Shown here: positions 1 through 61,740 of the stretch, piece by piece
How the letters are laid out: every line of letters begins with the position of its first letter
Position numbering within the stretch: position 1 is the first letter of the stretch
Origin: Cryomorphaceae bacterium
GTDB lineage: Bacteria > Bacteroidota > Bacteroidia > Flavobacteriales_D > SKUL01
Assembly (NCBI GenBank): GCA_007695365.1
Contig: REDV01000066.1
Location: 1 to 61,740, forward strand
DNA length: 61,740 nucleotides
Direction of reading: 5' to 3'
Program-made: the position numbers and the translations under genes
The notes under the pieces: model-generated
What the model was told of the DNA's origin: nothing
The model's database searches: none
What the model saw: only the letters and a program-made list of their open reading frames with translations

Positions 1-169
1 GATTTACGACATCAACGGACAGTTGATCCAGAATGAAGGATTTGGCCACGTGGGCGACAGCGTAAGCCGACTGATTCACTTCAACAAGAACCTCGCTACA
101 GGAATGTACATGGTTCACATCGTTGTGGATGGCGAGCGCTTTGCTACCGAGCGACTGATTGTGATGTAA
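1..169 (+). CDS. T9SS C-terminal sorting domain protein, 3' fragment
   Basis: The reading frame enters from the left edge (first whole codon at base 2) and ends at TAA 167-169, leaving 55 residues. The visible piece has the pattern of a type A T9SS C-terminal sorting domain: IYDINGQLI near its start, then a turn motif LATGMYMVHI and an ending ERLIVM. Such domains direct proteins through the type IX secretion system to the cell surface and are then removed. The functional part of the protein lies outside the window, so nothing can be said of its activity. A terminator follows at 231-259. Confidence 0.75.
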   Translation, partial: IYDINGQLIQNEGFGHVGDSVSRLIHFNKNLATGMYMVHIVVDGERFATERLIVM

Positions 170-230
170 TCTACAAACCTGACAGCGTCCGGAGAGGATC
201 TGTCAGCGTTTGTTGAAACCAATAGAGAAG

Positions 231-259
231 CCCCCGGCGAGCAATCGTTGGGGGTTTTT
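231..259 (+). terminator. Rho-independent terminator with GCAA tetraloop
   Basis: CCCCCGGCGA (231-240) pairs with TCGTTGGGGG (245-254) around a GCAA loop, using two G-U pairs, and is followed by TTTTT. The GNRA-type loop should make the hairpin stable. It ends the transcript of the left-edge T9SS gene. Confidence 0.85.
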
Positions 260-334
260 CATGCGTAACACTTTGCGAGCAATAACCGTTGTAATAACTT
301 GTTATCCACGGAAAAATAACCTAACTTGGCCGAC

Positions 335-829
335 ATGAAATGGCTTGTTCACGCAATCACGTGGGTTTTGGTTCTCACTTTTTCTCCAACGTTGTGGGGA
401 CAAAACGAAGAATCAAATCAGACTGCAGTAGAGGTTATTTCGTCTAATCGGGATGACGTGAAGAAGGTCATCATCGTGTTGGAAGAAGCAGAAGGTATCA
501 CTGTAACCGGAATCGTCTCGAAAAACTGGATACATTTCACATACGAAACGGAAGCACAGCGAAAAGAGGCTATGAATCAGCTTCTGTTGAGAGGGGTTAC
601 CGTGAACCAAAAAGGAGGAATGCCTCTGGGTTATCCGCTACCTGTAAGCAATGAGGACCAATACTCTCAGCAAAAAAGTGAGTGGATTGAAGAAAACCAG
701 GAGCTGTACCAGCAAATGCAACAACCAGGTGAACCCAACTCTATCACGCAGGATGAGTTCGATACCTTACCAGAAGAAAAACAACAGTGGATTTTGGAGC
801 ACCCTGATCATATCGTGATTGAACCATGA
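335..829 (+). CDS. Secreted protein of unknown function, coupled to a T9SS protein
   Basis: The protein has 164 residues. ATG at 335 is preferred to an in-frame TTG at 326 because it begins directly with a signal peptide (MKWLVHAITWVLVLTF, cleavage after LWGQ). The mature part is acidic and Gln/Glu-rich, with an early alpha/beta-looking segment (VKKVIIVLEEAEG around residues 45-60) and a Pro/Gln-rich C-terminal half. I recognise no family. The stop overlaps the ATG of the next gene (ATGA, 826-829), so the two are translationally coupled and may act together outside the inner membrane. A TAACTTGG sequence just upstream (322-329) resembles the -7 box. Confidence 0.75.
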   Translation: MKWLVHAITWVLVLTFSPTLWGQNEESNQTAVEVISSNRDDVKKVIIVLEEAEGITVTGIVSKNWIHFTYETEAQRKEAMNQLLLRGVTVNQKGGMPLGYPLPVSNEDQYSQQKSEWIEENQELYQQMQQPGEPNSITQDEFDTLPEEKQQWILEHPDHIVIEP

Positions 830-2766
830 GGAAGTTGCTGCTTAATTCCATTTGCCTTTTACTCTTTGTGTCGCCTGCATTACTCAAAGGGCAATGCTTT
901 AACTGCAATGCGCAATGGCCCACAGCCACTCAATCTACCGTATCCAATACACTGGTTACCGTAACCACCTGTATGAGGGGTGGTGAATATGCCGTGTTTA
1001 ATGTAACTGCGGGTGAAACCTACACATGGACTACATGTGGTGGTGGCACCTGGGATACCCAGCTCACCCTTTTCGCAGGTGGTGCCCCAGGATGTCAGGG
1101 AGGCTCTTTGGCCTATAACGATGACTTTCCGGGTTGTGGACTGCTTTCAACCATTACGTGGACTGCCACTTTCACGGGAACAGTAAACGTATTGCTGAGT
1201 CGATTCAACTGCCAGAACCAAGCAACCTGTATGGGCCTCTTTTGGGCCTGTGTGTCTTGTGGAGCGGGCCCGGGTGGCAATTACAATAACCCCGGCGGAA
1301 CCATCACAACCTGCGAGGGTAATTTCTACGACACCGGAGGGCCAACGGGCAATTACAGCAACAATGAATTTATCACCACCACTTTCTGTCCGGACGTTGC
1401 CGGCGAGTGCATCAACATGACTTTTTCACAATTCAGCATCGAAACAGGATGGGATTTTATGATTGTTTATGACGGCCCCAATACAGGCTCACCTGCAATC
1501 GGCACGTACACAGGGACATCACTAAACGGAATAACCCTTTCGGCAACCAATGCCTCCGGGTGTTTAACCTTTCTATTCGATTCCGATGGCTCGGTTACCT
1601 TCCCGGGTTGGGCTGCTTCCATCTCGTGCAATACGTGCGGGGTTCCTCCTCCGGCACCACCCACTGACTGCATAGGCGGTACAACTGTTTGCGATGACGC
1701 CACATTCTCCGGAAATAGCGGAGGCGCCGGGGCCATTGTTGATTTGAACAGCAGTAATCAGGGCTGTTTGTTGTCTGGTGAGAACCAAACATCATGGTAT
1801 CTGTTCTCGCCTGCAACAGATGGCAATATAGGCTTTACCATATCTCCCGGAGTGGGTGTAGATTACGACTTTGCTGTTTGGGGTCCGTTTCCTGAAGGGA
1901 GCTCCTCGGCTGATATCTGTCCTCCTCCCGGTCCTCCTATCAGGTGCTCCTATGCTTCAGGGTTTAGTACCAACAATGCTACAGGAAGCTACGATACCGG
2001 AACAGGGCATGCTATTTACTCTGCGCCCCAGTTTGCTTCACCTTTCACAACATACAGTGAGGGTGCGGCGGGCAATGGCTGGGTTCCGGGGCTCAATGTT
2101 ACTGCTGGTCAAGTGTATATCCTTGTAATAGACAACTTCACGTCCAACACTACGCCTTTCAACCTCAACTGGAATCTACAGAACGGAGCAACGTTAGACT
2201 GCACTCCCCTGCCTGTAGAAATGCTGGAGTTTTCGGGTTCACGCATTGAAAATACCAACGTATTACGTTGGAAAACAGCCACCGAAATCAACGCAGATTT
2301 TTACGAAATTCAGCGATCACTGGATGGTTATCATTTCAATGTAATCGGAACTTTACCGGCTGCAGGATTCACCACTTCCTTAACCTCGTATGTTTACCGG
2401 GATGAAGAACCACCCCATTCAGATTGTTATTACCGCCTCAAGCAAATCGACTTCGACGGGCGATACGAATTTTTTGGGCCTGTTATTATTGAACACAGAG
2501 AGTCCTCAACAAAAATCCTCAACCTGTATCCCAACCCGCTCACCTCAGATTTGCTTCAGGTAGAAATGAGCGCGCCACATGGTCATACGGTGCATCTTGA
2601 AATCATGGATGTCACAGGCAAACCACTCAGGGAGCTGCAGGTTGCCGTGGCCAAAGGCGTACATACCTTCGCAGTAGATTTCAGCTCCTACAGTCATGGA
2701 GTGTATTTCATCCGCTTTACCGATCAGATCGGCGCTGTGATAGACACACGACGAGTTGTGCGATAG
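826..2766 (+). CDS. Secreted CUB-like domain protein with T9SS sorting domain
   Basis: The 646-residue protein has a signal peptide (MRKLLLNSICLLLFVSPALL). It then shows a Cys-rich PPC-like beta domain (about 22-145), a CUB-like domain (about 160-270, with WDFMIVYDGPNTG and paired cysteines), a second Cys-containing beta module with WYLFSP (about 280-460), and a linker of the PVEMLEFSG...LRWKTATE type. A T9SS sorting domain from about 565 (LYPNPL, ending DTRRVVR) closes it. CUB and PPC modules usually mediate binding at the cell surface or in the medium; no catalytic domain is visible. It overlaps the preceding gene by four bases. The ligand is unknown. Confidence 0.85.
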   Translation: MRKLLLNSICLLLFVSPALLKGQCFNCNAQWPTATQSTVSNTLVTVTTCMRGGEYAVFNVTAGETYTWTTCGGGTWDTQLTLFAGGAPGCQGGSLAYNDDFPGCGLLSTITWTATFTGTVNVLLSRFNCQNQATCMGLFWACVSCGAGPGGNYNNPGGTITTCEGNFYDTGGPTGNYSNNEFITTTFCPDVAGECINMTFSQFSIETGWDFMIVYDGPNTGSPAIGTYTGTSLNGITLSATNASGCLTFLFDSDGSVTFPGWAASISCNTCGVPPPAPPTDCIGGTTVCDDATFSGNSGGAGAIVDLNSSNQGCLLSGENQTSWYLFSPATDGNIGFTISPGVGVDYDFAVWGPFPEGSSSADICPPPGPPIRCSYASGFSTNNATGSYDTGTGHAIYSAPQFASPFTTYSEGAAGNGWVPGLNVTAGQVYILVIDNFTSNTTPFNLNWNLQNGATLDCTPLPVEMLEFSGSRIENTNVLRWKTATEINADFYEIQRSLDGYHFNVIGTLPAAGFTTSLTSYVYRDEEPPHSDCYYRLKQIDFDGRYEFFGPVIIEHRESSTKILNLYPNPLTSDLLQVEMSAPHGHTVHLEIMDVTGKPLRELQVAVAKGVHTFAVDFSSYSHGVYFIRFTDQIGAVIDTRRVVR

Positions 2767-2821
2767 ACTTTATTTGGCTATACAACCTTCGTACTTTCTA
2801 TGTGTCATAAATTGCATATAG

Positions 2822-2980
2822 GCTCAAGGGAGGTATCACAAGGTTGTTTACATAAGAATGGTTCCCATCCTTACGCAGGCCATTCAAGAGCAACAACAAC
2901 TCATTGAAGAGCTTAAGCAGGTGATTCAACAGCTCAACCAACGTCTGGACGTCGTTGAATCGGGGCAACCGTCGGAGTAA
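2822..2980 (+). pseudogene. C-terminal relic of a tail-fibre/S74-chaperone-type protein
   Basis: After an in-frame TAG at 2819-2821 an open frame runs to TAA 2978-2980. The only internal ATG, at 2858, gives 40 residues. The residues read YHKVVYIRMVPILTQAIQEQ and continue as a Gln/Glu/Leu-rich coiled coil ending DVVESGQPSE. This is the layout of the last 50 residues of Bacteroidota tail-fibre-like proteins, where a VPxLxxAIxEQQ motif leads into a trimeric coiled coil. No N-terminal part exists upstream. I infer a decayed 3' end; a free-standing 40-residue coiled-coil peptide is the alternative. Confidence 0.45.
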
Positions 2981-3061
2981 GTACGGGCTGTAATGATTCC
3001 CATAAAAACTGGCTGAGCGCATCGCTCTGAAGGCCAATTCGTATCTTGGTTATAAAATAAA

Positions 3062-4009
3062 TTACCGCACTATGACCAGCTTAGTGTTATTCAAAATCTG
3101 ATTGTTTTGGCGTACTGTTGCGATATACAGGCCGCCGGGCAAGTCTTCGCATCGCATCGTGTAATATGCTTCGTTCTGCACCACAGCGTGCTTCACCAAG
3201 GCCCCCGTAAGGCTGTGCACAGCAATATCAACCTGACCTGCTACTTCTGACAAATTAAATTGCACAAGGTCCACAGCCGGGTTGGGGTAGATGGTAACAT
3301 GCGGCACATCATGTTCGTTCTCAATACCAACGGTAAGCATACACGAATTGCCATCATTACTTCCAAAATAAGTGGTTTGGTTCTGGCTATAGCAATGAAG
3401 ATTATATCCACATTCGAGTGTATGAGGAATGGGAGCAAATAAGCCTTTCGAGCTACCTACCCCTTCAATGAGCTCCATTTCAGAATCAATATCCATTCCT
3501 CCAAGCTGAAAACGCATGTAGTAACCGCCTTCCACTTCGATACTATCCATGCCCATCACGACGGTGTTGCCCCAAGGGTTGGTGGTATTAGTAATGGGCA
3601 GTGTATCACCGACGGATAGATTAAAATCGTGCAACAATTCTTCGCCCACCCCATTTGCGGGACGGAAAAATATTTGCCGGTTCTCAGAGCGCAAATAGCC
3701 CAGGAGATCACTGTAGTACTCTGAACCGCTACAATATTCCGGAGGATCATTCTCGTAATACATTCTTGAGACAACGCCTTGTTTGTAGAGACTTACATAG
3801 GTCAACCCATCGAAAATTGCTTCGCCTTCAATGAAGTAATTGTACAAGTCGGTCTCAACACACGGATAGGGTATTGCGCAAGACGTACTTTCTTGCCAAA
3901 CGGGGTTGTTCGCAAAATAGGAGTTTGGCTGCGCTTGCGTGAAACAACAATTGAAAACAAACCCCAATAAAATAACGGTTTTGGACAAGAAGTTACGGCT
4001 GGAACACAT
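3062..4009 (-). CDS. Secreted protein with T9SS sorting domain
   Basis: The protein has 315 residues. ATG at 4009 is chosen over an in-frame TTG at 4033. A signal peptide follows shortly (FLSKTVILLGFVFNCCFTQAQ). The mature region has several cysteines and no catalytic motif I recognise. The last 80 residues form a T9SS sorting domain: IYPNPAVDLVQF, then LPGGLYIATV and an ending NTKLVIVR. The middle resembles other Bacteroidota proteins that have only a sorting domain annotated. The gene stands alone; a weak -7-like sequence lies upstream on the minus strand within the 4010-4260 gap. Confidence 0.8.
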   Translation of the reverse strand: MCSSRNFLSKTVILLGFVFNCCFTQAQPNSYFANNPVWQESTSCAIPYPCVETDLYNYFIEGEAIFDGLTYVSLYKQGVVSRMYYENDPPEYCSGSEYYSDLLGYLRSENRQIFFRPANGVGEELLHDFNLSVGDTLPITNTTNPWGNTVVMGMDSIEVEGGYYMRFQLGGMDIDSEMELIEGVGSSKGLFAPIPHTLECGYNLHCYSQNQTTYFGSNDGNSCMLTVGIENEHDVPHVTIYPNPAVDLVQFNLSEVAGQVDIAVHSLTGALVKHAVVQNEAYYTMRCEDLPGGLYIATVRQNNQILNNTKLVIVR

Positions 4010-4094
4010 AACTGTTTGATTTGTTGCGTGCAAATTAGCGTTTTAATTCGGAGCACCAATATTTATTTCGCATTTCATGAATTCTTTGCAGAGA

Positions 4095-4200
4095 CTCATT
4101 CTTTCAGGCCGGAGGACTTAAGGTCTCCGGCGTAGCGGGATGCTACACCGAACATCCGTTATTAAACTTGTTAAGCAAGGCTTCCTCGCCTGAAGAAGTT
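4095..4200. repeat. Multi-hairpin intergenic element (REP-like or structured RNA)
   Basis: Several inverted repeats are nested in about 100 bases of non-coding DNA. A 24-base near-palindrome lies at 4108-4131 (CCGGAG / CTCCGG arms around CTTAAG). GTAGC-GGGAT-GCTAC lies at 4132-4146, and AGGC-TTCCTC-GCCT at 4178-4191. An outer pairing joins TTCTTTCAGGC (4099-4109) to GCCTGAAGAA (4188-4197). No second copy was noticed in this window. It could be a REP/BIME-type repeat, a decayed mobile element end, or a folded RNA. Confidence 0.5.
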
Positions 4201-4260
4201 CATTCGGCAATTTGGGAATTTGCCTACAAAGCAGACGGCTAATTAAAATAATGACTCTAC

Positions 4261-6285
4261 CTACCTCACCACCGGCAACCATACCCTCGATGGGGTGTCC
4301 TCGCCCTGATGTAGTTTAAACTGAATATCGCTCCGCAGTTTTCCTTCGCGGAAATAGGCGGGATTGATTTCAAAATTGCCGTAATCAAGCCCGGCCACGT
4401 TGATGCGAATGCGGCTGCCCTTTCGGAATTTCCAGCCCACAGGCATCAAGTCGAAACGCAAAAGCACGGGTTCGTCGCCGGCAAACACTTCCTGGTTCTC
4501 GTATTCGGGTGTAAAGCCGTGCCAGGGCAAGTCGGGCTGAGTTTGGTATGCAACACCCAACTGAGCGGCAAGTTCACCCTCCCTATGCCACGATGCCCGT
4601 AGTTGACCCTCAGTGATGTACCACGACTTTCCTTTTCGGTCCACCTCCTCCAGGTACACAAATACATCCACGTTCCTTTCGCTGCTGCTCACCCAAAGTT
4701 CCACAATGGGATTGCCGATGATTTCCATGTCCTCATTGAGCACCTCGCTGTTAAAAGTGGTGGCATGCCGGGCCATTTTTGAGCGCTCCATGGGTTTACG
4801 CGGCGTTCCCGATGCCATGGTCCACCGGTTTAAAGAGCGTTTGCCATAACCCGAAGTGTGCAGCGTGTCCACATTCACCTCGATTGTTTGTTCCGGCAAA
4901 GGCGATTGAGAAAGCTCATTCTCTCCTAACAAAAACGCAAGCGACTCCGCGGCCGGCGGCGGCCAAGAGAGGTGCTGCTGCCAGTTGCCGTGCATGGTAA
5001 AAAGGGTTACAGGAGGCTCGCTTTCCCATCCGTTTTCAATACCCTTCAAATACCTGTCGAAAAACCGCAGGTGAAAAAGCGGCAGTACATCACTGAGCTT
5101 TTCGTCCATACCCGCAAACTTCCGGTGCTTCTTGCCCAGCCTTGAAGTATGAAATCCTGGAGTAATCAACATTTTGTGATTGCCCAAATCTTGCGACGAG
5201 GCAAACAATTGAGTGGTCCCCCTTAAAAAACCATCGAACCACCGCCCGATGTGAAAAACAGGTATGCCGCTTTGGTGTACATTCTCCAGAAAATAGCCGG
5301 GTGCCACATCCCGGTAGGTAAAGCCTTCAAACCCGGGGTGGGTGGTTTTGCTATCGAAATACGCAAAGTCTTCGCCCATCAGATCTTTTACCGTTAGGTT
5401 GCCCAGATGTTCGCGTGTAGCCCGCCAATAAAGGTGCGACTCTCGCTCCTCACCATCTTTGTACACAGGTCGCGCGTCATCTTCAAACACGCGGTCGTCT
5501 ATGAGCGGCCATTCATCATCTATCCTGCCGTCGCCGTCCTCGTCAACCACTGGGGCCGAGGGCACGTAAAAGCGACGCATGTCTGAGTAATTGAGGTTCA
5601 TGTGCTTGAGTCGTTCGCTGAAAGACTCCATCCAGCGTTCTGCTACGATGCCGCCGGGTTTGAATGAGGCTGTGTACGACTCCATAAAAATCACCTCAGG
5701 TGCTATGCATTTCAGCGCTTTAGGTTGTTGAGCAGCCGTGGCAAATTGCGCCCATGCCATGTAGGATTTACCAATCATACCCACATTTCCGTCGGAAAAG
5801 GATTGTGCGGCAATCCATTCAATCAGGTTCTTGCCATCCTCTCCGTGCCGCGGGTCCAGTGGCATCTGGGTACCAAAAGAGGCTCCGGTTCCACGCATAT
5901 CGGCCGCAACCACTGCATATCCGTGCTTAAGCAGCAAACTCACGGAGGGCGAGTAACGTTCCTGATCCAAAAGCGGACGCCAACCCAATCCGGTCATCCA
6001 CGCCAGGGTCCTGAACACAAATCCAACATTAGGACCGATATAAGCCCGACCGTAGGGAGTCATCTTCAACACCACCGGAAAAGCTTCTCGATGAGTACCT
6101 TCGGTGGGAATATACACATCCACAGCGAGCCGCACCGAATCGGGCATCCACACGTATTGGCTGCTGCGTTCGTAACTTTCAAAATCCGGATTGTCCGGAC
6201 TGTCATAGCGCCAAAAATCCTTCCCCTGACCGTATAGAGACAGAGATACAATCCAAAACAAGGCAAGGGCAAAAAAGGGTTTCAT
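4261..6285 (-). CDS. Secreted CocE/NonD family hydrolase (peptidase S15 type)
   Basis: The 674-residue protein uses ATG at 6285 rather than an upstream TTG, because a signal peptide follows at once (MKPFFALALFWIVSLSLYGQ). The alpha/beta-hydrolase domain has the family nucleophile elbow GMIGKSYMAW with Ser174. The DMRGTGAS segment upstream and the GRWFDGFLRGT region fit X-Pro dipeptidyl-peptidase/cocaine esterase-like enzymes. The C-terminal third is the jelly-roll PepX_C domain (VDVFVYLEEVDRKGKSW). These enzymes cleave N-terminal X-Pro dipeptides, acyl esters or amides; the substrate cannot be read here. Export suggests action in the periplasm or outside. It lies 67 bases downstream of a lipoprotein gene on the same strand. 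Confidence 0.85.
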   Translation of the reverse strand: MKPFFALALFWIVSLSLYGQGKDFWRYDSPDNPDFESYERSSQYVWMPDSVRLAVDVYIPTEGTHREAFPVVLKMTPYGRAYIGPNVGFVFRTLAWMTGLGWRPLLDQERYSPSVSLLLKHGYAVVAADMRGTGASFGTQMPLDPRHGEDGKNLIEWIAAQSFSDGNVGMIGKSYMAWAQFATAAQQPKALKCIAPEVIFMESYTASFKPGGIVAERWMESFSERLKHMNLNYSDMRRFYVPSAPVVDEDGDGRIDDEWPLIDDRVFEDDARPVYKDGEERESHLYWRATREHLGNLTVKDLMGEDFAYFDSKTTHPGFEGFTYRDVAPGYFLENVHQSGIPVFHIGRWFDGFLRGTTQLFASSQDLGNHKMLITPGFHTSRLGKKHRKFAGMDEKLSDVLPLFHLRFFDRYLKGIENGWESEPPVTLFTMHGNWQQHLSWPPPAAESLAFLLGENELSQSPLPEQTIEVNVDTLHTSGYGKRSLNRWTMASGTPRKPMERSKMARHATTFNSEVLNEDMEIIGNPIVELWVSSSERNVDVFVYLEEVDRKGKSWYITEGQLRASWHREGELAAQLGVAYQTQPDLPWHGFTPEYENQEVFAGDEPVLLRFDLMPVGWKFRKGSRIRINVAGLDYGNFEINPAYFREGKLRSDIQFKLHQGEDTPSRVWLPVVR

Positions 6286-6352
6286 AGCGTGAAGCAAGGG
6301 GGATTAACTATTGAACACCACGGTGCTTTGAATGTTTTGTTGTACGGAAATT

Positions 6353-6790
6353 TCACTCTTCGGCGGAGGCAAAACGCTCAGTGTAATCAACAAATGACGC
6401 TTCAAGCTGGTGTAATGCAGCCATGGCTTCGTCGGGGCTTGAAGCCTGTTTAAGAGCTTCCGTAAACGCGATGTGTGGATGCAGCCACGCGTGCAGGGTG
6501 TCGTGCGCAACACCTTTCATGCTGCAACTGGCAATCAGTTTGTCATTGTGTTTCTCCATGGCCCTTGCAAACATATGCACAGCAGTATCGCCATGTTTTA
6601 CAAAGGACTCAAGCAAGCGGTGTCCCTCGCGGATGTGTTCATCCATGTGTTGCTCAACCAGCCATTTACCGTTGACCGGATGGTCCGGGATGTGGTTTTT
6701 TGCCGTATCGTCCTTTTCTGGCGAAGAGCACGACAGCGCCCAGGATGCTATGAGTGCAGAAAATACTATTGGTTTCAACGCATTCATCAT
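6353..6790 (-). CDS. Small lipoprotein, unknown function
   Basis: The 145-residue protein begins at ATG 6790, directly abutting the stop of the DUF58 gene upstream (no gap), so the two are co-transcribed. The signal peptide ends in a lipobox (ASWALSCSS, Cys about residue 21). The mature part is helical and rich in His and Met, with repeated EEHxxxG-like helices (EQHMDEHIREGHRLLESF, MEKHNDKLIA). This could be a small helical bundle, but no metal-binding family is recognised. The C-terminal half of the gene carries an unrelated shadow frame that is not coding. Confidence 0.7.
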   Translation of the reverse strand: MMNALKPIVFSALIASWALSCSSPEKDDTAKNHIPDHPVNGKWLVEQHMDEHIREGHRLLESFVKHGDTAVHMFARAMEKHNDKLIASCSMKGVAHDTLHAWLHPHIAFTEALKQASSPDEAMAALHQLEASFVDYTERFASAEE

Positions 6791-7726
6791 TTACACCATT
6801 TTGCTTCTGCGAATAAGGTACTGGAGCAGCACCTTATCAAAACCTTCGTTGATATCGGCCTGCACATAGTCAATGTGGTACTGACCACAGCGTAATTTCA
6901 GCTCCTGCGTAAATGCCCGGACGGCTTCAAGGTACTTTTCGCGCACCTGGCTCGGATGCGCTTTTACCTGCTCACCGGTTTCCATGTCAATAAAAGTAAT
7001 GGGGCGGTTTTCGAATTCAAAATCCAGCTCACGGGCTTTGTCCACCACATGAAAAAGAATGACTTCGTGCTTGTTGTAGCGCAAATGCTGAAGGGCCGAA
7101 AAGAGTTCTGTGGAGCGCTCCGAATTGTCGAACATATCTGAAAAAATCACCACCAACGAGCGTCTTGGAATGCGTTCGCTCACTTCGTGCAGTGCGTCCA
7201 CAGCTCCTGTTTTGCGATCTTTTTGGTAAGCGTCGGGCTGAATGAGTTTTTCCAGCTCGCCAAACACAAAGCGGTGGTGGGCGGCGTTGCCCTTTGCGGG
7301 AATGTGGCTCAGTATGGCCTCTTCAAATACCGACAAACCCACAGCATCGCGCTGCTGGCGCAACAAACTGGAAAGTGCCGCGGCGGCGTAAACGGCAAAT
7401 TTCACTTTGTTCATGGGTCCGTCCTGGTCGGGCGAAACTTCAGGAAAATACATGCTCGAAGACACATCCAGCAAAACCTGACAGCGGAGGTTGGTTTCCT
7501 CCTCGTAGCGTTTTACAAAGAGCTTTTCGGTGCGCGCATAGAGTTTCCAGTCAATGTGGCGGGTAGATTCGCCCGTGTTGTATAGCCGGTGCTCGGCAAA
7601 CTCAACAGAAAAACCGTGAAACGGACTCTTGTGAAGGCCGGTAATAAAACCTTCTACCACCTGATTGGCAAGAAGCTCCAACGGACTCAGTTCCTGGTAT
7701 TTGTTTCTGTCAATGTAAATAGCCAT
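6791..7726 (-). CDS. DUF58 domain protein
   Basis: The 311-residue protein begins MAIYIDRNKYQEL at ATG 7726; an in-frame extension to 7786 runs through the trxA terminator and is rejected. The DUF58 signature region is present (GESTRHIDWKLYART), followed by a von Willebrand A-like part with a MIDAS-type motif DVSSSMYF and a later FSDMFDN. DUF58 proteins commonly accompany MoxR AAA ATPases and BatA/BatB-type proteins in envelope stress or chaperone functions. No MoxR gene is adjacent here; the partner could lie elsewhere. The protein appears cytosolic, without signal or membrane segments. Confidence 0.85.
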   Translation of the reverse strand: MAIYIDRNKYQELSPLELLANQVVEGFITGLHKSPFHGFSVEFAEHRLYNTGESTRHIDWKLYARTEKLFVKRYEEETNLRCQVLLDVSSSMYFPEVSPDQDGPMNKVKFAVYAAAALSSLLRQQRDAVGLSVFEEAILSHIPAKGNAAHHRFVFGELEKLIQPDAYQKDRKTGAVDALHEVSERIPRRSLVVIFSDMFDNSERSTELFSALQHLRYNKHEVILFHVVDKARELDFEFENRPITFIDMETGEQVKAHPSQVREKYLEAVRAFTQELKLRCGQYHIDYVQADINEGFDKVLLQYLIRRSKMV

Positions 7727-7756
7727 ACTCGGATGTTGAAGCCTGCCGCGTTTCAC

Positions 7757-7778
7757 AAAAAAGGGGGGCACGCCCCCC
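7757..7778 (-). terminator. Terminator of trxA (minus strand)
   Basis: On the minus strand GGGGGG (7778-7773), loop CGTG, CCCCCC (7768-7763) is followed by TTTTTT (7762-7757). It separates trxA from the DUF58 gene, implying that the latter has its own promoter or relies on read-through. Confidence 0.8.
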
Positions 7779-7800
7779 TCTTTCATTTGCCAGATGCACT

Positions 7801-8115
7801 TTAAAGATGGTTATTGATTTTTTCTGCGAGAACGTTTTTAGGAACAGCCCCTACTGATTTGTCAACGATTTCGCCATTCTTGAAAAACAAGATGGTAGGG
7901 ATGTTTCGGATTCCATATTTGGAGGAAATACCGGGATTGTGATCAACGTTTACTTTTCCTACGATGGCTTTACCGTCGTAATCGTTGGCGAGCTCTTCCA
8001 CAATGGGACCTACCATTCGGCAGGGGCCACACCATTCTGCCCAGAAATCAACCAAAACCGGTTTATCTGAGGCGATAATTTCTTCAAAATTTGCTTCTGT
8101 GAGTTCTAAAGCCAT
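7801..8115 (-). CDS. trxA: Thioredoxin
   Basis: A 104-residue cytosolic thioredoxin of standard length. The active site is WAEWCGPC, with Cys29 and Cys32, and the cis-proline loop is RNIPTILFF. It reduces protein disulfides using electrons from thioredoxin reductase, which is not in this window. It has its own promoter (8143-8171) and its own terminator (7757-7778), so it is a single-gene unit. Confidence 0.95.
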   Translation of the reverse strand: MALELTEANFEEIIASDKPVLVDFWAEWCGPCRMVGPIVEELANDYDGKAIVGKVNVDHNPGISSKYGIRNIPTILFFKNGEIVDKSVGAVPKNVLAEKINNHL

Positions 8116-8142
8116 GGCTTGTATTTTAGATTAGAATTGATG

Positions 8143-8171
8143 TAAAGGTACTCTGTTTTGGCCTGAATCAA
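8143..8171 (-). promoter_or_regulatory. Promoter of trxA
   Basis: On the minus strand TTG (8171-8169), an 18-base spacer and TACCTTTA (8150-8143) match the Bacteroidota TTG/TAnnTTTG promoter at all but the last base of the -7 box. The ATG lies 28 bases further on. Confidence 0.65.
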
Positions 8172-8217
8172 AAACTTTACCGCTGCGAAAAATCGCGACA
8201 CTTTGTCATTCTAAGCG

Positions 8218-11200
8218 TCAATTCAGGCGAAAAGTGACGCCCTCCATATCCTGCAATTCCTGAATCAGACGGTCGGTTAGTTCTACGCTCGTATTTTTGG
8301 ATGGCAGGGTAATTTGTGCTTTGGCCTGGAGGTCGGTTACTTCCACTTTTACGCGGCATCCGCCTTTGGAGCTCTTCAACAAATCTGTCAACTCATTAAC
8401 CCTCTTTTCGTTGAGCGTTTCCAACTGGAAAGATATGGTGATGGAATTGGCCATTTTTTCACGCACTTCGGTCAGCAATTCCACGGAGTGAATTTTCATC
8501 TCCAAATCATTCGGAACCTTGCTCCATTTCTTCTCCACCACTCTTCCACGCACAAACACGAACATATTTTTGTCAATGCGATGGCGGTTTTTCATGTAGT
8601 CATCGCCAAAGAGGAAAAACTTCTGCGAAGCGTAAAAGTCCTCAATCTCAAAACTGCCAAACGGTTTTCCACTCTTGGTGCTTCGGTGTTCTGCGGACGT
8701 TATTAAACCGGCAAAGGTAAGTTCGAGGTTCTTGTAGCGCTCAAGGTCGTTGAGTTGCTCCAGGTTCACTTTGCAGAACGTATCAATCTCCAACTGAAAG
8801 TCATTGAGCGGGTGTGCAGAAATGTACATTCCCACTACCTCTTTCTCCCGACTCAGCATTTCGAGGTTCACCCAAGGCTCGGTTTCGGGCGGTTCGGGGG
8901 CCTTCACCTCTACCGAAACCGTATCGCCAAACAAATCCGGCGGGGCATCTACGCTGGTCCTCATAGCCTGCCCAAACTTGATGCACTCTTCCAGGTAGCT
9001 CACGCCGTCGCCACTGGTACCAAAGTACTGTGAACGATAGAGGCCAAACTCATCAAATGCTCCGGCAAGCGCCAAACTCTCCAGACATTTCTTGTTGGCC
9101 GAACGCAAATCAATACGGCTTATGAAGTCGGTAAAATCCTGAAAGCGACCTCCTTCTTTGCGCGCTTTCACAATGGTATCTACCGCCGAGCTACCCACGC
9201 CTTTTACCGCGGCCATTCCGAAGCGCACCGCGCCCTGCTCGTTTACCGAAAAACGCAACTTGCTCTCGTTTACGCTCGGGCCCAGTACCGGAACTCCCAT
9301 GCGGCGGCACTCCTCCATAAAGAAGCTCACCGACTTAATATCGTTCATGTTGTTGCTCAACACCGCTGCCATGTACTCGGCGGGAAAATGGGCCTTGAGG
9401 TAGGCCGTGTGAAAAGCCACCAGTGCGTAACAGGTTGAATGCGATTTATTGAAAGCGTAGGAGGCAAAAGCTTCCCAGTCTTTCCAGATTTTTTCGAGGA
9501 TCGTTTGGTCGTGACCGCGCGCCACACCCTGATCAAGGAATTTGGGCTTGAGGTCGGCCAGCAGTTTGAAATTCTTTTTACCCATGGCTTTCCGGAGGGT
9601 ATCGGCTTCACCTTTGGTAAAGCCCACGAGCTTCTGCGACAAACGCATTACCTGCTCCTGGTACACCGTAATTCCGTAGGTTTCTTCAAGGTACTCCTGA
9701 CATTCGGGCAGGTCGTACTTGATTTCTTCGCGGCCGTGTTTACGACTGATGAAAGATGGAATGTACTCCAGCGGACCCGGTCTGTATAGGGCGTTCATGG
9801 CGATCAGGTCAGCAAACACTGTAGGCTTCAGGTCGCGAAGGTGTTTCTGCATGCCGGCACTTTCGTACTGGAAAATGGCCACTGTTTCGCCCCGCTGAAA
9901 AAGCTCGTAGGTTTTTTCATCGTCCAGCGGTATCTCGTCGGGAATGATCTCCACCCCGTGCCGTTCCTTGATAAGCTTTACGGCGTCTTTGATGATGGTA
10001 AGCGTTTTGAGCCCCAGGAAGTCCATCTTGAGCAAACCGGCATCTTCGGCCACAGCGTTGTCGAACTGCGTGCAGTACATTTCCGCATCCTTGCTCATGG
10101 CAATGGGCACGTAGTTGGTGATATCGTCTGGTGTGATGATGACCCCACAGGCGTGAATGCCCGTGTTCCGCACCGAACCTTCAATCACGCGTGCCTGACG
10201 GATGGTTCGTCCTTCGGGAGTCTCGGTATCGGCGAGCTTTATCAACTCTTCTACCTTGCGGAAGTCATCGTCATTGCGAAGCATTTCCTTTAAGGCCTTG
10301 TTGTCCTTTCCGAAGAGTTTTGACAGTTTGGTCATATCCGGCACCAACTTGGCTACCCTGTCTGTATCGGCAAGGGGCAGTTCAAGTACGCGGCCGGCAT
10401 CGCGGATGGAGGATTTGGCTGCGAGGGTTCCATAAGTAATAATCTGCGCCACCTGATTGGAGCCATATTTTTCAATCACGTAGTTGATCACCAACTGCCG
10501 ACCTTCGTCATCAAAGTCAATATCAATATCAGGCATGCTCACCCTGTCGGGATTGAGAAAACGCTCAAACAGCAAATCGTAGGCTATGGGATCCACATTG
10601 GTGATACCCGTGCAATAGGCAACCGCCGAACCCGCAGCCGAACCACGACCTGGTCCTACCGACACACCCATCTCGCGCGCCGCCCGGCAAAAGTCCTGCA
10701 CAATGAGGAAGTAGCCCGGATAACCGGTTTTGGCGATGGTTTCCAGCTCAAAATCAAGTCGCTCCCGGATGGCATCGGTCAATTCGCCCCAGCGCTCTTT
10801 GGCCCCTTCGTAGGTTAGGTGGCGCAAAAAGGCATTCTCGCCGCGTTTGCCGCCATCCTCATCATCTTCGGGGTGAATAAACTCCTCCGGAATTTCAAAC
10901 TTGGGCAGCAACACGTCCCGCTCCAAAGGATACGACTCGCACTTCTCTACGATTTCGTGGGTGCAGGCAATGGCCTCCGGAAGGTCGGCAAAGAGCTTCT
11001 TCATGGCCTCCGCCGGCTTCAGGTAAAACTCGTCATTCGGAAACCCAAAACGGAACTCCCGACCACGCTTGCCCATGTATTTTTTGGGTTTAGACTGGTT
11101 TTCGGCGTCTTTAATACACAAAAGCACATCGTGCGAATCGGCGTCCTCTTTGTGGGTGTAATAGGTGTTGTTGGCAGCCACGTACTTCACCTGGTGTTTT

Positions 11201-12492
11201 TCGCAAAATTCAAGCAGCGTGGTGTTCACCACTTGTTCTTCTTCCAGTCCGTGGCGGTTCAGTTCGGCGTAAAAGTCCTCGCCAAATTGCTCTTTCCACC
11301 ACACGAAGGCTTCTTCGGCCTGGGCCTTACCTTCGTTAAGTATTTTGTACGGCACCTCGCCCCACAGTCCGCCGGTGAGGGCAATCAGGTCGTTTTTGTA
11401 GGTCATGAGCAACTCGCGATCAATTCGGGGCACGTAGTAAAAGCCCTCCGTAAAGGCATAGGAACTAAGCTTGGCCAGATTGTGATAGCCCTTTTTATTT
11501 TTGGCCAGCAGTACCACGGGAAAGCCATCGTCTTTCACCGATTTATCGAGGCGATTTCGGCAAATATTGATTTCGCAGCCGAGAATGGGCTTGATGCCCG
11601 CAGCCAATGCCTTTCGTACAAACTGAAAGGCGGCCATCATGTTGCCGGTATCGGTAACTGCCAGCGCGGACATGTTTAGTTTTACGGCTTGATTGACCAA
11701 CGCATCCACACTAGAGGTTGATTGCAAGATGGAGAACTGAGAGTGGCAATGCAAATGGGCATAGGGTGTTTCTTCCAACGTTGCGCTCACTGCTTCGGTG
11801 GGCACGTCCAGCTCCACTTCGCGCGGTTGAGATTCCTCTTCCTGCTGAAAATTGGCCGCTTCCAGTACCGGAGCCTCGTATTTCAGTGCGGATGGATCAG
11901 GAACCTCGTCCAGCGGAATGACCTGTCGTGTTACCAGCGCAAAGAAGCAGCGCGTGGTGGCTTCTACGTCGTAGGCCGCATCGTGCGCTGCTTCAAAAGG
12001 TTTTCCGAAGAGTTTTTCATGAAGTTCGGTAAGCGTGGGCCACTTGTATTTTCCGCCTTTTCCACCGGGAAGCTGGCAAAAATCCGTTGATAGATCCTTG
12101 GTATCGAGCAAGTCGGCCTTCAGCATCACCTCGTGGTTCCTTCCGGCGCGGTGAAGCTCTCCGGCCACGATGTTCACATCAAAACTTACGTTATGACCCA
12201 CCAGATACTTCGCTTGCGAGAAGTCGCGCGCAAAAGCATCAAGCACCTCATCCAAAGGCTGTCCGTCGCGCTTGGCCCGTTCGGTAGATATCCCATGAAT
12301 TTTCACCACGTTAAAGGGAATATCATACCCGTCGGGATAGACAATCAGGTTGTTCCGCGAGAGCAATTTTCCGGTGGCGTCGTGCAGTTGCCATGCCAGT
12401 TGCACCATGCGGGGCCAGTTGTCGGAATCGGTTACTGGGGCATTCCAATCCTTGGGAACGCCGGTGGTTTCAGTATCAAATATGAGGAACAT
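8218..12492 (-). CDS. dnaE: DNA polymerase III alpha subunit with fused N-terminal DEDD exonuclease
   Basis: The 1424-residue protein starts at ATG 12492 (MFLIFDTETTG); an upstream TTG at 12513 is not needed. Residues 1-190 form a DnaQ-like DEDDh exonuclease: D6 and E8 in FDTETTG, HNVSFDVNI, and HDAAYDVEAT. The PHP domain begins near residue 244 (HLHCHSQFSILQ). The polymerase catalytic aspartates lie in PDIDIDF (654-660), followed by the thumb/fingers, a helix-hairpin-helix region and an OB-fold (LTFAGLITSAEHR). This is the replicative chain-elongating polymerase, here with proofreading in cis. The C-terminus ends in a short DUF-like segment (ELQDMEGVTFRLN). A -7 box lies at 12527-12534. Confidence 0.93.
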   Translation of the reverse strand: MFLIFDTETTGVPKDWNAPVTDSDNWPRMVQLAWQLHDATGKLLSRNNLIVYPDGYDIPFNVVKIHGISTERAKRDGQPLDEVLDAFARDFSQAKYLVGHNVSFDVNIVAGELHRAGRNHEVMLKADLLDTKDLSTDFCQLPGGKGGKYKWPTLTELHEKLFGKPFEAAHDAAYDVEATTRCFFALVTRQVIPLDEVPDPSALKYEAPVLEAANFQQEEESQPREVELDVPTEAVSATLEETPYAHLHCHSQFSILQSTSSVDALVNQAVKLNMSALAVTDTGNMMAAFQFVRKALAAGIKPILGCEINICRNRLDKSVKDDGFPVVLLAKNKKGYHNLAKLSSYAFTEGFYYVPRIDRELLMTYKNDLIALTGGLWGEVPYKILNEGKAQAEEAFVWWKEQFGEDFYAELNRHGLEEEQVVNTTLLEFCEKHQVKYVAANNTYYTHKEDADSHDVLLCIKDAENQSKPKKYMGKRGREFRFGFPNDEFYLKPAEAMKKLFADLPEAIACTHEIVEKCESYPLERDVLLPKFEIPEEFIHPEDDEDGGKRGENAFLRHLTYEGAKERWGELTDAIRERLDFELETIAKTGYPGYFLIVQDFCRAAREMGVSVGPGRGSAAGSAVAYCTGITNVDPIAYDLLFERFLNPDRVSMPDIDIDFDDEGRQLVINYVIEKYGSNQVAQIITYGTLAAKSSIRDAGRVLELPLADTDRVAKLVPDMTKLSKLFGKDNKALKEMLRNDDDFRKVEELIKLADTETPEGRTIRQARVIEGSVRNTGIHACGVIITPDDITNYVPIAMSKDAEMYCTQFDNAVAEDAGLLKMDFLGLKTLTIIKDAVKLIKERHGVEIIPDEIPLDDEKTYELFQRGETVAIFQYESAGMQKHLRDLKPTVFADLIAMNALYRPGPLEYIPSFISRKHGREEIKYDLPECQEYLEETYGITVYQEQVMRLSQKLVGFTKGEADTLRKAMGKKNFKLLADLKPKFLDQGVARGHDQTILEKIWKDWEAFASYAFNKSHSTCYALVAFHTAYLKAHFPAEYMAAVLSNNMNDIKSVSFFMEECRRMGVPVLGPSVNESKLRFSVNEQGAVRFGMAAVKGVGSSAVDTIVKARKEGGRFQDFTDFISRIDLRSANKKCLESLALAGAFDEFGLYRSQYFGTSGDGVSYLEECIKFGQAMRTSVDAPPDLFGDTVSVEVKAPEPPETEPWVNLEMLSREKEVVGMYISAHPLNDFQLEIDTFCKVNLEQLNDLERYKNLELTFAGLITSAEHRSTKSGKPFGSFEIEDFYASQKFFLFGDDYMKNRHRIDKNMFVFVRGRVVEKKWSKVPNDLEMKIHSVELLTEVREKMANSITISFQLETLNEKRVNELTDLLKSSKGGCRVKVEVTDLQAKAQITLPSKNTSVELTDRLIQELQDMEGVTFRLN

Positions 12493-12526
12493 GCCGTAAC
12501 GGGTGGGGTTCAATTGTACAAAGGTT

Positions 12527-12534
12527 CAAAGTTA
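12527..12534 (-). promoter_or_regulatory. -7 box of dnaE promoter
   Basis: TAACTTTG on the minus strand is an exact TAnnTTTG match, 35 bases before the dnaE ATG. No clear TTG lies at the -33 position. Confidence 0.5.
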
Positions 12535-12670
12535 ATGGCTTCGGGTTACGCTCTTTGACTCCATGATTGAGATTTATTCACAATTACAGCAAGATGCTAG
12601 CATTCAGAGTATAACACAATTTTTGGTGGACGTCCATTTTTCACCTGCTCACTTTCCACAAGGAAAGAAG

Positions 12671-12678
12671 TATCTTTG
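12671..12678 (+). promoter_or_regulatory. -7 box just before the DUF1571 gene
   Basis: TATCTTTG is an exact TAnnTTTG match and ends 5 bases before the GTG start at 12684. Transcription would begin at about 12682-12684, giving a leaderless or nearly leaderless message. A perfect 10-base palindrome TGGACGTCCA lies upstream at 12627-12636. Confidence 0.55.
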
Positions 12679-12683
12679 GATTC

Positions 12684-13592
12684 GTGATTTCACACCGAAA
12701 CAGACTCGCACCTCGCTGCATTTTCGCCACCTCGCTTTTGCTCACTCTGGGTATAGCTGCACAGGGACAAACCAAGCGCATCGTTGAAAAGGACGTTGAG
12801 AAGCGCTCCATAGGCTACGATTTGGTGATGAACATGTTTGAGCATTGCGCCAAAGTTCAAACCCTTCGCTGCAAAGTGAACAAAACGGAGCGATATGAGG
12901 GTGAATACCTGAGCGCGCGGTCGCAAATTACCATGAACTGTGTTCCGTACAGCGTGTACCTCAAGCAGCTTGAGCCGTCTGAGGGTGTTGAAGTGTTGTT
13001 TAGAGAAGATCAAAACAACAATAAGGCACTGGTGAATCCCAATGGTTTTCCGTGGATTAACCTCAATCTCGACCCCGCCGGTTCACTCATGCGAAACAAA
13101 CAGCACCACATGGTGTACGACATGGGGTTCAGCAAGTTCAATCGCGTTCTGGATCACCTGCTCCAAAAATACGATGACCGCGCCCACGAGCTTGTATCCT
13201 ATCTGGGAGAAGAAACCATCAACGGTCGCAAATGCGGCGTGGTGGAAATCCTGAATCATTTCTACTCCCTCACAACTTATACCGTGGGCACCAGCGAAAC
13301 CACACGCACTGTAGCAGATTCATTAAAAATTGCGGAATACCGAATCATCGAGCTCAATCCACAGGTATCTGCCTACGGTCCGCTCAAGCCGGGCACTGTT
13401 CTCACCATTCCCAACGACTACGCACCCAAAATTCGTGTTTATATTGATCGCGAGTGGTATATCCCCGTTCGTTTTGAGGTGTACGATGATGATTTTAAAC
13501 TATTTGAGGCCTACGAGTACGAGGATATCGAGATCAACGTTCAACTCAAAGAGGGCGAGCTCACCAAGGGTTTCAAGGATTACGGGTTCTGA
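12684..13592 (+). CDS. Secreted DUF1571 protein
   Basis: The 302-residue protein begins with GTG at 12684, the only start giving a proper signal peptide (basic HRNRLAPR, then IFATSLLLTLGIAAQGQ); the next ATG is at 12828, inside the mature domain. The rest fits DUF1571, an outer-membrane or periplasmic lipoprotein-carrier-like beta fold: an ELxRYEGEY-type strand, QITMNC, and a C-terminal YIDREWYIPVRFEVYD. The function of the family is not established. It is divergent from dnaE with 191 bases between the starts, and a weak terminator overlaps its stop codon. Confidence 0.8.
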   Translation: MISHRNRLAPRCIFATSLLLTLGIAAQGQTKRIVEKDVEKRSIGYDLVMNMFEHCAKVQTLRCKVNKTERYEGEYLSARSQITMNCVPYSVYLKQLEPSEGVEVLFREDQNNNKALVNPNGFPWINLNLDPAGSLMRNKQHHMVYDMGFSKFNRVLDHLLQKYDDRAHELVSYLGEETINGRKCGVVEILNHFYSLTTYTVGTSETTRTVADSLKIAEYRIIELNPQVSAYGPLKPGTVLTIPNDYAPKIRVYIDREWYIPVRFEVYDDDFKLFEAYEYEDIEINVQLKEGELTKGFKDYGF

Positions 13593-13608
13593 CAGGAAGC
13601 CTGTTTTT
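13592..13608 (+). terminator. Short terminator overlapping the DUF1571 stop region
   Basis: ACAGG (13592-13596), loop AAG, CCTGT (13600-13604) and further T residues to 13608. The five-base stem begins in the last base of the stop codon. It sits between two convergent genes. Confidence 0.45.
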
Positions 13609-13610
13609 GC

Positions 13611-14267
13611 TCACCGCCCTCCTTCCCATTCAGCATAAAACTCATTGAGAAACTGCTCCATAAACTGGTGTCGGTGCAGGGCCATTTTTTGGGCTGTAGG
13701 GGTTTGCAGGCGGTCTTTGAGCAGCAGGAGTTTTTCGTAGAAATGGTTGATGGTCGGGGCCTGGCTTTGGCGGTAGTGGGCAAAACTGGAATGGAATACG
13801 GGCGGGTGGGTGGGGTCGTAAAGAGGCCGATGCCTGCTACCGCCAAAGGCAAAGGCCCGGGCAACACCAATGGCGCCCATTGCATCCAAACGATCTGCAT
13901 CGCGAACCACCTGACCCTCTAAAGGCAAGGGGATATCTTCTACGCCTGCACCTTTGTAGCTTATCCCGTCAATAATTCCGAGCACAGCTTCGGCAACAAA
14001 TTCTTCGCAGCCCGCATCAGCCATTATTTGCAACAACAGCTGCCTGCCCTCCTCTGGCGTACCCTTGAAGAGCTTGTGGTCGGTAACATCGTGTAGGAGG
14101 GCAGCGAGTTCTACCACAAAAAGGTCTGCACCCTCGTGCTTGGCAATGTTAACCGAAAGCCGGCGCACGCGATCTATGTGCCACCAATCGTGACCAGTAC
14201 CTTCGCCTTCAAAACGTTTTTTCACTACTTCCTCAACCCTTGCTACTACCTGTTTCAAGTCGTTCAT
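13611..14267 (-). CDS. HD domain phosphohydrolase
   Basis: The 218-residue protein starts at ATG 14267 (MNDLKQVVARVEE); an upstream in-frame GTG at 14291 is less likely. Metal-binding residues are visible in HDWWHIDRV (about 29-37), LLHDVTDHKLF (about 62-72) and VRDADRLDAMGAIG (about 120-133), the H...HD...D pattern of HD enzymes of the YedJ/YpgQ type. These hydrolyse phosphate esters, often of nucleotides; the substrate is unknown. The gene is divergent from rpsP and convergent with the DUF1571 gene. Confidence 0.85.
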   Translation of the reverse strand: MNDLKQVVARVEEVVKKRFEGEGTGHDWWHIDRVRRLSVNIAKHEGADLFVVELAALLHDVTDHKLFKGTPEEGRQLLLQIMADAGCEEFVAEAVLGIIDGISYKGAGVEDIPLPLEGQVVRDADRLDAMGAIGVARAFAFGGSRHRPLYDPTHPPVFHSSFAHYRQSQAPTINHFYEKLLLLKDRLQTPTAQKMALHRHQFMEQFLNEFYAEWEGGR

Positions 14268-14377
14268 CGGTTTTGTATTAATTTTCAGCACAAAATACTT
14301 TCAGAGCTACAAAGAAAATAAGATATTTGCGGCCCTTAATTACAAACCTGGGTTTCGTACCCACAAAATGTGAATGA

Positions 14378-15235
14378 ATGCCTGTTAAAATCAGATTGCA
14401 AAGACACGGAAAGAAAGGACGTCCTTTTTTCCACATTGTAGTTGCTGACGCACGAGCTCCGCGAGACGGACGCTACATTGAGCGCCTCGGAAGCTACAAC
14501 CCAAACACCAACCCTGCCACCATTGATATCGATGTGGATTCGGCAGCTTCGTGGTTACAAAAAGGTGCACAGCCCACTGATACTGCGCGTGCCATCCTTT
14601 CGTACCGCGGTGTTTTGTACCGCAACCACCTGAACAGAGGTGTACTGAAAGGTGCACTTAGTCAGGAGGAAGCCGACAAGAAATTCGATGCCTGGGTGAA
14701 TGAAAAGGAATCGAAAATCCAGGCCAAGATTGACCGTCTTGCCAACGAAAGCGACAGCGAGCGCAAAGCCCGCCTTGCTGCCGAGGCAGAGGCCAATCAG
14801 AAACGCGCAGATGAAATCGCTGCCAAACAAGCACCTCCCGCTGAGGAAGCCCCTGAAGCAGATGCTGCCCCTGAAGCTCCCGAAGCAGTTGCCGAGGCTC
14901 CCGTAGCCGAGGAAGCTCCTGCCGCTGAAGCTGCTCCCGTAGTTGAAGAGAAAGCCGAGGAAGCTACTGCTGCGGAGGAGAAAGCTGAAGCTGCTCCCGC
15001 AGTTGAAGAGAAAGCCGAGGAAGCTACTGCTGTGGAGGAGAAAGCTGAAGCTGCTCCCGCAGTTGAAGAAAAAGCTGAGGAAGCACCTGCTGCTGAAGAA
15101 AAAGCGGAAGAGGCGCCTGCGGCTGAGGAGAAAAAAGAAGAAGCTCCTGCTGCCGAGGAAAAGAAAGAAGAGGCTCCTGCTGAAGAAGCTCCCAAAGCCG
15201 AAGCAGCTGAAGACAAGGAAGAGAAAAAAGACTAA
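14378..15235 (+). CDS. rpsP: 30S ribosomal protein S16 with long Ala/Glu/Lys-rich tail
   Basis: The 285-residue product has a normal S16 core in residues 1-90 (MPVKIRLQRHGKKGRPFFHI, YIERLGSYNP). A charged helical segment follows (KKFDAWVNEKESK...ARLAAEAEA), then from about 145 a tail composed almost only of Ala, Glu, Pro, Lys and Val. S16 is usually 80-90 residues and reaches 150-200 in many Bacteroidota, so this tail is extreme. It is partly built by a 60-bp tandem duplication (14941-15060). S16 helps assemble the small subunit; the tail should extend from the body of the 30S. It leads the operon with rimM and the trmN6-like gene. Confidence 0.93.
   Translation: MPVKIRLQRHGKKGRPFFHIVVADARAPRDGRYIERLGSYNPNTNPATIDIDVDSAASWLQKGAQPTDTARAILSYRGVLYRNHLNRGVLKGALSQEEADKKFDAWVNEKESKIQAKIDRLANESDSERKARLAAEAEANQKRADEIAAKQAPPAEEAPEADAAPEAPEAVAEAPVAEEAPAAEAAPVVEEKAEEATAAEEKAEAAPAVEEKAEEATAVEEKAEAAPAVEEKAEEAPAAEEKAEEAPAAEEKKEEAPAAEEKKEEAPAEEAPKAEAAEDKEEKKD
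14941..15180 (+). repeat. 60-bp tandem repeat inside rpsP
   Basis: Bases 14941-15000 and 15001-15060 are identical except for one base (C to T at unit position 33). Two further, diverged 60-base units follow at 15061-15120 and 15121-15180. Each unit encodes 20 residues of the form EEKAEEATAAEEKAEAAPAV. The near identity points to a recent duplication or gene conversion. Confidence 0.9.
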
Positions 15236-15250
15236 TCCCCCGCGCATCCC

Positions 15251-15778
15251 ATGCGAAAGGAGGATTGCTTTTATATCGGACTTGTCTCCAAAACATACAG
15301 TTACCGCGGTGAGTTGATTTTTCACCTTGAGGTTAACAACCCGGCGGACTTTCAGGAATTGGAATCAGTTTTCGTGGAGCGCCACGACAAACTGATTCCT
15401 TTTTTTATTGAGCATATGCTCTTCGATCGTCCGGGAGCCTACGCCCGTGTTAAACTGGAAGGTGTGGACGACGAGCACACAGCGCGCAGCCTGATCCGTT
15501 GTGCGCTTTACCTTCCGCTTTCTATGAAGCCAGAAGATGAAGACCCCGACGAAGACCCGTCCGTTCTCATAGGCTACACTGTGTGGGATGAAGAACTAGG
15601 AGACATCGGAAAAGTCATTGACTATTACGACCACCATGTAAACCCGCTTATTGAGGTGAGCGGCAAGCGCGGAAAAGCCCTTATACCTCTGCAGGATGCC
15701 TTTATTCTGGAAATAGATACAGACAAAGAGCAACTCAAGGTTTCCATTCCTGAAGAATTGTTCGGATTGAATCCGTAG
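15251..15778 (+). CDS. rimM: 16S rRNA processing protein RimM
   Basis: The 175-residue protein has the N-terminal RimM barrel (FYIGLVSKTYSYRGELIF) and the C-terminal PRC-barrel (IGYTVWDEELGDIGKV, NPLIEV, ALIPLQDAFI). RimM binds S19 and helps mature the 3' domain of 16S rRNA in the 30S subunit. It starts 15 bases after rpsP stops, the usual rpsP-rimM order. The following methyltransferase gene begins two bases after its stop. The trmD gene that often follows is not here. Confidence 0.92.
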   Translation: MRKEDCFYIGLVSKTYSYRGELIFHLEVNNPADFQELESVFVERHDKLIPFFIEHMLFDRPGAYARVKLEGVDDEHTARSLIRCALYLPLSMKPEDEDPDEDPSVLIGYTVWDEELGDIGKVIDYYDHHVNPLIEVSGKRGKALIPLQDAFILEIDTDKEQLKVSIPEELFGLNP

Positions 15779-15780
15779 CA

Positions 15781-16491
15781 ATGCCGTCGTCTTATTTTCA
15801 ATTCAAGCAATTTCGCATTGACCAGGATCGCTGCGCCATGAAGGTAGGCACAGATGGAGTGCTCCTGGGTGCGTGGGCTACACCCATGCACCCACCCCAA
15901 AAAATTCTTGATGTCGGAACCGGAACAGGGTTGGTTTCGCTGATGATGGCACAGCGATTTAACACGTCAAAAATAACCGCAATTGAGATTGATCCGGACG
16001 CAGCGCGACAGGCCCATGAGAATGTCTGTGCATCAAAATTTGCACAGCGAATTGAGGTCATTGAGGCTGATATTATGAACTGGCTCCCGTCGGCGCCACC
16101 AGACTTTATCGTATGCAACCCACCATTTTTCAAACATCAACTAGAAGCACCCGGCCACGCAAGAACACTTGCCCGACACCAAAAACGTTTTGACCTTTCT
16201 CAATTTCTCTACCACGCAAGGATTATCATTGCACCGGTTGGATCCATGGCCATCATCCTCCCCACGGGAGCTCTTTCAGAAGCAGAATACAAGCTTTACA
16301 ACTGGTATCTCGCACGCAAAATGGCCATTCGCCCCACCCCAGGAAAGATGGCTCACCGCGAGTTGCTCCTTCTTACAACATTGCATTCAGAGACCGTCAC
16401 AGAGCCCGATTTGATCATTGAATCAAGCGGAAGGCACAATTACAGCGAGGAGTACAAAGCGCTTACCCGGGATTTCTATCTGCACATGTAG
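15781..16491 (+). CDS. tRNA1(Val) A37 N6-methyltransferase-like protein
   Basis: This 236-residue class I methyltransferase has a SAM-binding loop LDVGTGTGLVSLMMAQ (about 41-56) and the amino-methyltransferase motif FIVCNPPFF (about 103-111). It starts KVGTDGVLLGAWA, typical of the TrmN6/YfiC group, which methylates A37 of tRNA-Val. The NPPF motif supports an adenine or glutamine N-methyl acceptor. Its place two bases after rimM suggests a translation role. A weak hairpin (16501-16528) follows without a T run. Confidence 0.85.
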   Translation: MPSSYFQFKQFRIDQDRCAMKVGTDGVLLGAWATPMHPPQKILDVGTGTGLVSLMMAQRFNTSKITAIEIDPDAARQAHENVCASKFAQRIEVIEADIMNWLPSAPPDFIVCNPPFFKHQLEAPGHARTLARHQKRFDLSQFLYHARIIIAPVGSMAIILPTGALSEAEYKLYNWYLARKMAIRPTPGKMAHRELLLLTTLHSETVTEPDLIIESSGRHNYSEEYKALTRDFYLHM

Positions 16492-16572
16492 CTGTTCAAG
16501 GATGGCAAAAGCGAAGTGTTAAGCCATCTTGAATATTGTGTATATTGGTGCCCGATTTAATCAAACACCATC

Positions 16573-17424
16573 ATGAATTTTCGCATTAGTCTTTTCATCG
16601 GAGCTGCGCTATTGTTCGTGCTCGCTTCCTGCAAGAAAGAAGAGCCCAACGGAGTTACCACCCCAGCCAGTAAACTGCGGGGTAAAGTAGAATTGTATGA
16701 CAAATGGGGCAACATTGTGATTACCGGACGCGCCGGAACCCAGGCTTTCCTCACAGGGCAGTTTCAAAACTTTCAGACTACTACTGACAACACCGGGCGC
16801 TTTGAATTCAACGACCTGCCGGACGGAACATATACTGTTTCCGTATCTCGCGAAGGATATGCAACCGGTCAAATTGCCAATATCTTGTTTTCCAAAAACA
16901 GCCCTACCCTGGCCGTTCAGGGTGAATATCAGCTCTTACCAACCATCAACCTCGGAGTAGCCAGTACTGCAGAAGTAGATAGCACGGAGTTTATGGTGTT
17001 TTACGAGACTCAAATTATTTACATTGACACCATCAACGAACCTTGGGAAACCGATATTGACACCGTGTCTGCAAACCTATACCTGAGAAGTGTAATAGGC
17101 CCGGTTACTCCGGTACCCAACGCAAAGGCGGGGTACAGAATCTTTTTGGGCAAGACGCCCAATACAAGCCCGTCCAACTACCTCCGAACCATACACGGCG
17201 TTGTAAACATCAATCAAACCAATCCACAAGCCGGAGTGGTTGAAATCATCTGGAACCAACAGCAATGGTCTAACCTGGGATTCAATAAAGGAGATGTGGT
17301 TTACGCCAGAATTTATGGCGATGCCGTAAACCCAATTTTATTCGAATCGCCCGGCGGTCAGACCATCTTCCCAACACTCTCAGATGAGTTTGGAGCCGGG
17401 ATGGATATGATTGCCAATTTCTAG
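16573..17424 (+). CDS. Lipoprotein with carboxypeptidase-regulatory-like domain
   Basis: The 283-residue protein has a lipobox (LLFVLASCKK, Cys20). A beta-sandwich of the carboxypeptidase D regulatory type follows (about 36-105; NTGRFEFNDLPDGTYTVSVS), the fold also found at the start of SusC-type receptors and many Bacteroidota lipoproteins. The C-terminal part (about 110-283) is a beta-rich region without recognised motifs. It probably sits in the outer membrane or periplasm as a binding or structural protein. TATATTGG upstream (16541-16548) resembles a -7 box. It is convergent with the next gene. Confidence 0.75.
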   Translation: MNFRISLFIGAALLFVLASCKKEEPNGVTTPASKLRGKVELYDKWGNIVITGRAGTQAFLTGQFQNFQTTTDNTGRFEFNDLPDGTYTVSVSREGYATGQIANILFSKNSPTLAVQGEYQLLPTINLGVASTAEVDSTEFMVFYETQIIYIDTINEPWETDIDTVSANLYLRSVIGPVTPVPNAKAGYRIFLGKTPNTSPSNYLRTIHGVVNINQTNPQAGVVEIIWNQQQWSNLGFNKGDVVYARIYGDAVNPILFESPGGQTIFPTLSDEFGAGMDMIANF

Positions 17425-17433
17425 TTAAGCGTG

Positions 17434-18780
17434 CTACACAAAGTTTGGTGGAACCTCTTTCTCAACGAAACTCATCCCCAAGCTTTCCAGTTCTTTAAGA
17501 ACGGGTATGTATATCTCCGGTTGAATCGGAATCAATGCCCCCCTCAAGTTGACGTTTCCGTTCAGGATGTGTCTTGCCGCAATACCAATAGGCAGACCTA
17601 CAGTTTTGGACATTGCCGTATGGGTTTGATCCTCACCCAGCACAACGAGCGATGAATTGAACTCGCGCTTTTCACCTCCATCAAGGAAACCTACCTTGTG
17701 CCACATCACAATCATGTCGCGGTCACCCTCCTCCAGGCTCATCTTCTCTTCCATTCTTTTCTGGAGAATTTGTGCGGGAGTGGCGGCTTCCAAACCAATG
17801 GGATCATTTTCAAAAAGCCCGAGCCACTGCAGTAATTCCATGGCGGGGTCATCGTGTTCCATTTTGAGGTAGGCTCTTAGTTTAAGCTCAACCGAATCGT
17901 AAGGGTTGTAAGCTAAAAATGAGTTGATAAACTGTCGATACGTCATGGATGCAACATCCTCCATAACATAACTGTCATCGGTTGCCCCAAGCTGTACCAA
18001 CACATTCCAGGCGCGGCAAAAACCCGGTCTTCGCAGCGTTCCCCGATAAATGGTGGGCACCTCCTTCAGTCCATACGATTCACGGTATTTCAAAGAATCG
18101 CGGTTGGCATAACCCTCAAACCTACCGAACCCCTCAATATCAATCAGCTCTGTACGACTAAAGAGCTTGTGGTAGGGGATGTACTTAAATCTCCCTCCGT
18201 GCTTGAACTGCACGACTCCACCTTGCCCGGCCACAACCACATTTCTGGGGTTCCAGGTAAATTTATATCCCCACGGATTATTGTCACTTTCAGGAGCGAT
18301 GAGACCGCCTGTAAACGACTCAAAGCACTTTATATCACCGCCCTTCTCGCGAATTTCGTTCAGAAGTTTCATAGCTGAGAGGTGGTCAATGCCGGGGTCC
18401 AGCCCTATCTCATTCAAGGCGATCAAGCCTTTTTCTCTGAATGGCGCATCCAGCGCCTCTATCTCTTTGGTGATGTATGACGGAGTGATTACGTGCTTGC
18501 CAAACTCGAGGCAATCCCTCACCACTTCAAGATGCATGGATGCCGGAAGCATAGAAATCACCACGTCGTGACTGCTGATCAGTTTCCGCCTCAGCTCTTC
18601 ATTTCTTGCATCAAACAGGGCGGCAGTACCTCTATCATGTCCGGCCACCTTACGTCTGGCCAATTGCTCGTCCAAATCACACACAGTAAGCTGCCAATCC
18701 TCAGCCTGCGCATTGCCAAGCATATACTTTATCAATGTTGAAGATGAGCGCCCCGCTCCGATGATCAAAACTTTCCTCAT
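17434..18780 (-). CDS. Saccharopine dehydrogenase family protein
   Basis: The 448-residue protein opens with a Rossmann dinucleotide motif VLIIGAGRSSSTLIKYM and continues with HDVVISMLPASMHLEVV and GLDPGIDHLSAMKLL. The saccharopine dehydrogenase C-terminal catalytic domain follows (FESFTGGLIAPESDNNPWGYKF). This matches Lys9-type enzymes and the dehydrogenase half of AASS, which interconvert saccharopine with glutamate and aminoadipate semialdehyde. A role in lysine catabolism is likely; the lysine-ketoglutarate reductase partner is not adjacent. The length fits a single-function enzyme. A -7 box lies 20-30 bases upstream. Confidence 0.88.
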   Translation of the reverse strand: MRKVLIIGAGRSSSTLIKYMLGNAQAEDWQLTVCDLDEQLARRKVAGHDRGTAALFDARNEELRRKLISSHDVVISMLPASMHLEVVRDCLEFGKHVITPSYITKEIEALDAPFREKGLIALNEIGLDPGIDHLSAMKLLNEIREKGGDIKCFESFTGGLIAPESDNNPWGYKFTWNPRNVVVAGQGGVVQFKHGGRFKYIPYHKLFSRTELIDIEGFGRFEGYANRDSLKYRESYGLKEVPTIYRGTLRRPGFCRAWNVLVQLGATDDSYVMEDVASMTYRQFINSFLAYNPYDSVELKLRAYLKMEHDDPAMELLQWLGLFENDPIGLEAATPAQILQKRMEEKMSLEEGDRDMIVMWHKVGFLDGGEKREFNSSLVVLGEDQTHTAMSKTVGLPIGIAARHILNGNVNLRGALIPIQPEIYIPVLKELESLGMSFVEKEVPPNFV

Positions 18781-18800
18781 TACACGAATTCAATTTGGGC

Positions 18801-18808
18801 CAAATATA
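18801..18808 (-). promoter_or_regulatory. -7 box of the saccharopine dehydrogenase gene
   Basis: TATATTTG on the minus strand, an exact consensus match 20 bases before the ATG at 18780. No TTG is seen at the -33 distance. Confidence 0.55.
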
Positions 18809-18934
18809 CAGGTTCGGGTACATCCGTCTGAGGAGAAAAAAACCACTTTTCAACGTTGCGCTTGAGCTGATTTGGCACGCGTATTGAGAACACGTCGCCA
18901 AAACATTTACTTTTACCCTCCAAAACAAACAACC

Positions 18935-19948
18935 ATGAAAACGCTGACCTTCCTCTTTTCATTTATCGCGCTGTCCTTTAGTGCTTTGAGCCAGCAAACT
19001 ACCAATCTCGTGATATTCTCAGACCAGGGAGAGCCATTCTACGCGTTCGTTAACAGCGTAAAGCAGAATGAAAATGCCATGAGCAATGTAAAAATCACCG
19101 ATTTACCGAGCGAAATGGCACGGATTAGAATTGTATTTGAAGATGAGAGCCTGGGCACATTGGATCGCAACTTCATGTTGCAATTCGGGCATGAAATTAC
19201 CGCCCGAATCATGCAAAACCGCAAAGGCCAATATGTACTTCGTCCTTTTGGCGAGCCTGTTCCTATTTCAGCAGCGCCGGTGGTAGCAGACCAGCCTGTG
19301 ATTATCTACCACGCCGAACCGGCCACTGCGGAACCCACTCCTGCCCGTCCTACAAACATCCCTGTTGCCGACGAGGAAGTAGTTCAAACCACAGTTGTGG
19401 TTACCGAGGGTGAACGCCCCGCTCGCCCGGCCGGCCAGGGTGCCTCCATCGGAATCAATGTGGATGGAGTTGGAATTTCCATGGATGTGAACATTCACGA
19501 TGAAACCGGCAGTATGAGTAGCACGACTACCACTACTACCACTACTACCACCCGTCAGCCCGCAACCCGCCCTCAACCCGTAGACCCTGTCGTGGTTGAA
19601 GAAGAGGTAGTTGAACCCCTCGTTCCGGGTTACAGCGGTCCTATAGGTTGCTCAGGTTTTTTGATGTCCGACAGCCAGTTTGAACAAGCCAAGAAAACCA
19701 TCAGCAACCAGACTTTTGAAGACAACAAAATCACCGTTGCCAAGCAAATCTCTGCCAGCAACTGCCTCACAACTTCTCAGGTGAAAGAACTGCTCCCCCT
19801 CTTCACCTTTGAAGACAGCAAGTTGGATTTTGCGAAGCACGCTTACGATCGCACTCACGACATCGGGAACTACTGGATGCTGAACGACAGCTTCACTTTT
19901 TCGTCCAGCGTGGATGATTTAAACCGATTTATCCAGTCTCGCAGATAA
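18935..19948 (+). CDS. Secreted DUF4476 protein
   Basis: The 337-residue protein starts at ATG 18935 with a signal peptide (MKTLTFLFSFIALSFSALSQ); a longer frame from 18872 lacks support. An N-terminal beta domain (about 22-105) is followed by a Pro/Val/Thr-rich linker containing a run of about ten Thr encoded by an ACT/ACC microsatellite (19526-19553). A C-terminal DUF4476 helical domain lies at about 240-337 (CSGFLMSDSQFEQAKKTI, ASNCLTTSQVKELLPLF). DUF4476 is frequent in Bacteroidota with no known role. It is the first gene of a four-gene unit with three lipoproteins, nine bases before the next start. Confidence 0.82.
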   Translation: MKTLTFLFSFIALSFSALSQQTTNLVIFSDQGEPFYAFVNSVKQNENAMSNVKITDLPSEMARIRIVFEDESLGTLDRNFMLQFGHEITARIMQNRKGQYVLRPFGEPVPISAAPVVADQPVIIYHAEPATAEPTPARPTNIPVADEEVVQTTVVVTEGERPARPAGQGASIGINVDGVGISMDVNIHDETGSMSSTTTTTTTTTTRQPATRPQPVDPVVVEEEVVEPLVPGYSGPIGCSGFLMSDSQFEQAKKTISNQTFEDNKITVAKQISASNCLTTSQVKELLPLFTFEDSKLDFAKHAYDRTHDIGNYWMLNDSFTFSSSVDDLNRFIQSRR

Positions 19949-19957
19949 CACCACAAT

Positions 19958-21325
19958 TTGAAAAGCCTAAGCTACATAGTAACCCTTTTTGCCATTGTTG
20001 TCCTGTTGCCGGGCTGCGGAGGTGCCCAGTCATTAGCCAAGCGCGGCGACAGGATGAATGCTGCCGGTCTTTACACCGAAGCTGCTGACTTTTACTTTCA
20101 GGCGCTTCAGCGAAACAGAAACAACGTTCGGGCCCGAATAGGCATGTCGCAAACAGGTCAAAAGGTTTTGAACGACAGGCTGGATCGTTTCAGCAGAAGC
20201 AACAAATCCGGCGACCTGCATCAAGCAGTAAGGCAATACCGTGAAGCCCAAGCCTATCAGACCCAATTACGGCGGGTTGGTGTGGAGGTAAATATCCCCG
20301 AATTTTTTACCCAGGACTACGAAAGGAGCAAAGAAATTGTGCTGGAAGAACTTTATGAAGAAGCCGAAGAGTTACTTGCTGAGCAGCGCTTTGAAGATGC
20401 TAAAGCAAAGTTTGAAGAAGTAAAGGCTCTTGACCCAAACTTCCGGGATGCACGTGACCTGGCCGACAAAGCATTTAGCAAGCCCCTTTACATTCAGGGG
20501 AAAACAGCTTTGGACAACGGCGACTATCGCAAGGCACACGGATTTTTTCGGCAAATTCTGGATCGCACTCCCAACTTCAAAGACACTCGTGAACTTCAGC
20601 GGGAAGCGCTGGAAAAAGGGCGCATCGTGGTTGCCCTTGTTCCGTTTGAGAACGTATCGAACGAAGCCAATGTAGAAAAGAGAGTGAGTGCATACCTGCT
20701 TGATGAACTCTCGCGTTTACCAGATCCCTTTTTGCGCTTTGTGGATCGCAGTGATATGGAAAGGCTTATTGAGGAACAACAGTTAAGCCTTTCAGGACTG
20801 TTTAATGAAGAAACAGCTATTCGGGTAGGTGAACTGGCAGGCGCCAAGGCCATTATAACCGGTAAAGTATTAGACTACAGGGTTCAGGAGGGTCGTTTAC
20901 AGCACACTCGCAGAAATGGGTTTGAGGGATTTCAAGTGCAACGCAAAAGTGCAGAAACAGGACAGACCTACTTCGAAACCCGATACCGCCCTGTGCAATA
21001 CAGCGAGTACACCGGAAGCAATTCCGTACATCTTACCTTTCAGTATAAGCTGCTTTCGCTGGAATCCGGTGAAGTGCTTTCCTCCCGAATTATTGATCGT
21101 GAATCTCGGGATGCCATTCACTTTGCCGACTTCGACGGAAATGCAGCCATGCTCTTCCCAGCCAGTGGAAATGTGCGCAACCCGGCTCCTGCTGCCAAAC
21201 GCCAGTTGGATGGATTGTTGCGGGCGCGCAGAACCATGAAATCAGCCACTGAACTTTCGAATGCACTATTCAACGACATCTCCAATCAGATCAGTCGTGA
21301 AGTAGCAACACAGATGTCAAAGTGA
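19958..21325 (+). CDS. CsgG-like lipoprotein with TPR region
   Basis: The 455-residue protein starts with TTG at 19958. That choice is forced by the lipoprotein signal peptide beginning there (MKSLSYIVTLFAIVVLLPGC, Cys20). Residues 25-215 are TPR-like helices (YTEAADFYFQALQRN, DYRKAHGFFRQIL). Residues about 220-310 match the CsgG core: VALVPFENVSNE, FVDRSDMERLIEEQQLSLSG and IRVGELAGAKAIITGKV. CsgG family proteins form outer-membrane pores or, as LpoB-like forms, activate penicillin-binding proteins. No curli genes lie nearby. Its stop shares one base with the next ATG. Confidence 0.82.
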   Translation: MKSLSYIVTLFAIVVLLPGCGGAQSLAKRGDRMNAAGLYTEAADFYFQALQRNRNNVRARIGMSQTGQKVLNDRLDRFSRSNKSGDLHQAVRQYREAQAYQTQLRRVGVEVNIPEFFTQDYERSKEIVLEELYEEAEELLAEQRFEDAKAKFEEVKALDPNFRDARDLADKAFSKPLYIQGKTALDNGDYRKAHGFFRQILDRTPNFKDTRELQREALEKGRIVVALVPFENVSNEANVEKRVSAYLLDELSRLPDPFLRFVDRSDMERLIEEQQLSLSGLFNEETAIRVGELAGAKAIITGKVLDYRVQEGRLQHTRRNGFEGFQVQRKSAETGQTYFETRYRPVQYSEYTGSNSVHLTFQYKLLSLESGEVLSSRIIDRESRDAIHFADFDGNAAMLFPASGNVRNPAPAAKRQLDGLLRARRTMKSATELSNALFNDISNQISREVATQMSK

Positions 21326-22731
21326 TGCGCACCACTCACGTATGGCTCGTTCTTCCAACCATTTTATTGTTGATGTTGGGAGCTGGCTGCTCAGGCAAAA
21401 AGCAAGCGGCCCAGGAGTCTGTTTCTGCCGCAGAAGCAAACCCCCGCCCCCACTGGGTGGATCGCAAACCTACTTCCTCCGTGTTCTTTCACGGCATAGG
21501 TGTTGCCACCAGACGACCCAACAGCACCGATCACATTGAAACGGCACGTAACCTGGCATTAAACGACCTTGCCTCTGAGATACAAATTAACGTATCATCC
21601 AATTCTATCCTGTACACCCTGGAGCGCGACTACAAGTTCCAATCTGAATTTACCGAAACCATTCGAACAAGCACCAACCTCAATCTGGAAGGTTATGAAC
21701 TGGTTGACACCTGGGAATCCAATGGGCAGTACTGGGTGTATTATCGTCTCAACAGATCTGAATTCTATGCCCGCAAGGAAGCGGAGAAACGCGCCGTACT
21801 TAACAATGCTGCCGATTTTTACCGAAACGGAAGAACGGCTTGGCAAAATCAACAGGTAGCCTCTGCGTTCGATTTGCAGGTACGCGCTCTTTCAATCATG
21901 AAACCCTATTGGGCCGAAAGCAACGAGTATGATTTAGACGGAAGAACAGTGCTGCTTGACAATGCCATACTTCAGGAAATTCAGGACATGGCCAACCATA
22001 TCAATCTGGTAGCCCAACCCGCGCGGGTGGTGCTTAACCTGAGCAATGGGTTTAGCCAACAATGTGTTATTACTGCAAGCGACAGAATCACCGGCAGCAT
22101 GCTCGGTGGAGTACCTGTTCGGTACCAATACAGAGCAAGTTCAGGAATCGTAAGAGACCTACAAAACACTGCTTCAAACGGAACCCTCATTGTTCCCATT
22201 AAAAACCCAGAGTTGACCACCACGTACAATGAACTTAGGGCACAAATTGAGCTGGAGCAATTATTTGACCGGCGCGCTCTGGACCGGGATATGCTCAGGT
22301 TGGTTCGCAATCTGCAAACCCCTGACCTCAAGGTGCAAATTGAGTTGGAAAGACCTGTGTTTTTCATCGAGAGTAACGAGCAAAACCTCAACAACCGCGA
22401 ACTGCTTTCAAGATTGCGCGACCATTTCAGTAATGAGGTGATTAAAAACGGGCTACCTGTTTCTCAAAACCGCAATCAGGCGGATATTCTGGTATCCATT
22501 CATGCGCGCACGCGAAAAGGCGGTGAAACCAATGGCTTTGCAGTAGCTTTTTTGGATATGTCGCTGCGCCTTACTGATTTGGCTGGCAACAAGGTGTATT
22601 ACGAAGAATCCATGAAAGATATAAGAGGTGTAAGCAACACGCATGAAAGGGCGGGTTTTACTGCTTTTGACCGCGGACAGGAGAGGATAGATCGCGCCTT
22701 TATGCAGCGAGTTTTGAATACGATAATGTAA
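21325..22731 (+). CDS. LPP20-family lipoprotein, long form
   Basis: The 468-residue protein begins at ATG 21325, sharing the A of the preceding TGA. The lipobox is MLGAGCSG (Cys22). Residues about 40-150 look like an LPP20 domain: PHWVDRKP, FHGIGVA, ETARNLALNDLASEIQ, and YWVYYRLN. A middle beta region follows, and a C-terminal domain (about 340-468; ADILVSIHARTRKGG, SLRLTDLAGNKVYYEES) recalls LpoB/CsgG-associated folds. LPP20 proteins include outer-membrane lipoproteins such as FlgP. The operon context suggests a shared envelope assembly, but no flagellar genes are present. Confidence 0.75.
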   Translation: MRTTHVWLVLPTILLLMLGAGCSGKKQAAQESVSAAEANPRPHWVDRKPTSSVFFHGIGVATRRPNSTDHIETARNLALNDLASEIQINVSSNSILYTLERDYKFQSEFTETIRTSTNLNLEGYELVDTWESNGQYWVYYRLNRSEFYARKEAEKRAVLNNAADFYRNGRTAWQNQQVASAFDLQVRALSIMKPYWAESNEYDLDGRTVLLDNAILQEIQDMANHINLVAQPARVVLNLSNGFSQQCVITASDRITGSMLGGVPVRYQYRASSGIVRDLQNTASNGTLIVPIKNPELTTTYNELRAQIELEQLFDRRALDRDMLRLVRNLQTPDLKVQIELERPVFFIESNEQNLNNRELLSRLRDHFSNEVIKNGLPVSQNRNQADILVSIHARTRKGGETNGFAVAFLDMSLRLTDLAGNKVYYEESMKDIRGVSNTHERAGFTAFDRGQERIDRAFMQRVLNTIM

Positions 22732-22792
22732 GAAATAACTATTTTGGCACAGTTTGTGAAAAACCCTTGACAAATCATAAAAAACGGAAATC

Positions 22793-23398
22793 ATGAAAGC
22801 TCTAATCAACCCCCGTGTATTTACCATGAGTCTTCTGGCTCTGGGGCTGGCCATCGGCTCAACCAGCTGCGGAAAGAAAAAGAAAGCCGCACAACCAGGA
22901 CCTGCCCCTACAGGAGAAGTTCGTATCACTCAGTACTGTGCCGGACCGGATTACTTTAGCGACAGCAAGTTCTTCCGCGCCAATAACCTCGGTGAAAGCA
23001 TGGATCAGGCAACGGCCAAGCGACGTGCCTATACCAACGCAAGAGCAGATCTCGCGTCAGCTATTAACACCACCGTGAAACGTGTAATTGATGATTACGT
23101 GCTGACCCGCGAGTTCAACAACCGAGAGGAAATTGAAGAGCGATACGAAGCCCTTACCCGAGAGGTAGTTGACCAGCAGCTCAATGGAATCCGCACCATT
23201 TGCGAAGAAGTGGTTCGGGTAACTGAAAACGGTAACTTCAAGTACTACGTAGCCATCGAGCTGAGTGGAGAAGAGTTGGCCAACGCCATCAACCAGGGCA
23301 TCAGCCGCGACGAGCGTCTGCGCATTGACTACGACTACGAGCGTTTCAAAGAAACCTTCGACAAGGAGATGGAGCGCATGGCCAGAGAGCGAAACTAA
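22793..23398 (+). CDS. LPP20-like lipoprotein, short form
   Basis: The 201-residue lipoprotein has a lipobox ending GSTSCGKKK (Cys26), then an LPP20-like domain (QATAKRRAYTNARADLASAI, FKYYVAIELSGEELANAI). Its C-terminus is a charged helix (YDYERFKETFDKEMERMAR). It is 61 bases downstream of the long LPP20 gene and followed by a strong terminator, so it closes the unit. The similarity in layout to the preceding protein suggests that the two are paralogues that may assemble together. Confidence 0.75.
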   Translation: MKALINPRVFTMSLLALGLAIGSTSCGKKKKAAQPGPAPTGEVRITQYCAGPDYFSDSKFFRANNLGESMDQATAKRRAYTNARADLASAINTTVKRVIDDYVLTREFNNREEIEERYEALTREVVDQQLNGIRTICEEVVRVTENGNFKYYVAIELSGEELANAINQGISRDERLRIDYDYERFKETFDKEMERMARERN

Positions 23399-23415
23399 CG
23401 ACTCCAAGCATACTG

Positions 23416-23446
23416 AAAACCGCCCCAATCAAGGGGCGGTTTTTTT
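23416..23446 (+). terminator. Terminator of the DUF4476-CsgG-LPP20 unit
   Basis: CCGCCCC (23420-23426), loop AATCAA, GGGGCGG (23433-23439), then seven T residues. Flanking AAAA and TTTT extend the stem. Confidence 0.9.
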
Positions 23447-23479
23447 ATATCCCTCATCTTGACTTCGTACATTAGCCGC

Positions 23480-23893
23480 ATGAATAAAAAGATGTTTATC
23501 GCAGCCTGTTTAATGATGGCCATTGCAGTGATTCTGGGTGCTATCGGCGCCCACTCGCTCAAAGAAAGACTGAGCGCAGAAATGCTTCAATCATTCGAAA
23601 CAGGTGTGCGATATCAAATCTATCATTCGCTGGCCCTGCTTCTTCTGGCCTTTCACACAAAGCACTTTAGCAAAAAACTGTTTCGCACGGCCACAACTTT
23701 TTTCTTCGGAGGCATTCTGTTCTTCTCGGGTTCCATTTATGCACTCGCGGCTGCATCACTGGCAGGCGTTGAGCTTGCTCCCCATATTTGGTGGGTAACC
23801 CCGCTCGGAGGACTCTATCTTATCGCGGCATGGTTGTTCCTCGCACTCTCCGCCGTGCGCAACGGCAACGGCATCCCCAGCGCACAGGAATAG
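23480..23893 (+). CDS. DUF423 membrane protein
   Basis: The 137-residue protein starts at ATG 23480; a longer frame from 23459 adds only seven residues that do not fit. Four hydrophobic segments are visible (about 5-22, 48-60, 70-90, 98-120). The early motif ILGAIGAHSLKERLS and YHSLALLLLAFH are typical of DUF423 (YwdK/YgdD). The family is widespread and its function unresolved. A -7-like TACATTAG lies at 23469-23476. No operon partner. Confidence 0.88.
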   Translation: MNKKMFIAACLMMAIAVILGAIGAHSLKERLSAEMLQSFETGVRYQIYHSLALLLLAFHTKHFSKKLFRTATTFFFGGILFFSGSIYALAAASLAGVELAPHIWWVTPLGGLYLIAAWLFLALSAVRNGNGIPSAQE

Positions 23894-23977
23894 GAATGGT
23901 CACGTTTCTGCCGTCATTGGTGATAACGCGTTGGTAAATCATGGGGGCGTTCACTGGGCTGCTTCTAGCTAAAAGCC

Positions 23978-23985
23978 TACCTTTG
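23978..23985 (+). promoter_or_regulatory. -7 box of pckA
   Basis: TACCTTTG is an exact match to TAnnTTTG, 38 bases before the pckA ATG. No well-placed TTG is seen. Confidence 0.5.
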
Positions 23986-24023
23986 TCGTTCGTTTATTTA
24001 ATCATTGACTAAAACAGATCAAT

Positions 24024-25640
24024 ATGACCGTATTCGGACGTAAACCGGACAATGCTGACCTGAGCTACCTCGGTTTAGAGAACACAGCAAACGTTTTTTG
24101 GAACCTGACTCCCGCTGAACTGGTAGAGGAAACCATTGTGAATGGAATGGGTATCCTTACCCACACAGGTGCTCTCGCCATCAATACCGGTGAGTTTACT
24201 GGACGATCACCCAAAGACCGGTTCCTCGTAAGCGACGAACTTACTGAAGACAATGTATGGTGGGGCGATATCAACAAAAGATTTGATGCGGCTCACTTCG
24301 ACAAACTACTCAATCGCCTTCAGGCTTATCTCTGCAACCGGGACGTGTACGTTAAAGACGCTTCTATTTGCGCTGACCCCAAGTATCGTTTGAATGTTCG
24401 CGTTGTTTCTGAATACCCTTGGTCGAATCTCTTTGTCGACAACATGTTCATTAGGCTGAACAATGAGGAGATCAAAGGTTTTTCTCCAGACTGGAACGTA
24501 GTATGTGCTCCCGGTTTTCACGCTGATCCTGCCATTGACCATACCCGCCAGCACAACTTCGCCATTGTGAATTTCGCCAAACAAATGATCATCATCGGCG
24601 GAACCGGCTACACCGGCGAAATCAAAAAGGGAATTTTCTCGGTGCTGAATTTCGTTCTACCATACAAGCACAATGTATTGCCCATGCACTGTTCAGCCAA
24701 CGTAGGTGAGGACGGAGATACTGCCATTTTCTTTGGTCTGTCAGGCACAGGTAAAACTACACTCTCATCCGATCCCAACCGCCGTCTGATTGGCGACGAC
24801 GAGCACGGATGGGCCAACGGAAGCGTGTTTAACTTTGAAGGTGGTTGCTACGCCAAATGCATTGACCTGTCTGAAGACAAAGAGCCTCAAATTTTCAACG
24901 CCATTAAGTTCGGTGCCCTTCTTGAAAACATAGGCTTTGACGAAAACGATCCGTCAAAACCCGATTACACCGATTCTACAATCACCGAAAACACCCGCGT
25001 GAGCTATCCTCTACACCATATTGACAACATTATGGTGCCCTCGGTGGGTAGCGATGCCAAAAACATTTTCTTCCTTACCTGTGATGCATATGGCGTATTG
25101 CCTCCCATCTCTAAACTTTCGCGGGGGCAAGCTATGTACCACTTCATGTCGGGTTACACCGCCAAAGTTGCAGGTACCGAAGCCGGTATTACCGACCCGG
25201 TAACCGCCTTCTCGGCCTGTTTTGGTGCTCCGTTTATGCCGCTGCACCCTTCTAAATACGCTGAAATGCTCGGAAAGAAAATGGACGAAAACGACGTGCG
25301 CGTGTGGTTGATCAACACGGGCTGGTCGGGCGGAGCATACGGTGTGGGCGAGCGTATCAAGTTGCGTTATACCCGCGCCATGATTACGGCTGCCCTTCGC
25401 GGTGAACTTGACAACGTTGAGTATAAAGAGCACGAGGTGTTTGGCCTTCACATGCCACTCACCTGTCCCGAGGTACCCGATGAAATGCTCGACCCCAAAT
25501 CAACATGGAGCGACGCTGCGGCTTACGATGCACAAGCGCTTAAACTGGCAGAGAAATTCATCGAAAACTTTCGCAAGTTTGAGGAGCACACCAACGGTGA
25601 AATAAAATCTTCAGGACCGCGCATCAAGCAAAACGCCTGA
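24024..25640 (+). CDS. pckA: Phosphoenolpyruvate carboxykinase (ATP)
   Basis: The 538-residue enzyme is of full normal length. It contains the kinase P-loop GLSGTGKTTLSSDPNR (about 238-253), the metal-binding GDDEHGW (about 258-264), the HTRQHNF region and FSACFGAPFMPLHP. It converts oxaloacetate and ATP to phosphoenolpyruvate and CO2, the first step of gluconeogenesis from organic and amino acids, in the cytosol. It stands alone with its own promoter and terminator. Confidence 0.96.
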   Translation: MTVFGRKPDNADLSYLGLENTANVFWNLTPAELVEETIVNGMGILTHTGALAINTGEFTGRSPKDRFLVSDELTEDNVWWGDINKRFDAAHFDKLLNRLQAYLCNRDVYVKDASICADPKYRLNVRVVSEYPWSNLFVDNMFIRLNNEEIKGFSPDWNVVCAPGFHADPAIDHTRQHNFAIVNFAKQMIIIGGTGYTGEIKKGIFSVLNFVLPYKHNVLPMHCSANVGEDGDTAIFFGLSGTGKTTLSSDPNRRLIGDDEHGWANGSVFNFEGGCYAKCIDLSEDKEPQIFNAIKFGALLENIGFDENDPSKPDYTDSTITENTRVSYPLHHIDNIMVPSVGSDAKNIFFLTCDAYGVLPPISKLSRGQAMYHFMSGYTAKVAGTEAGITDPVTAFSACFGAPFMPLHPSKYAEMLGKKMDENDVRVWLINTGWSGGAYGVGERIKLRYTRAMITAALRGELDNVEYKEHEVFGLHMPLTCPEVPDEMLDPKSTWSDAAAYDAQALKLAEKFIENFRKFEEHTNGEIKSSGPRIKQNA

Positions 25641-25663
25641 CCCCTGCTTTTAAGCACTTTTGC

Positions 25664-25697
25664 AAAAAACGCCTCCGAAATCGGAAGGCGTTTTTTT
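25664..25697 (+). terminator. Terminator of pckA
   Basis: ACGCCT-CCGA (25669-25678), loop AA, TCGG-AAGGCGT (25681-25691), followed by T7 in total. A-rich flanks extend the stem. Confidence 0.88.
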
Positions 25698-25709
25698 ATG
25701 ACCGAATCC

Positions 25710-25740
25710 AAAAAACAAAAGAGCGCCCCGTTGGACGCTC
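25710..25740 (-). terminator. Terminator of the response regulator gene (minus strand)
   Basis: GAGCG-TCC-AACG-GGG-CGCTC on the minus strand (25740-25721) is followed by TTTTGTTTTTTGG. It lies 234 bases beyond the regulator stop. The DNA between (25741-25973) is AT-rich with homopolymer tracts, and I see no gene in it. Confidence 0.65.
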
Positions 25741-25973
25741 TTCTGCTAAAACCTGCAAGGAAATTTGAAACCATCACAACTTTTCGATTTGCTTCTTTAA
25801 AGTTGTACCCCTAAAACGCAGCCTAAAAACTTGGTTGCCTTTTTTTGTGGCTTTTTTTTTCACTTTATCGTCAAATAATGCTTTTCATCGGGAATTTCAA
25901 CCCTCTCGTCGGCATGAAGAAACAATCATTGGGGCGGCTTTTCAGCTTCTAAAACCCATGAAACGGCACAAAA

Positions 25974-26675
25974 CTATTCTTCGCAATTGGTGAATCTGTA
26001 GCCCACTCCGCGGACACTCTGAAAAAACCGAGGTTCGCGTGGGTCGGGCTCAAAGTATTTTCTGAATGCCACCACAAAGTTATCAATGGTGCGCAGCGAT
26101 GGAGTGGCGTCGTCGCCCCAAATAGTATCGAGAATCTCCTCGCGGGAAACCACCTCACCCTCACGCTGAACAAGCAGGCGCAAAAGCATACATTCTTTGT
26201 GTGTGAGTGTGCGACGGCCCATGTTTCCGGTTTGTGCCTCGTAAGACACAAAATCCACATGATTACCGCCAAAACTGTAGGTTTTCAAACCTGACTCTAC
26301 CGGAATAACAGCCGTTCGCTCCAGCAGCCGCTCAACCCGCAACAGTAATTCCTCCAGGTTAAAAGGTTTGGTGAGATAGTCATCACCGCCAATTTTCAAG
26401 CCCTTTACACGATCTGTACCGGCACTTTTGGCCGTAAGAAACAATACCGGAATCCGATTACCCTCTTTGCGAATCGTTTCACAAACCGTGAAACCATCCA
26501 ACCCCGGGAGCATGACGTCCATCACAACCAAATCATAGAGGTTGTTGCGGAGTTTCTCCAGCGCATCGATACCCGATTCAGAGCAATGCACATCGTACCC
26601 TTCCAACTCCAGGTTTAACCGAATGGCCTCCATCAAATTTTCCTCGTCTTCAACCAGCAGAATGCGCATATCCAT
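25974..26675 (-). CDS. OmpR-family response regulator
   Basis: The 233-residue protein starts at ATG 26675 (MDMRILLVEDEEN) or two codons later. The open frame continues upstream to 27344 but would cover the men genes and is rejected. The receiver domain has the acidic pair EDEE, the phospho-acceptor Asp53 in DLVVMDVMLPG and the conserved Lys in LTAKSAG...DDYLTKPF. A winged-helix C-terminal domain follows (LLRLLVQREGEVVSREEIL, SLRTIDNFVVAFRKYFE, VRGVGYRF). No histidine kinase is adjacent, so the partner is elsewhere. It is divergent from the menaquinone operon. Confidence 0.93.
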   Translation of the reverse strand: MDMRILLVEDEENLMEAIRLNLELEGYDVHCSESGIDALEKLRNNLYDLVVMDVMLPGLDGFTVCETIRKEGNRIPVLFLTAKSAGTDRVKGLKIGGDDYLTKPFNLEELLLRVERLLERTAVIPVESGLKTYSFGGNHVDFVSYEAQTGNMGRRTLTHKECMLLRLLVQREGEVVSREEILDTIWGDDATPSLRTIDNFVVAFRKYFEPDPREPRFFQSVRGVGYRFTNCEE

Positions 26676-26680
26676 GAACT

Positions 26681-26707
26681 TTGCCCCCAAAATTAACGCT
26701 ATCTTTA
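26681..26707 (+). promoter_or_regulatory. Probable promoter of the menaquinone operon
   Basis: TTG (26681-26683), a 16-base spacer and TATCTTTA (26700-26707; last base off consensus). The ATG of the first gene lies at 26730. The box sits just outside the start of the divergent response regulator. Confidence 0.5.
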
Positions 26708-26729
26708 CAACCCCTTTCAAAGCTTGTTC

Positions 26730-27137
26730 ATGGACCTTCTGGAAAAAGCCAATCAATTCAATAAGAACACTCTCATGGAAACGCTCGGAATTGAGTACAC
26801 CGCCATTGGTGACGATTTTATCCGAGCTAAAATGCCCGTTGACCACCGCACCCATCAACCCATGGGTTTGCTTCATGGAGGCGCTACGGCAGCCCTGGCC
26901 GAATCCATGGGAAGCCTCGGCTCGTACCTGATGATTGACCAGGATAATCAGGCGGTAGTGGGTATTGAAATCAATGCCAACCACCTCCGCAGCGCCAGAA
27001 AAGGATACGTTTTTGCCGAGGGGAAACTCATCCACAAAGGAAAAACGCTGCATGTTTGGGATATCAAAGTTTGGGACGAGCGCGAAAAACAAATCGCCAT
27101 TTGCCGCCTTACCAATATGATTATCCCCAGGCCCTGA
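26730..27137 (+). CDS. menI: Hotdog thioesterase, probable DHNA-CoA thioesterase
   Basis: The 135-residue protein starts at ATG 26730; a TTG two codons earlier is less likely. The PaaI/EntH-type active-site motif PMGLLHGGATAALAESMGS is clear, with the catalytic Glu in ALAES, and the fold continues with GIEINANHLRSARKG. In this group YdiI hydrolyses 1,4-dihydroxy-2-naphthoyl-CoA. Its position as first gene of the men operon makes that reaction likely, though the motif alone also fits other aryl-CoA thioesterases. It overlaps menF by one base (TGATG). Confidence 0.85.
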   Translation: MDLLEKANQFNKNTLMETLGIEYTAIGDDFIRAKMPVDHRTHQPMGLLHGGATAALAESMGSLGSYLMIDQDNQAVVGIEINANHLRSARKGYVFAEGKLIHKGKTLHVWDIKVWDEREKQIAICRLTNMIIPRP

Positions 27138-28189
27138 TGGGAGCAGAACTTTCAGACGCACTTGCTCTTTTGCGCTTGCCGGGTAGAGAAACCGAAGCCT
27201 TTTCGGGTTCAGCGTCTCAAAACCCTGGATTTCCGGCAATTTCAAGCGACGGATTTCTCTATATGCCCTTTGGTGAAGATAGCGAACAAGCTTTTTTTCT
27301 GGAGCCAGACCCAGATGTGGAAAATGTACGTAGTCAGATTGCACATTTCACCAAAAACCTCCACGCAGATGCCATACCTGATACCGACCCCGTTGATTAT
27401 CAAATTCAGGCACAAACCATACTCGGTGATTTGCGCCATGGAGGAATGAAAAAAGTGATTCTCTCAAGGGTGAAGCAAACCCCTGTTCCGGATGGTTTTA
27501 ACCCCTTGAGCTTGTTCGACAGACTTTGCCAGGTGTATCCCAACGCTACTATTCACCTCTTGATACAAAAAGGGCAATTTGCGTGGCTGGGCGCAACACC
27601 GGAATTGCTGCTCGATTTTGAAAACAGAGAACTCAAAACGGTATCCCTGGCAGGTACCAGGGCTTTGCTCCCCGACGGCACTCCGTCTGCCGATTGGAGC
27701 AACAAAGAGCTGGAAGAGCAACAATTGGTTACTGAATTCATTCGCGATGTTCTCGAACAAACTCCTCATCTCAACCTTCAGAAAATAGAAGCCGCACATT
27801 CGGTTCGGGCGGGAAATGTGATTCACCTTTGCAGCCGCTTTTTTGCCCAATCCGAAAAAGGTTTTAGTTGGACAAGTTTGCTGAAGCGACTTCACCCTAC
27901 CCCTGCTATCGCTGGCTTACCGCGGGATGCAGCGCTCAAGCTGATTGAACAAACCGAATCACACCCGCGTTCATACTATGGCGGCTTTTTAGGGAAAGCG
28001 GGGCCCGACTCAGCCAGACTATATCTCAATCTGCGCTGTCTCCGTTTTACAAACACCGCAATTGAATATTACGCCGGGGGTGGCTACACAGCCGCGTCGG
28101 ATGCCGAAGATGAATGGAATGAAACTGAACATAAAATCCGTACTCTTTTGTCGGTAGTTGAAAATTTGCGCAACTTCGAAAAGACTTAA
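27137..28189 (+). CDS. menF: Isochorismate synthase
   Basis: The 350-residue enzyme starts at ATG 27137, overlapping the preceding stop. The C-terminal chorismate-binding domain is complete: KKVILSRVKQ, the LGATPELLLDF segment, VSLAGTRALLP, SVRAGNVIHLCSRFFA, HPTPAIAGLPRDAAL, YYGGFLGKAGPDSARLYLNL and AGGGYTAASDAEDEW. It isomerises chorismate to isochorismate, the committed step of classical menaquinone synthesis, in the cytosol. The N-terminal part is shorter and less conserved, as usual for MenF compared with TrpE. Confidence 0.93.
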   Translation: MGAELSDALALLRLPGRETEAFSGSASQNPGFPAISSDGFLYMPFGEDSEQAFFLEPDPDVENVRSQIAHFTKNLHADAIPDTDPVDYQIQAQTILGDLRHGGMKKVILSRVKQTPVPDGFNPLSLFDRLCQVYPNATIHLLIQKGQFAWLGATPELLLDFENRELKTVSLAGTRALLPDGTPSADWSNKELEEQQLVTEFIRDVLEQTPHLNLQKIEAAHSVRAGNVIHLCSRFFAQSEKGFSWTSLLKRLHPTPAIAGLPRDAALKLIEQTESHPRSYYGGFLGKAGPDSARLYLNLRCLRFTNTAIEYYAGGGYTAASDAEDEWNETEHKIRTLLSVVENLRNFEKT

Positions 28190-28199
28190 ATCCCTGACT

Positions 28200-29912
28200 T
28201 TGGAATTTTCTGACATACCCGGCGTATTTGATTTGGTGCAGATGGCTGTCAACCATGGTGTTCGTCATGCGGTCATCTCGCCTGGGTCACGCAACGCGCC
28301 CCTGTCAATCACGCTGCACCGCCATCCGGAAATGGAAACCTACGTGATACCCGACGAGCGGGCGGCAGCTTTCTTCGCGCTGGGCATGGCACGCCAGTTG
28401 AAGGCACCGGTTATGATCTGCTGCACCTCGGGATCAGCCGCGCTTAATTACGCACCTGCCATAGCCGAAGCATTTTACCAACGTGTGCCCTTGTTTGTAG
28501 TTACCGCCGACAGGCCAGCGGAATGGATTGATCAGGGCGATGGCCAGACCATCCGCCAAAAAAATGTGTACCGGAATTTTATCCGCGGTAGTTTTGAATT
28601 GATTCAGGATGCTGAAAATGAGGCTGACCGAGCTCAAAACCGCTGTACCATCGAATCTGCCCTGAACGCTTGCAGCCATCCTGTTCCCGGCCCTGTTCAC
28701 ATCAATGTGCCCTTGAGCGAACCACTTTACAACACCCGCGAATACAACAGTCAGGAATTTCCTCACTCCTCGCCTGCCGGCCCAACAACTGCAAATACCG
28801 ACTGGCTGGGTTTCCCTGAGGCCATTGCAAAAAGCCACCGAATCATGATTCTCTGCGGGATGTCAGACCCCAATGAAGAACTCAACGACGCAATCAACAA
28901 ACTGTCTCATCTCCCTCAGGTAGTGGTGCTCACCGAAACAACTTCCAACCTGCACGGCAACTTGCTTTTTGGCACCATCGACCGTCTTGCTTTCAGCATT
29001 GAAGATGACGATTTAGCCGCATTTCAACCGGATGTGTTGTTAACTGTGGGGCACCAAATCATCTCCAAAAAAATCAAGGCATTGCTTCGTGCAGCCAAAC
29101 CGCGGGAGCATTGGCATATTGATCCGGACATTCAGCACCCCAATACATTTCAGGCGCTGACACACAGTTTGCGCACTTCGCCTTCGGAAGCCATGCAACT
29201 CCTCGCACAGAAGTTGATGCCGGTTGATTCATCTTACAGCCGTTGGTTTCGTTCATTAAACAAGATTACCGGCGAAGCCCATCGAGAGTATATGCGTTCG
29301 TGCCCGTTTTCCGACATGTTGGCAACTGAGACCTTGCTTCAGGTTATTCCTGAGCACATTCATTTTTACCAGGGCAACAGTGCTACGGTGCGCTATGTGC
29401 AGCTTTTTACCGAAGGCCGGCCGGCTTTTTCGAGCAGCAACCGCGGTACCAGCGGAATTGACGGATGCACCAGCACTGCATTGGGTTCTGCCTACATCAG
29501 CGAAAAGCCCACCCTGCTCCTCACCGGTGATATGGCGTTTTTATATGACAGCAATGCCTTTTGGCATTCGCACATTCCCGAGCATTTCAAGGTGATGGTG
29601 CTGAACAACGGCGGGGGCGGAATTTTCCGGATTATTGACGGTGCCAAAGACGAAACCGAGCTTGAGCGCTACTTCGAAGCCCATCACACACACCGCGCTG
29701 AACAACTGGCTGCGCGCTACAGCCTGCGCTACGTAGCCGTGCACAACTACAAAGATCTTCAAAAAACACTCCCGGCGTGGATCGATAATGATTCAGGTCC
29801 TTCAATACTAGAGGTTTTTACACCGCGCCACGACAATGACCGGGTTCTTAAACAGTACTTCCGAAAGTTGAAGGCGGCATGGCTGGAAACCAAAACAGTG
29901 AAGCATGGCTAG
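28200..29912 (+). CDS. menD: SEPHCHC synthase MenD
   Basis: The 570-residue enzyme most likely starts with TTG at 28200 (MEFSDIPGVFDLVQMAV), ten bases after menF; an in-frame CTG (28194) or a TTG at 28158 would overlap menF more. Motifs: VISPGSRNAPLSITLH (substrate and cofactor), ICCTSGSAALNYAPA, SNRGTSGIDGCTSTALGSAY, and the ThDP motif region GDMAFLYDSNAFW...NNGGGGIF. MenD joins isochorismate and 2-oxoglutarate with loss of CO2. It overlaps menA by eight bases. Confidence 0.93.
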   Translation: MEFSDIPGVFDLVQMAVNHGVRHAVISPGSRNAPLSITLHRHPEMETYVIPDERAAAFFALGMARQLKAPVMICCTSGSAALNYAPAIAEAFYQRVPLFVVTADRPAEWIDQGDGQTIRQKNVYRNFIRGSFELIQDAENEADRAQNRCTIESALNACSHPVPGPVHINVPLSEPLYNTREYNSQEFPHSSPAGPTTANTDWLGFPEAIAKSHRIMILCGMSDPNEELNDAINKLSHLPQVVVLTETTSNLHGNLLFGTIDRLAFSIEDDDLAAFQPDVLLTVGHQIISKKIKALLRAAKPREHWHIDPDIQHPNTFQALTHSLRTSPSEAMQLLAQKLMPVDSSYSRWFRSLNKITGEAHREYMRSCPFSDMLATETLLQVIPEHIHFYQGNSATVRYVQLFTEGRPAFSSSNRGTSGIDGCTSTALGSAYISEKPTLLLTGDMAFLYDSNAFWHSHIPEHFKVMVLNNGGGGIFRIIDGAKDETELERYFEAHHTHRAEQLAARYSLRYVAVHNYKDLQKTLPAWIDNDSGPSILEVFTPRHDNDRVLKQYFRKLKAAWLETKTVKHG

Positions 29913-30807
29913 TATCGCTAACTGGGTTCAGGCTTTTCGTTTAAGGACGCTCCCCCTGGCTTTTTCGAGTATTCTAACGGGCTCATTTCTGGCTGCTGCT
30001 TTCGCAGACTTCAAATGGTCTGTGCTGGTGCTTGCTTTGCTTACCACTTTGTTTCTGCAGGTGTTGTCTAATCTCGCCAACGATTACGGCGACGGTGTAA
30101 AAGGCACTGACAATGCTGACCGAATCGGCCCCCAACGAGCCATTCAAAGCGGTGCCATATCACCTGCCGCCATGAAAAAAGGCATCATCATTACGGCTGT
30201 ACTTGCGCTGATCTCAGGTATTGGATTGCTTTATTTTGGCACCCGCGGGCTGGATGCCAGGGTTTTTGGCATTTTCCTGGTGTTGGGTCTGGCGGCAATT
30301 GCGGCAGCCATCGCTTACACTGTAGGCAATAGAGCATACGGCTATCTTGGATTGGGCGACTTGTTTGTGCTCCTGTTCTTTGGATTAACCGGTGTGGGAG
30401 GAACCTACTTTTTACACGCACATGAATGGTCGCCGGGAGTGTTTCTTCCTGCACTTGCTATAGGCTTTCTATCAATGGCCGTACTGAACCTCAACAACAT
30501 GCGCGACCGAGAACCCGATGCACGGGTAGGCAAAAACACACTGGCTGTGCGGCTTGGCGACTACTGGTCGAGAGCCTACCACATGCTGCTGTTGCTCGCT
30601 GCCGTGTGTTGTGCAGTGTGCTTCACCCTGCTCAACGGAGGTTCCATCTGGCAATTTATCTACCTCATTATTCTGCCGCCACTTATCAGCAATGTGCGCA
30701 TCGTAGCAACCTTCACCGATCCGGCTTCACTCGACCCCGAACTCAAAAAAGTGGCGCTCACCACCTTTCTCTTCTCCTTAACTTTTGGCCTGGGCCTATT
30801 CATCTAA
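29905..30807 (+). CDS. menA: 1,4-dihydroxy-2-naphthoate polyprenyltransferase
   Basis: The 300-residue integral membrane protein has about eight to nine hydrophobic helices and the UbiA-family Asp-rich motif NLANDYGDGVKGTDNADR (about 53-70), with a second acidic motif NLNNMRDREPDARVGK. It transfers the polyprenyl chain to dihydroxynaphthoate in the inner membrane. Its start lies inside the menD 3' end and its stop overlaps the menC start (TAATG), so translation is coupled on both sides. Confidence 0.93.
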   Translation: MASIANWVQAFRLRTLPLAFSSILTGSFLAAAFADFKWSVLVLALLTTLFLQVLSNLANDYGDGVKGTDNADRIGPQRAIQSGAISPAAMKKGIIITAVLALISGIGLLYFGTRGLDARVFGIFLVLGLAAIAAAIAYTVGNRAYGYLGLGDLFVLLFFGLTGVGGTYFLHAHEWSPGVFLPALAIGFLSMAVLNLNNMRDREPDARVGKNTLAVRLGDYWSRAYHMLLLLAAVCCAVCFTLLNGGSIWQFIYLIILPPLISNVRIVATFTDPASLDPELKKVALTTFLFSLTFGLGLFI

Positions 30808-31877
30808 TGATGCTGCGAGCTGCTTACATCCCCTACACCCTGAAATTCCGGACTCCGGGCGGAACATCGCGGGGAGTACTCACGGAGAAAAAATCGTGGT
30901 TTATCAGGGTATGGGATGAGCGCAACCCAGAGGTTTACGGTCTGGGTGAGTGTGGCCTATTGGCAGGTTTGAGTTTTGACGACCAGCCGGAATACGAGCA
31001 GCAACTTCGCAAAGTGTGTCGAAACATTCAACGATATCAGGAAACACTTCACGGTGAACTGGCTGCCTGGCCTTCCATTCGGTTTGGTTTGGAAATGGCC
31101 TTGCGGGATTTGCAAACGGGCGGTGAGCGATTTTGGTTCAACACACCATTTACACGTGGAGAAGAACCCATCATCATCAACGGGCTCGTTTGGATGGGGC
31201 GCGCAGATGAAATGGCGCAGCGGATCAGCCAAAAAATTGAGGAAGGCTTCCGGTGCATCAAGATGAAGATTGGCGCCATTGATTTTGACCAGGAGCTCCT
31301 GCTCCTCTCAGAGATTCGCTCACACTTTTCAGCGCGCGAAATGGAAATTCGGGTAGATGCAAACGGAGCATTTGATTCCGGTGAAGCACATGAAAAAATC
31401 AACCAACTTGCTGAATTCGAACTACACAGCATAGAGCAACCCATACAGGCCGGTCAGTGGAAAGAAATGTCAAGGCTTTGTGCCGATACCCCACTACCCA
31501 TTGCACTTGACGAAGAGCTGATTGGAGTTTGGGAGAAAGACCGTCAACTCGAAATGCTCCAGACCATTCAACCTCAATACATCATCCTGAAGCCGAGTCT
31601 TGTGGGTGGCTTCAGAGCCAGTGAGCGCTGGATTCACCTGGCCGAAGGAGTGGACGCCGGATGGTGGGTCACCTCAGCACTCGAGTCAAACGTCGGGCTT
31701 GCGGCTATAGCGCAATGGACATCCACCCTGGGCTCACTTATGCCACAAGGACTTGGCACGGGGCAGCTCTACACCAACAACTTTCCTGCTCCGTTGCAAA
31801 TCCGCGAGGGCAAACTGCACCATACCACACAGGCATGGCAACTTCAGGCACTTTTTGATGCGCGATGGAACAACTGA
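30807..31877 (+). CDS. menC: o-Succinylbenzoate synthase
   Basis: The 356-residue enolase-superfamily enzyme starts at ATG 30807 (or 30810), overlapping the menA stop; a much longer in-frame ORF from 30426 is a shadow of menA. Catalytic features: KMKIGAIDF (KxK), the metal ligands in EIRVDANGAF, HSIEQP and IALDEELIG, then IILKPSLVGGF and SALESNVGLAAI. It dehydrates SHCHC to o-succinylbenzoate. It overlaps menE by 13 bases. Confidence 0.93.
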   Translation: MMLRAAYIPYTLKFRTPGGTSRGVLTEKKSWFIRVWDERNPEVYGLGECGLLAGLSFDDQPEYEQQLRKVCRNIQRYQETLHGELAAWPSIRFGLEMALRDLQTGGERFWFNTPFTRGEEPIIINGLVWMGRADEMAQRISQKIEEGFRCIKMKIGAIDFDQELLLLSEIRSHFSAREMEIRVDANGAFDSGEAHEKINQLAEFELHSIEQPIQAGQWKEMSRLCADTPLPIALDEELIGVWEKDRQLEMLQTIQPQYIILKPSLVGGFRASERWIHLAEGVDAGWWVTSALESNVGLAAIAQWTSTLGSLMPQGLGTGQLYTNNFPAPLQIREGKLHHTTQAWQLQALFDARWNN

Positions 31878-32896
31878 TTATCAACGGAAAGAAACTTACC
31901 CCGGCCAATGTACACAGTGCATTATCCGACGCACCTCCGCACCTGTCAGCCATCCGCAGCTTTCTGGAAGAATGGTGGAATGATGAAAACTACATTGTGG
32001 TAAAAACCTCAGGCAGCACGGGTATGCCAAAGGAAATAGAGCTTTCCAAAAAGCTGGTTAAGGCCAGTGCCGATCAAACCTGTGATTTTTTTGACTTAAA
32101 CCGAAACACAACAGGATTGCTCTGCTTACCGGTGCATTACATCGCCGGAAAACTGATGCTCGTAAGGGCCATTCGCTCAGGCATGCCCTTAATTGCCGTA
32201 GAACCCACGATGACTGCCATTTGCCATTTGGAAGCAAATGCCCACTTTGCGGCTTTGATACCTTCGCAGGTGGTGGAGGCCCTTTCGGATGCAGTTGGCA
32301 CGGCCAAACTAAGCTCAATCCCTATGGTGCTGATTGGTGGCGGTCCTATTGATCGTGAAACCGAAGCCCGACTAGCCGAACTTCCCAATGCGTGCTATCA
32401 CAGCTACGGCATGACTGAAACGGCCACCCATGTTGCCCTGCGGCGCATAGGTATGGATGCGCGTTACCATGCCCTTCCGGGTGTTCGGTTTGAAAAAGAT
32501 ATAGACGGTGCGTTGATCATCCACGCATCATACCTGGCCGCGCCGGTACACACAACCGATCTGGCTGAAATTCACAACGAACAAAGCTTTACATGGCTTG
32601 GGAGGACCGACCATGCGGTAATTTCAGGCGGCGTCAAACTGATACCCGAATTGATCGAAAAGAAAATCGGCCACCTTTTGGAGTCGCGCTTTTACCTCCG
32701 CGGAGAAACAGACCACCTGCTTGGCCAAAAGCTGGTGCTGATGTTGGAAGGCAGCCCATGGAGCGAAGACCGCATTCATGATTTGCAAAGCCAACTCCAT
32801 AAACTGCTCAATAAATTTGAACGCCCCAAAGAGATACGCTTTGAATCGCGATTCGAAGAAACTACATCAGGGAAAATCAGGAGGCTCTCAGGGTAA
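31865..32896 (+). CDS. menE: o-Succinylbenzoate-CoA ligase
   Basis: The 343-residue AMP-forming ligase is shorter than the usual 450-490 residues but has the core motifs: ATP loop VKTSGSTGMPKEIELS, LLCLPVHYIAGKLM, ACYHSYGMTETATHVAL, WLGRTDHAVISGGVKL and a C-terminal catalytic-lysine region TTSGKIRRL. The N-terminal subdomain is reduced, as in other Bacteroidota MenE. It activates o-succinylbenzoate with CoA. It ends the operon, three bases from a convergent gene, with no room for a separate terminator. Confidence 0.9.
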   Translation: MEQLIINGKKLTPANVHSALSDAPPHLSAIRSFLEEWWNDENYIVVKTSGSTGMPKEIELSKKLVKASADQTCDFFDLNRNTTGLLCLPVHYIAGKLMLVRAIRSGMPLIAVEPTMTAICHLEANAHFAALIPSQVVEALSDAVGTAKLSSIPMVLIGGGPIDRETEARLAELPNACYHSYGMTETATHVALRRIGMDARYHALPGVRFEKDIDGALIIHASYLAAPVHTTDLAEIHNEQSFTWLGRTDHAVISGGVKLIPELIEKKIGHLLESRFYLRGETDHLLGQKLVLMLEGSPWSEDRIHDLQSQLHKLLNKFERPKEIRFESRFEETTSGKIRRLSG

Positions 32897-32898
32897 AC

Positions 32899-34176
32899 CT
32901 ACTTGCCAAAGCGCTCAAAAACAGCTTTGCTGAGTGCTTCACGATGATCGGGGTGGGCAATGTTAACCATGGCTTTGGCGCGCTGCGTGAGGTTTTTTCC
33001 GAAGAGATGGGCCACACCGTACTCGGTAACAACGTAATGAACGTGTGATCTGGTGGTTACCACGCCGGCTCCTGGTTTCAGGGTAGCCACAATTTTCGAC
33101 TCACCGTTTTTGGTGGTGGAGGTCATGGCGATAATAGGTTTACCGCCTTCGGAGAGCGACGCACCTCGAAGAAAGTCCATTTGCCCGCCAACACCGGAAT
33201 ACTGGTAAGTACCGATTGAGTCAGCCACCACCTGGCCCGTGATGTCGATCTCCAATGCTGAATTCAACGATACAGCACGGGGGTTTTGGCGAATCACGTA
33301 CGAATCGTTCACGTAGGCGATATCGAGAAAGGCCACATTCGGGTTGTCGTCCACAAAGTCGTAAAGTTTGCGGGAGCCCAGCACAAAGCCTGTCACCAGG
33401 CGGCCCGGATGCTTGGCTTTGAATCGGTTGGTGATTACACCTTTTTCCACAAGACTGAGCACGCCATCCGAAAACATCTCCGTGTGAATACCGAGATCCT
33501 TGTGACCGTCGAGACAGGCCAGTACAGCATCCGGAATGTTTCCAATGCCCATTTGCAGACAAGATTTGTCTTCTATCAGCTCCGCGCAGTGGCGCCCGAT
33601 TTTGAGCGAAACATCCGAAATCTTGTGCTGATAGCTTACCTCTGGCAGCGGGTCATTGACCTCAACCCACGCATCGATGGCACTCACAGGTACCAAACCG
33701 TCGCCGTGGGTGCGCGGCATGTTGGGGTTAACCTGCGCCACAACCGTTTTAGCGCATTGCATGGCCGCGAGTGCTACATCTACGGAGGTTCCCAGTGAGC
33801 AAAACCCGTGTTTATCTGGCGGGGAAACGTGAATCAACGCAACATCAATGGGCAGAAAGTTACGCCGGAAAAGCAGCGGAATCTCGCTCAGAAATACCGG
33901 TATGTAATCTCCGTGTGGCGCATTGACCAGCTTACGCGTATTGGCCGACACGAAAAGCGAGTTCATAAAAAACGATTCCGCAAATCGCGGATGGTCAAAA
34001 AGTTTATCACCAAAAGTGCTGATGCCCATCAACTCCACATTTCTGAGTGTACCGGCGCGCTGCATCAGCGCAGTAACCAAGGTGATGGGTGTAGCGGCGC
34101 TTCCCTGTATAAATACCCGATGGCCACTTTGGATCAGCTCTACAGCTTGCTCGGGGGTTTGAAATTTTTTAGGCAT
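32899..34176 (-). CDS. Acetyl-CoA hydrolase/transferase family protein
   Basis: The 425-residue protein resembles 4-hydroxybutyrate/acetate CoA-transferases. It has a CoA-site motif VFIQGSAATP near the N-terminus, VALIHVSPPDKHGFCSLGTSVD, GIGNIPDAVL, the catalytic glutamate loop LGIHTEMFSDGVLSL, and GVGGQMDFLRGASLS. It moves CoA between carboxylic acids, probably using acetyl-CoA; the true acceptor cannot be read. The gene is monocistronic, convergent with menE and divergent from the SdpI-like gene, with no clear -7 box identified. Confidence 0.88.
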   Translation of the reverse strand: MPKKFQTPEQAVELIQSGHRVFIQGSAATPITLVTALMQRAGTLRNVELMGISTFGDKLFDHPRFAESFFMNSLFVSANTRKLVNAPHGDYIPVFLSEIPLLFRRNFLPIDVALIHVSPPDKHGFCSLGTSVDVALAAMQCAKTVVAQVNPNMPRTHGDGLVPVSAIDAWVEVNDPLPEVSYQHKISDVSLKIGRHCAELIEDKSCLQMGIGNIPDAVLACLDGHKDLGIHTEMFSDGVLSLVEKGVITNRFKAKHPGRLVTGFVLGSRKLYDFVDDNPNVAFLDIAYVNDSYVIRQNPRAVSLNSALEIDITGQVVADSIGTYQYSGVGGQMDFLRGASLSEGGKPIIAMTSTTKNGESKIVATLKPGAGVVTTRSHVHYVVTEYGVAHLFGKNLTQRAKAMVNIAHPDHREALSKAVFERFGK

Positions 34177-34243
34177 GGATTACTCAACGATTTTTGTCAA
34201 ATTTAGGCATCCCTATTTACGAAACCCGGAAATACCTCACTCG

Positions 34244-34615
34244 ATGTTACTCCTCACCCAACTCAGCTTTTTCATTACCCTTTGGGCCGCAGGAATTCCC
34301 TTTTTGGTTGCAGGCTTGGTGCTGCTGAGGAGGCCTCCCAAAGAAATCAATTACTGGTATGGCTACAGAACCGCTCGCTCCATGAAAACACAAAAAAACT
34401 GGGAAATTGCTCAAAGATACTCGGCCAGACAGATGGTATTTTCAGGAATCGTGATGATGGTGTTAGGGATGTTGAATTTGGGTGTGGCCATTTCTGAAAC
34501 TACGGGTGTAATACTGGGGCTTTGTGTTTTAATTGCTTGTAGCTATTGGGTGTTTCGTAAGACAGAGCGAGCAATTGTTAATCACACTAAATCAGACATG
34601 AACATCAAGCAATAG
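34244..34615 (+). CDS. SdpI family membrane protein
   Basis: The 123-residue protein uses ATG 34244, which begins with a membrane helix (LSFFITLWAAGIPFLVAGLVLL); the earlier ATG at 34175 adds a charged, non-hydrophobic stretch overlapping the divergent gene. The cytosolic loop INYWYGYRTARSMKTQKNWE is the SdpI hallmark, followed by two more helices. Bacillus SdpI gives immunity to the SdpC toxin, but most family members have no toxin partner and none is visible here. Confidence 0.85.
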   Translation: MLLLTQLSFFITLWAAGIPFLVAGLVLLRRPPKEINYWYGYRTARSMKTQKNWEIAQRYSARQMVFSGIVMMVLGMLNLGVAISETTGVILGLCVLIACSYWVFRKTERAIVNHTKSDMNIKQ

Positions 34616-34633
34616 CTTGTGCATTACGCTGCA

Positions 34634-36055
34634 TTAAAACCCTCGCCCTGAAAGCTGCCTGATTTCTGCGTAGCGAGTTATTTGCTGCGCTTTTACTTCG
34701 AGCAATACGTTTTGGCCGGTGATCAATGAAGTTTCGCGAGCGTTTACAAGAAAAAGACTGCTTTCGCCCATGCTGAACAATTCACGCTCTCCTTCGAGCA
34801 AAGCCTGAAGGTAATTCACGTTTTGGTCAAAAAACTGCACCTGATCATTGAGGTTGCTTAATTCAACCAAACCGGCATTCACTCTGGCTTCAAGCTCAGC
34901 GCGGGTTTCGAGAAAGTCAAGATCCACGCGCTCCATATCTACACGGGCCATCCCTACTCTTCCCCGAGCATCGCGCACAAACAGCGGAAATCTTAGGGAA
35001 GCTCCCACGGTATAATTCTCCCGAAAAGTGAGCCTATCCTGAAAGAAATCTGTTTGGGGGTTTTCAAGTACGTTTTGCGACAAGAAATTGTACTTGAGTT
35101 GAATGGTAGGACGCAGGTACTCGGCTGCCAGGCGGCGGGTAATGTTGATATGATCGCGTTGTGCCCGAATCATGCGCAACCGCGGATGCTCCAACTGAAC
35201 CTGAAATTCATCCGGAGTCCATTCAGGCATCATTTTTTGGCTCCAATCAGGCCGCACCTCCGGCGACAGGAAGGCCATATTTCCATCTTCGGTCCAAAGG
35301 TAAATATTGGCAATTTGCACCGCACGAGCCCATTGTGTTTGGGCTTCGCGGAGGGCAAAATAGCGGTTGAGTACCTGGGTGTAGGCTTCAACAGTGTCGA
35401 TAGCCGGAAACTCACCCCACTTAAAACTTTGTCGTACAAACTCATAACGGTCATTGGCCAGTTTTACCGCTTCCTCGGCTACTTTTAACTTCTGATCTGT
35501 GAGCCACCAGTTAAAATACGCACGGGTGGCTTCGCCATACAGTTGGTTCAGCAAGTCATCTCTCTGGGCATCGCTTTGTTCCTGTGCTATTTGTGCCTGT
35601 CTGAATGCGGCACGGCGGTTATCCATCAACAATCCCGCGCCAAGATCTACAGAGAGACCTGCATGGAGCAGTCCTCCGGCTGGCATGTTAGCTTCGGGAT
35701 TCAGGAACTGCCCGTCTGTAGATTCATATCCGCCATGAAATTTCACTCCCATCCAGGTAGGAATCTCCACTCCTGCCTGGCGGTATTGGTAGTAAAACTT
35801 ATCGTCGAACTGTTTCGCACCAAAATCACCATAGATAAGAGGGTCAAAACCTCCCCTTGCAGAACGCAACTGCATATCTGCCCGCTCAACCACCAGTCCG
35901 GCGCTAATGGCCACAGGGTGATTCATCATTACAATTTGCAGATAATCGCTGTAAGGCAAAACACGGCCCGATGCTGTATCGTTGGCCGTTTGCTGCGTTT
36001 GGCCGGAAATGGATTGGGCCAACAGCAAGAGCAATATCAGGCAGATGTTTTTCAC
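34634..36055 (-). CDS. TolC-family outer membrane efflux protein
   Basis: The 473-residue protein starts with GTG 36055, giving a signal peptide (MKNICLILLLLLAQSISGQ) and a GTGA overlap with the gene upstream; a longer frame to 36145 is an extension into that gene. Two long alpha-helical, Gln/Glu/Leu-rich repeats with the TolC-like pattern are visible (RQAQIAQEQSDAQRDDLLNQ; NAGLVELSNLNDQVQF), flanking beta strands such as IQLKYNFLSQ and VGASLRFPLF. It should form the trimeric outer-membrane exit duct for the HlyD-like and ABC-like proteins encoded just upstream. Confidence 0.9.
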   Translation of the reverse strand: MKNICLILLLLLAQSISGQTQQTANDTASGRVLPYSDYLQIVMMNHPVAISAGLVVERADMQLRSARGGFDPLIYGDFGAKQFDDKFYYQYRQAGVEIPTWMGVKFHGGYESTDGQFLNPEANMPAGGLLHAGLSVDLGAGLLMDNRRAAFRQAQIAQEQSDAQRDDLLNQLYGEATRAYFNWWLTDQKLKVAEEAVKLANDRYEFVRQSFKWGEFPAIDTVEAYTQVLNRYFALREAQTQWARAVQIANIYLWTEDGNMAFLSPEVRPDWSQKMMPEWTPDEFQVQLEHPRLRMIRAQRDHINITRRLAAEYLRPTIQLKYNFLSQNVLENPQTDFFQDRLTFRENYTVGASLRFPLFVRDARGRVGMARVDMERVDLDFLETRAELEARVNAGLVELSNLNDQVQFFDQNVNYLQALLEGERELFSMGESSLFLVNARETSLITGQNVLLEVKAQQITRYAEIRQLSGRGF

Positions 36056-37422
36056 TTTGTAGAGCTCCCGGTATTTAGAGATACTTCTCTTGCCTCGTCC
36101 AGTTGACGGTAGTAATCGGGCGGGAAACCATTGAGCTGTCGCCAAATCTCATACCACAGCGGAACATCTTTCAACAGCAGAATGCCGTCGGCACCGGAGC
36201 CCACGCGCAACTCAAAAGGCCACTGGTAATCATCGGGGTCGGGCACCACCAGTACGCGGTACTTTCCGTTGGGTGAAATGAAGTTGTCTATGGCAAGAAT
36301 TTTTCCTCCAAATGTTCCGTTACTCAGACGCGGCCACCCGGAGAAAACGATGGCAGGCCAACCGTCAAAAATCACACGCACCTTGTTTCCGGGTCGCAAC
36401 AGGGGAAAATCAACGGGCGTTACGTACATTTCGGTGGCAAGGTCATAGCGCTCAGGCATGATGCTGACTATACGGGTACCAGCGGCAATGTTCTCACCCA
36501 AACCAACCGAAATAGCCTGTGTAACATAGCCGCTTTGGGGAGCGGTTACAAAATAATTATCCCGACGAACCATGATGTTGGATAGCTGGTTCTCCATTTT
36601 TGCAATATCGCCTTGTGCACCGAAGAATGAAGAGAGGGCAGCGTTCCGGTCAGAGCGTGCTTTGCTCAGTTTTTCATCAAACTCATTCTGCACCGCCTCC
36701 AATTCAATTCGTGCATTCTCCAACTCATTCTGGCTGCTTTCATAGCGGTTCTCAAGACTTACAAGTTTTGCCCTGGTTTCTTGTAGCGTGATTCGGCGCG
36801 TTTCGAGGTCTGTTAATGATTTGAGGCCTTTTTCAAACAGCTCTTCCATACGCTCCAGTCGTTGCTGCGCAATGGCGTAATCAATTTTTCCGGCTTCAAC
36901 GTCCATACTGTCTGCTTCTACCTGAAGCTCACTTTGCACGAAACGGTTTTGGGCCTGGTCCAGTTTGTTTCTAAGGCTTTTAGTAAGGGCCTCGATCTGG
37001 GCTTCGAGTGCCTCGGATTTTTCAAGATAATTCACGGCAGCGCCTTCTTTCGCACTAATCTGGCGCTGCGTACGGTCAATAATTTCCGGATCGAAAAAGG
37101 CATCCATTACTTCATCAATTCGAACAATGGTATCGCCCGCCATTACAAAGTCTCCTTCACGCACATACCATTTTGCAATTCGGCCCGGAATCCGGTTTTG
37201 CACGGAGTGTGGACGCTGGTCGGGGTAAAGCGTAGTAAGCTTACCGGCAACGCGCACGTTTTGCGTCCAGGGAACGAATGAAAATGCAATCATGCAAAGC
37301 AGGCTGATGGTGAGTATGCGAATTCGGCGAACAGGTTTACCGTCGTCCGACACCTTTTTTAAGCTCGCATACTCGTCCCAGTATTCCTTGCGCTCTACGC
37401 GGTTATCCGAGAGATTCAGCAT
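36052..37422 (-). CDS. HlyD-family membrane fusion protein
   Basis: The 456-residue protein starts at ATG 37422 (MLNLSDNRVERKEYWDEY), overlapping the ABC gene by 20 bases; an ATG at 37467 is possible. It has a cytosolic N-terminus, one membrane helix (ILTISLLCMIAFSFVPW), a biotinyl-lipoyl-like half-motif (GRIAKWYVREGDFVMAGDTI), a long coiled-coil hairpin (about 150-310) and a C-terminal beta-barrel (VGLGENIAAGTRIVSI, GNKVRVIFDGWPAIVF). It would bridge the inner-membrane transporter and TolC in the periplasm, as in type I secretion. Confidence 0.9.
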   Translation of the reverse strand: MLNLSDNRVERKEYWDEYASLKKVSDDGKPVRRIRILTISLLCMIAFSFVPWTQNVRVAGKLTTLYPDQRPHSVQNRIPGRIAKWYVREGDFVMAGDTIVRIDEVMDAFFDPEIIDRTQRQISAKEGAAVNYLEKSEALEAQIEALTKSLRNKLDQAQNRFVQSELQVEADSMDVEAGKIDYAIAQQRLERMEELFEKGLKSLTDLETRRITLQETRAKLVSLENRYESSQNELENARIELEAVQNEFDEKLSKARSDRNAALSSFFGAQGDIAKMENQLSNIMVRRDNYFVTAPQSGYVTQAISVGLGENIAAGTRIVSIMPERYDLATEMYVTPVDFPLLRPGNKVRVIFDGWPAIVFSGWPRLSNGTFGGKILAIDNFISPNGKYRVLVVPDPDDYQWPFELRVGSGADGILLLKDVPLWYEIWRQLNGFPPDYYRQLDEAREVSLNTGSSTK

Positions 37423-39121
37423 ACGGCGATTGTTTAAACTGTTCGTAATTCCCTTCAAATGCCACATTACCCCGAACCATAAAGATCACCTTATCTGCTC
37501 GCTTCATAAACTCATCATCTGAGGTAGCAGCAAGCACCGTGCAGGGATGCGAGAATACGTGATCATATAATTTTTTGCGTTCTTCCTTCTTGAGAAAATC
37601 CACTTCCAGATCGAGCAGCAACATACGTGGATTGCCCATGATTGAACGCGCAAGAATGATTTTTTTGGCCACTGTACCGGGAAGTTTAATGCCTCCTGGA
37701 AAAAGCTCGGTATCCAAACCATTGGGCAACAGCGTTACCCTGTCGTCGAGTCCAAGGTGCGAAATGGCTTCTAGAATCTGGTCGTCCGAAATGTCAGGGT
37801 CGCCCATGGTAAGGTTTTCACGAAGACTACCCTTGAAAATATGTTCCTGCCAAATATTATCTCCCACCTCACATCGCAATCTGTCGAGCCTCAATGTACT
37901 TAATGATAGACCATTATACGAAATAAGGCCTTCATAATCTTCATAAAAACCCATCAGTAGTTGCATCAGGGTGCTTTTACCGCTTCCCACAGTACCGAGG
38001 AGCACTACCTTCTGCCCAGACCCAACCCGCAATGATAAATGGTTAATCACAAGATCGCGTGTGGATGGATAGCGAAACCTGAGGTTTTCAATCACTATGC
38101 TCAATCCAAACTGATCGGCCGGAAAAACGGGGTATGTATTGTTTTCCTCCTCAAGCGGTAAATCGGTGAGTGCACCGAGCTTCTCAATAGATGTAAGGGT
38201 GTCATACACTGTTTCCAGCCCAACGATTATTTTTTCGATAGAATTCATTATCAGAATGATAATAATCTCTGCCGCAACAAACTGTCCAATACTTATTTCA
38301 TTCTGAATTAGAAGCAGACTACCTATGATCAACAGCGCCACCACCACAATCACCTTAAAGGCTACCATAGCCTTGTATTGCAAAATCAGAATATTGAAGT
38401 GCCGCACCCTAAAATCAAGATAGCCCATCACCAGTTTGTCTACTCTAATCAAAGGCAGCCTGGTGTTTCCGGCAAGCTTAAATGTACCCATGGTACGGGC
38501 AAGTTCTTCCAGCCAATGCGCTACCTGGTATTTATGGGTGGATTCATTGAGTGAGGTTTCTACACCCTGCGGACCTGTAAACTTGAAAATCAAATAAATC
38601 AACACTACAACCCCGAAAGAGAAAAACACAAAAACAGGGTGATAAATGGAAATCAGAATCAAACCGAAAATAATCTGCAATGCAGCCGTTGGATAGTCAA
38701 CCAGCAATTTGGATAACCCCTTTTGCAGCGTTACGGTGTCAAAAAACTGGTTCACCATTTCAGGCGCGTATCGGTTTTGAATGGCTCCCAGCTTTATTCG
38801 TGGAATGCGCACCGCAAGCTCAAAAGAGGATTTTGTAAAAATGCGCTGCTGAAGGCGCTCGGTCATTTTCATTTGGGCAATCTGTATGATTCCCGAAAGA
38901 ATCAAACCAACCATAACGATGATGATGAGTATAACCCACGAGGAGCTTACCCTGCCACCCATGATATAGTTAATGATGGCCTGAATACCCAGGGGCAATG
39001 TCAGAATAATGATACCATTAAGCATGGCATAGAACAAAATCAGGTAGATGATGCGGCTCTCCGTGATGAGCAAACGCTGCATCCGGATGAGAGCCCGCCT
39101 GGCCTTGTTTACCTGCTCCAT
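37403..39121 (-). CDS. ABC exporter-like protein with degenerate nucleotide-binding domain
   Basis: The 572-residue protein has an N-terminal six-helix ABC exporter membrane domain (about 20-315) and a C-terminal nucleotide-binding domain. Walker A is intact (GTVGSGKST, about 374-382) and a Q-loop Gln exists (NIWQEHIF). The signature LSGGQ is replaced by LPGTV (about 480), the catalytic Glu after Walker B is Leu (MLLLDLEVD, about 501), there is no SALD D-loop, and the switch His is Ser (AATSDDEF, about 534). ATP binding looks possible, hydrolysis doubtful. No C39 peptidase domain. It lies between tetR and hlyD with overlaps on both sides. Confidence 0.85.
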   Translation of the reverse strand: MEQVNKARRALIRMQRLLITESRIIYLILFYAMLNGIIILTLPLGIQAIINYIMGGRVSSSWVILIIIVMVGLILSGIIQIAQMKMTERLQQRIFTKSSFELAVRIPRIKLGAIQNRYAPEMVNQFFDTVTLQKGLSKLLVDYPTAALQIIFGLILISIYHPVFVFFSFGVVVLIYLIFKFTGPQGVETSLNESTHKYQVAHWLEELARTMGTFKLAGNTRLPLIRVDKLVMGYLDFRVRHFNILILQYKAMVAFKVIVVVALLIIGSLLLIQNEISIGQFVAAEIIIILIMNSIEKIIVGLETVYDTLTSIEKLGALTDLPLEEENNTYPVFPADQFGLSIVIENLRFRYPSTRDLVINHLSLRVGSGQKVVLLGTVGSGKSTLMQLLMGFYEDYEGLISYNGLSLSTLRLDRLRCEVGDNIWQEHIFKGSLRENLTMGDPDISDDQILEAISHLGLDDRVTLLPNGLDTELFPGGIKLPGTVAKKIILARSIMGNPRMLLLDLEVDFLKKEERKKLYDHVFSHPCTVLAATSDDEFMKRADKVIFMVRGNVAFEGNYEQFKQSPYAESLG

Positions 39122-39792
39122 GGCTTGATAGTGTTAAAAATCATATCAGTATAAAACTCAAACATGTTTCCCGGGTGAGCTTTCGCATCACTCAGAGAGG
39201 GTAAATGTGCATGAAAAAACCGTTGATCAAGATGAGATTGCAACAAAGTAGATGACAGTGTTCTTGGATAGGGATACCCGGGTGCAACCTCACTGATCAT
39301 TTCGCTGATTCGGCCGGCAACCTGCTTCAATCCAACAAAGAAACCTTCCTTGTTCTCGTCATCAACCTGCTTTGTAAGATAGGCCTTTGGAGATTCAGCA
39401 ACCACCACCCGCATGAGGAGATCTTCGTCAAAAACCTGGTTGATACTGATGCGAGAGGGAGCTGTGATAATGTTAATCGCACGCTTAAGGCGCTCTGCAG
39501 CATCGTTGATATTTACTGTGCCAAAAGCAAGTTGATACTCCAGCCACCCCCAATACCAGGACATGTAGTACAGTAATAGCTTGTGCTTATTCTCAAAGTA
39601 CCTGTATACAGCGCTTTCGGTAGTACCTATGCGCGCAGCAAGCTTTCTGAATGTGAATTGCTCAAGGCCCAATTCATCAATCATTAGAAGAGAGGTTGTA
39701 AGAATCTGCTCACCCAACTCGGAGCTCAGCGGATCCTTTACATATACTTTGGGGTGTACGGCAATCCTGACGTGGCTTAATTGATTTGGCAT
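39109..39792 (-). CDS. TetR/AcrR-family transcriptional regulator
   Basis: The 227-residue protein has a helix-turn-helix of the TetR type at about 45-75 (QFTFRKLAARIGTTESAVYRYFENK). A helical ligand-binding C-terminal domain follows. The last 13 bases overlap the ABC gene start, so the regulator is first in the operon tetR-ABC-HlyD-TolC and probably controls it, including itself. A -7 box (39825-39832) and an adjoining imperfect palindrome (39811-39825) fit autoregulation. Confidence 0.9.
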   Translation of the reverse strand: MPNQLSHVRIAVHPKVYVKDPLSSELGEQILTTSLLMIDELGLEQFTFRKLAARIGTTESAVYRYFENKHKLLLYYMSWYWGWLEYQLAFGTVNINDAAERLKRAINIITAPSRISINQVFDEDLLMRVVVAESPKAYLTKQVDDENKEGFFVGLKQVAGRISEMISEVAPGYPYPRTLSSTLLQSHLDQRFFHAHLPSLSDAKAHPGNMFEFYTDMIFNTIKPWSR

Positions 39793-39810
39793 ATGGTTAA
39801 TGCGCAGTTT

Positions 39811-39825
39811 GCGATTATTACTCGC
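39811..39825. promoter_or_regulatory. Candidate operator for the TetR regulator
   Basis: GCGATTATTACTCGC is an imperfect palindrome (GCGA...TCGC outer arms, TATTA core) placed at the expected transcription start, directly downstream of the tetR -7 box. Position suggests repression of the tetR operon. Confidence 0.4.
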
Positions 39826-39832
39826 AAAAGTA
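39825..39832 (-). promoter_or_regulatory. -7 box of the tetR-ABC-HlyD-TolC operon
   Basis: TACTTTTG on the minus strand, exact TAnnTTTG, 33 bases before the tetR ATG. Confidence 0.55.
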
Positions 39833-39919
39833 GAACATGTTTCGCGTTCCTCGAGTGTTTATCACATTTTAACATTTGAACAATCCCCGAATTTCCGCTT
39901 CTTATCCGACCGTGGTTTT

Positions 39920-39927
39920 TAAATTTG
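39920..39927 (+). promoter_or_regulatory. -7 box of the hemerythrin gene
   Basis: TAAATTTG is an exact consensus match ending nine bases before GTG 39936. It supports that start over the TTG at 39876, which would lie upstream of the promoter, and implies a very short leader. Confidence 0.55.
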
Positions 39928-39935
39928 TCAGTGTC

Positions 39936-40397
39936 GTGAAAAACAAACCTCTTAATCGCCATACCGCACTTCAACCTCTCAGCCGCGATCATCATCGGGG
40001 TCTTCTGCTGTGCTGGAAAATCAGAAAAGGTTTGCAGCATGGTGTTTCACCGGAGCGGATTAAGGCCTACGCTGATTGGTTTTGGGAACATCATCTTCAT
40101 CCTCATTTCAACGACGAGGAAACACTGGTATTCTCATTACTGCCGTCCTCTCACCCAATGATTCAGCAGGCCTTGAACGAACACCTGCACCTGAGGGAAC
40201 TGTTCGGCCTAACAACTGCCAACGCGTCCGTGCTGAACCACATAGCCGATGATCTGGAGCAGCACATTCGTTTTGAGGAACGCGTGCTTTTCCAGGAAAT
40301 TCAACGTGTAAGTTCCGAAGAAGAATTGGCAAGCCTTGAATTGCATGAAGATGAAAACGCCTCTTGCCCGGCCTGGAAAGATGAATTTTGGAAATAG
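39936..40397 (+). CDS. Hemerythrin-like domain protein
   Basis: The 153-residue protein starts with GTG 39936 (MKNKPLNRHTALQPLSRDHH). Iron-ligand histidines and acids appear in the hemerythrin order: LSRDHHRGLLL, HHLHPHFNDEETLVF, LNEHLHLRELF and LEQHIRFEERVLFQEI. The C-terminal tail is acidic (LHEDENASCPAWKDEF). Hemerythrin domains bind a di-iron centre for oxygen, nitric oxide or iron sensing and storage. The gene is divergent from the tetR operon and convergent with rluD. Confidence 0.85.
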   Translation: MKNKPLNRHTALQPLSRDHHRGLLLCWKIRKGLQHGVSPERIKAYADWFWEHHLHPHFNDEETLVFSLLPSSHPMIQQALNEHLHLRELFGLTTANASVLNHIADDLEQHIRFEERVLFQEIQRVSSEEELASLELHEDENASCPAWKDEFWK

Positions 40398-40406
40398 TGC
40401 GCGGTG

Positions 40407-41450
40407 CTATTCCTTTCGGGATGCCACGTAAAGCCGCCATTTTTCGAGCAGCTCCGTCATATCGGCCGGCAATTCAGAGTGAAACTCCATCCATTTTCCG
40501 GTTGCAGGGTGGGTGAGCCCGAGTGTGCGCGCGTGCAATGCCTGGCGTGGCAGAATCTGAAAACAGTTTTGAATAAACTGCTTGTACTTGGTAAAAGTGG
40601 TTCCCTTCAGAATTTTATCTCCACCGTATTCCATATCGCCAAACAGGGGGTGCCCGATGTGCTTGAAATGCACGCGAATCTGGTGCGTACGGCCTGTTTC
40701 CAGCCGACATTCAACAAGTGAAACATACCCAAAGCGCTCCAGGGTTTTGTAGTGGGTTATGGCGTGCCTCCCGTAGTCGCCATCGGGAAACACATCCATG
40801 ACTTTTCGGTTTTTGAGGCTCCGGCCAATGTGACCTTCGATGGTTCCTTCGTCGGGCAGATCACCCCATACCAATGCGTTATAGGTTCGTGCCGTGGTGC
40901 GGTTGTAAAACTGACCCGCTAAATGGGTTTGTGCATGTTCGGTTTTGGCAACGACCATTAACCCGGTGGTTAGTTTGTCGAGGCGGTGAACCAAGCCGGG
41001 TCGCGGACCGTGTTCACTGTTTCCACCGGGAAGATTGTCGAAATGGTAAATCAGGGCATTCACAAGGGTGCCTGTGTAGTTGCCATACCCGGGGTGCACC
41101 ACCATTCCAGCTTCCTTGTTTACTACCACCAGCTGATCGTCTTCATACACGATTTCAATGGGGATGTTCTCCGGGATGAGTTCCAGCACCCGCACGGGAT
41201 AGGGAAGCACGATGGAGATCTCATCGCCCGGCTTTACCTTGTAATTGGGTTTTACCGCACGCCCTCCCACCTGGATGTTGCCATTATGCGCAGCTACCTG
41301 AATCTTATTTCTGGACGTATTCGGAATACGATCCATCAGAAACTTGTCTATTCGCAGCGGTTCCTGACCTTTGTCGGCAAGGTAGCGATAATGTTCAAAG
41401 AGCTCCTGTTCGCCCTGAATATCCTCTTCTTCGTCCAGGTACTCGCTCAC
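40407..41450 (-). CDS. rluD: RluD-family 23S rRNA pseudouridine synthase
   Basis: The 347-residue enzyme begins with GTG 41450, overlapping the previous stop as GTGA. It has an N-terminal S4 RNA-binding domain (LRIDKFLMDRI...VGGRAVKPNYKVKPGD), then the synthase domain with the catalytic Asp in GLVHRLDKLTTGLMV and the later GRTHQIRVHFKHIGHPLFGD. It converts uridines of 23S rRNA (helix 69 in RluD). It is the third gene of a coupled set with a PASTA protein and a T9SS protein. Confidence 0.9.
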   Translation of the reverse strand: MSEYLDEEEDIQGEQELFEHYRYLADKGQEPLRIDKFLMDRIPNTSRNKIQVAAHNGNIQVGGRAVKPNYKVKPGDEISIVLPYPVRVLELIPENIPIEIVYEDDQLVVVNKEAGMVVHPGYGNYTGTLVNALIYHFDNLPGGNSEHGPRPGLVHRLDKLTTGLMVVAKTEHAQTHLAGQFYNRTTARTYNALVWGDLPDEGTIEGHIGRSLKNRKVMDVFPDGDYGRHAITHYKTLERFGYVSLVECRLETGRTHQIRVHFKHIGHPLFGDMEYGGDKILKGTTFTKYKQFIQNCFQILPRQALHARTLGLTHPATGKWMEFHSELPADMTELLEKWRLYVASRKE

Positions 41451-43336
41451 CTTTTCACGAATTTAAAGCTGCGCTGAACCCCTCCATCCTGTTCTGCAAG
41501 GCGCAGTACATACATGCCGGCAGGCAGGCGATTCGTATCAATGGCTGTTTGCCCTGTAATTGAGGAGCGCTGCACCAATTGTCCGGTGAGGTTGTACACC
41601 TCGGCAATGGCGGGTTTCAGGTAGCTTCCCGGGTCAACAAAAAGTACGTCAGAGGCGGGGTTGGGGAAAATTCGAGCATCTTCCCAAGGGGTAAGTTCAT
41701 CACTCAACGGCCCGATGTTGGAGCTTTGAAACACCGGACGCACCATCAAAGTACCCGGTGCGCTACTGGGTAACCACATTCCGTTTGGGTTGGAATAGTA
41801 GTAGAGATTTCCCTGGTTGTACGAGCTATTGTAATCCAGCCCGATTTTCAAGCCCTCGTCAATCGTTTGCACCGTTCCTGCAAAGAACGGGCCTTCTGGC
41901 AAGAACACCGGCTCAAGAAACCTGAAAAGACGCCATCCATACACCGTATCGGGCTCAAAGGTGACACCTTCCCACAAACCTTGTACAATTTCTTCACCGG
42001 GAGCACCGCTACCTGAGGCTTCCCATACAGTAGGGAAAAATGAGAAAAGACCTGGCTGTTCGTTAATGGCTTCAAACCAAATCATAAGGCCAATCAAGCT
42101 ATCTGGCATGGTGTTGACGTAGCGCATGGCAGTTCGGCTTCCTACAAGGGTAACTTCATACGCACGTTCAGGAGAGCCATCATCGTAGGCATAGTGGCTG
42201 TAAAAGACCTGCTGCATCTTTGTGCGGTTGTTCGTTTGGATAAAATCAGGCGATACACTGAAGGTGAGTTCCACGTCAAAAATGGCGTACACATCATCTA
42301 CCCCGGCATCATACACATAGTCCATGGGTGAACTGTTCACAGGCTCTGTAAGGGTCAGGAAGCTTTGCGGCCCGATGGGTGGCTCGTCAAGACTTATGTT
42401 CTCGGCCTGCAAATTGCCCTCGTGAAAAACGCGAATGGTTCTATTCTCTACCGTTCTGTTACCGGTCGCCGCACCTCCCGGAGGCTCATTATTACTGAAT
42501 ATCAACGACTCTACAGAACTAGCCATAAAAGATGCGGGATTCTGCACATAGTGCTTCCATGGCATGCTGGAGTATTCCTGAAGTAAGGTTCGGATGGGAT
42601 ATACAAATGCTACGTCATCAATCACCTCACCTTGCTCCCTGTTTCTATCGAGATGCACGTAATCTACATGCCAGTGATCGAGCGCTCCGAGCGGTGTAGC
42701 GTAATTGATAAAGCGAAACTGAAAACCGTCCATCAGGTACTTTTCCTGGGTGATGGGGAGGTAAACTTTCTCAAATGTGTCCATGTCCTCACCTCTGTTA
42801 GACCATACCCAAAACCACTGGTCGAAAAGCGGAGAGTAGAACTCCAGAAAAAGTGAGTCTTGGGGTTCAGGGCGCTCACCAAAACCCGCACCCTGAAAAA
42901 AGAAGCTCAACCAGATATCATCATCTGCGTCATAATCGAGATTAATGGGTGCAGATGTGAGCGTATCGCACGGCACACCCGCATTACCGGCATCCCAATC
43001 ATAGGGATAACCATATTCGTCGGCTCCGTCGAAAGTAACCACCCCGATAGTGGGCGGGTTGATGGCAAAAGTGTTGTTTCGATAGGTCTTTAAATCGAGC
43101 CAATGAATGGGCTGACCATCTTCATTGCCTGGAAATTTGTCCGTTGAGAAATCGTCAATAAACGGGAGTTCCAAAGACTGGCGGGCTCCCATATCGTTAC
43201 TGCGCCGAAGCCGCTCAGCGCGCTTTACCATTTCAGCTTCCTGCACACGGTTGTAGGTGAGATTTGAAATTACCTCTTGTTGCGCAACAACAGTGCTGGC
43301 AATCAACAAGAAAAATATCAGAGCCAGATTTTTCAT
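41447..43336 (-). CDS. Large secreted protein with T9SS sorting domain
   Basis: The 629-residue protein has a signal peptide (MKNLALIFFLLIASTVVAQ). A long beta-rich body follows with LPFIDDFSTDKFPG and repeated short acidic-aromatic motifs (DDIWLSFFFQGAGFGERP, QEYSSMPWKHY). A T9SS sorting domain begins about residue 555 (IFPNPASDVLFV, ending RSFKFVKR). This layout is common in Bacteroidota, with no enzyme motif seen. Both ends overlap neighbours by four bases (ATGA, GTGA). Its role next to a PASTA protein suggests surface or wall association, but this is inference. Confidence 0.85.
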   Translation of the reverse strand: MKNLALIFFLLIASTVVAQQEVISNLTYNRVQEAEMVKRAERLRRSNDMGARQSLELPFIDDFSTDKFPGNEDGQPIHWLDLKTYRNNTFAINPPTIGVVTFDGADEYGYPYDWDAGNAGVPCDTLTSAPINLDYDADDDIWLSFFFQGAGFGERPEPQDSLFLEFYSPLFDQWFWVWSNRGEDMDTFEKVYLPITQEKYLMDGFQFRFINYATPLGALDHWHVDYVHLDRNREQGEVIDDVAFVYPIRTLLQEYSSMPWKHYVQNPASFMASSVESLIFSNNEPPGGAATGNRTVENRTIRVFHEGNLQAENISLDEPPIGPQSFLTLTEPVNSSPMDYVYDAGVDDVYAIFDVELTFSVSPDFIQTNNRTKMQQVFYSHYAYDDGSPERAYEVTLVGSRTAMRYVNTMPDSLIGLMIWFEAINEQPGLFSFFPTVWEASGSGAPGEEIVQGLWEGVTFEPDTVYGWRLFRFLEPVFLPEGPFFAGTVQTIDEGLKIGLDYNSSYNQGNLYYYSNPNGMWLPSSAPGTLMVRPVFQSSNIGPLSDELTPWEDARIFPNPASDVLFVDPGSYLKPAIAEVYNLTGQLVQRSSITGQTAIDTNRLPAGMYVLRLAEQDGGVQRSFKFVKR

Positions 43337-44178
43337 TCCTCAATCAGTGTTGTATCCATGATGGAAAAAAGCGTGTCAGGTTGCATGAGGTGCACTGCAG
43401 CAGTGTCGAGGGTGAGGTATAAATCGACTGTAGAGCCCATGGGAACCACCCTTTTGGTTTTCTTGCTGAACGCGGGAGATTGCCTGTAAACCAAAGCCTG
43501 CAGGGTGTCCTCACCTGTGGTACAATCAATACAATCGAGTACCCCGCCCAGCAGCAGCGTATTGGCAAACATCAAATCACGCGCTTCGGAAAAGGCCATT
43601 CCCCTCAAATCAGGCAATAACACCCTACCTTCCTTTCCTCCTCCCAGCACCAACGTTATTTTCTCACCCTTGGTGAGCTTGGTTCCCGGCTTAAGTTTTC
43701 TGCCTTTGTAGCGTTGCTCCAACACGCAATCCAAACAAATATCGGGTCTGTAAATCAATGAGTCGGTCCCCAACCCCATGGCTTCCATAATGGCAAGGGC
43801 CTGTCTTTTTGAAAGCCCTTCCATATCTCTTACCGTAACCACCGGGGGCTGTGTGGCATTGACCGTAAGAAATACCTTGCGGTTCTCCTTTACCGATGAG
43901 CGAGGCAGCGGGTTTTGGTTTACCACCGATCCCGGCGCATGCGCATCACTGTAGAGTGAATCAATGATTACGTAGCGTAGTTTGTGCTTCTCAAACAAGT
44001 AATCGAGTGAGTCCAGTGATACATGGGTAAAATCAGGCACCTCTATGTGCGCTCCGTGACGTGTATAGCTCTTGAGATAATGCATGGTTCCCAGCACGAT
44101 TCCGCCAATCACAAAAGCTGCAATCAACACATTGATCCACAGAGCCCTGCTAAAGAGAAAAAAGAAAAGGTTTTTCAT
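43333..44178 (-). CDS. Membrane-anchored protein with three PASTA domains
   Basis: The 281-residue protein has a short cytosolic N-terminus, one membrane helix (ALWINVLIAAFVIGGIVLG) and three successive PASTA repeats: IEVPDFTHVSLDSLDYL..., VVTVRDMEGLSKRQALAIM..., and VLLPDLRGMAFSEARDLM.... Each carries the NQNP/QSP-like turn. PASTA domains bind peptidoglycan or muropeptides, usually on Ser/Thr kinases or penicillin-binding proteins. Here no kinase or transpeptidase domain exists. It leads the coupled unit with the T9SS gene and rluD, and has the best promoter of this part. Confidence 0.88.
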   Translation of the reverse strand: MKNLFFFLFSRALWINVLIAAFVIGGIVLGTMHYLKSYTRHGAHIEVPDFTHVSLDSLDYLFEKHKLRYVIIDSLYSDAHAPGSVVNQNPLPRSSVKENRKVFLTVNATQPPVVTVRDMEGLSKRQALAIMEAMGLGTDSLIYRPDICLDCVLEQRYKGRKLKPGTKLTKGEKITLVLGGGKEGRVLLPDLRGMAFSEARDLMFANTLLLGGVLDCIDCTTGEDTLQALVYRQSPAFSKKTKRVVPMGSTVDLYLTLDTAAVHLMQPDTLFSIMDTTLIEE

Positions 44179-44203
44179 TCAGTACGTGCGCGATGTAGGC
44201 GAG

Positions 44204-44231
44204 CAAATATACTACTTTGGGCTTTGGACAA
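44204..44231 (-). promoter_or_regulatory. Promoter of the PASTA-T9SS-rluD operon
   Basis: On the minus strand TTG (44231-44229), a 17-base spacer and TATATTTG (44211-44204) match the Bacteroidota consensus exactly. The ATG is 26 bases downstream. Confidence 0.75.
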
Positions 44232-44322
44232 CTCGAATCGTGTTCTCCCTTACAACAAGGATATTCAACATTTATTGTGGAATACTTTGGCTGCAAAACA
44301 AGCATGCAGCAAAGGGCGGTTG

Positions 44323-44330
44323 TACATTTG
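44323..44330 (+). promoter_or_regulatory. -7 box of ddl
   Basis: TACATTTG, an exact TAnnTTTG match ending 15 bases before the ddl ATG at 44346. Confidence 0.55.
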
Positions 44331-44345
44331 AGCAAAGCAGAAACA

Positions 44346-45317
44346 ATGACAGCCCCTAAGCGTATTGCAGTAGTTTGCGGTGGTTATACCGGCGAAAAGG
44401 CTATTTCGATGAAAAGTGCCGAGATGGTGATGAACAATATTGACCGGCAAAAATTTGACCCTGTATTGGTTCGGATTGAACGCGACGGCTGGTGGGCTCA
44501 AGTAAACAAACTGGATATTCCGGTTGACAAAAATGACTTTTCAGTACGCATTCACGATGATGCCTTTCGGTTTGACGCAGCCCTCATTGCTATTCACGGC
44601 ACGCCGGGTGAAGACGGAAAACTGCAAGGTTATTTTGATATGATTGGTATGCCTTACCAAACGGGTGGTGTGCTAAACATGGCGCTTACTTTTGATAAGT
44701 TCCGCACGGTTTCGGCACTCCGCGAGGGGGGATTTCAGGTAGCACAATCTGTGGTGCTCAAAAACACCGACGCATTTAAGCCCGACGAAATCCTGACAAC
44801 CATCGGCTTACCGTGCTTTGTAAAACCCACCAACGCGGGTTCGAGCCTGGGAATATCGCGGGTTGACGAAGCAGAACAGCTTCCGGCAGCCATCGAAAAA
44901 GCCTTTGCCGAAAACCCCCATATTATGGTTGAAGCAATGGTGAGCGGAACTGAAATCACCTGTGGAGTGATGCGCATCAACGGCAAAACTACGGCTCTGC
45001 AAATCACAGAGATTGTATCGTACAATTCCTTTTTCGATTACGAAGCCAAGTACCGCGAAGACCGTCGCGAAGAAATCACCCCGGCCCGAATCGCTGAGCA
45101 AGACTTTGAAAATTGCCTGCGCACCTCCGAAGCGATATTCGATTTTCTGGACTGCCGGGGCGCTGCGCGGGTGGATTATATCTTGAACGAAAACGGGCTT
45201 TTTTGTATCGAAATCAACACCGTGCCGGGTATGTCCGAAGTGAGCATTTTACCCCAGCAATGTGAAGCATGTGGAATGAGTAAAACGGAGCTGATAACCC
45301 AAATGCTCGAAGGCTAA
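44346..45317 (+). CDS. ddl: D-alanine-D-alanine ligase
   Basis: The 323-residue ATP-grasp enzyme starts at ATG 44346; an extension to 44217 would cross its own promoter. Motifs include the N-terminal CGGYTGEKAISMKSA, LIAIHGTPGEDGKLQGYFD, FVKPTNAGSSLGISRVD and the active-site INTVPGMSEVSILPQQ. It joins two D-alanines for peptidoglycan synthesis in the cytosol. It is divergent from the PASTA operon (both envelope functions) and convergent with the next gene. Confidence 0.95.
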   Translation: MTAPKRIAVVCGGYTGEKAISMKSAEMVMNNIDRQKFDPVLVRIERDGWWAQVNKLDIPVDKNDFSVRIHDDAFRFDAALIAIHGTPGEDGKLQGYFDMIGMPYQTGGVLNMALTFDKFRTVSALREGGFQVAQSVVLKNTDAFKPDEILTTIGLPCFVKPTNAGSSLGISRVDEAEQLPAAIEKAFAENPHIMVEAMVSGTEITCGVMRINGKTTALQITEIVSYNSFFDYEAKYREDRREEITPARIAEQDFENCLRTSEAIFDFLDCRGAARVDYILNENGLFCIEINTVPGMSEVSILPQQCEACGMSKTELITQMLEG

Positions 45318-45326
45318 ACCGGAGGT

Positions 45327-46634
45327 CTATGCTTTGCGCAAATCAAAAAACACCACCGGTTTTCTGCTCATTTCCGGAAATTTACGGCGCTTGATTTCGG
45401 CGGCATCGCAAAACACAATATCGGGTGCAACGCGTAACCTGGCCCTGAACCGGTCTTTAATCACTTTGATGAACTTGTCGTCATTGCGCGATGACGCCAA
45501 ACATACCCGAATGGCATCGGTGCCGAGGTCGTTGGTGTAAACCTCCACAAGGTAGTCGTCCACTCCGTCAATGTGATGCAGCACGTCATACAGTGCGGGC
45601 GGGTAAAGAGTGGTTCCTTTGAATTTTATCATTTGCTGTTTGCGCCCCACCACCGGACTCAATCGCATGGTGGTTCTTCCACAGGCGCATGGATCGCGGT
45701 GTGCTATACAGAGGTCACCGGTTTTGTAACGCAACAGCGGCGTTCCTTCCACTCCGAGGGTTGTAATCACCACCTCGCCCACTTCGCCATCGCCAACGGG
45801 CAAATGATGATCATCCAGCAGCTCAACCACTATAAGTTCAGGCAATTGATGCCCACCCACACCGTGCTCGCATTCGGTAAAAGCGGTTGACATTTCGGTA
45901 GAGGCATAGGTTGTATGTAAATCAATGGGCCAGTGATCCGCTATCCGTTTTCCCAATGTATTTAGCGAAAAATCTGCGTTGCGGAGCGGTTCGCCGATGC
46001 AAATCGCCTTCTTCACCGAACTGTTTTGAAAGTCGATATTATGTTCTCTTGCGTAGTCAATCATCTTCACCAAAAAAGAGGGAACCGCCACCAGCACAGT
46101 GGGCCTGAGTCGCATAATAGAATCCCACTGCAATTCGGGCATACCAGAACCTACGCGCACCACACCGGCACCCAGCTCGCGGGCGCCCAGAAAATAGGCC
46201 ATACCTGCCATAAAGCGGCGGTCAATGGTGGTCATAAGCTGAAAAACATCATCGCTGGTGAATCCTGCCACGGCAAAAGATCGAGCCTCATTGTAGGCCA
46301 GCCGCTGCAAATCATTCTCTGTGAGTGCCACCACCACAGGGTCGCCAAGTGTGCCACTGGTGGTTACATAGTCAATGATTTCTTTGCGGGGCACACAGAA
46401 AAAATCTTCGTTGTGCAAATGCAGATCCTCCTTGGTGGTTACCGGAAGTTGCTGCAAATCTGCCACCGTCCGAATTTCTTCAGCGCGGATGTTCATCTCT
46501 GCAAAGAGCGTTCGGTAATAAGGAGAGTACTCAGCCATATAGGCTACTTGTTCGCGCAGCTTCTCATCCTGCATGTGCGCAATGAACTCCGGTGCAGCAA
46601 AGTCAATGTTTTCCGTTGCGGAGTCTTTTTTCAT
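45327..46634 (-). CDS. PaaK-like AMP-forming CoA ligase
   Basis: The 435-residue protein resembles phenylacetate-CoA ligases: YSPYYRTLFAE near the N-terminus, ATP-binding YVTTSGTLGDPVVVAL, LLRYKTGDLCIAH, a Cys-rich PCACGRTTMRLSP, and GRKQQMIKFKGTTLYPPALYDVL. It should activate an aryl or acyl carboxylate as the CoA thioester; the substrate is not defined. Its ATG overlaps the stop of the upstream C45-type gene (ATGA), so the pair is translationally coupled and likely acts in one pathway. No other paa gene is nearby. Confidence 0.85.
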   Translation of the reverse strand: MKKDSATENIDFAAPEFIAHMQDEKLREQVAYMAEYSPYYRTLFAEMNIRAEEIRTVADLQQLPVTTKEDLHLHNEDFFCVPRKEIIDYVTTSGTLGDPVVVALTENDLQRLAYNEARSFAVAGFTSDDVFQLMTTIDRRFMAGMAYFLGARELGAGVVRVGSGMPELQWDSIMRLRPTVLVAVPSFLVKMIDYAREHNIDFQNSSVKKAICIGEPLRNADFSLNTLGKRIADHWPIDLHTTYASTEMSTAFTECEHGVGGHQLPELIVVELLDDHHLPVGDGEVGEVVITTLGVEGTPLLRYKTGDLCIAHRDPCACGRTTMRLSPVVGRKQQMIKFKGTTLYPPALYDVLHHIDGVDDYLVEVYTNDLGTDAIRVCLASSRNDDKFIKVIKDRFRARLRVAPDIVFCDAAEIKRRKFPEMSRKPVVFFDLRKA

Positions 46635-48292
46635 GGTTGGGCTTGATCGAGCAAATCGTTTAAATCTCTTTTCACCGAAGCGTAAGGAAGTGGTTTTCGC
46701 AGCGCTTTTTCCAAATAAGGTCTGGCTTTAGCGGGCTGGCCGCGCTGCAACCAATACTCGCCCACCAGCGCATAGCCCAGGTAATAATCCGGATTGAGGG
46801 CGATGTAATCATCCAAAGACAGCTCGTCTTCAAAAGCCTCGCGGTTTCGCAACACCCGCTGCATGGAGGAAGTCCAGCCTCTGAAACGCTCAAAATCCAT
46901 CATGGCCGGTGTTTGCACCCATGGGTGCGGAGCGATGCGCAAGCTATCCACAGACATTGCCTTGCCGGGCTGCGGGGCATTTTCGCCAAAAATAGCGTTC
47001 AAATCATAAGCGGTAAAGGCGCCCATTTGCCAGGGTGAGGAAGACACCCACGCCATACCGGATGAGGGCTTGAAGATAACACCGTGGTGCGCAATAAGCT
47101 GATTGATGGCCATGGGGTTCCCAAGCCCGAGCGACTCTCCTCCCACTCCGCCTTTGTGGCGAAGAAGGTCTGCTATGTGTTCAGGGTGTAGCGACGCGGT
47201 ATCGAGCAAGCTGTGCATCAGTTTATAGCGATAGGGCGAGTCGGAGGTTTCTTTCCAGGTTTGGTTGAGTTCGGTTTCGCTCAGGGCCTCGCTCTGAAAG
47301 TGATTGGAACAAACCAACGGAAATGTTTCGGGGCGAAAGAGATGCGCTTCATGGGGTGTTTTCTCGATAATGGCAGCAGCGTCGTCGCGAGCAGAGGCAA
47401 TCAGCAGCGATTCTGACACAAAGGTTTGCCGCTTTCGGGCAATGGCAAGGGCCTCATCAATGGTGGAAGCGTATTGCAAAATTTCGCGCGCCAGAATAGA
47501 AATGGGTGTGGCCGACGACGTGGGAACCTCCGAGGGGGCCGCGTTGAGGGTGATGGTTAAGCCGGCCTGATTCATCCCCGATACCACACCAATCATTCCC
47601 GGCCATGTTACCGAAAGAAAGGCATAGCCGCTGTCGGGTTTTACGAGCGCCACAATTTTATTCTCGGCGAAGCCATCGCCCACATAAAAATCAAAATTGC
47701 GCCCCACCACCAGTTCGCTGTCTTCATCTTCGGTGGCAAATGAGGTACACCCCACAAGAGCAAGGTTTTGTAGCGCGTGACCAATATCGTGAGCCGCGTG
47801 GTAGTTCATGGCGCGGTCGTACTTCTGGCTTACAAAATCAAAAGTATCGGGCATGTGCATGGCCACTCCGAAAATTTCCTGCTGGTACTCGTTGATGACA
47901 TGCTTATTCATGTTTCTGTTGAAGAAGCCCACGAGGTACTTCAGAAAGCGAAGGTAGCTTTCATTGGGAACCAGTTCACGGATCTGGTCAATGAAATGCT
48001 TCTCCTGCACATAGAGCAGATCTTCGGCGAGTTTGCCGTGCACCACTCCCCTGCGAAAGGCGTTGCCTTCGAGGTACATCTCCCAATTTCCGTCGTTGTT
48101 AAGCACCAGAAACGATTCTCCTAGTCTGCGATCGGTGTGGCTGAGGTGTTCCGCTTTGAGCAACATCAAATCTTTATCCTGCACATCGGGTGGTTGCAGC
48201 TTAGACACGCTCTTGAGGTACACTAAGAACCCCGCTGCCAGTCCCAAAAAAACCAGCATCACCACTGCAGAAATCTGTAAGAAGCGTCTCAT
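46631..48292 (-). CDS. C45-type Ntn hydrolase / acyl-CoA:6-APA acyltransferase-like, membrane-anchored
   Basis: The 553-residue protein begins at ATG 48292 (MRRFLQISAVVMLVFLGLAAGF) with an N-terminal membrane anchor. After about 180 residues comes the Ntn-type core: LALVGCTSFATEDE (candidate nucleophile Cys182), VVGRNFDFYVGDG, and FLSVTWPGMIGVVSGMNQAGL, typical of the C45/phospholipase-B-like group. A TPR-like tail (YYLGYALVGEYWLQRG...AKARPYLEKAL) closes it. The family includes isopenicillin N acyltransferase and amide hydrolases, usually self-processed. It is coupled to a CoA ligase. Confidence 0.8.
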   Translation of the reverse strand: MRRFLQISAVVMLVFLGLAAGFLVYLKSVSKLQPPDVQDKDLMLLKAEHLSHTDRRLGESFLVLNNDGNWEMYLEGNAFRRGVVHGKLAEDLLYVQEKHFIDQIRELVPNESYLRFLKYLVGFFNRNMNKHVINEYQQEIFGVAMHMPDTFDFVSQKYDRAMNYHAAHDIGHALQNLALVGCTSFATEDEDSELVVGRNFDFYVGDGFAENKIVALVKPDSGYAFLSVTWPGMIGVVSGMNQAGLTITLNAAPSEVPTSSATPISILAREILQYASTIDEALAIARKRQTFVSESLLIASARDDAAAIIEKTPHEAHLFRPETFPLVCSNHFQSEALSETELNQTWKETSDSPYRYKLMHSLLDTASLHPEHIADLLRHKGGVGGESLGLGNPMAINQLIAHHGVIFKPSSGMAWVSSSPWQMGAFTAYDLNAIFGENAPQPGKAMSVDSLRIAPHPWVQTPAMMDFERFRGWTSSMQRVLRNREAFEDELSLDDYIALNPDYYLGYALVGEYWLQRGQPAKARPYLEKALRKPLPYASVKRDLNDLLDQAQP

Positions 48293-48304
48293 TTCAACTT
48301 TGCA

Positions 48305-48312
48305 CAAAGATA
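48305..48312 (-). promoter_or_regulatory. -7 box of the C45-PaaK pair
   Basis: TATCTTTG on the minus strand, exact consensus, 12 bases before the ATG at 48292. Confidence 0.5.
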
Positions 48313-48326
48313 ACTTCGCAAAGCAA

Positions 48327-48355
48327 TTGCAGGCCGCCACAGTGTTGTACCTTCG
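48327..48355 (+). promoter_or_regulatory. Promoter of the glycerophosphodiesterase gene
   Basis: TTG (48327-48329), 18-base spacer and TACCTTCG (48348-48355), one mismatch to the -7 consensus. The ATG is at 48373. Confidence 0.5.
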
Positions 48356-48372
48356 CAAAAACACCTTTGTTG

Positions 48373-49293
48373 ATGAAAGCGAGTACGGCGCAGTTTACAA
48401 AAACAATCACCATCTTTGGCCTCTTTGCCACGCTTATGGCCCAATGTACAACGGAAGAAACCACGCGCGAATTCAACCTGCAAGGTCATCGTGGATGCCG
48501 CGGTTTGATGCCTGAAAACACCATTCCTGCTTTTATCAAAGCTGTTGAAATTGGTGTGACCACGCTGGAATTGGATTTGGCCGTTTCGGCAGAAAATGAA
48601 TTGATTGTATCGCACGAGCCATATTTCAACTCAGATATTTGCCTGGATCCCGAGGGAAGGGAATTTGGCGATAATCAGGCGCTGGAGTACAACATTTACA
48701 AGATGACCTACGAGGAAATTGCCGCGTTTGATTGTGGCTCAAAACCTCATCCGCGCTTTCCGCACCAGGAGAATTTTCGGGTTTCCAAACCGCGTTTGGC
48801 CGATGTAATCGATCAGGTACATGACCATTGCAGGATGCACAACATATCGCTTCCGGAGTGGAACATGGAGATAAAATCGCGGCCCCACACCGACGATTCG
48901 TACCACCCGCGACCCGAAGTTTTTGTTGAATTGCTGCACAATCTACTGAAGGAGAAAAACATCACCGAACAAAGTACTGTGCAGAGTTTTGATATTCGGG
49001 TATTGCAAGCTTACCGCCAACTCGCTCCTGAAGTGCGGCTTGCGTTGCTGATTGACAACAACCTTGGTGGCCCCAAAAACATTGAGAAGTTGGGTTTTGT
49101 GCCGGAGATTTACAGTCCGTATTACGTGATGGTTACTCCCGATTTGGTAAAGTGGTGCCACAGTAAAGGAATGTTGATATACCCCTGGACGGTGAACGAA
49201 AAGCCCGCCATGCAGCAGATGTTGGATTACGGTGTGGATGGCTTGATTACGGATTACCCTGACCGTTTTCACGAATTGACCAAAGCTCAATAG
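48373..49293 (+). CDS. Glycerophosphodiester phosphodiesterase, lipoprotein
   Basis: The 306-residue protein uses ATG 48373, after two TTG codons. It has a signal peptide with lipobox TLMAQCTTEE, so it is anchored in the periplasm or outer membrane. GDPD motifs: GHRGCRGLMPENTIPAF (catalytic His and metal Glu), TTLELDLAVSAENELIVSHE, and a late WTVNEKPAMQQML...GLITDYPDR. It hydrolyses glycerophosphodiesters to an alcohol and glycerol 3-phosphate. It is divergent from the C45 gene and its end overlaps the convergent DCC gene by seven bases. Confidence 0.92.
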   Translation: MKASTAQFTKTITIFGLFATLMAQCTTEETTREFNLQGHRGCRGLMPENTIPAFIKAVEIGVTTLELDLAVSAENELIVSHEPYFNSDICLDPEGREFGDNQALEYNIYKMTYEEIAAFDCGSKPHPRFPHQENFRVSKPRLADVIDQVHDHCRMHNISLPEWNMEIKSRPHTDDSYHPRPEVFVELLHNLLKEKNITEQSTVQSFDIRVLQAYRQLAPEVRLALLIDNNLGGPKNIEKLGFVPEIYSPYYVMVTPDLVKWCHSKGMLIYPWTVNEKPAMQQMLDYGVDGLITDYPDRFHELTKAQ

Positions 49294-49697
49294 TCGTCCA
49301 GAAAACGCTCTCTCACTTCCGGATCGGGCATGGGACAAGCGTCCAGTTTTCCGAACCAGCGATAGCGGTTGCGCGCAACCCAATCGTAGATAACATTGGC
49401 AAATGACCGGGGCAGCCAACTGAATATCTGAAAAATACGCGGCCATCCCCGCAAATGACGAACGATATTGAAAAACGCTGCTGATTTTTCGTGGCTGGTT
49501 CCCGCTTCAAATACCACCACAGAATTCAGGTTTTGCCGTTGTGCAGTAGTGAGGTGCTCTTCGGCAATTTTACCCTGCAAAGTCGCAAAGCGAAAGACCT
49601 CCTTTTTGTCGTACTTCAACACCCATTGCACCGAGCGATTGCATAAACCGCAAAGACCGTCGTAAAAGAGAATAGGATGTTCAGGAGTGTTGCTCAT
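49287..49697 (-). CDS. DCC (DUF393) thiol-disulfide oxidoreductase-like protein
   Basis: The 136-residue protein starts at ATG 49697 (MSNTPEHPILFYDGLCGLCN); a TTG at 49718 is less likely. The DCC-family signature FYDGLCGLCNRSV carries a CxxC pair, followed by VFRFATLQGK and a C-terminal Trp/Arg-rich part (DWVARNRYRWFG). The family is thought to be a thioredoxin-like oxidoreductase but biochemical proof is limited. It is a single gene, convergent with the GDPD gene. Confidence 0.88.
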   Translation of the reverse strand: MSNTPEHPILFYDGLCGLCNRSVQWVLKYDKKEVFRFATLQGKIAEEHLTTAQRQNLNSVVVFEAGTSHEKSAAFFNIVRHLRGWPRIFQIFSWLPRSFANVIYDWVARNRYRWFGKLDACPMPDPEVRERFLDDY

Positions 49698-49741
49698 GTT
49701 TAGAGGGTGTCCTATCAACCAACCACTAAAGGTTGGGGTAT

Positions 49742-50899
49742 TTATTCGTTCAGTTCCTGCTCTGCTTCGATGGCTCGCTTGATGTTGATTTTTTTGCCGT
49801 CAAGATAAGGAACCACAAATGCATCGCCAATTCGTTTCTCGCGAATGTATGCTTTGGCGCGCGAAGCATCTTCATAGCTTGTGAACATGCCCGCGTAGTA
49901 GCGGATTTTTCCGTCGCCAAGGTCCTCGCCGGTAATCGGAAAAAGACCGTGAAAAGCATCCTGACCATCCGCTTTAAAGAAATAACCGAGCTGTATTCTG
50001 TACACCAGCCCTTCGGGCAACGGCTCGTTGATACCTACGTTTCGGTCGTCATAATAGCCGTGGCGATCGGTTTCAAAGCTACCCTCCGACCCCTGACCGG
50101 TGCTCTCACCACCTGATTCTCCTGCAATTGTATCATCCTGCTCCACCCGTATTTTCTGCATTTGCTTGTTGGCTTTCAGGAAAAGGTCATCCAATCGCTC
50201 TTTCTCTGCCAGCAGGGCGGCCAACTCCTGCTCCAGTCGTGCTCGCTCGTCTGGATCGGTTGTTTGCGCAATGCGGTCTTGAAGTTCCTTGATCCGCTCG
50301 TTGAGTGCGGTGAGTTTTTCTTCCAGATCGAGCAACAACCGCGTAAATGCCTGCTCATCGGCATCCAATCGAGCCACATGAAAATCTGTTTCGAGCTGCT
50401 GATATTGAAAATCTTCCTCGTCAGGTTTCAAATCCTTTGCAAGATGCAGCGACGCCTTGAAGAAATCAATTTTGGCGTGCATAAGGTCACTCAACACAGC
50501 TTCTACATAGGCCTGCATTCGGGCCAGTTTGTTGAAAGGATAAACATGGCGCAGCACTTCGTCGGCAATGCTCAATCGCTTTACACCGGTTTTAAGCAGA
50601 TATTCAACGGTGTCATTGGGCAGCATGAGGCTTAATGCGCTCTCTGCCAACTCATCGGATTTACGGATGTAGAACAACACCGTATCAACATCGGCCCTAA
50701 AGTCAGACAGGTCCGGTCGGTTTCCCGCTTGAAGTGAATACTGGTAGGCCTCCTCGGCGTAGCGCGCTGCCGATAGCGCGGCATTTTGCGATTCGGCGCT
50801 TTGGTAGTAACTGCGTTCAATATAATCTATGGGTTGGGCCAGACCCAACCGGGGCATTGTAAAAACCGCTACACAACCGATGAGAATGAGCCATTTCAT
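49742..50899 (-). CDS. Exported coiled-coil protein with SPOR-like C-terminus
   Basis: The 385-residue protein has a signal peptide (MKWLILIGCVAVFTMPRLGLAQ). It continues with helical segments with TPR-like character (QNAALSAARYAEEAYQYSLQ), and a long charged coiled coil (about 185-245; LEEKLTALNERIKELQDRI, ARLEQELAALLAEK). A Gly/Ser/Glu linker precedes a C-terminal 80 residues resembling a SPOR/ferredoxin-like fold (YRIQLGYFFKADGQ...IRYYAGMFTSYEDASRAKAYI). SPOR domains bind denuded peptidoglycan. The assignment of SPOR is moderate; the exact role is unknown. Confidence 0.75.
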   Translation of the reverse strand: MKWLILIGCVAVFTMPRLGLAQPIDYIERSYYQSAESQNAALSAARYAEEAYQYSLQAGNRPDLSDFRADVDTVLFYIRKSDELAESALSLMLPNDTVEYLLKTGVKRLSIADEVLRHVYPFNKLARMQAYVEAVLSDLMHAKIDFFKASLHLAKDLKPDEEDFQYQQLETDFHVARLDADEQAFTRLLLDLEEKLTALNERIKELQDRIAQTTDPDERARLEQELAALLAEKERLDDLFLKANKQMQKIRVEQDDTIAGESGGESTGQGSEGSFETDRHGYYDDRNVGINEPLPEGLVYRIQLGYFFKADGQDAFHGLFPITGEDLGDGKIRYYAGMFTSYEDASRAKAYIREKRIGDAFVVPYLDGKKINIKRAIEAEQELNE

Positions 50900-50994
50900 G
50901 TGCAGTTACAATGATAGCTTCACCGTGCCAAAGGCAGCCGGAAGCGAGGGATTGTTTTCAACAAAAACGCGGTGACAATTTTGGGGCTCAAAAC

Positions 50995-51025
50995 TTGGTA
51001 GTGGTAAAAATGACCTGCATATTTG
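50995..51025 (+). promoter_or_regulatory. Probable promoter of the outer-membrane protein gene
   Basis: TTG (50995-50997), 20-base spacer and CATATTTG (51018-51025; first base off consensus). A start of transcription near 51030 favours ATG 51047 as the start codon. Confidence 0.4.
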
Positions 51026-51046
51026 AACATGCCAATCTGTTTCCCT

Positions 51047-52066
51047 ATGCGTCGCCTCGCCCTCACAGCACTAAGCCTTTGCTTGTGTACACATTACGGC
51101 TTTTCAGAGCCACACAACCCGAATGCAGAAACAGACCTTACAAGGCACTCATTGCTTCTGCAGAAAAAACCTTCGGGCCAACCTCCTAAAATTTTTAACG
51201 GTTTCTCGCTGGGAGGCAATGTGGGCGTTAGTTGGTTTTTGGGAGATTTAGCGGCCTACAAAATAGCCCCTCCGCTCGATCAATTGAGTGGAAACACCGG
51301 TTACAACTGGAGCGTTTTTGCCCGTCGCGAAATCAAATACGGATTGGCTGCCAAGTTGCAATACGACAAAGGAACGTTGAGTGGTGGAAGAGCGGTTGGA
51401 AATGAATCTCCTCATGTGCGTTTCGAAACAGATTATCAAGCCATCAACCTCATGCTCAGCTTTGACCTGGTAGGTGCCGTTTCCAAACCCGATCACAAAG
51501 GCCGGTTTTACCTGCTGGCTGAGATTGGCGGAGGTGTTACTTTTTACCGCTCACTGAGTTTCTGGGGAGAAGGCCCTGAATTGGTTCGGGATTTTGAAGG
51601 TTACACAACCCAGGATGAACCTGCCACGCAGCGCTACCAGAACATGGAGCGGGCACCCATGGCCCGAACCATGAACATTCCTGTGGGAGTTACTGCAGGT
51701 TATATGCTCAATCACAGGCTGGATGTAAACGCCCAGGTTACACTGAACAACGTAATGACCGACCGGCTTGAGACTTGGGCGCGTGACCGCTCAGCTCGCG
51801 ACAAGTACGCTTTTGCCACTGTTGGGCTGCGATACAACTTTAACCGAACCGAGGATGATTTTCCGGAGCGGAAAAGAAAGAAGAACAATAAAAAATCAGG
51901 CAAGGGCGACAAGGTTTCTCCCAACGAGCTGGATTTGGGCGACAAACTGAAACCTGTGAAAGGTTTTAAATCTCGTAAAAAACGTGAGGATGAACTCATG
52001 CGGGCTATGATGCGGATGTACGAGTTGCAATTGCAACTTTTTCAGATGCAGTATCTCACTCACTGA
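51047..52066 (+). CDS. Outer-membrane beta-barrel protein with basic C-terminal tail
   Basis: The 339-residue protein begins at ATG 51047, giving a signal peptide (MRRLALTALSLCLCTHYGFS); ATG 51029 is an alternative. Residues about 50-260 form amphipathic strands typical of small outer-membrane barrels (GGNVGVSWFLGDL, LAAKLQYDKGTL, FYLLAEIGGGVTFYRSL, YAFATVGLRYNF). After the barrel a Lys-rich stretch (RKRKKNNKKSGKGDK) and a Met/Gln-rich helix (MRAMMRMYELQLQLFQMQ) follow, unusual for a barrel. The gene is convergent with the Wzi-like gene. Confidence 0.78.
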   Translation: MRRLALTALSLCLCTHYGFSEPHNPNAETDLTRHSLLLQKKPSGQPPKIFNGFSLGGNVGVSWFLGDLAAYKIAPPLDQLSGNTGYNWSVFARREIKYGLAAKLQYDKGTLSGGRAVGNESPHVRFETDYQAINLMLSFDLVGAVSKPDHKGRFYLLAEIGGGVTFYRSLSFWGEGPELVRDFEGYTTQDEPATQRYQNMERAPMARTMNIPVGVTAGYMLNHRLDVNAQVTLNNVMTDRLETWARDRSARDKYAFATVGLRYNFNRTEDDFPERKRKKNNKKSGKGDKVSPNELDLGDKLKPVKGFKSRKKREDELMRAMMRMYELQLQLFQMQYLTH

Positions 52067-52068
52067 TT

Positions 52069-53691
52069 TCAGAATCCAAAATAGGCCCCTGCCTGAATGG
52101 TTACGGTTTCTCTCATCAGAAAGGGATGCGCATAGTGCTCATTACCGCTGACGTTTCGGTACACCCCGCTCAGAAATAATCTTGCATCGTGTACCACCTC
52201 GTAGTCTACGCGCAACCCGATTTCCCAGGATTTCCAATCAACGAACTCCATGAATTCAAGCCCCATAACATTGGCGTTTCCAAAAACGATGTCGTACACA
52301 TGAGCAGGACCTTTTTCGGCCCATACCGAATAGACCGAAGTTCTGAAACGACGAATGGGGCGGTAGCTGATTTCGGCATATAGTTCCTGTCCGTTTTCAC
52401 CGAGATAGTGCCCCAGGTTGTAGCGATTGCTTTCGTAGGTGGTACTGGCAATCTGGTGGCGATAGGTCCATGGATAGGTGCGGGTATATTCTGCCGTGAC
52501 ATCAAGGTTGGGAAGGATGTTGCTGTACCTCGCTCCTGTTTTAATGCTCCAGATGTTGGTGTGCAGTTCTGAATCGGTGAGATTGCGGATGCTCAATTCA
52601 TCTAAAAACCAGGTTGCATACCAGTGAATTTTCTTCAGACTTCGAACACTGATATCGGCAAACATCTGCGCGTTTTGCCCCACCTGGCTGCTGCCGGCGC
52701 CGCTGTAAGTATGATCTACCGCCCTGAAAAACATAAACGGGATGAAGTACAGTGGTTGTAAACCTGTTTCACTGTAAATCATGGAATTACCCACCGACAC
52801 AAACAAGTTCTTTACCGGCTTGATGGTGAACATATTGATTGCAATGTTCTTGTTCATAAACACCTGCCGTTGACCATGGGGCGTGAGATAGGTTCTGGCG
52901 CTGTCAATTTCTTCGCTCACAAGCCAACCATGTATATAGTTGAATTCAAACCAGTGCACCGGGTTGAGTTTAAAATCGAGATAGACAAATGACGGTGCCC
53001 GGCCGGATAAAATGTTGGCGTGGCGGTAAGTATTTCCCCACTGCGGACGATCTTTCACCAAACCGATACTTCCCCACTTCCAACTGTAGTGAATGCCCGC
53101 CATGATCTCGCTGAAATCACTTCGCTGCCCCCCAATAAACTCACCCTGATTGTACTTGTAATTGTGGCCGGGAAGAACAGTCAGATGGTGATGCGCACTC
53201 AAAATCTCGTTTACTCCACTATCGCGCAGGCGAACGTAAGCTCCGAGATTCTTGCCGAAAGTTGCCCAGGCTTCACCGCCAATGGTGCGCTGAAATACAA
53301 GACCGTTCTCGTTGAGCCAGCCCATTCCGCCACCCAGCGGATTGACCGTTACCTTGAAGGTAGAATCACTGTGGTAAAACAGATCCCAACGTCGGTTCCA
53401 GTCTTTACCTATGTGTGTTTCCTTTCCGAAATCGCGCAGGTAGTACTCCAGCTCCTGCCTTTGCCTGCGATTGAGCTCATGCGCAAGCGAATCCTGCACA
53501 CCGTGAAGCCAGTCTGAAATGCGCTCACGCGAATACGGCTTGATGGCACTGTTTACCTCGATGAGTTTAAGGTTAGCCAGCTCATCCACAAAATCGTACA
53601 CCGTGGTTGATACCGGCTGATAAACCAACTGTGCCTGTGAGATGTAAGGCAGGCCAAATGCAACCAACAAAAGTGTTCGAACCAGTTTCAA
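52069..53691 (-). CDS. Wzi-like capsule assembly outer-membrane protein
   Basis: The 540-residue protein starts with TTG at 53691, overlapping the upstream stop as TTGA. This is supported by the signal peptide (MKLVRTLLLVAFGLPYISQAQ) with no ATG near. The N-terminal part (YDFVDELANLKLIEVNSAIKP) and the many aromatic strands (YSWKWGSIGLVKDRPQWG, FEFNYIHGWLV) fit Bacteroidota Wzi family proteins, which anchor capsule at the outer surface in E. coli. It ends a cluster with a sugar transferase, a glycosyltransferase-like protein and an alpha-barrel protein. Confidence 0.85.
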   Translation of the reverse strand: MKLVRTLLLVAFGLPYISQAQLVYQPVSTTVYDFVDELANLKLIEVNSAIKPYSRERISDWLHGVQDSLAHELNRRQRQELEYYLRDFGKETHIGKDWNRRWDLFYHSDSTFKVTVNPLGGGMGWLNENGLVFQRTIGGEAWATFGKNLGAYVRLRDSGVNEILSAHHHLTVLPGHNYKYNQGEFIGGQRSDFSEIMAGIHYSWKWGSIGLVKDRPQWGNTYRHANILSGRAPSFVYLDFKLNPVHWFEFNYIHGWLVSEEIDSARTYLTPHGQRQVFMNKNIAINMFTIKPVKNLFVSVGNSMIYSETGLQPLYFIPFMFFRAVDHTYSGAGSSQVGQNAQMFADISVRSLKKIHWYATWFLDELSIRNLTDSELHTNIWSIKTGARYSNILPNLDVTAEYTRTYPWTYRHQIASTTYESNRYNLGHYLGENGQELYAEISYRPIRRFRTSVYSVWAEKGPAHVYDIVFGNANVMGLEFMEFVDWKSWEIGLRVDYEVVHDARLFLSGVYRNVSGNEHYAHPFLMRETVTIQAGAYFGF

Positions 53692-54719
53692 GCGCTTCGT
53701 GCTTTTCTCAGCACAATATTATTAAACGCTTTGAAACCATAATTGAAATCGGTGGTGATAGGCGATTTTAAATACGCCTTGATATATCTTGCCTCAGACT
53801 CCATGATTTCCTGCAAATTATGGGGCAAATCGGCATAAAAAGGTGGAATCAATCCCGGTTTTCCCTGAAGACGAACCTGCTTGTGCTCTTCGGAGTACAG
53901 GCTGAGATAGTGGTCACTCAGCGGGCGCACGCCTACAATTTTGAGGTCACCGCGCAAAATATTCCAAATCATGGGAATCTCATCAATCCAGAATCGGCGC
54001 ATAAACCTGCCCCACTTGGTGATTCGGAAATCGTTGCTGAATTTCCCACCGGCCTGCAGGTTGTTTTGCTCGTACACATACTCCTGAATGTACTGGGCGT
54101 AAGGGTGCATCGTTCTGAATTTATACACGGTAATGCGTTTCCCAAGCTTTCCAATACGGCCTATTTTGAGCAGCAACCCAGTACTTGGTTCCGGTTCGGT
54201 GAGGGGCTGACCTTTTTTACTCACCGCGAAAAAAAGAAGGTTGTCAATCACTTTTACGGCTTCAATACTGAAACCGCAATACACCAAACGGCCCAATACT
54301 TCGGCTTTGGAGAGGGCACGGTTTCTTCCGCCAGTAAGCCTGAAGTAAATACTGCGGGTCACAGATAGTTTGGGAAAAATGCGTTTCAACACAAAGTCAG
54401 CCGTGTAATAAAGCCTGTTCAGAAACGGTGGATATTTTTTATGCAAACGCGCTTTGCGGTTTTCAAGCGTTTCCATGCAGCCAATAAATCGACCACCATT
54501 ATTGAGATTCGCATTCACCAATCTGAAGAAATGATTGATACCCCGAATATCATTCACCCGCGCGGTATTGACGACCACATTGGCGTTTTCAGAGCTGTCT
54601 TTCAGATCATCTCGATTTGTGGTATGCATCAGGGTCATCTTGCTTTTGCCTATAAAAGGACGGGCAAAATCAAACACATCCTGTGTTAATCCTTTACTTG
54701 CGTGGGCTGAAAACTGCAT
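53688..54719 (-). CDS. Sugar transferase with N-terminal methyltransferase-like region
   Basis: The 343-residue protein has two parts. Residues about 40-165 look like the C-terminal half of a class I methyltransferase (RVNDIRGINHFFRLVNANL, VYCGFSIEAVKVIDNLLFFAV). Residues about 180-343 match the catalytic part of bacterial sugar transferases: ITVYKFRTMHPYA, ITKWGRFMRRFWIDEIPM, WNILRGDLKIVGVRPLSDHY and KPGLIPPFYADLP. The usual membrane re-entrant helix and preceding motif are missing, so membrane attachment must differ. It likely starts or extends a surface glycan. A -7-like TACTTTTA lies upstream on the minus strand. Confidence 0.8.
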   Translation of the reverse strand: MQFSAHASKGLTQDVFDFARPFIGKSKMTLMHTTNRDDLKDSSENANVVVNTARVNDIRGINHFFRLVNANLNNGGRFIGCMETLENRKARLHKKYPPFLNRLYYTADFVLKRIFPKLSVTRSIYFRLTGGRNRALSKAEVLGRLVYCGFSIEAVKVIDNLLFFAVSKKGQPLTEPEPSTGLLLKIGRIGKLGKRITVYKFRTMHPYAQYIQEYVYEQNNLQAGGKFSNDFRITKWGRFMRRFWIDEIPMIWNILRGDLKIVGVRPLSDHYLSLYSEEHKQVRLQGKPGLIPPFYADLPHNLQEIMESEARYIKAYLKSPITTDFNYGFKAFNNIVLRKARSA

Positions 54720-54815
54720 TTTCTGGCCGGGATAGATTGGTTAGGTCGAGTGACTAAAAGTACCGTCCTCCTCAAGCCTTCTGAAAAGCGGGATTAAAAG
54801 TTTTTAACAATCTAA

Positions 54816-55922
54816 TTAACCGTTCGGAATAGCGAATCTCAAATCATTGAATGATTGCCGATATGGATAGTGAAGAAGCACATCTGTCCAAATCACAGCG
54901 AGGTTCTTTTTTTCACTGAGCATCTGCCATCTTCGGGCAGACCAACTATCCTTCAATTGCGGGTCGCGAAGCATATCCCCCACTACCTGAAGAAGGCGCT
55001 CAGGCCGGTCGGTAGGAATTCCAATTGTCAATTCATACTTGTGCTCCAATTCATCGAGATAGCTCAGTTTACCCACAAAATCATTGAAGCGAACAGAAGG
55101 TGTACCAAGTACTGCGGCTTCGGCCGCCATGGTCTGACTATCGCCAATGTACAACCCGGCAAAAGCCATGGCGTGGTGCATCACCTCCGGGGGAATAGAC
55201 GTGCGGTATTGCTCAAGGCTTTCGGGAAGAGCGCGTTCGGATGTGATATATACCCGCCCATGGTTGTTGAGCATGGCAATTAACTCGTTAGCAAGGTCAT
55301 CAGTAATGCCTTTCTTACCATCGTCGTGATGGGCGGTGAGGCTTGCAAAGCGCAGAATGAAGTAAGGTTCGTCTGCGCGGATGTAGGGTCTTATCAGATC
55401 CTTGTCGGGAGAAAAAAGTTCCGGATGAAGGTAGGCCAGTTCGTGGTAGCTGTCGTACAGCTGTGTTTTGTGCTCATAGCCTTGCACGCGGCACACAGCC
55501 GGCGCCAGGTTGAGCGAGCAAAACCGCACGCCGTAACGCGCAAAGAGCGGCACCTGGTCGAGGTCGTCCTCATTGATTAGCACCGATGGAATGCCCAACA
55601 AGCTGCCCAAATGCGCAATCACGATATCTGTTCCGGCCATAATATCGGGCCTGAATCTTCGGATGATTGTGAGCATTTTCCACTCGCGCTGCAATACAGA
55701 CTGGATAAGCCCCAACTTGCTATCGCCGTCGCGGGCCGGCAGAAAAATGGTCTCAAAGGGACAATTCTTCATCAGTTTGAACAGCACATCTTTCTGACGG
55801 GCCACGAACAGTACTTCGGCGCCCTCATCCTGAAGCGACTTCGCCACCCATTTGAGATTGTGATAGTGCGCGGGATGCCCTACGTACAAGAGGATACGCT
55901 TATTCCGGTTGGTCTTGTGCAT
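54816..55922 (-). CDS. DUF354 family glycosyltransferase-like protein
   Basis: The 368-residue protein has the GT-B-type start ILLYVGHPAHYHNLKWVAK, then MAGTDIVIAHLGSLLGIPSVLINEDD and a C-terminal GDSQTMAAEAAVLGTPSVRFND. This is the pattern of DUF354 proteins, relatives of UDP-N-acetylglucosamine 2-epimerase and lipid-linked glycosyltransferases. It probably transfers or epimerises a sugar for surface polysaccharide; the exact reaction is unknown. It overlaps the preceding gene by 23 bases and precedes the sugar transferase by a 96-base gap. Confidence 0.82.
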   Translation of the reverse strand: MHKTNRNKRILLYVGHPAHYHNLKWVAKSLQDEGAEVLFVARQKDVLFKLMKNCPFETIFLPARDGDSKLGLIQSVLQREWKMLTIIRRFRPDIMAGTDIVIAHLGSLLGIPSVLINEDDLDQVPLFARYGVRFCSLNLAPAVCRVQGYEHKTQLYDSYHELAYLHPELFSPDKDLIRPYIRADEPYFILRFASLTAHHDDGKKGITDDLANELIAMLNNHGRVYITSERALPESLEQYRTSIPPEVMHHAMAFAGLYIGDSQTMAAEAAVLGTPSVRFNDFVGKLSYLDELEHKYELTIGIPTDRPERLLQVVGDMLRDPQLKDSWSARRWQMLSEKKNLAVIWTDVLLHYPYRQSFNDLRFAIPNG

Positions 55923-57081
55923 AGCTTGTGTGGTAAAGTGCCAGGGCGAGTGTCATCCATGCCTGCCCCCATCGCATGTAGCGGGTTTTGTCAGTAAACC
56001 ACGCAAAGTAGCGGTAATAAAAGGAGCCCTTGCCGTCGTAGAGGTGTTTCAATGCCCACGCGGTCATGCGGTGGGCCCTGTCGGATTCATCTCTGCCCAT
56101 GTTCCTGAGTCTGCAGGCAGTGATGATTCCCTGGGCCTGATGGTGTACATCGGCAGGAAAGCGCCGTGGCAAGCGGAAATAGCTTCGACCGTTGATGGCG
56201 AATTGCTGTTCAAAGTAAAAGTCTGCTCCGTGAGTAAGGGCATCCACCCAAGGCTTCGGACGTTCGCCGAGGTATTGCATGGTTTCGATGAGGCTGTCTA
56301 AAATAAACCCCTGGTGAAAATCGGTTTGAACGCGAACTTTTCCTGTGTCGAGGTCAACGCTGTAGTCCCACCGACCGTCGGGCTGTTGCCTTTGAACCAC
56401 AAATTCTGCAATGCGCGTGGCCAGCGTTCGATGCTCCTCATCACCCGAAAGTTTGTACAAGCGTGCAAAATAACCTGCAGCGAGCATGGTTGCGTTGTAG
56501 CAGCAATCCTTTTTCACGGTGCTGTAGCTGATACAAAGGCCTGTTTCGTCTTCAAAGCGAGGCAAATCGTTCAGAATAAATAGCTCGATTCCTTTCAAAA
56601 GCTCCTCTGCCAGCGGAAAGTCGCCACAACTAGCGGCTTCGTACAATCCTTTGGCTACAAAGCCCGTGGCCACAATGGTGGGCGAGCCTGCGGGCAACAC
56701 CTTCACCGGACTGGCCCAATCAAAAGGATAACCCCAACACGTGCCTGAGTAACCTGGGGTGGCATTGCTTTTCAAGGCCAATAGCAGCTCCTGAATCTGC
56801 TCGCGGTAAGTTCCCGGATTTTGTTTTTCGAGTAGGGCCAACGCTTCCAGAAACAGCCCAAGGCCTTTGGCATTCTGCACAGGCTTTATACCCATCAAAC
56901 TCCGCAGGTTGATTGGATTGCGCTTCATCACCTGTATGGCCAGTACAGGTGGCCATTTGCCTTTTTTCAGCCACTTCCAGGAAGTGTTCAAGGCGTCATA
57001 CGGATCATACCCCGCAAATCCCCGCACCTCCGCGTAGTTCAAAGATGCTCCTAAAACTTTAGCCAGTTCGTTCTTATTCAT
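55900..57081 (-). CDS. Alpha/alpha-barrel protein in a polysaccharide cluster
   Basis: The 393-residue protein starts at ATG 57081 (MNKNELAKVLGASLNYAEV), behind a -7 box at 57099-57106; an upstream TTG at 57144 would precede it. The sequence is helical with repeated tryptophan-rich motifs (YSGTCWGYPFDWASPV, QRQQPDGRWDYSVDLDTG, VQTDFHQGFILDSLIE), the look of (alpha/alpha)6 toroids such as glycoside hydrolases or epimerases. I cannot name the family. Its place next to glycosyltransferase-like genes suggests that it processes or binds surface glycan. Confidence 0.7.
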   Translation of the reverse strand: MNKNELAKVLGASLNYAEVRGFAGYDPYDALNTSWKWLKKGKWPPVLAIQVMKRNPINLRSLMGIKPVQNAKGLGLFLEALALLEKQNPGTYREQIQELLLALKSNATPGYSGTCWGYPFDWASPVKVLPAGSPTIVATGFVAKGLYEAASCGDFPLAEELLKGIELFILNDLPRFEDETGLCISYSTVKKDCCYNATMLAAGYFARLYKLSGDEEHRTLATRIAEFVVQRQQPDGRWDYSVDLDTGKVRVQTDFHQGFILDSLIETMQYLGERPKPWVDALTHGADFYFEQQFAINGRSYFRLPRRFPADVHHQAQGIITACRLRNMGRDESDRAHRMTAWALKHLYDGKGSFYYRYFAWFTDKTRYMRWGQAWMTLALALYHTSYAQDQPE

Positions 57082-57098
57082 CGCTGCCGGAGAAGTGA

Positions 57099-57106
57099 CA
57101 AAACTA
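57099..57106 (-). promoter_or_regulatory. -7 box of the polysaccharide cluster
   Basis: TAGTTTTG on the minus strand is an exact TAnnTTTG match, 17 bases before the ATG at 57081. Confidence 0.45.
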
Positions 57107-57192
57107 AGATTTAGACCTGCAATTGCGCACAATGTAACTTTCAAGTTGTTAGCATCGTATAATCAGGCTCAAACATTAAAACGCAAGGAGCC

Positions 57193-57312
57193 ATGAAAGC
57201 AAGAACAGCAGGTTGGGCACCCCAGCAAAGCCACATAAGCAGCCACAAAATTTTCCGCATAGGTATTGCCCTGTTTCTGACAGGGCTCAGCATCGCCGGC
57301 TTTTTCTCGTAA
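57193..57312 (+). CDS. Possible 39-residue single-span membrane protein
   Basis: ATG 57193 to TAA 57310-57312 encodes 39 residues: a polar, basic N-terminus (MKARTAGWAPQQSHISSHK) and one hydrophobic segment (IFRIGIALFLTGLSIAGFFS). AAGGAG lies just before the ATG, which is unusual here, and a strong terminator follows at 57335-57365. The compact unit of start, membrane helix and terminator suggests a real small gene. It lies divergent from the polysaccharide cluster. No family is recognised. Confidence 0.45.
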   Translation: MKARTAGWAPQQSHISSHKIFRIGIALFLTGLSIAGFFS

Positions 57313-57334
57313 GAGATAAGCCATTCCCTGGCGC

Positions 57335-57365
57335 AAAAATCCCGTCCGATTGGATGGGATTTTTT
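57335..57365 (+). terminator. Terminator after the 39-residue ORF
   Basis: AAATCCC-G-TCC-GATT-GGA-T-GGGATTT followed by further T residues. An A run on the left could also serve the minus strand. Confidence 0.8.
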
Positions 57366-57397
57366 CATTTCTGTTGCAGCCATTCACAATTGCTGAG

Positions 57398-57425
57398 TTG
57401 CAACCGTTCTTACGGGCTATATTTG
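57398..57425 (+). promoter_or_regulatory. Promoter of the isoaspartyl peptidase gene
   Basis: TTG (57398-57400), a 17-base spacer and TATATTTG (57418-57425) match the Bacteroidota consensus exactly. The ATG at 57456 is 31 bases downstream. Confidence 0.75.
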
Positions 57426-57455
57426 CCCACAGCATAAGCAAAACCAAAACAGAAC

Positions 57456-58391
57456 ATGAAACCTTTTGGCATTGCCATACACGGTGGTGCGGGAACCATA
57501 CCCCGCGATTCTTTGTCAGCAGAGCGCGAAGCCCTTTACCTCGAGGGTTTAGACAGGGCGCTGAGCGCAGGATACGAAGTATTGTTGCGTGGTGGTTCTG
57601 CGCTGGAAGCCGTTCGTGAGGCGGTGGTTGAATTGGAAAACAATCCGCTGTTCAATGCAGGACGCGGCTCGGTGTTTAACCACATCGGCTCGCACGATAT
57701 GGATGCCGCCATTATGTGCGGAAGAACCCTGGAAGCCGGAGCCGTGTCGGGCATCAGCCAGATAAAAAACCCGATTGTATTGGCAGAAACCATTCTGAAA
57801 CACAGCGACCACGTAATGCTGATTGGTCAGGGGGCTGAGGAATTTGCCCGTTTGCACCACCTGGAGTTTGCCGATGCCGGTTACTTCTACGACGAGTTTA
57901 GGCACCAACAGTGGAAGGAAGCGCTCGCAGCAGGGCGCACTCAGCTCGACCACAGCCTACCGGCCAACGAGAAAATGGGAACTGTGGGAGCTGTGGCCAT
58001 TGACTTGCACGGAAATCTTGCCGCTGCCACCTCAACCGGAGGCATGACCAACAAAAAATTCGGGAGGGTTGGCGATAGCTCCATTATTGGCGCAGGCAAC
58101 TACGCCAACAATGTGACCTGCGCGGTGTCTTGTACCGGTCACGGAGAGCCTTTTCTGCGCGCGGTAACCGCCCACGATGTTAGCTGCCTGATGGAATACA
58201 AGGGCCTATCGCTGCGTGATGCCTGCCGCGAAGTGGTGCACAAAAAATTGCCGCGCATTCATGGTGAAGGCGGTTTGATAGCCACAGATGCAGCCGGAAA
58301 CATTGAACTGGTGTTTAACTCCGATGGCATGTACCGCGGCATGCAGCATTCCGACGGACGACGGGAGGTGGCTATTTACAAGGAAGATTGA
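57456..58391 (+). CDS. Isoaspartyl peptidase / L-asparaginase (Ntn type)
   Basis: The 311-residue protein is a plant-type asparaginase: GIAIHGGAGTIPRD at the N-terminus, FNAGRGSVFNHIGSHDMDAAIM, the autocleavage site KMGTVGAVAID with nucleophile Thr176, then GRVGDSSIIGAGNYA and STGGMTNKKFG. The precursor cuts itself before Thr176 and hydrolyses beta-aspartyl peptides or L-asparagine. No signal peptide is seen, so it should be cytosolic. An alpha/beta hydrolase gene follows on the same strand after 93 bases. Confidence 0.92.
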   Translation: MKPFGIAIHGGAGTIPRDSLSAEREALYLEGLDRALSAGYEVLLRGGSALEAVREAVVELENNPLFNAGRGSVFNHIGSHDMDAAIMCGRTLEAGAVSGISQIKNPIVLAETILKHSDHVMLIGQGAEEFARLHHLEFADAGYFYDEFRHQQWKEALAAGRTQLDHSLPANEKMGTVGAVAIDLHGNLAAATSTGGMTNKKFGRVGDSSIIGAGNYANNVTCAVSCTGHGEPFLRAVTAHDVSCLMEYKGLSLRDACREVVHKKLPRIHGEGGLIATDAAGNIELVFNSDGMYRGMQHSDGRREVAIYKED

Positions 58392-58484
58392 GGGTTGGAT
58401 GAGAACATACATTCACTCAAAACCGGTGGAATAAAGCCCCACGAAAACTTGCTATCTTTCGGCTTTCCCATTCATTCTGAAACA

Positions 58485-59171
58485 TTGAAAACCGACCTAC
58501 TACTACTCCATGGTGCGTTGGGAAGCACTGCTCAGCTTCAGGGACTCGCCACCAGACTTTCCGGTCATGTTGAAGTACACTGTATAGGATTGAGCGGACA
58601 CGGCGGCGTTCCCTTTCAGGAGCGATTTGAAATTGACCAGTTTGCCGATGAGGTAATTTCTTACATGGCTGATTTTCCGGAGAGAAGGTTTCATGTCTTT
58701 GGTTACAGCATGGGGGGCTACGTTGCACTTTATCTGGAAAGGCGTGCACCCGCAACTTTCCAGTCCATTGTTACGCTGGCAACCAAGTTCGATTGGAACC
58801 CGGAAAGCGCACAAAAAGAGGCTGCAATGCTCAATCCGGATAAGATATTGGAGAAAATCCCGGCCTTTGCCGGGGAGCTTAAAGAGCGGCACGGAGAATC
58901 CGGGTGGCGCATGCTGCTTGAAAAAACAGCAACCATGATGCTCAGCATGGGTCATCAGCCGCCTTTGAGCCCTTCAGACTTTGCGGAAATCAAGATTCCT
59001 GTGGTGCTCTGCCACGGCACCTTAGACAAGATGGTATCTGAAGAGGAAACCATGGCTATAGCAAAATCACTCCCCACCGGAAATTTCGTTTCCTATCCCG
59101 ACTGGCCACACCCACTCGAAAAATGTGATCCCGACAAGTTGAGCGGAGATATTATTGGCTATTTGTCTTAA
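58485..59171 (+). CDS. Alpha/beta hydrolase
   Basis: The 228-residue protein most likely starts with TTG 58485 (MKTDLLLLHGALGSTAQL); a TTG at 58395 would add 30 residues without a domain role. A -7-like TATCTTTC at 58453-58460 fits the shorter form. Motifs: oxyanion HGALGS, the nucleophile elbow VFGYSMGGYVALYL, the acid in CHGTLDKMVSEEE and the His in DWPHPLEKC. The substrate is unknown; the family includes esterases and MenH-like lyases. Confidence 0.82.
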   Translation: MKTDLLLLHGALGSTAQLQGLATRLSGHVEVHCIGLSGHGGVPFQERFEIDQFADEVISYMADFPERRFHVFGYSMGGYVALYLERRAPATFQSIVTLATKFDWNPESAQKEAAMLNPDKILEKIPAFAGELKERHGESGWRMLLEKTATMMLSMGHQPPLSPSDFAEIKIPVVLCHGTLDKMVSEEETMAIAKSLPTGNFVSYPDWPHPLEKCDPDKLSGDIIGYLS

Positions 59172-59196
59172 AACAAGGAAAGTTTGTTTAAATCAC

Positions 59197-59229
59197 AAAA
59201 AACCGACCCCCATCCGGGAGCCGGTTTTT
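59197..59229. terminator. Bidirectional terminator between convergent genes
   Basis: AAAAACCG (left) pairs with CGGTTTTT (right) with an inner CCC/GGG, giving a T run in either direction. It serves the alpha/beta hydrolase gene and the T9SS beta-helix gene. Confidence 0.8.
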
Positions 59230-59254
59230 CACTTGGGTGCTATTCGGGAAGCAA

Positions 59255-61740
59255 TTACTTCACCACACTGATTTTTACGGTGTCAAAATTTTTGTTGTTG
59301 ACAATGAGTTTGGCAATGTAGATACCTGCGGGCCATCCGGTAACGTAGATTTCCTGGAAACCTGCATCGCTGGCGGCAAACTCGCGTATAAGCTGACCAT
59401 CAAGGTTAAAGATTTGCACCATGCCCAGCCCCTCGGCCTCTTTGGGGTAGGTGAGCACCACGCGGTCTTTGGTGGGGTTGGGCCACGCCTGGAGGTAGCG
59501 TTCGGGTTTTTCTTCGATCTTGCTTGAGACAGATGACATGGACTTCGGATCCAGGATGACCGGTTGAGGCGGAAGAGAGTCGGTAGCTCCCTGCGCGTAC
59601 AGCCAGCCCCAAGCATCTCCAAGTGTCAAGGGCGCGTTATAGAAGAAGTCCCAACCAGTTGCAAGGTGAGCTTCAGTAATTGAGTCTGCGGTAGCGGTAT
59701 TGATCATAAACTGCACCCAACCTTTCCTATCGGGATGAACATCGAGCGAATCGAGTAAAGTTTGAGCCATTCCAGTATTACCCGAACGCAAGTAAGCTCC
59801 AATACGATGCAGTTTGTAGTGCGGCTCAGGTCTGCTTTCAAGATAAGCATTCCACGCAGCGTGATCAATCGAATCAGGGTGGTATAAGAAATGGCGGTGA
59901 ATGGCTCTTTCAGTTTGCGATTTTTCATTGCATCGCTGCGAAATTTCTGCATGAAGCAACCTTGCCAGACTCGCTCCACTGTTTTGCTGGGCATCATCAA
60001 TGAATTGCATGAAAAATGGAGAAAGAATGGCGTTATCTTTTAAGAAGGTATAGACATCACCCGGCAAGCGCGAGTTGGCCACGAGTACTTGCGTTAAGTG
60101 CCAGGGGTCAAAAGATTCGGCGGCATCAATGGCTGCCATCAAAGCTTCTCTGCTCAGCGGGTAACGGGCCAGCAGCAAATCACGCAAATAGGCAGATTCT
60201 TCGTTGTGAATGTTTTGCAACAAATCAATAATATCTTCTGTTTCACCGCCATCAATGGTTACCTGGTAAAGCGCAAGTGCACTCTCAAGATTGCTGTCAG
60301 CGGTTGCCTGCTTCTCCATCAATGTTGCCAGCGGGTACTTTCCATCTCCTTGTGTAGTGAAATTACTCGGGCAGTGATTTTCAAAGTCGAGCAAAACTCC
60401 GTTGTACAAAATGTTGTGAGTAACCTCCATGTGTGCCTGCCCTTCCGGTTGAGGGTCTGTTACATCAAAAACCGGTTGGGTGGTAGGGTCGTCTTGCAGA
60501 CACCAGTATTGAAACATCAAGCCTGAACCAGAGTTAGCACCGTACGTTTCATGTACACGGACATCACGATACGGAAAACTCGCCGGGTAGTTGGGATATG
60601 AAAAGACGTTGTTGGTAAGCCATTCTACCTGCAACCCTGAACCTTGATCGTCTCTCCATTCTGTTTCCGGGGTGAGGAAAATATCTGCGCGACCTGCCTC
60701 TGAAAACTGATTGCATCGGGCTTGCAATCCCATATTTCTGATGGGGCCTCTGTTGTTATTGACAACGCTGACACCTACATTCAACTTGTTGAAAGTGTTA
60801 CGGTACACTTCATTGTCAACCTCAAGGTGAGAAAATGATGCATCCTTGTTGCTGTTGTCAACGATTAAGCCCGTGTTAACAGAAACCTCATCGGCAAAGA
60901 AGTTATTCTCTTCTACGGTAAAAAGATACGTGTTGGCCAGGTATGCTCCATACCCTCCTTCAGGGTAATTGCTGTTAAGTACGGGTATGTGGAAATTGTT
61001 GAAGGTGATATTTTCGCGGCTCACACCAAACACAATCATACCGCGTTGATTGTGTTGAAACTCCATCCTGCTTGCGGTGAAGTAGTCGTTTTCTGCCCCA
61101 ACAACCAATACACCGTTGTAGAGTTGGTAAAAGCACTGGTGAACATTATCAGAAATGGGCAATGCATCATGAGCTGCCTCATAAGGCTCATTTTGACCGG
61201 TAACCCGAAAAGTGGCTTGCAATGCATAAAGACCCGTTCCGCGTTGGTCAATTTCAAAATCTGCAAACTGAGATGTATTTCGCCATGAACAGTTTCTGAA
61301 AGTTACATCTTGCACACGGTGCAATTGCACATGGTAATCAGGCATGATTGCCGGATTGTTCAAAAGCCCGTCTGTAAGAAAATCACAGTTCTCGAAGTAG
61401 CACCGGTTGGGGTCAACACTGCCCTGGCTGTTGAGCCACAAGTAGTTTTGCACAAGAACATCTCGTTGGTTGTTTCTGAACCGGCTGTTGTAGGCCCTGA
61501 TTACTCCTCCTGTTTCGTTGAACTGAAACAGATTGTTTTCCGTGCTTCCCTGCCTGCTTGCAGCCATTGCACCAATATAAGCGTGCTCTATCACGCTGTT
61601 GTTGGTCATGTGCAGGTAGCCTTGATTCGAAAAGGGAAACTGAGCGGCAGTAGGGTCTCCCCATACTTCAACGCCGAGCCACATTTCGCTATGACAAGGC
61701 CCCGAAGTAAATATGGTGCTGTCCAGGTTTAGCCTTCCTC
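59255..61740 (-). CDS. Large beta-helix protein with T9SS sorting domain, 5' end missing
   Basis: The frame is open to the right edge, so only the C-terminal 827 residues are seen. The upstream part shows repeated short motifs of a right-handed parallel beta-helix (YLHMTNNSVIEHA, VRNNQR-like turns, FRNCSWRNTS, GYGAYLANTYLFTVEENNF), up to about residue 430. A helical segment follows (LESALALYQVTIDGG, AAESFDPWHLTQVLV). A T9SS sorting domain starts about 745 (AWPNPTKDRVVLTYP, ending NFDTVKISVVK). Secreted beta-helix proteins are often carbohydrate-active or adhesins; no catalytic residue can be assigned. Confidence 0.85.
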   Translation of the reverse strand, partial: GRLNLDSTIFTSGPCHSEMWLGVEVWGDPTAAQFPFSNQGYLHMTNNSVIEHAYIGAMAASRQGSTENNLFQFNETGGVIRAYNSRFRNNQRDVLVQNYLWLNSQGSVDPNRCYFENCDFLTDGLLNNPAIMPDYHVQLHRVQDVTFRNCSWRNTSQFADFEIDQRGTGLYALQATFRVTGQNEPYEAAHDALPISDNVHQCFYQLYNGVLVVGAENDYFTASRMEFQHNQRGMIVFGVSRENITFNNFHIPVLNSNYPEGGYGAYLANTYLFTVEENNFFADEVSVNTGLIVDNSNKDASFSHLEVDNEVYRNTFNKLNVGVSVVNNNRGPIRNMGLQARCNQFSEAGRADIFLTPETEWRDDQGSGLQVEWLTNNVFSYPNYPASFPYRDVRVHETYGANSGSGLMFQYWCLQDDPTTQPVFDVTDPQPEGQAHMEVTHNILYNGVLLDFENHCPSNFTTQGDGKYPLATLMEKQATADSNLESALALYQVTIDGGETEDIIDLLQNIHNEESAYLRDLLLARYPLSREALMAAIDAAESFDPWHLTQVLVANSRLPGDVYTFLKDNAILSPFFMQFIDDAQQNSGASLARLLHAEISQRCNEKSQTERAIHRHFLYHPDSIDHAAWNAYLESRPEPHYKLHRIGAYLRSGNTGMAQTLLDSLDVHPDRKGWVQFMINTATADSITEAHLATGWDFFYNAPLTLGDAWGWLYAQGATDSLPPQPVILDPKSMSSVSSKIEEKPERYLQAWPNPTKDRVVLTYPKEAEGLGMVQIFNLDGQLIREFAASDAGFQEIYVTGWPAGIYIAKLIVNNKNFDTVKISVVK

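Follow-up and report, generated by a model that had tools for sequence, protein, structure and literature searches.

The Vibrio H-ring is composed of FlgO, FlgP and FlgT, as stated in excerpts of PMC6375700. According to excerpts of PMC3948606, the genes flgP, flgO and flgT are neighbours in V. fischeri (VF_1883-1885) and all of them are required for normal flagella. An SHS2-like fold is attributed in common to FlgP, Lpp20 and FlgT in excerpts of PMC12222027.

Here we report on an operon in a Cryomorphaceae genome (GCA_007695365.1, contig REDV01000066.1), where the analysed stretch of 61,740 nucleotides is called the window. Three of its genes represent a conserved trio of outer-membrane lipoproteins in many non-flagellated Bacteroidota, which may assemble beneath the outer membrane into a ring or scaffold of a non-flagellar kind. 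A published description of this cassette was not found in our literature search.

The operon and its products

The operon comprises the following features:

18935..19948, plus strand: DUF4476 protein, exported, not lipidated
19958..21325, plus strand: TPR and CsgG-fold lipoprotein (CsgG-like), TTG start, 455 aa, mature from C20
21325..22731, plus strand: LPPa, FlgT-like lipoprotein, 468 aa, mature from C22
22793..23398, plus strand: LPPb, short LPP20-like lipoprotein, 201 aa
23415..23446, plus strand: intrinsic terminator at the operon end, stem of 12 bp, loop of 6 nt, T-rich tail

A preliminary description of this locus had reported a 9-base gap, a 1-base overlap and a 61-base gap between the genes, and all three spacings match the ORF coordinates; the ATG of LPPa begins on the final base of the TGA of the CsgG-like gene. 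It had also regarded all four proteins as exported, three of them with lipoboxes, and this view was substantiated: the DUF4476 protein shows an ordinary signal peptide, as judged by eye, while the lipobox Cys is invariant among the relatives of the other three (CsgG-like 25/25, LPPa 25/25, LPPb 23/23). The single terminator was likewise found as a hairpin with T tract at 23415-23446 (RNA fold -21.3 kcal/mol, z -5.4). A simple terminator scan missed this hairpin, probably by letting the stem extend into the T tract, and folding settled the case.

A surface-export signal of Bacteroidota lipoproteins is described in excerpts of PMC5080379. An adjacent acidic pair at +2 to +6 after the lipobox Cys is absent in 73/73 proteins, hence there is no sign of this signal. 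All four genes are under strong purifying selection; approximate dN/dS values between the window and its closest relative (L032) are 0.011 for DUF4476, 0.021 for CsgG-like, 0.038 for LPPa and 0.005 for LPPb.

Distribution and co-conservation

Conservation was followed in a sample of 80 genomes of the order and in two sets of loci, 30 order-level and 80 named ones, which overlap, since at least 11 named loci sit on the same contigs as order-level loci. All three core genes occur in the same 32/80 order genomes and none of the three in 46/80. Taken singly, the long CsgG-like protein (E<1e-50) was detected in 32/80, LPPb in 33/80 and LPPa in 34/80, the exceptions being one genome with LPPb and a truncated LPPa (G074) and another with a weak LPPa only (G031). 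In 31 of the 32 carrier genomes, LPPb immediately follows LPPa on the same contig. At the level of loci, CsgG-like, LPPa and LPPb were found together in 29/30 order-level and 44/80 named loci, and their order is constant across the trio-bearing loci with the exception of L123. A cultured species, Cryomorpha ignava (L087), is among those that carry the trio. These locus counts come from a six-frame search, because a crude ORF picker dropped genes in GC-rich loci. Moreover, the LPPb profile behind the locus scans was iterated and may have absorbed domains of LPPa; even without iteration, the profile (A3) detects LPPa at E 1e-4.

The three genes thus form a real unit. However, it is not obligatory everywhere, as LPPa and LPPb occur without an adjacent CsgG-like gene in 27/80 named loci (4 cut by the contig end) and LPPb without the other two in 9/80 (1 cut by the contig end). 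A lone LPPb paralog is also encoded elsewhere in the genome of the window, where no other CsgG-domain match was found. LPPb relatives occur in only 22/296 phylum genomes. The preliminary description had supposed an assembly specific to Bacteroidota, and of 440 relatives the best 80 have titles from this phylum throughout.

The preliminary description had made its reading dependent on joint conservation of the genes in a neighbourhood search and on a CsgG core in profile searches. Both were found, the first in the co-occurrence and adjacency given above, the second in a window protein scoring over the cut-off and in 25/25 relatives. Its statement that curli and flagellar genes are lacking agrees with our searches as well: CsgF gave no match in the genome of the window (E. 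coli control positive), and Flg_bb_rod was found in 0/80 order genomes, including that of the window (4 controls positive). Taken together, co-conservation, the CsgG core and the absence of rod and CsgF genes leave the preliminary description standing on both points.

Three further links were considered and rejected. An MMPL transporter gene flanks LPPb in 6 scanned loci in two arrangements, but this transporter type is present in 80/80 order genomes and hence does not track the cassette. SprA of the T9SS occurs in 79/80 order genomes, which makes its presence alone uninformative. A flagellar link fails on the rod gene, found in none of the 80 genomes. As a separate observation, a T9SS sorting tail is encoded by two of the large genes that follow LPPb elsewhere among the loci.

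Domains of the four proteins

The CsgG-like protein matches Pfam CsgG with E 8e-8 (32.3 bits vs a cut-off of 20.8; model positions 16-104 of 210) in addition to TPRs, and its 25/25 relatives match CsgG at E<=0.01. A sequence search of solved structures with this protein gave essentially TPR matches only. The AF2 model (pLDDT 91.5) predicts a helical TPR solenoid in mature residues 1-202, followed by a CsgG/PelC/FlgT-M-type domain in mature 203-436. In a second look at the Foldseek matches with VIA, the Z values of this domain tie and exclude no family: 14.3 for DUF330 (2iqi), 13.8 for PelC (5t11), 13.5 for the FlgT M domain, 13.3 for the LPHT ring chain, 13.1 for CsgG and 11.2 for TraT (9fsm).

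The claim of two LPP20 genes stands for LPPa, whereas LPPb shows a weak, single LPP20-like domain and LPPa turned out to have a FlgT-like plan with an Ig-like insert. LPPa matches Pfam LPP20 with E 8e-12 (45.8 bits vs a cut-off of 25.9), as do 25/25 relatives at E<=1. Its model (AF2, pLDDT 88.6) predicts the LPP20 domain at aa 42-142, then helices, an Ig-like MG4 domain (mature 203-321) and a TolB_N/CsgG/PelC-type domain (mature 322-447). Residues 32..447 of the model align to residues 1-263 of FlgT (3w1e), i.e. domains N and M, with VIA Z 10.0 over 187 residues; the rmsd of 26 A indicates a two-domain match in which the relative orientation differs (flexible). With Foldseek the FlgT match is weaker (rank 43, E 2e-3). 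Other VIA matches of LPPa are MG4/invasin at Z ~11 and HpaA/CsgG/PelC at Z ~10. Since HpaA, CsgG and PelC match the M-type domain equally well, the term FlgT-like rests on domain order. In Pfam at E<=1, neither FlgT_N nor FlgT_M matches the window LPPa, for which LPP20 and one chance match were obtained; among the matches listed (25 of 33 families for the LPPa relatives), FlgT_N was seen for one LPPb relative (E 0.047). The models thus suggest that LPPa corresponds to the first two FlgT domains plus an inserted Ig-like (MG4) domain.

The ring-forming beta-hairpin insert of FlgP is positioned between the SHS2 helix and the second strand. The corresponding place in LPPa, mature 71-96, is modelled with pLDDT<50 in the monomer and aligns without a large gap to Helicobacter HP1454 (4kzs), which the LPPa profile matches over the LPP20 domain (E 6e-5).

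LPPb is the most conserved member (55% mean column identity, 23 relatives). Its Pfam LPP20 match (E 0.005) stays below the cut-off with 17.6 vs 25.9 bits; 19/23 relatives match LPP20 at E<=1 (best 5e-4), and hhalign of the LPPb profile (A3) with the LPPa profile (A2) gave E 1.4e-6. The sequence search against solved structures returned nothing meaningful for LPPb. Cys49 and Cys137 are invariant, which makes a disulfide between them possible.

The DUF4476 protein consists of an N-terminal domain, a Pro/Thr-rich linker and the C-terminal DUF4476 domain (aa 244-333, Pfam E 3e-21). It had been proposed as the periplasmic partner, a view favoured by one relative in which LPP20 is fused to DUF4476 (L166). 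However, the gene is outside the core, as it adjoins the cassette in 17/30 order-level and 30/80 named loci, and DUF4476-related proteins occur in 49/80 order genomes, many of them without the cassette. It is a looser, optional partner of the trio. The literature found on DUF4476 concerns animal genes. The cassette offers this domain a candidate bacterial context.

A possible envelope ring or scaffold

The preliminary reading as a candidate outer-membrane complex is a fair one, with a co-conserved trio and an invariant lipid-anchor Cys. We consider the chances about even that the products of the cassette make up a single lipoprotein assembly, anchored in the outer membrane and facing the periplasm, with a structural ring or scaffold most likely, over a secretion pore. 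The lipid anchors of the three lipoproteins would sit in the inner leaflet of this membrane. The CsgG-like protein would provide a domain of a type known from ring-forming relatives, and its TPR solenoid may form a docking arm in the periplasm. LPPa would contribute LPP20, MG4 and CsgG-type domains arranged as in FlgT. LPPb would bring in additional LPP20 domains, comparable to FlgP next to FlgO and FlgT in Vibrio, and DUF4476 might act as a soluble periplasmic adaptor in part of the lineages. Such a scaffold would probably be analogous to FlgO/FlgP/FlgT, oligomeric and ring-like, and could serve as a brace for the outer membrane or for a machine that spans the envelope.

The main rival is a penicillin-binding protein (PBP) activator complex, in which the CsgG-like protein would be of the LpoB type, its TPR solenoid a rigid spacer through the peptidoglycan and the LPP20 proteins co-factors. 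LpoB does match 18/25 relatives of the CsgG-like protein at E<=0.01 (best 1e-6), and TPR domains are also present in LpoA. Nevertheless, the window protein misses the LpoB cut-off (21.4 bits vs 22.3) and scores higher for CsgG, which is matched by all relatives. Its helical arm is confidently folded in the AF2 model, where the LpoB type has a disordered tether. Furthermore, no constant cell-wall gene was recognised beside the cassette in the examined loci, in which most neighbours are unannotated, and we know of no Lpo system with LPP20 partners. This explanation appears rather unlikely to us.

An export or secretion pore, with a CsgG-type outer-membrane channel and LPPa, LPPb and DUF4476 as gate, cap or substrate adaptors, would fit the CsgG profile match. 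The model also has long strands (mature 296-311, 318-348, 354-372) at the place of the CsgG membrane hairpins, and VIA aligns 174-181 of its residues to CsgG. However, these strands are rich in conserved charges: the best uncharged alternate-face window has a median of 0.57 (hairpin 1) and 1.57 (region 2) among 44 relatives, compared to 2.18 and 3.10 for the two hairpins of E. coli CsgG. The test is not clean, as the maxima of 2.72 and 2.58 show that single members approach E. coli CsgG, and CsgG-type membrane hairpins are not clear in the model. Because of these charges and with no CsgF in the genome of the window, a CsgG pore is not favoured and seems improbable.

That the genes are just co-transcribed and encode envelope lipoproteins acting independently is quite improbable. 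In favour of it, LPPb with or without LPPa lacks an adjacent CsgG-like gene in 36/80 named loci (5 contig-cut) and has a lone paralog; against it, the trio is near all-or-none over the 80 order genomes, LPPb follows in 31/32 carriers and the LPP20-DUF4476 fusion exists.

Returning to the ring or scaffold, a wider and more speculative possibility, which we regard as doubtful, is that Bacteroidota without flagella assemble an outer-membrane ring of their own from H-ring-type parts, namely LPP20 and TolB_N/CsgG-fold domains in proteins like FlgT, FlgO and FlgP. The H-ring would then be one specialised application of an envelope scaffold that is older, and the cassette a non-flagellar one. With three genes, the cassette is compact and open to genetic tests in organisms that lack flagella. 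Should it form rings, this would show a possible origin of flagellar accessory rings from outer-membrane scaffolds of a general kind, and the poorly known envelope of Bacteroidota would gain a structural complex.

Relation to described systems

CsgG itself shares the fold and the Pfam domain with the cassette protein, which differs by its TPR arm, its hairpins that are not clearly membrane-spanning and a genome without CsgF. In fold, the CsgG-like domain comes closest to outer-membrane lipoproteins of the DUF330 and PelC type and also matches TraT; none of them surfaced in sequence searches with the cassette proteins. Their known partners are other than those of the cassette. LpoB resembles 18/25 CsgG-like relatives in its Pfam domain, whereas the window protein stays below the LpoB cut-off and has a TPR arm and LPP20 partners. 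Among the Helicobacter LPP20 proteins (HP1454, HP1456), HP1454 is matched by the LPPa profile, but it is shorter (285-residue chain), and to our knowledge it has no CsgG-like partner.

The Vibrio H-ring differs in that none of the 80 order genomes has the flagellar rod gene and that the CsgG-like partner of the cassette bears a TPR arm. Unlike Vibrio FlgT, LPPa has a lipobox and the inserted MG4 Ig-like domain, and it has no Pfam FlgT match at E<=1; we know of no counterpart of the Ig-like insert or the TPR arm in FlgT or FlgO. The likeness to the H-ring lies in a gene cluster that combines an SHS2/LPP20-type protein (FlgP) with another protein of the outer membrane (FlgO), and in the arrangement of FlgT, where, as predicted for LPPa, an SHS2-type N domain is followed by a TolB_N/CsgG-type M domain.

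Make-up and conservation of the operon

Re-examination of the window bore out the four reading frames, spacings, lipoboxes and closing hairpin of the preliminary description. The protein families named there were correct as well, except that the fourth protein, the short lipoprotein LPPb (22793-23398), matches LPP20 weakly, under the Pfam cut-off. Its profile is related to that of LPPa, the long LPP20 lipoprotein encoded in front of it (hhalign E 1.4e-6). Of the three lipoproteins, LPPb is the best conserved among relatives, with a mean column identity of 55% (23 sequences) compared to 45% and 42% for the other two. Relative to the nearest relative, dN/dS is 0.005 for LPPb, i.e. almost no amino-acid change, and 0.011-0.038 for the other three genes, all values being approximate since each difference was counted as independent. 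All 23 aligned LPPb sequences retain both Cys49 and Cys137, which suggests a periplasmic disulfide.

The surroundings showed further features. A gene of unknown family for approximately 450 amino acids (17434-18780, minus strand) is transcribed away from the cassette, and most order-level loci have a divergent gene that resembles it in size and place. The 285-aa protein encoded at 14378-15235 (plus strand) starts, by eye, like ribosomal protein S16 and continues into a long, Ala/Glu-rich repetitive C-terminal tail. An MMPL-family transporter gene adjoins LPPb in L109, L111, L114, L120, L125 and L139, in two arrangements; its link to the cassette is unproven, because every genome of the order sample has this family.

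A proposed scaffold and the CsgG-like protein

We propose that the CsgG-like protein, LPPa and LPPb would form an oligomeric scaffold, anchored in the outer membrane and facing the periplasm, in which the TPR arm of the CsgG-like protein may serve as docking site and the DUF4476 protein as adaptor. The proposal is made by analogy. The Vibrio H-ring is described as FlgO, FlgP and FlgT (PMC6375700), which are encoded by adjacent genes in V. fischeri, where loss of any one leaves most cells aflagellate (PMC3948606); FlgP, FlgT and Lpp20 have an SHS2-like fold in common (PMC12222027), and an H. pylori lipoprotein from the flgP operon is required for the outer-membrane barrier during flagellar rotation (PMC11756786).

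The model of the CsgG-like protein (mean pLDDT 91.5, pTM 0.68) begins with an arm made up entirely of helices (mature residues 1-202, TPR in Pfam), to which an alpha/beta domain with long strands is joined. With VIA-align, this domain was superimposed on DUF330 (Z 14.3, rmsd 3.1, 127 residues aligned), PelC (13.8, 2.3, 118), the FlgT M domain (13.5, 3.3, 134), an LPHT-ring chain (13.3, 3.5, 132), CsgG (13.1, 5.4, 174) and TraT (11.2, 4.9, 137). Structure titles among the matches include a PelC dodecamer and a TraT decamer, and CsgG is a ring. The strongest alternative to a scaffold is an Lpo-type activator of peptidoglycan synthesis, as LpoB comes second to CsgG among the related domain matches (18/25 CsgG-like relatives). 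A pore is less likely. The CsgG barrel is built from two amphipathic hairpins, and at these positions the strands of the CsgG-like protein are long and carry conserved charges. Its best charge-free face of alternate residues has medians, over 44 relatives, of 0.57 (hairpin 1) and 1.57 (region 2), compared to 2.18 and 3.10 in E. coli CsgG at what we take to be its hairpin positions. The difference argues against a CsgG-type barrel but is not proof, because some individual members reach 2.7. Regarding the membrane side of the scaffold, an adjacent acidic pair at +2..+6 occurs in 0/73 aligned cassette lipoproteins, which favours a periplasmic position, since acidic residues after the lipid cysteine are a signal type sending Bacteroidota lipoproteins to the surface (PMC5080379).

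Co-inheritance of the three lipoprotein genes

Presence was counted across 80 genomes of the order, taken as a fixed sample. At E<1e-50, the long CsgG-like protein occurs in 32/80 (35 if weak domain matches at E<=1e-3 are counted), LPPb in 33/80 and LPPa in 34/80; an identical set of 32/80 genomes has all three, and 46/80 have none. In one genome (G074), LPPb is accompanied by a truncated LPPa; another (G031) has a weak LPPa only. LPPb lies directly behind the CsgG-like and LPPa genes on one contig in 31 of the 32 carriers; in G028 it is on a separate contig. Such joint presence and adjacency make simple co-transcription a less likely explanation. The carrier pattern largely follows family lines and thus represents few independent events. 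A flagellar rod gene was found in 0/80 and the T9SS marker SprA in 79/80 of these genomes; hence, neither the flagellum nor T9SS accounts for the distribution of the cassette.

Among 30 order-level loci of the main CsgG type (L032-L061), the complete ordered set of four is present in 17, the three lipoprotein genes in 12 and CsgG plus LPPa in 1. In 80 named Bacteroidota loci anchored on LPPb (the best 80 of 440, the window itself excluded, at least 11 of them on contigs identical, by length, to those of order-level loci), all four genes were found in 30 and three in 14 (LPPb first in L123). A further 27 have LPPa and LPPb, 4 of these being truncated by the contig end on the upstream side, and 9 have only LPPb (1 contig-cut). 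Phylum-wide, LPPb relatives occur in 22/296 genomes, so the cassette characterises certain lineages, not the phylum as a whole.

Ten other loci (L062-L071) encode more distant TPR+CsgG-like or CsgG-domain proteins with no LPP20 genes adjoining, and such proteins were found in several genomes that also have the main type. In L062, a glutathione-peroxidase gene is the neighbour.

DUF4476 and other LPP20 architectures

The DUF4476 gene often, though not always, adjoins the cassette, and its relatives (E<=1e-10) are present in 49/80 order genomes, many of them without the cassette. Four further genes are relevant here:

L166:4079-5578, minus strand, genome G074: natural LPP20-DUF4476 fusion, lipoprotein-like, 499 aa (LPP20 30-130, DUF4476 410-497)
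L152:3719-4306, plus strand, window's own genome, contig C131: second, solitary LPPb-like lipoprotein, scoring 95 bits against the LPPb profile
L167:3318-5228, plus strand, genome G026: LPP20-ARPP-1 fusion, 636 aa, a second LPPa-like protein of this genome
L168:1996-3480, minus strand, window's own genome, contig C95: protein of 494 aa whose N-terminus weakly resembles LPP20, encoded in one gene row together with a PEGA/Fib_succ_major protein

The LPP20-DUF4476 fusion gene adjoins LPPb, its genome lacks the long CsgG-like protein, and the fusion suggests that both domains work together. The solitary LPPb-like protein had no Pfam match at E<=0.05; of the 33 order genomes with LPPb, approximately 25 have such a second copy. 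The row in L168 is possibly another LPP20-based envelope gene set.

LPPa and its likeness to FlgT

The LPPa model (pLDDT 88.6, pTM 0.76) has, in this order, an LPP20 domain, helices, an Ig-like domain (203-321) and a C-terminal domain (322-447). The Ig-like domain resembles complement/alpha-2-macroglobulin MG domains and invasin (Z ~11), the C-terminal domain HpaA (Z 10.7), CsgG (10.4) and PelC (10.3). In the SHS2-like family, ring formation reportedly goes with an insert between the helix and the second strand (PMC12222027). Mature residues 71-96, the sole poorly defined part of the LPP20 domain, correspond to this site. Their poor definition in the model would fit a segment that needs the oligomer in order to fold, but it is not decisive, because the stretch aligns to HP1454 with no large gap.

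In the open-licence PMC literature, LPP20 was not found together with CsgG, DUF4476 appeared in one animal paper only, and papers on FlgP, FlgT, LpoB and Bacteroidetes contained no such cassette in their titles and abstract starts; within this scope, all three results are weak evidence of absence. The parts of the cassette belong to known families, and their conserved non-flagellar combination with a FlgT-like plan appears to be undescribed. Among the chains listed, those whose alignments reach from one end of the LPPa model to the other are FlgT (3w1e) and the LPHT-ring chain 8z5n. Residues 32..447 align to 1..263 of FlgT with Z 10.0 over 187 residues, and the rmsd of 26 means that the two domains are differently placed relative to each other. 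As predicted, LPPa would thus have the first two domains of FlgT in the same order, plus an inserted Ig-like domain.

Follow-up and report, generated by a model that had tools for sequence, protein, structure and literature searches.

A conserved Bacteroidota family of HlyD/TolC-linked ABC exporters with a degenerate or deleted nucleotide-binding domain is likely to work without hydrolyzing ATP

The window analyzed here (i.e., the whole 61,740-nucleotide stretch of contig REDV01000066.1 from a Cryomorphaceae bacterium) carries a tetR-ABC-hlyD-tolC operon on its reverse strand (Table 1). The reading frame of the ABC gene is clean and overlaps both neighboring genes, as the first-pass annotation of this DNA had stated; the overlap with hlyD is 20 bp when the latter is read from the ATG at 37422 and 65 bp when its longest ORF is taken. 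The ABC, HlyD, and TolC genes stand together, as in a type I secretion system. A second ABC exporter gene was looked for within the operon and none was found, and the nearest paralogue of the ABC protein in the window genome is only 21% identical to it. Promoter and terminator scans gave results no better than chance. Among the 60 regions fetched from relatives, hlyD and tolC lie downstream of the ABC gene almost everywhere, and tetR lies upstream in many.

Table 1. Positions of the operon genes and of the ABC protein features in the window
Feature	Coordinates	Strand	Basis or remark
tetR, first gene of the operon, 13-bp overlap with the ABC gene	39109..39792	-	Pfam TetR_N
Degenerate ABC half-exporter (TMD + NBD), 572 aa	37403..39121	-	Pfam ABC_membrane 5.7e-09, ABC_tran 1e-16
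Transmembrane domain (TMD), residues 13-326	38144..39085	-	Family TMD profile; six long helices in model; retained by all relatives
Coupling-helix-2 region (presumed), residues 206-222 (R209, F214, K215)	38456..38506	-	Conserved with NBD, diverged in TMD-only relatives
TM6 helix, residues 278-319, near-invariant E285, E296-K297, D307	38165..38290	-	Alignment; structure model
Degenerate nucleotide-binding domain (NBD), residues 340-560	37442..38104	-	
Walker A GTVGSGKST (376-384), intact	37970..37996	-	Sequence and clade alignment
Signature position, LPGTV instead of LSGGQ (context KLPGTVAKK)	37670..37684	-	Sequence and alignment
Walker B LLLDL, Asp504 kept, Leu505 for the catalytic Glu	37607..37621	-	Sequence and alignment
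D-loop position, DFLK instead of SALD	37589..37600	-	Sequence and alignment
Switch-loop position, Ser534 instead of His	37520..37522	-	Sequence and alignment
hlyD, periplasmic adaptor, start at 37422 inferred	36052..37422	-	Adjoins the ABC gene in nearly all relatives
tolC, outer membrane factor, read from an inferred GTG start at 36055 (36145 for the longest ORF)	34634..36055	-	OEP 1.4e-28

The window ABC protein scores above the Pfam cut-off for ABC_membrane and has the membrane fold of an ABC exporter. Its NBD retains the Walker A motif but, unlike that of an ATP-hydrolyzing type IV exporter, has no LSGGQ signature, no catalytic Glu in Walker B, and no switch His. These losses and that of the D-loop, together with the intact Walker A, had been listed in the first-pass annotation, and all of them were borne out by the sequence; its proposal that a homodimer would not hydrolyze ATP is a sensible one given the motif loss.

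Of 60 related genomes, 38 encode a homologue at E <1e-50, as do 76 of 296 genomes across the phylum Bacteroidota. We compared the motif columns of 73 members of a degenerate clade, to which the window protein belongs, with those of 11 catalytic cousins. The Walker A Lys is present in 93% of the clade versus 100% of the cousins, the Walker B Asp in 10% versus 100%, the Walker B Glu in 5% versus 100%, and the second signature Gly in 18% versus 91%, whereas the switch His occurs in none of the 73 clade members and in 82% of the cousins. In most clade members the Walker B pair D-E is replaced by E-D, the commonest pair, and the window protein has D-L. At least six window-like members (L037, L072, L090, L091, L109, and L110) have lost Walker A as well, and the NBD scaffold residues G376, K382, N436, R492, and P498 are still conserved in the clade. 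Since the same motifs are degenerate in all 73 aligned members and the dN/dS of the NBD is below 0.1 in the pairs with measurable dS, the degeneracy goes beyond chance, and both an isolated mutation and a pseudogene could be ruled out.

The first-pass annotation had proposed such an alignment, with degeneracy conserved across genera as the outcome in its favor, and we observed this conservation across both genera and families. It had also held that homologues with the same neighbors and with a normal LSGGQ, Glu, and His would count against its reading. Most of the 11 catalytic cousins do share the hlyD/tolC neighbors, and the cousins keep Glu and, in 82%, His, but they are distant relatives outside the degenerate clade, within which all 73 members are degenerate. 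In one protein of the catalytic-cousin group (L103:5399-7597), Walker B reads IIIDSAF without the Glu and the switch His is gone too, apparently through another independent loss. An apparently split gene in genome G050 (L087) was set aside because the break seems to be a stretch of N in the assembled sequence.

The two halves of these proteins evolve differently. In the degenerate clade, mean identity is 54% for the TMD and 31% for the NBD, and the TMD is the more conserved half in 2628 of 2628 pairs. For ordinary exporters of related genomes the corresponding values are 23% and 45%, with the NBD more conserved in 99.7% of 297 pairs; the catalytic cousins are intermediate (TMD 49%, NBD 40%). 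The dN/dS of the degenerate NBD, taken from the closer pairs, is 0.06-0.09 where measurable, i.e., the domain is under purifying selection. In the closest pair, non-synonymous change in the NBD is ~2-fold that in the TMD. The earlier view that the gene is maintained rather than decaying is upheld by these values (NBD dN/dS <0.1 where dS is measurable) and by the clade-wide conservation of the degeneracy. Because the degenerate NBD is under purifying selection, it is evidently kept in most lineages for something besides ordinary hydrolysis, most simply nucleotide binding or structure.

Some relatives, absent from the first-pass annotation, have no NBD at all. As judged by open-frame length, 58 genomes from families f21, f20, f14, and f76 encode this TMD-only form, G365 and G375 in two copies each. 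These proteins match ABC_membrane alone in Pfam, and their C-terminus corresponds to the point where the window protein has its linker (TDLPLE). At each of the 24 loci checked, the hlyD start lies between -35 and +57 bp from the TMD-only stop codon, which leaves no room for an NBD; frameshifts and truncated assemblies were ruled out as the source of these ORFs, given that hlyD follows immediately 3' in each locus. A search of 4 TMD-only genomes with a family NBD profile revealed no family NBD encoded in trans: the best NBD in them scored ~160 bits and is fused within an ordinary exporter, and stand-alone NBDs scored <90 bits, whereas in two control genomes the true family NBD reached 363 and 316 bits. 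Close pairs of TMD-only proteins show dN/dS of 0.02-0.08, indicating strong purifying selection. With these relatives, the issue is less how ATP might regulate the exporter than how transport proceeds with no ATPase. One genome (G417; L136 and L207) holds a TMD-only copy alongside a full-length degenerate copy, so that both forms can be compared in a single natural strain.

With the aim of ordering these losses, we built trees by quick searches from proteins sampled by similarity to the window protein, with SH-aLRT as the only support measure. In the tree based on the TMD only, the degenerate and TMD-only proteins form one clade (SH-aLRT 100) with the catalytic cousins outside it, and the TMD-only proteins form a single clade inside the degenerate one (SH-aLRT 99-100). 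Most catalytic cousins have an N-terminal extension that most members of the degenerate clade lack; the TMD-only clade is surrounded by members with a dead NBD that do have this extension (e.g., L092, L093, L113, L128, and L188-L196), and in several of these the Mg-binding Ser/Thr of Walker A is replaced by N, H, or D. Because dead-NBD forms surround the TMD-only clade and Walker A has been lost in at least six members, catalysis was lost before the domain. The best explanation for these sequences is that ATP catalysis was lost in the ancestor of the clade and that the NBD was later deleted once.

The TM6 residues E285, E296-K297, and D307 are nearly invariant across the clade, TMD-only forms included, in a helix that is clearly hydrophobic on average. 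In canonical exporters of related genomes, E285 and E296-K297 were not found at the same columns. The catalytic cousins do have the TM6 charges, and both these charges and the TMD core are equally conserved there, so the charges predate the loss of catalysis, and we rejected them as a mark specific to the NBD-less state. What does set the TMD-only forms apart is coupling region 2, where they alone have lost R209 and F214 and changed K215 to R; of 25 canonical exporters, 24 have K at the K215 column. We take residues 206-222 to be coupling helix 2 from general knowledge of type IV exporters, in which the second coupling region touches the NBD. Coupling region 1 is conserved in the TMD-only forms. 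An AlphaFold2 model of the window protein, built with seven sequences, has six long helices (mean pLDDT 74, pTM 0.44), and a Foldseek search with it returned TM287/288 as the best match and PCAT1 and HlyB among the nearest structures. At this moderate confidence, the model supports the fold only.

Given these data, we consider it reasonably likely that the family is an ATPase-dead, type-I-secretion-like tripartite exporter that operates without ATP hydrolysis of its own; that the family hydrolyzes no ATP is, from its motifs, very likely. A homodimer of the TMD would work by alternating access, or as a gated conduit, with the HlyD adaptor and the TolC channel completing the tripartite exporter and TetR presumably controlling expression of the operon. 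Since ATP catalysis appears to have been lost in the clade ancestor and the NBD deleted later, transport is probably driven by an ion or substrate gradient rather than by the protein's own ATPase. The driving force would most likely be a gradient of protons or another ion sensed by the TM6 charges, the alternative being the substrate gradient itself; coupling to ions through these charges has, we estimate, slightly less than an even chance of being right. Catalytic cousins share the charges, so these alone are no proof of it. The conserved Walker A and the purifying selection on the NBD imply that the domain still does something in most members, and where it remains, bound nucleotide may act as a regulator or dimer clamp and not as fuel. 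In addition, a cytoplasmic partner is possible, because coupling helix 1 is conserved in the TMD-only forms.

The first-pass annotation had also raised an ATP-gated or regulatory channel, and the strongest competitor is of this kind, a facilitator in which ATP binding gates the conduit and the substrate runs downhill with no coupling to ions, the NBD-less lineage being either constitutive or gated by HlyD. It would fit the 93% retention of the Walker A Lys in degenerate NBDs and their low dN/dS, and a review on degenerate sites describes a TAP D-loop mutant that turns into a nucleotide-gated facilitator (PMC7756269). We nevertheless regard it as rather unlikely, since at least six members are without Walker A and another clade is without any NBD, yet the TMD, HlyD, and TolC have been kept. 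The membrane domain might instead transport nothing and hold HlyD and TolC in position, as a structural anchor or receptor; the TMD-only proteins are still genetically tied to both. However, conservation of the TM6 charges and of the TMD core matches that in the catalytic cousins, which suggests that the translocation path has been kept, and we rate this the least probable of the alternatives.

Two further readings, which we judge about equally improbable and only marginally ahead of the anchor, would keep ATP hydrolysis in play. The first-pass annotation had suggested a partnership with an active ABC subunit from another locus; TM287/288 and TAP are heterodimers of this type. In known pairs, the degenerate subunit does lose the Walker B Glu and the switch His, as this family has, and the structure model's best match, TM287/288, would be consistent with such a pair. 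In known heterodimers, though, the losses are complementary and one site is complete, whereas here the signature and the catalytic residues are gone from the same chain, so that a canonical partner would still leave both composite sites incomplete. The lack of a second ABC gene in the operon and the distance of the nearest paralogue also count against this suggestion, and no composite site of any kind could arise from a TMD-only subunit. Alternatively, the NBD might still hydrolyze ATP through an unconventional site, with the TMD-only clade as a special case. The E-D pair found in most members makes slow or unconventional hydrolysis conceivable, and the conserved Walker A and scaffold residues would accord with it; against it stand the loss of the signature glycines and switch His throughout the clade, the D-L pair of the window protein, and an NBD that is the less conserved half in all pairs and changes faster than the TMD in the closest one.

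The nearest parallel to a gradient-driven exporter of this kind is SbmA/BacA (SLiPT). SbmA is related to ABC exporters but has no NBD and is driven by protons, the SLiPT group has been proposed to derive from a full-length exporter through NBD loss, and YddA, an ATP-driven relative of SbmA, already has part of the glutamate ladder (PMC13316013). The family described here resembles SLiPT in its NBD-less members with an ABC-exporter-type membrane domain, and the TM6 charges of the catalytic cousins recall the account of the YddA glutamates, acidic residues partly present in ATP-driven relatives (PMC13316013). It differs in that SLiPT proteins have eight helices and no coupling helices and SbmA imports peptides (PMC13316013), as against six predicted long helices, a coupling region 1 conserved in TMD-only relatives (in which region 2 has diverged), and a tripartite operon here; HlyD/TolC partners are not described in that account. 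The window protein has no match to the SLiPT Pfam model, matching ABC_membrane and ABC_tran only, and it retains the NBD that SLiPT proteins (and its own TMD-only relatives) lack. On sequence grounds, the family is not a SLiPT member, and its origin is probably separate from that of SbmA/BacA. We entertain, a little more tentatively than ion coupling itself, a Bacteroidota-wide conversion from ATP- to ion-driven transport as a second natural case independent of SbmA/BacA, with living intermediates that would be catalytic, ATP-binding but dead, devoid of Walker A, and devoid of the NBD.

Type I secretion and bacteriocin exporters (of the HlyB, LssB, and PCAT1 type) are similar in fold, in hlyD/tolC neighbors, and in providing the best NCBIfam and high Foldseek matches, but they have the catalytic motifs that are gone in this family; the window protein scores 187.3 bits against the LssB model TIGR03375, far below its curated cut-off of 693.1. 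Exporters with one degenerate site (TM287/288, TmrAB, TAP, CFTR, and SUR) likewise have a folded NBD that is missing the Walker B Glu and the switch His; there a partner completes one site, whereas in this family one chain, encoded alone, has lost all the motifs. The accessible part of the review on degenerate sites covers exporters with one such site, and no homodimer with both sites dead was found in it (PMC7756269). MsbA without its NBD still transports ethidium with a pH gradient, and LmrA-MD and MsbA-MD both correspond to a TMD without an NBD for which transport with a pH gradient has been reported (PMC4979069); these are laboratory constructs, as opposed to the natural, conserved deletion under selection described here.

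ABC transporters are defined by their ATPase, yet in this large, conserved family the ATPase has decayed and finally disappeared, with the membrane half and its HlyD-TolC conduit left in place. The long-standing question of whether ABC exporter membrane domains can act as secondary transporters may now be addressed with natural proteins besides truncated constructs, and the annotation "ABC transporter ATP-binding protein" may mislead about the energy source of these genes. A search of the open-licence literature found no published description of this exporter family, which is weak evidence of absence.

Related genes also occur in plasmid records. A Riemerella anatipestifer plasmid record (L209:3953-8307) contains an ABC-hlyD-tolC set; its NBD is degenerate, although the annotation names an ATP-binding protein. 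Plasmids of Novosphingobium, Sphingobium, and Sphingopyxis (L210-L214) carry related exporter genes whose NBD has neither Walker A nor Walker B, and hlyD- and tolC-like genes lie downstream of the exporter gene in L210 and L211. Because L210-L214 fall outside the Bacteroidota clade on a very long branch, the Sphingomonadales exporters probably represent a further inactivation, separate from that in Bacteroidota. In the Sphingobium plasmid pHAL16 (L211:812-3364) the exporter operon lies directly 3' of a DUF2309 gene, which is not so in L210. IS3-family transposase genes are annotated directly 3' of the related exporter gene on two of the Sphingomonadales plasmids (L213:5137-6500 and L214:4843-6206), and in L214 the NBD reading frame is cut short at the transposase gene.
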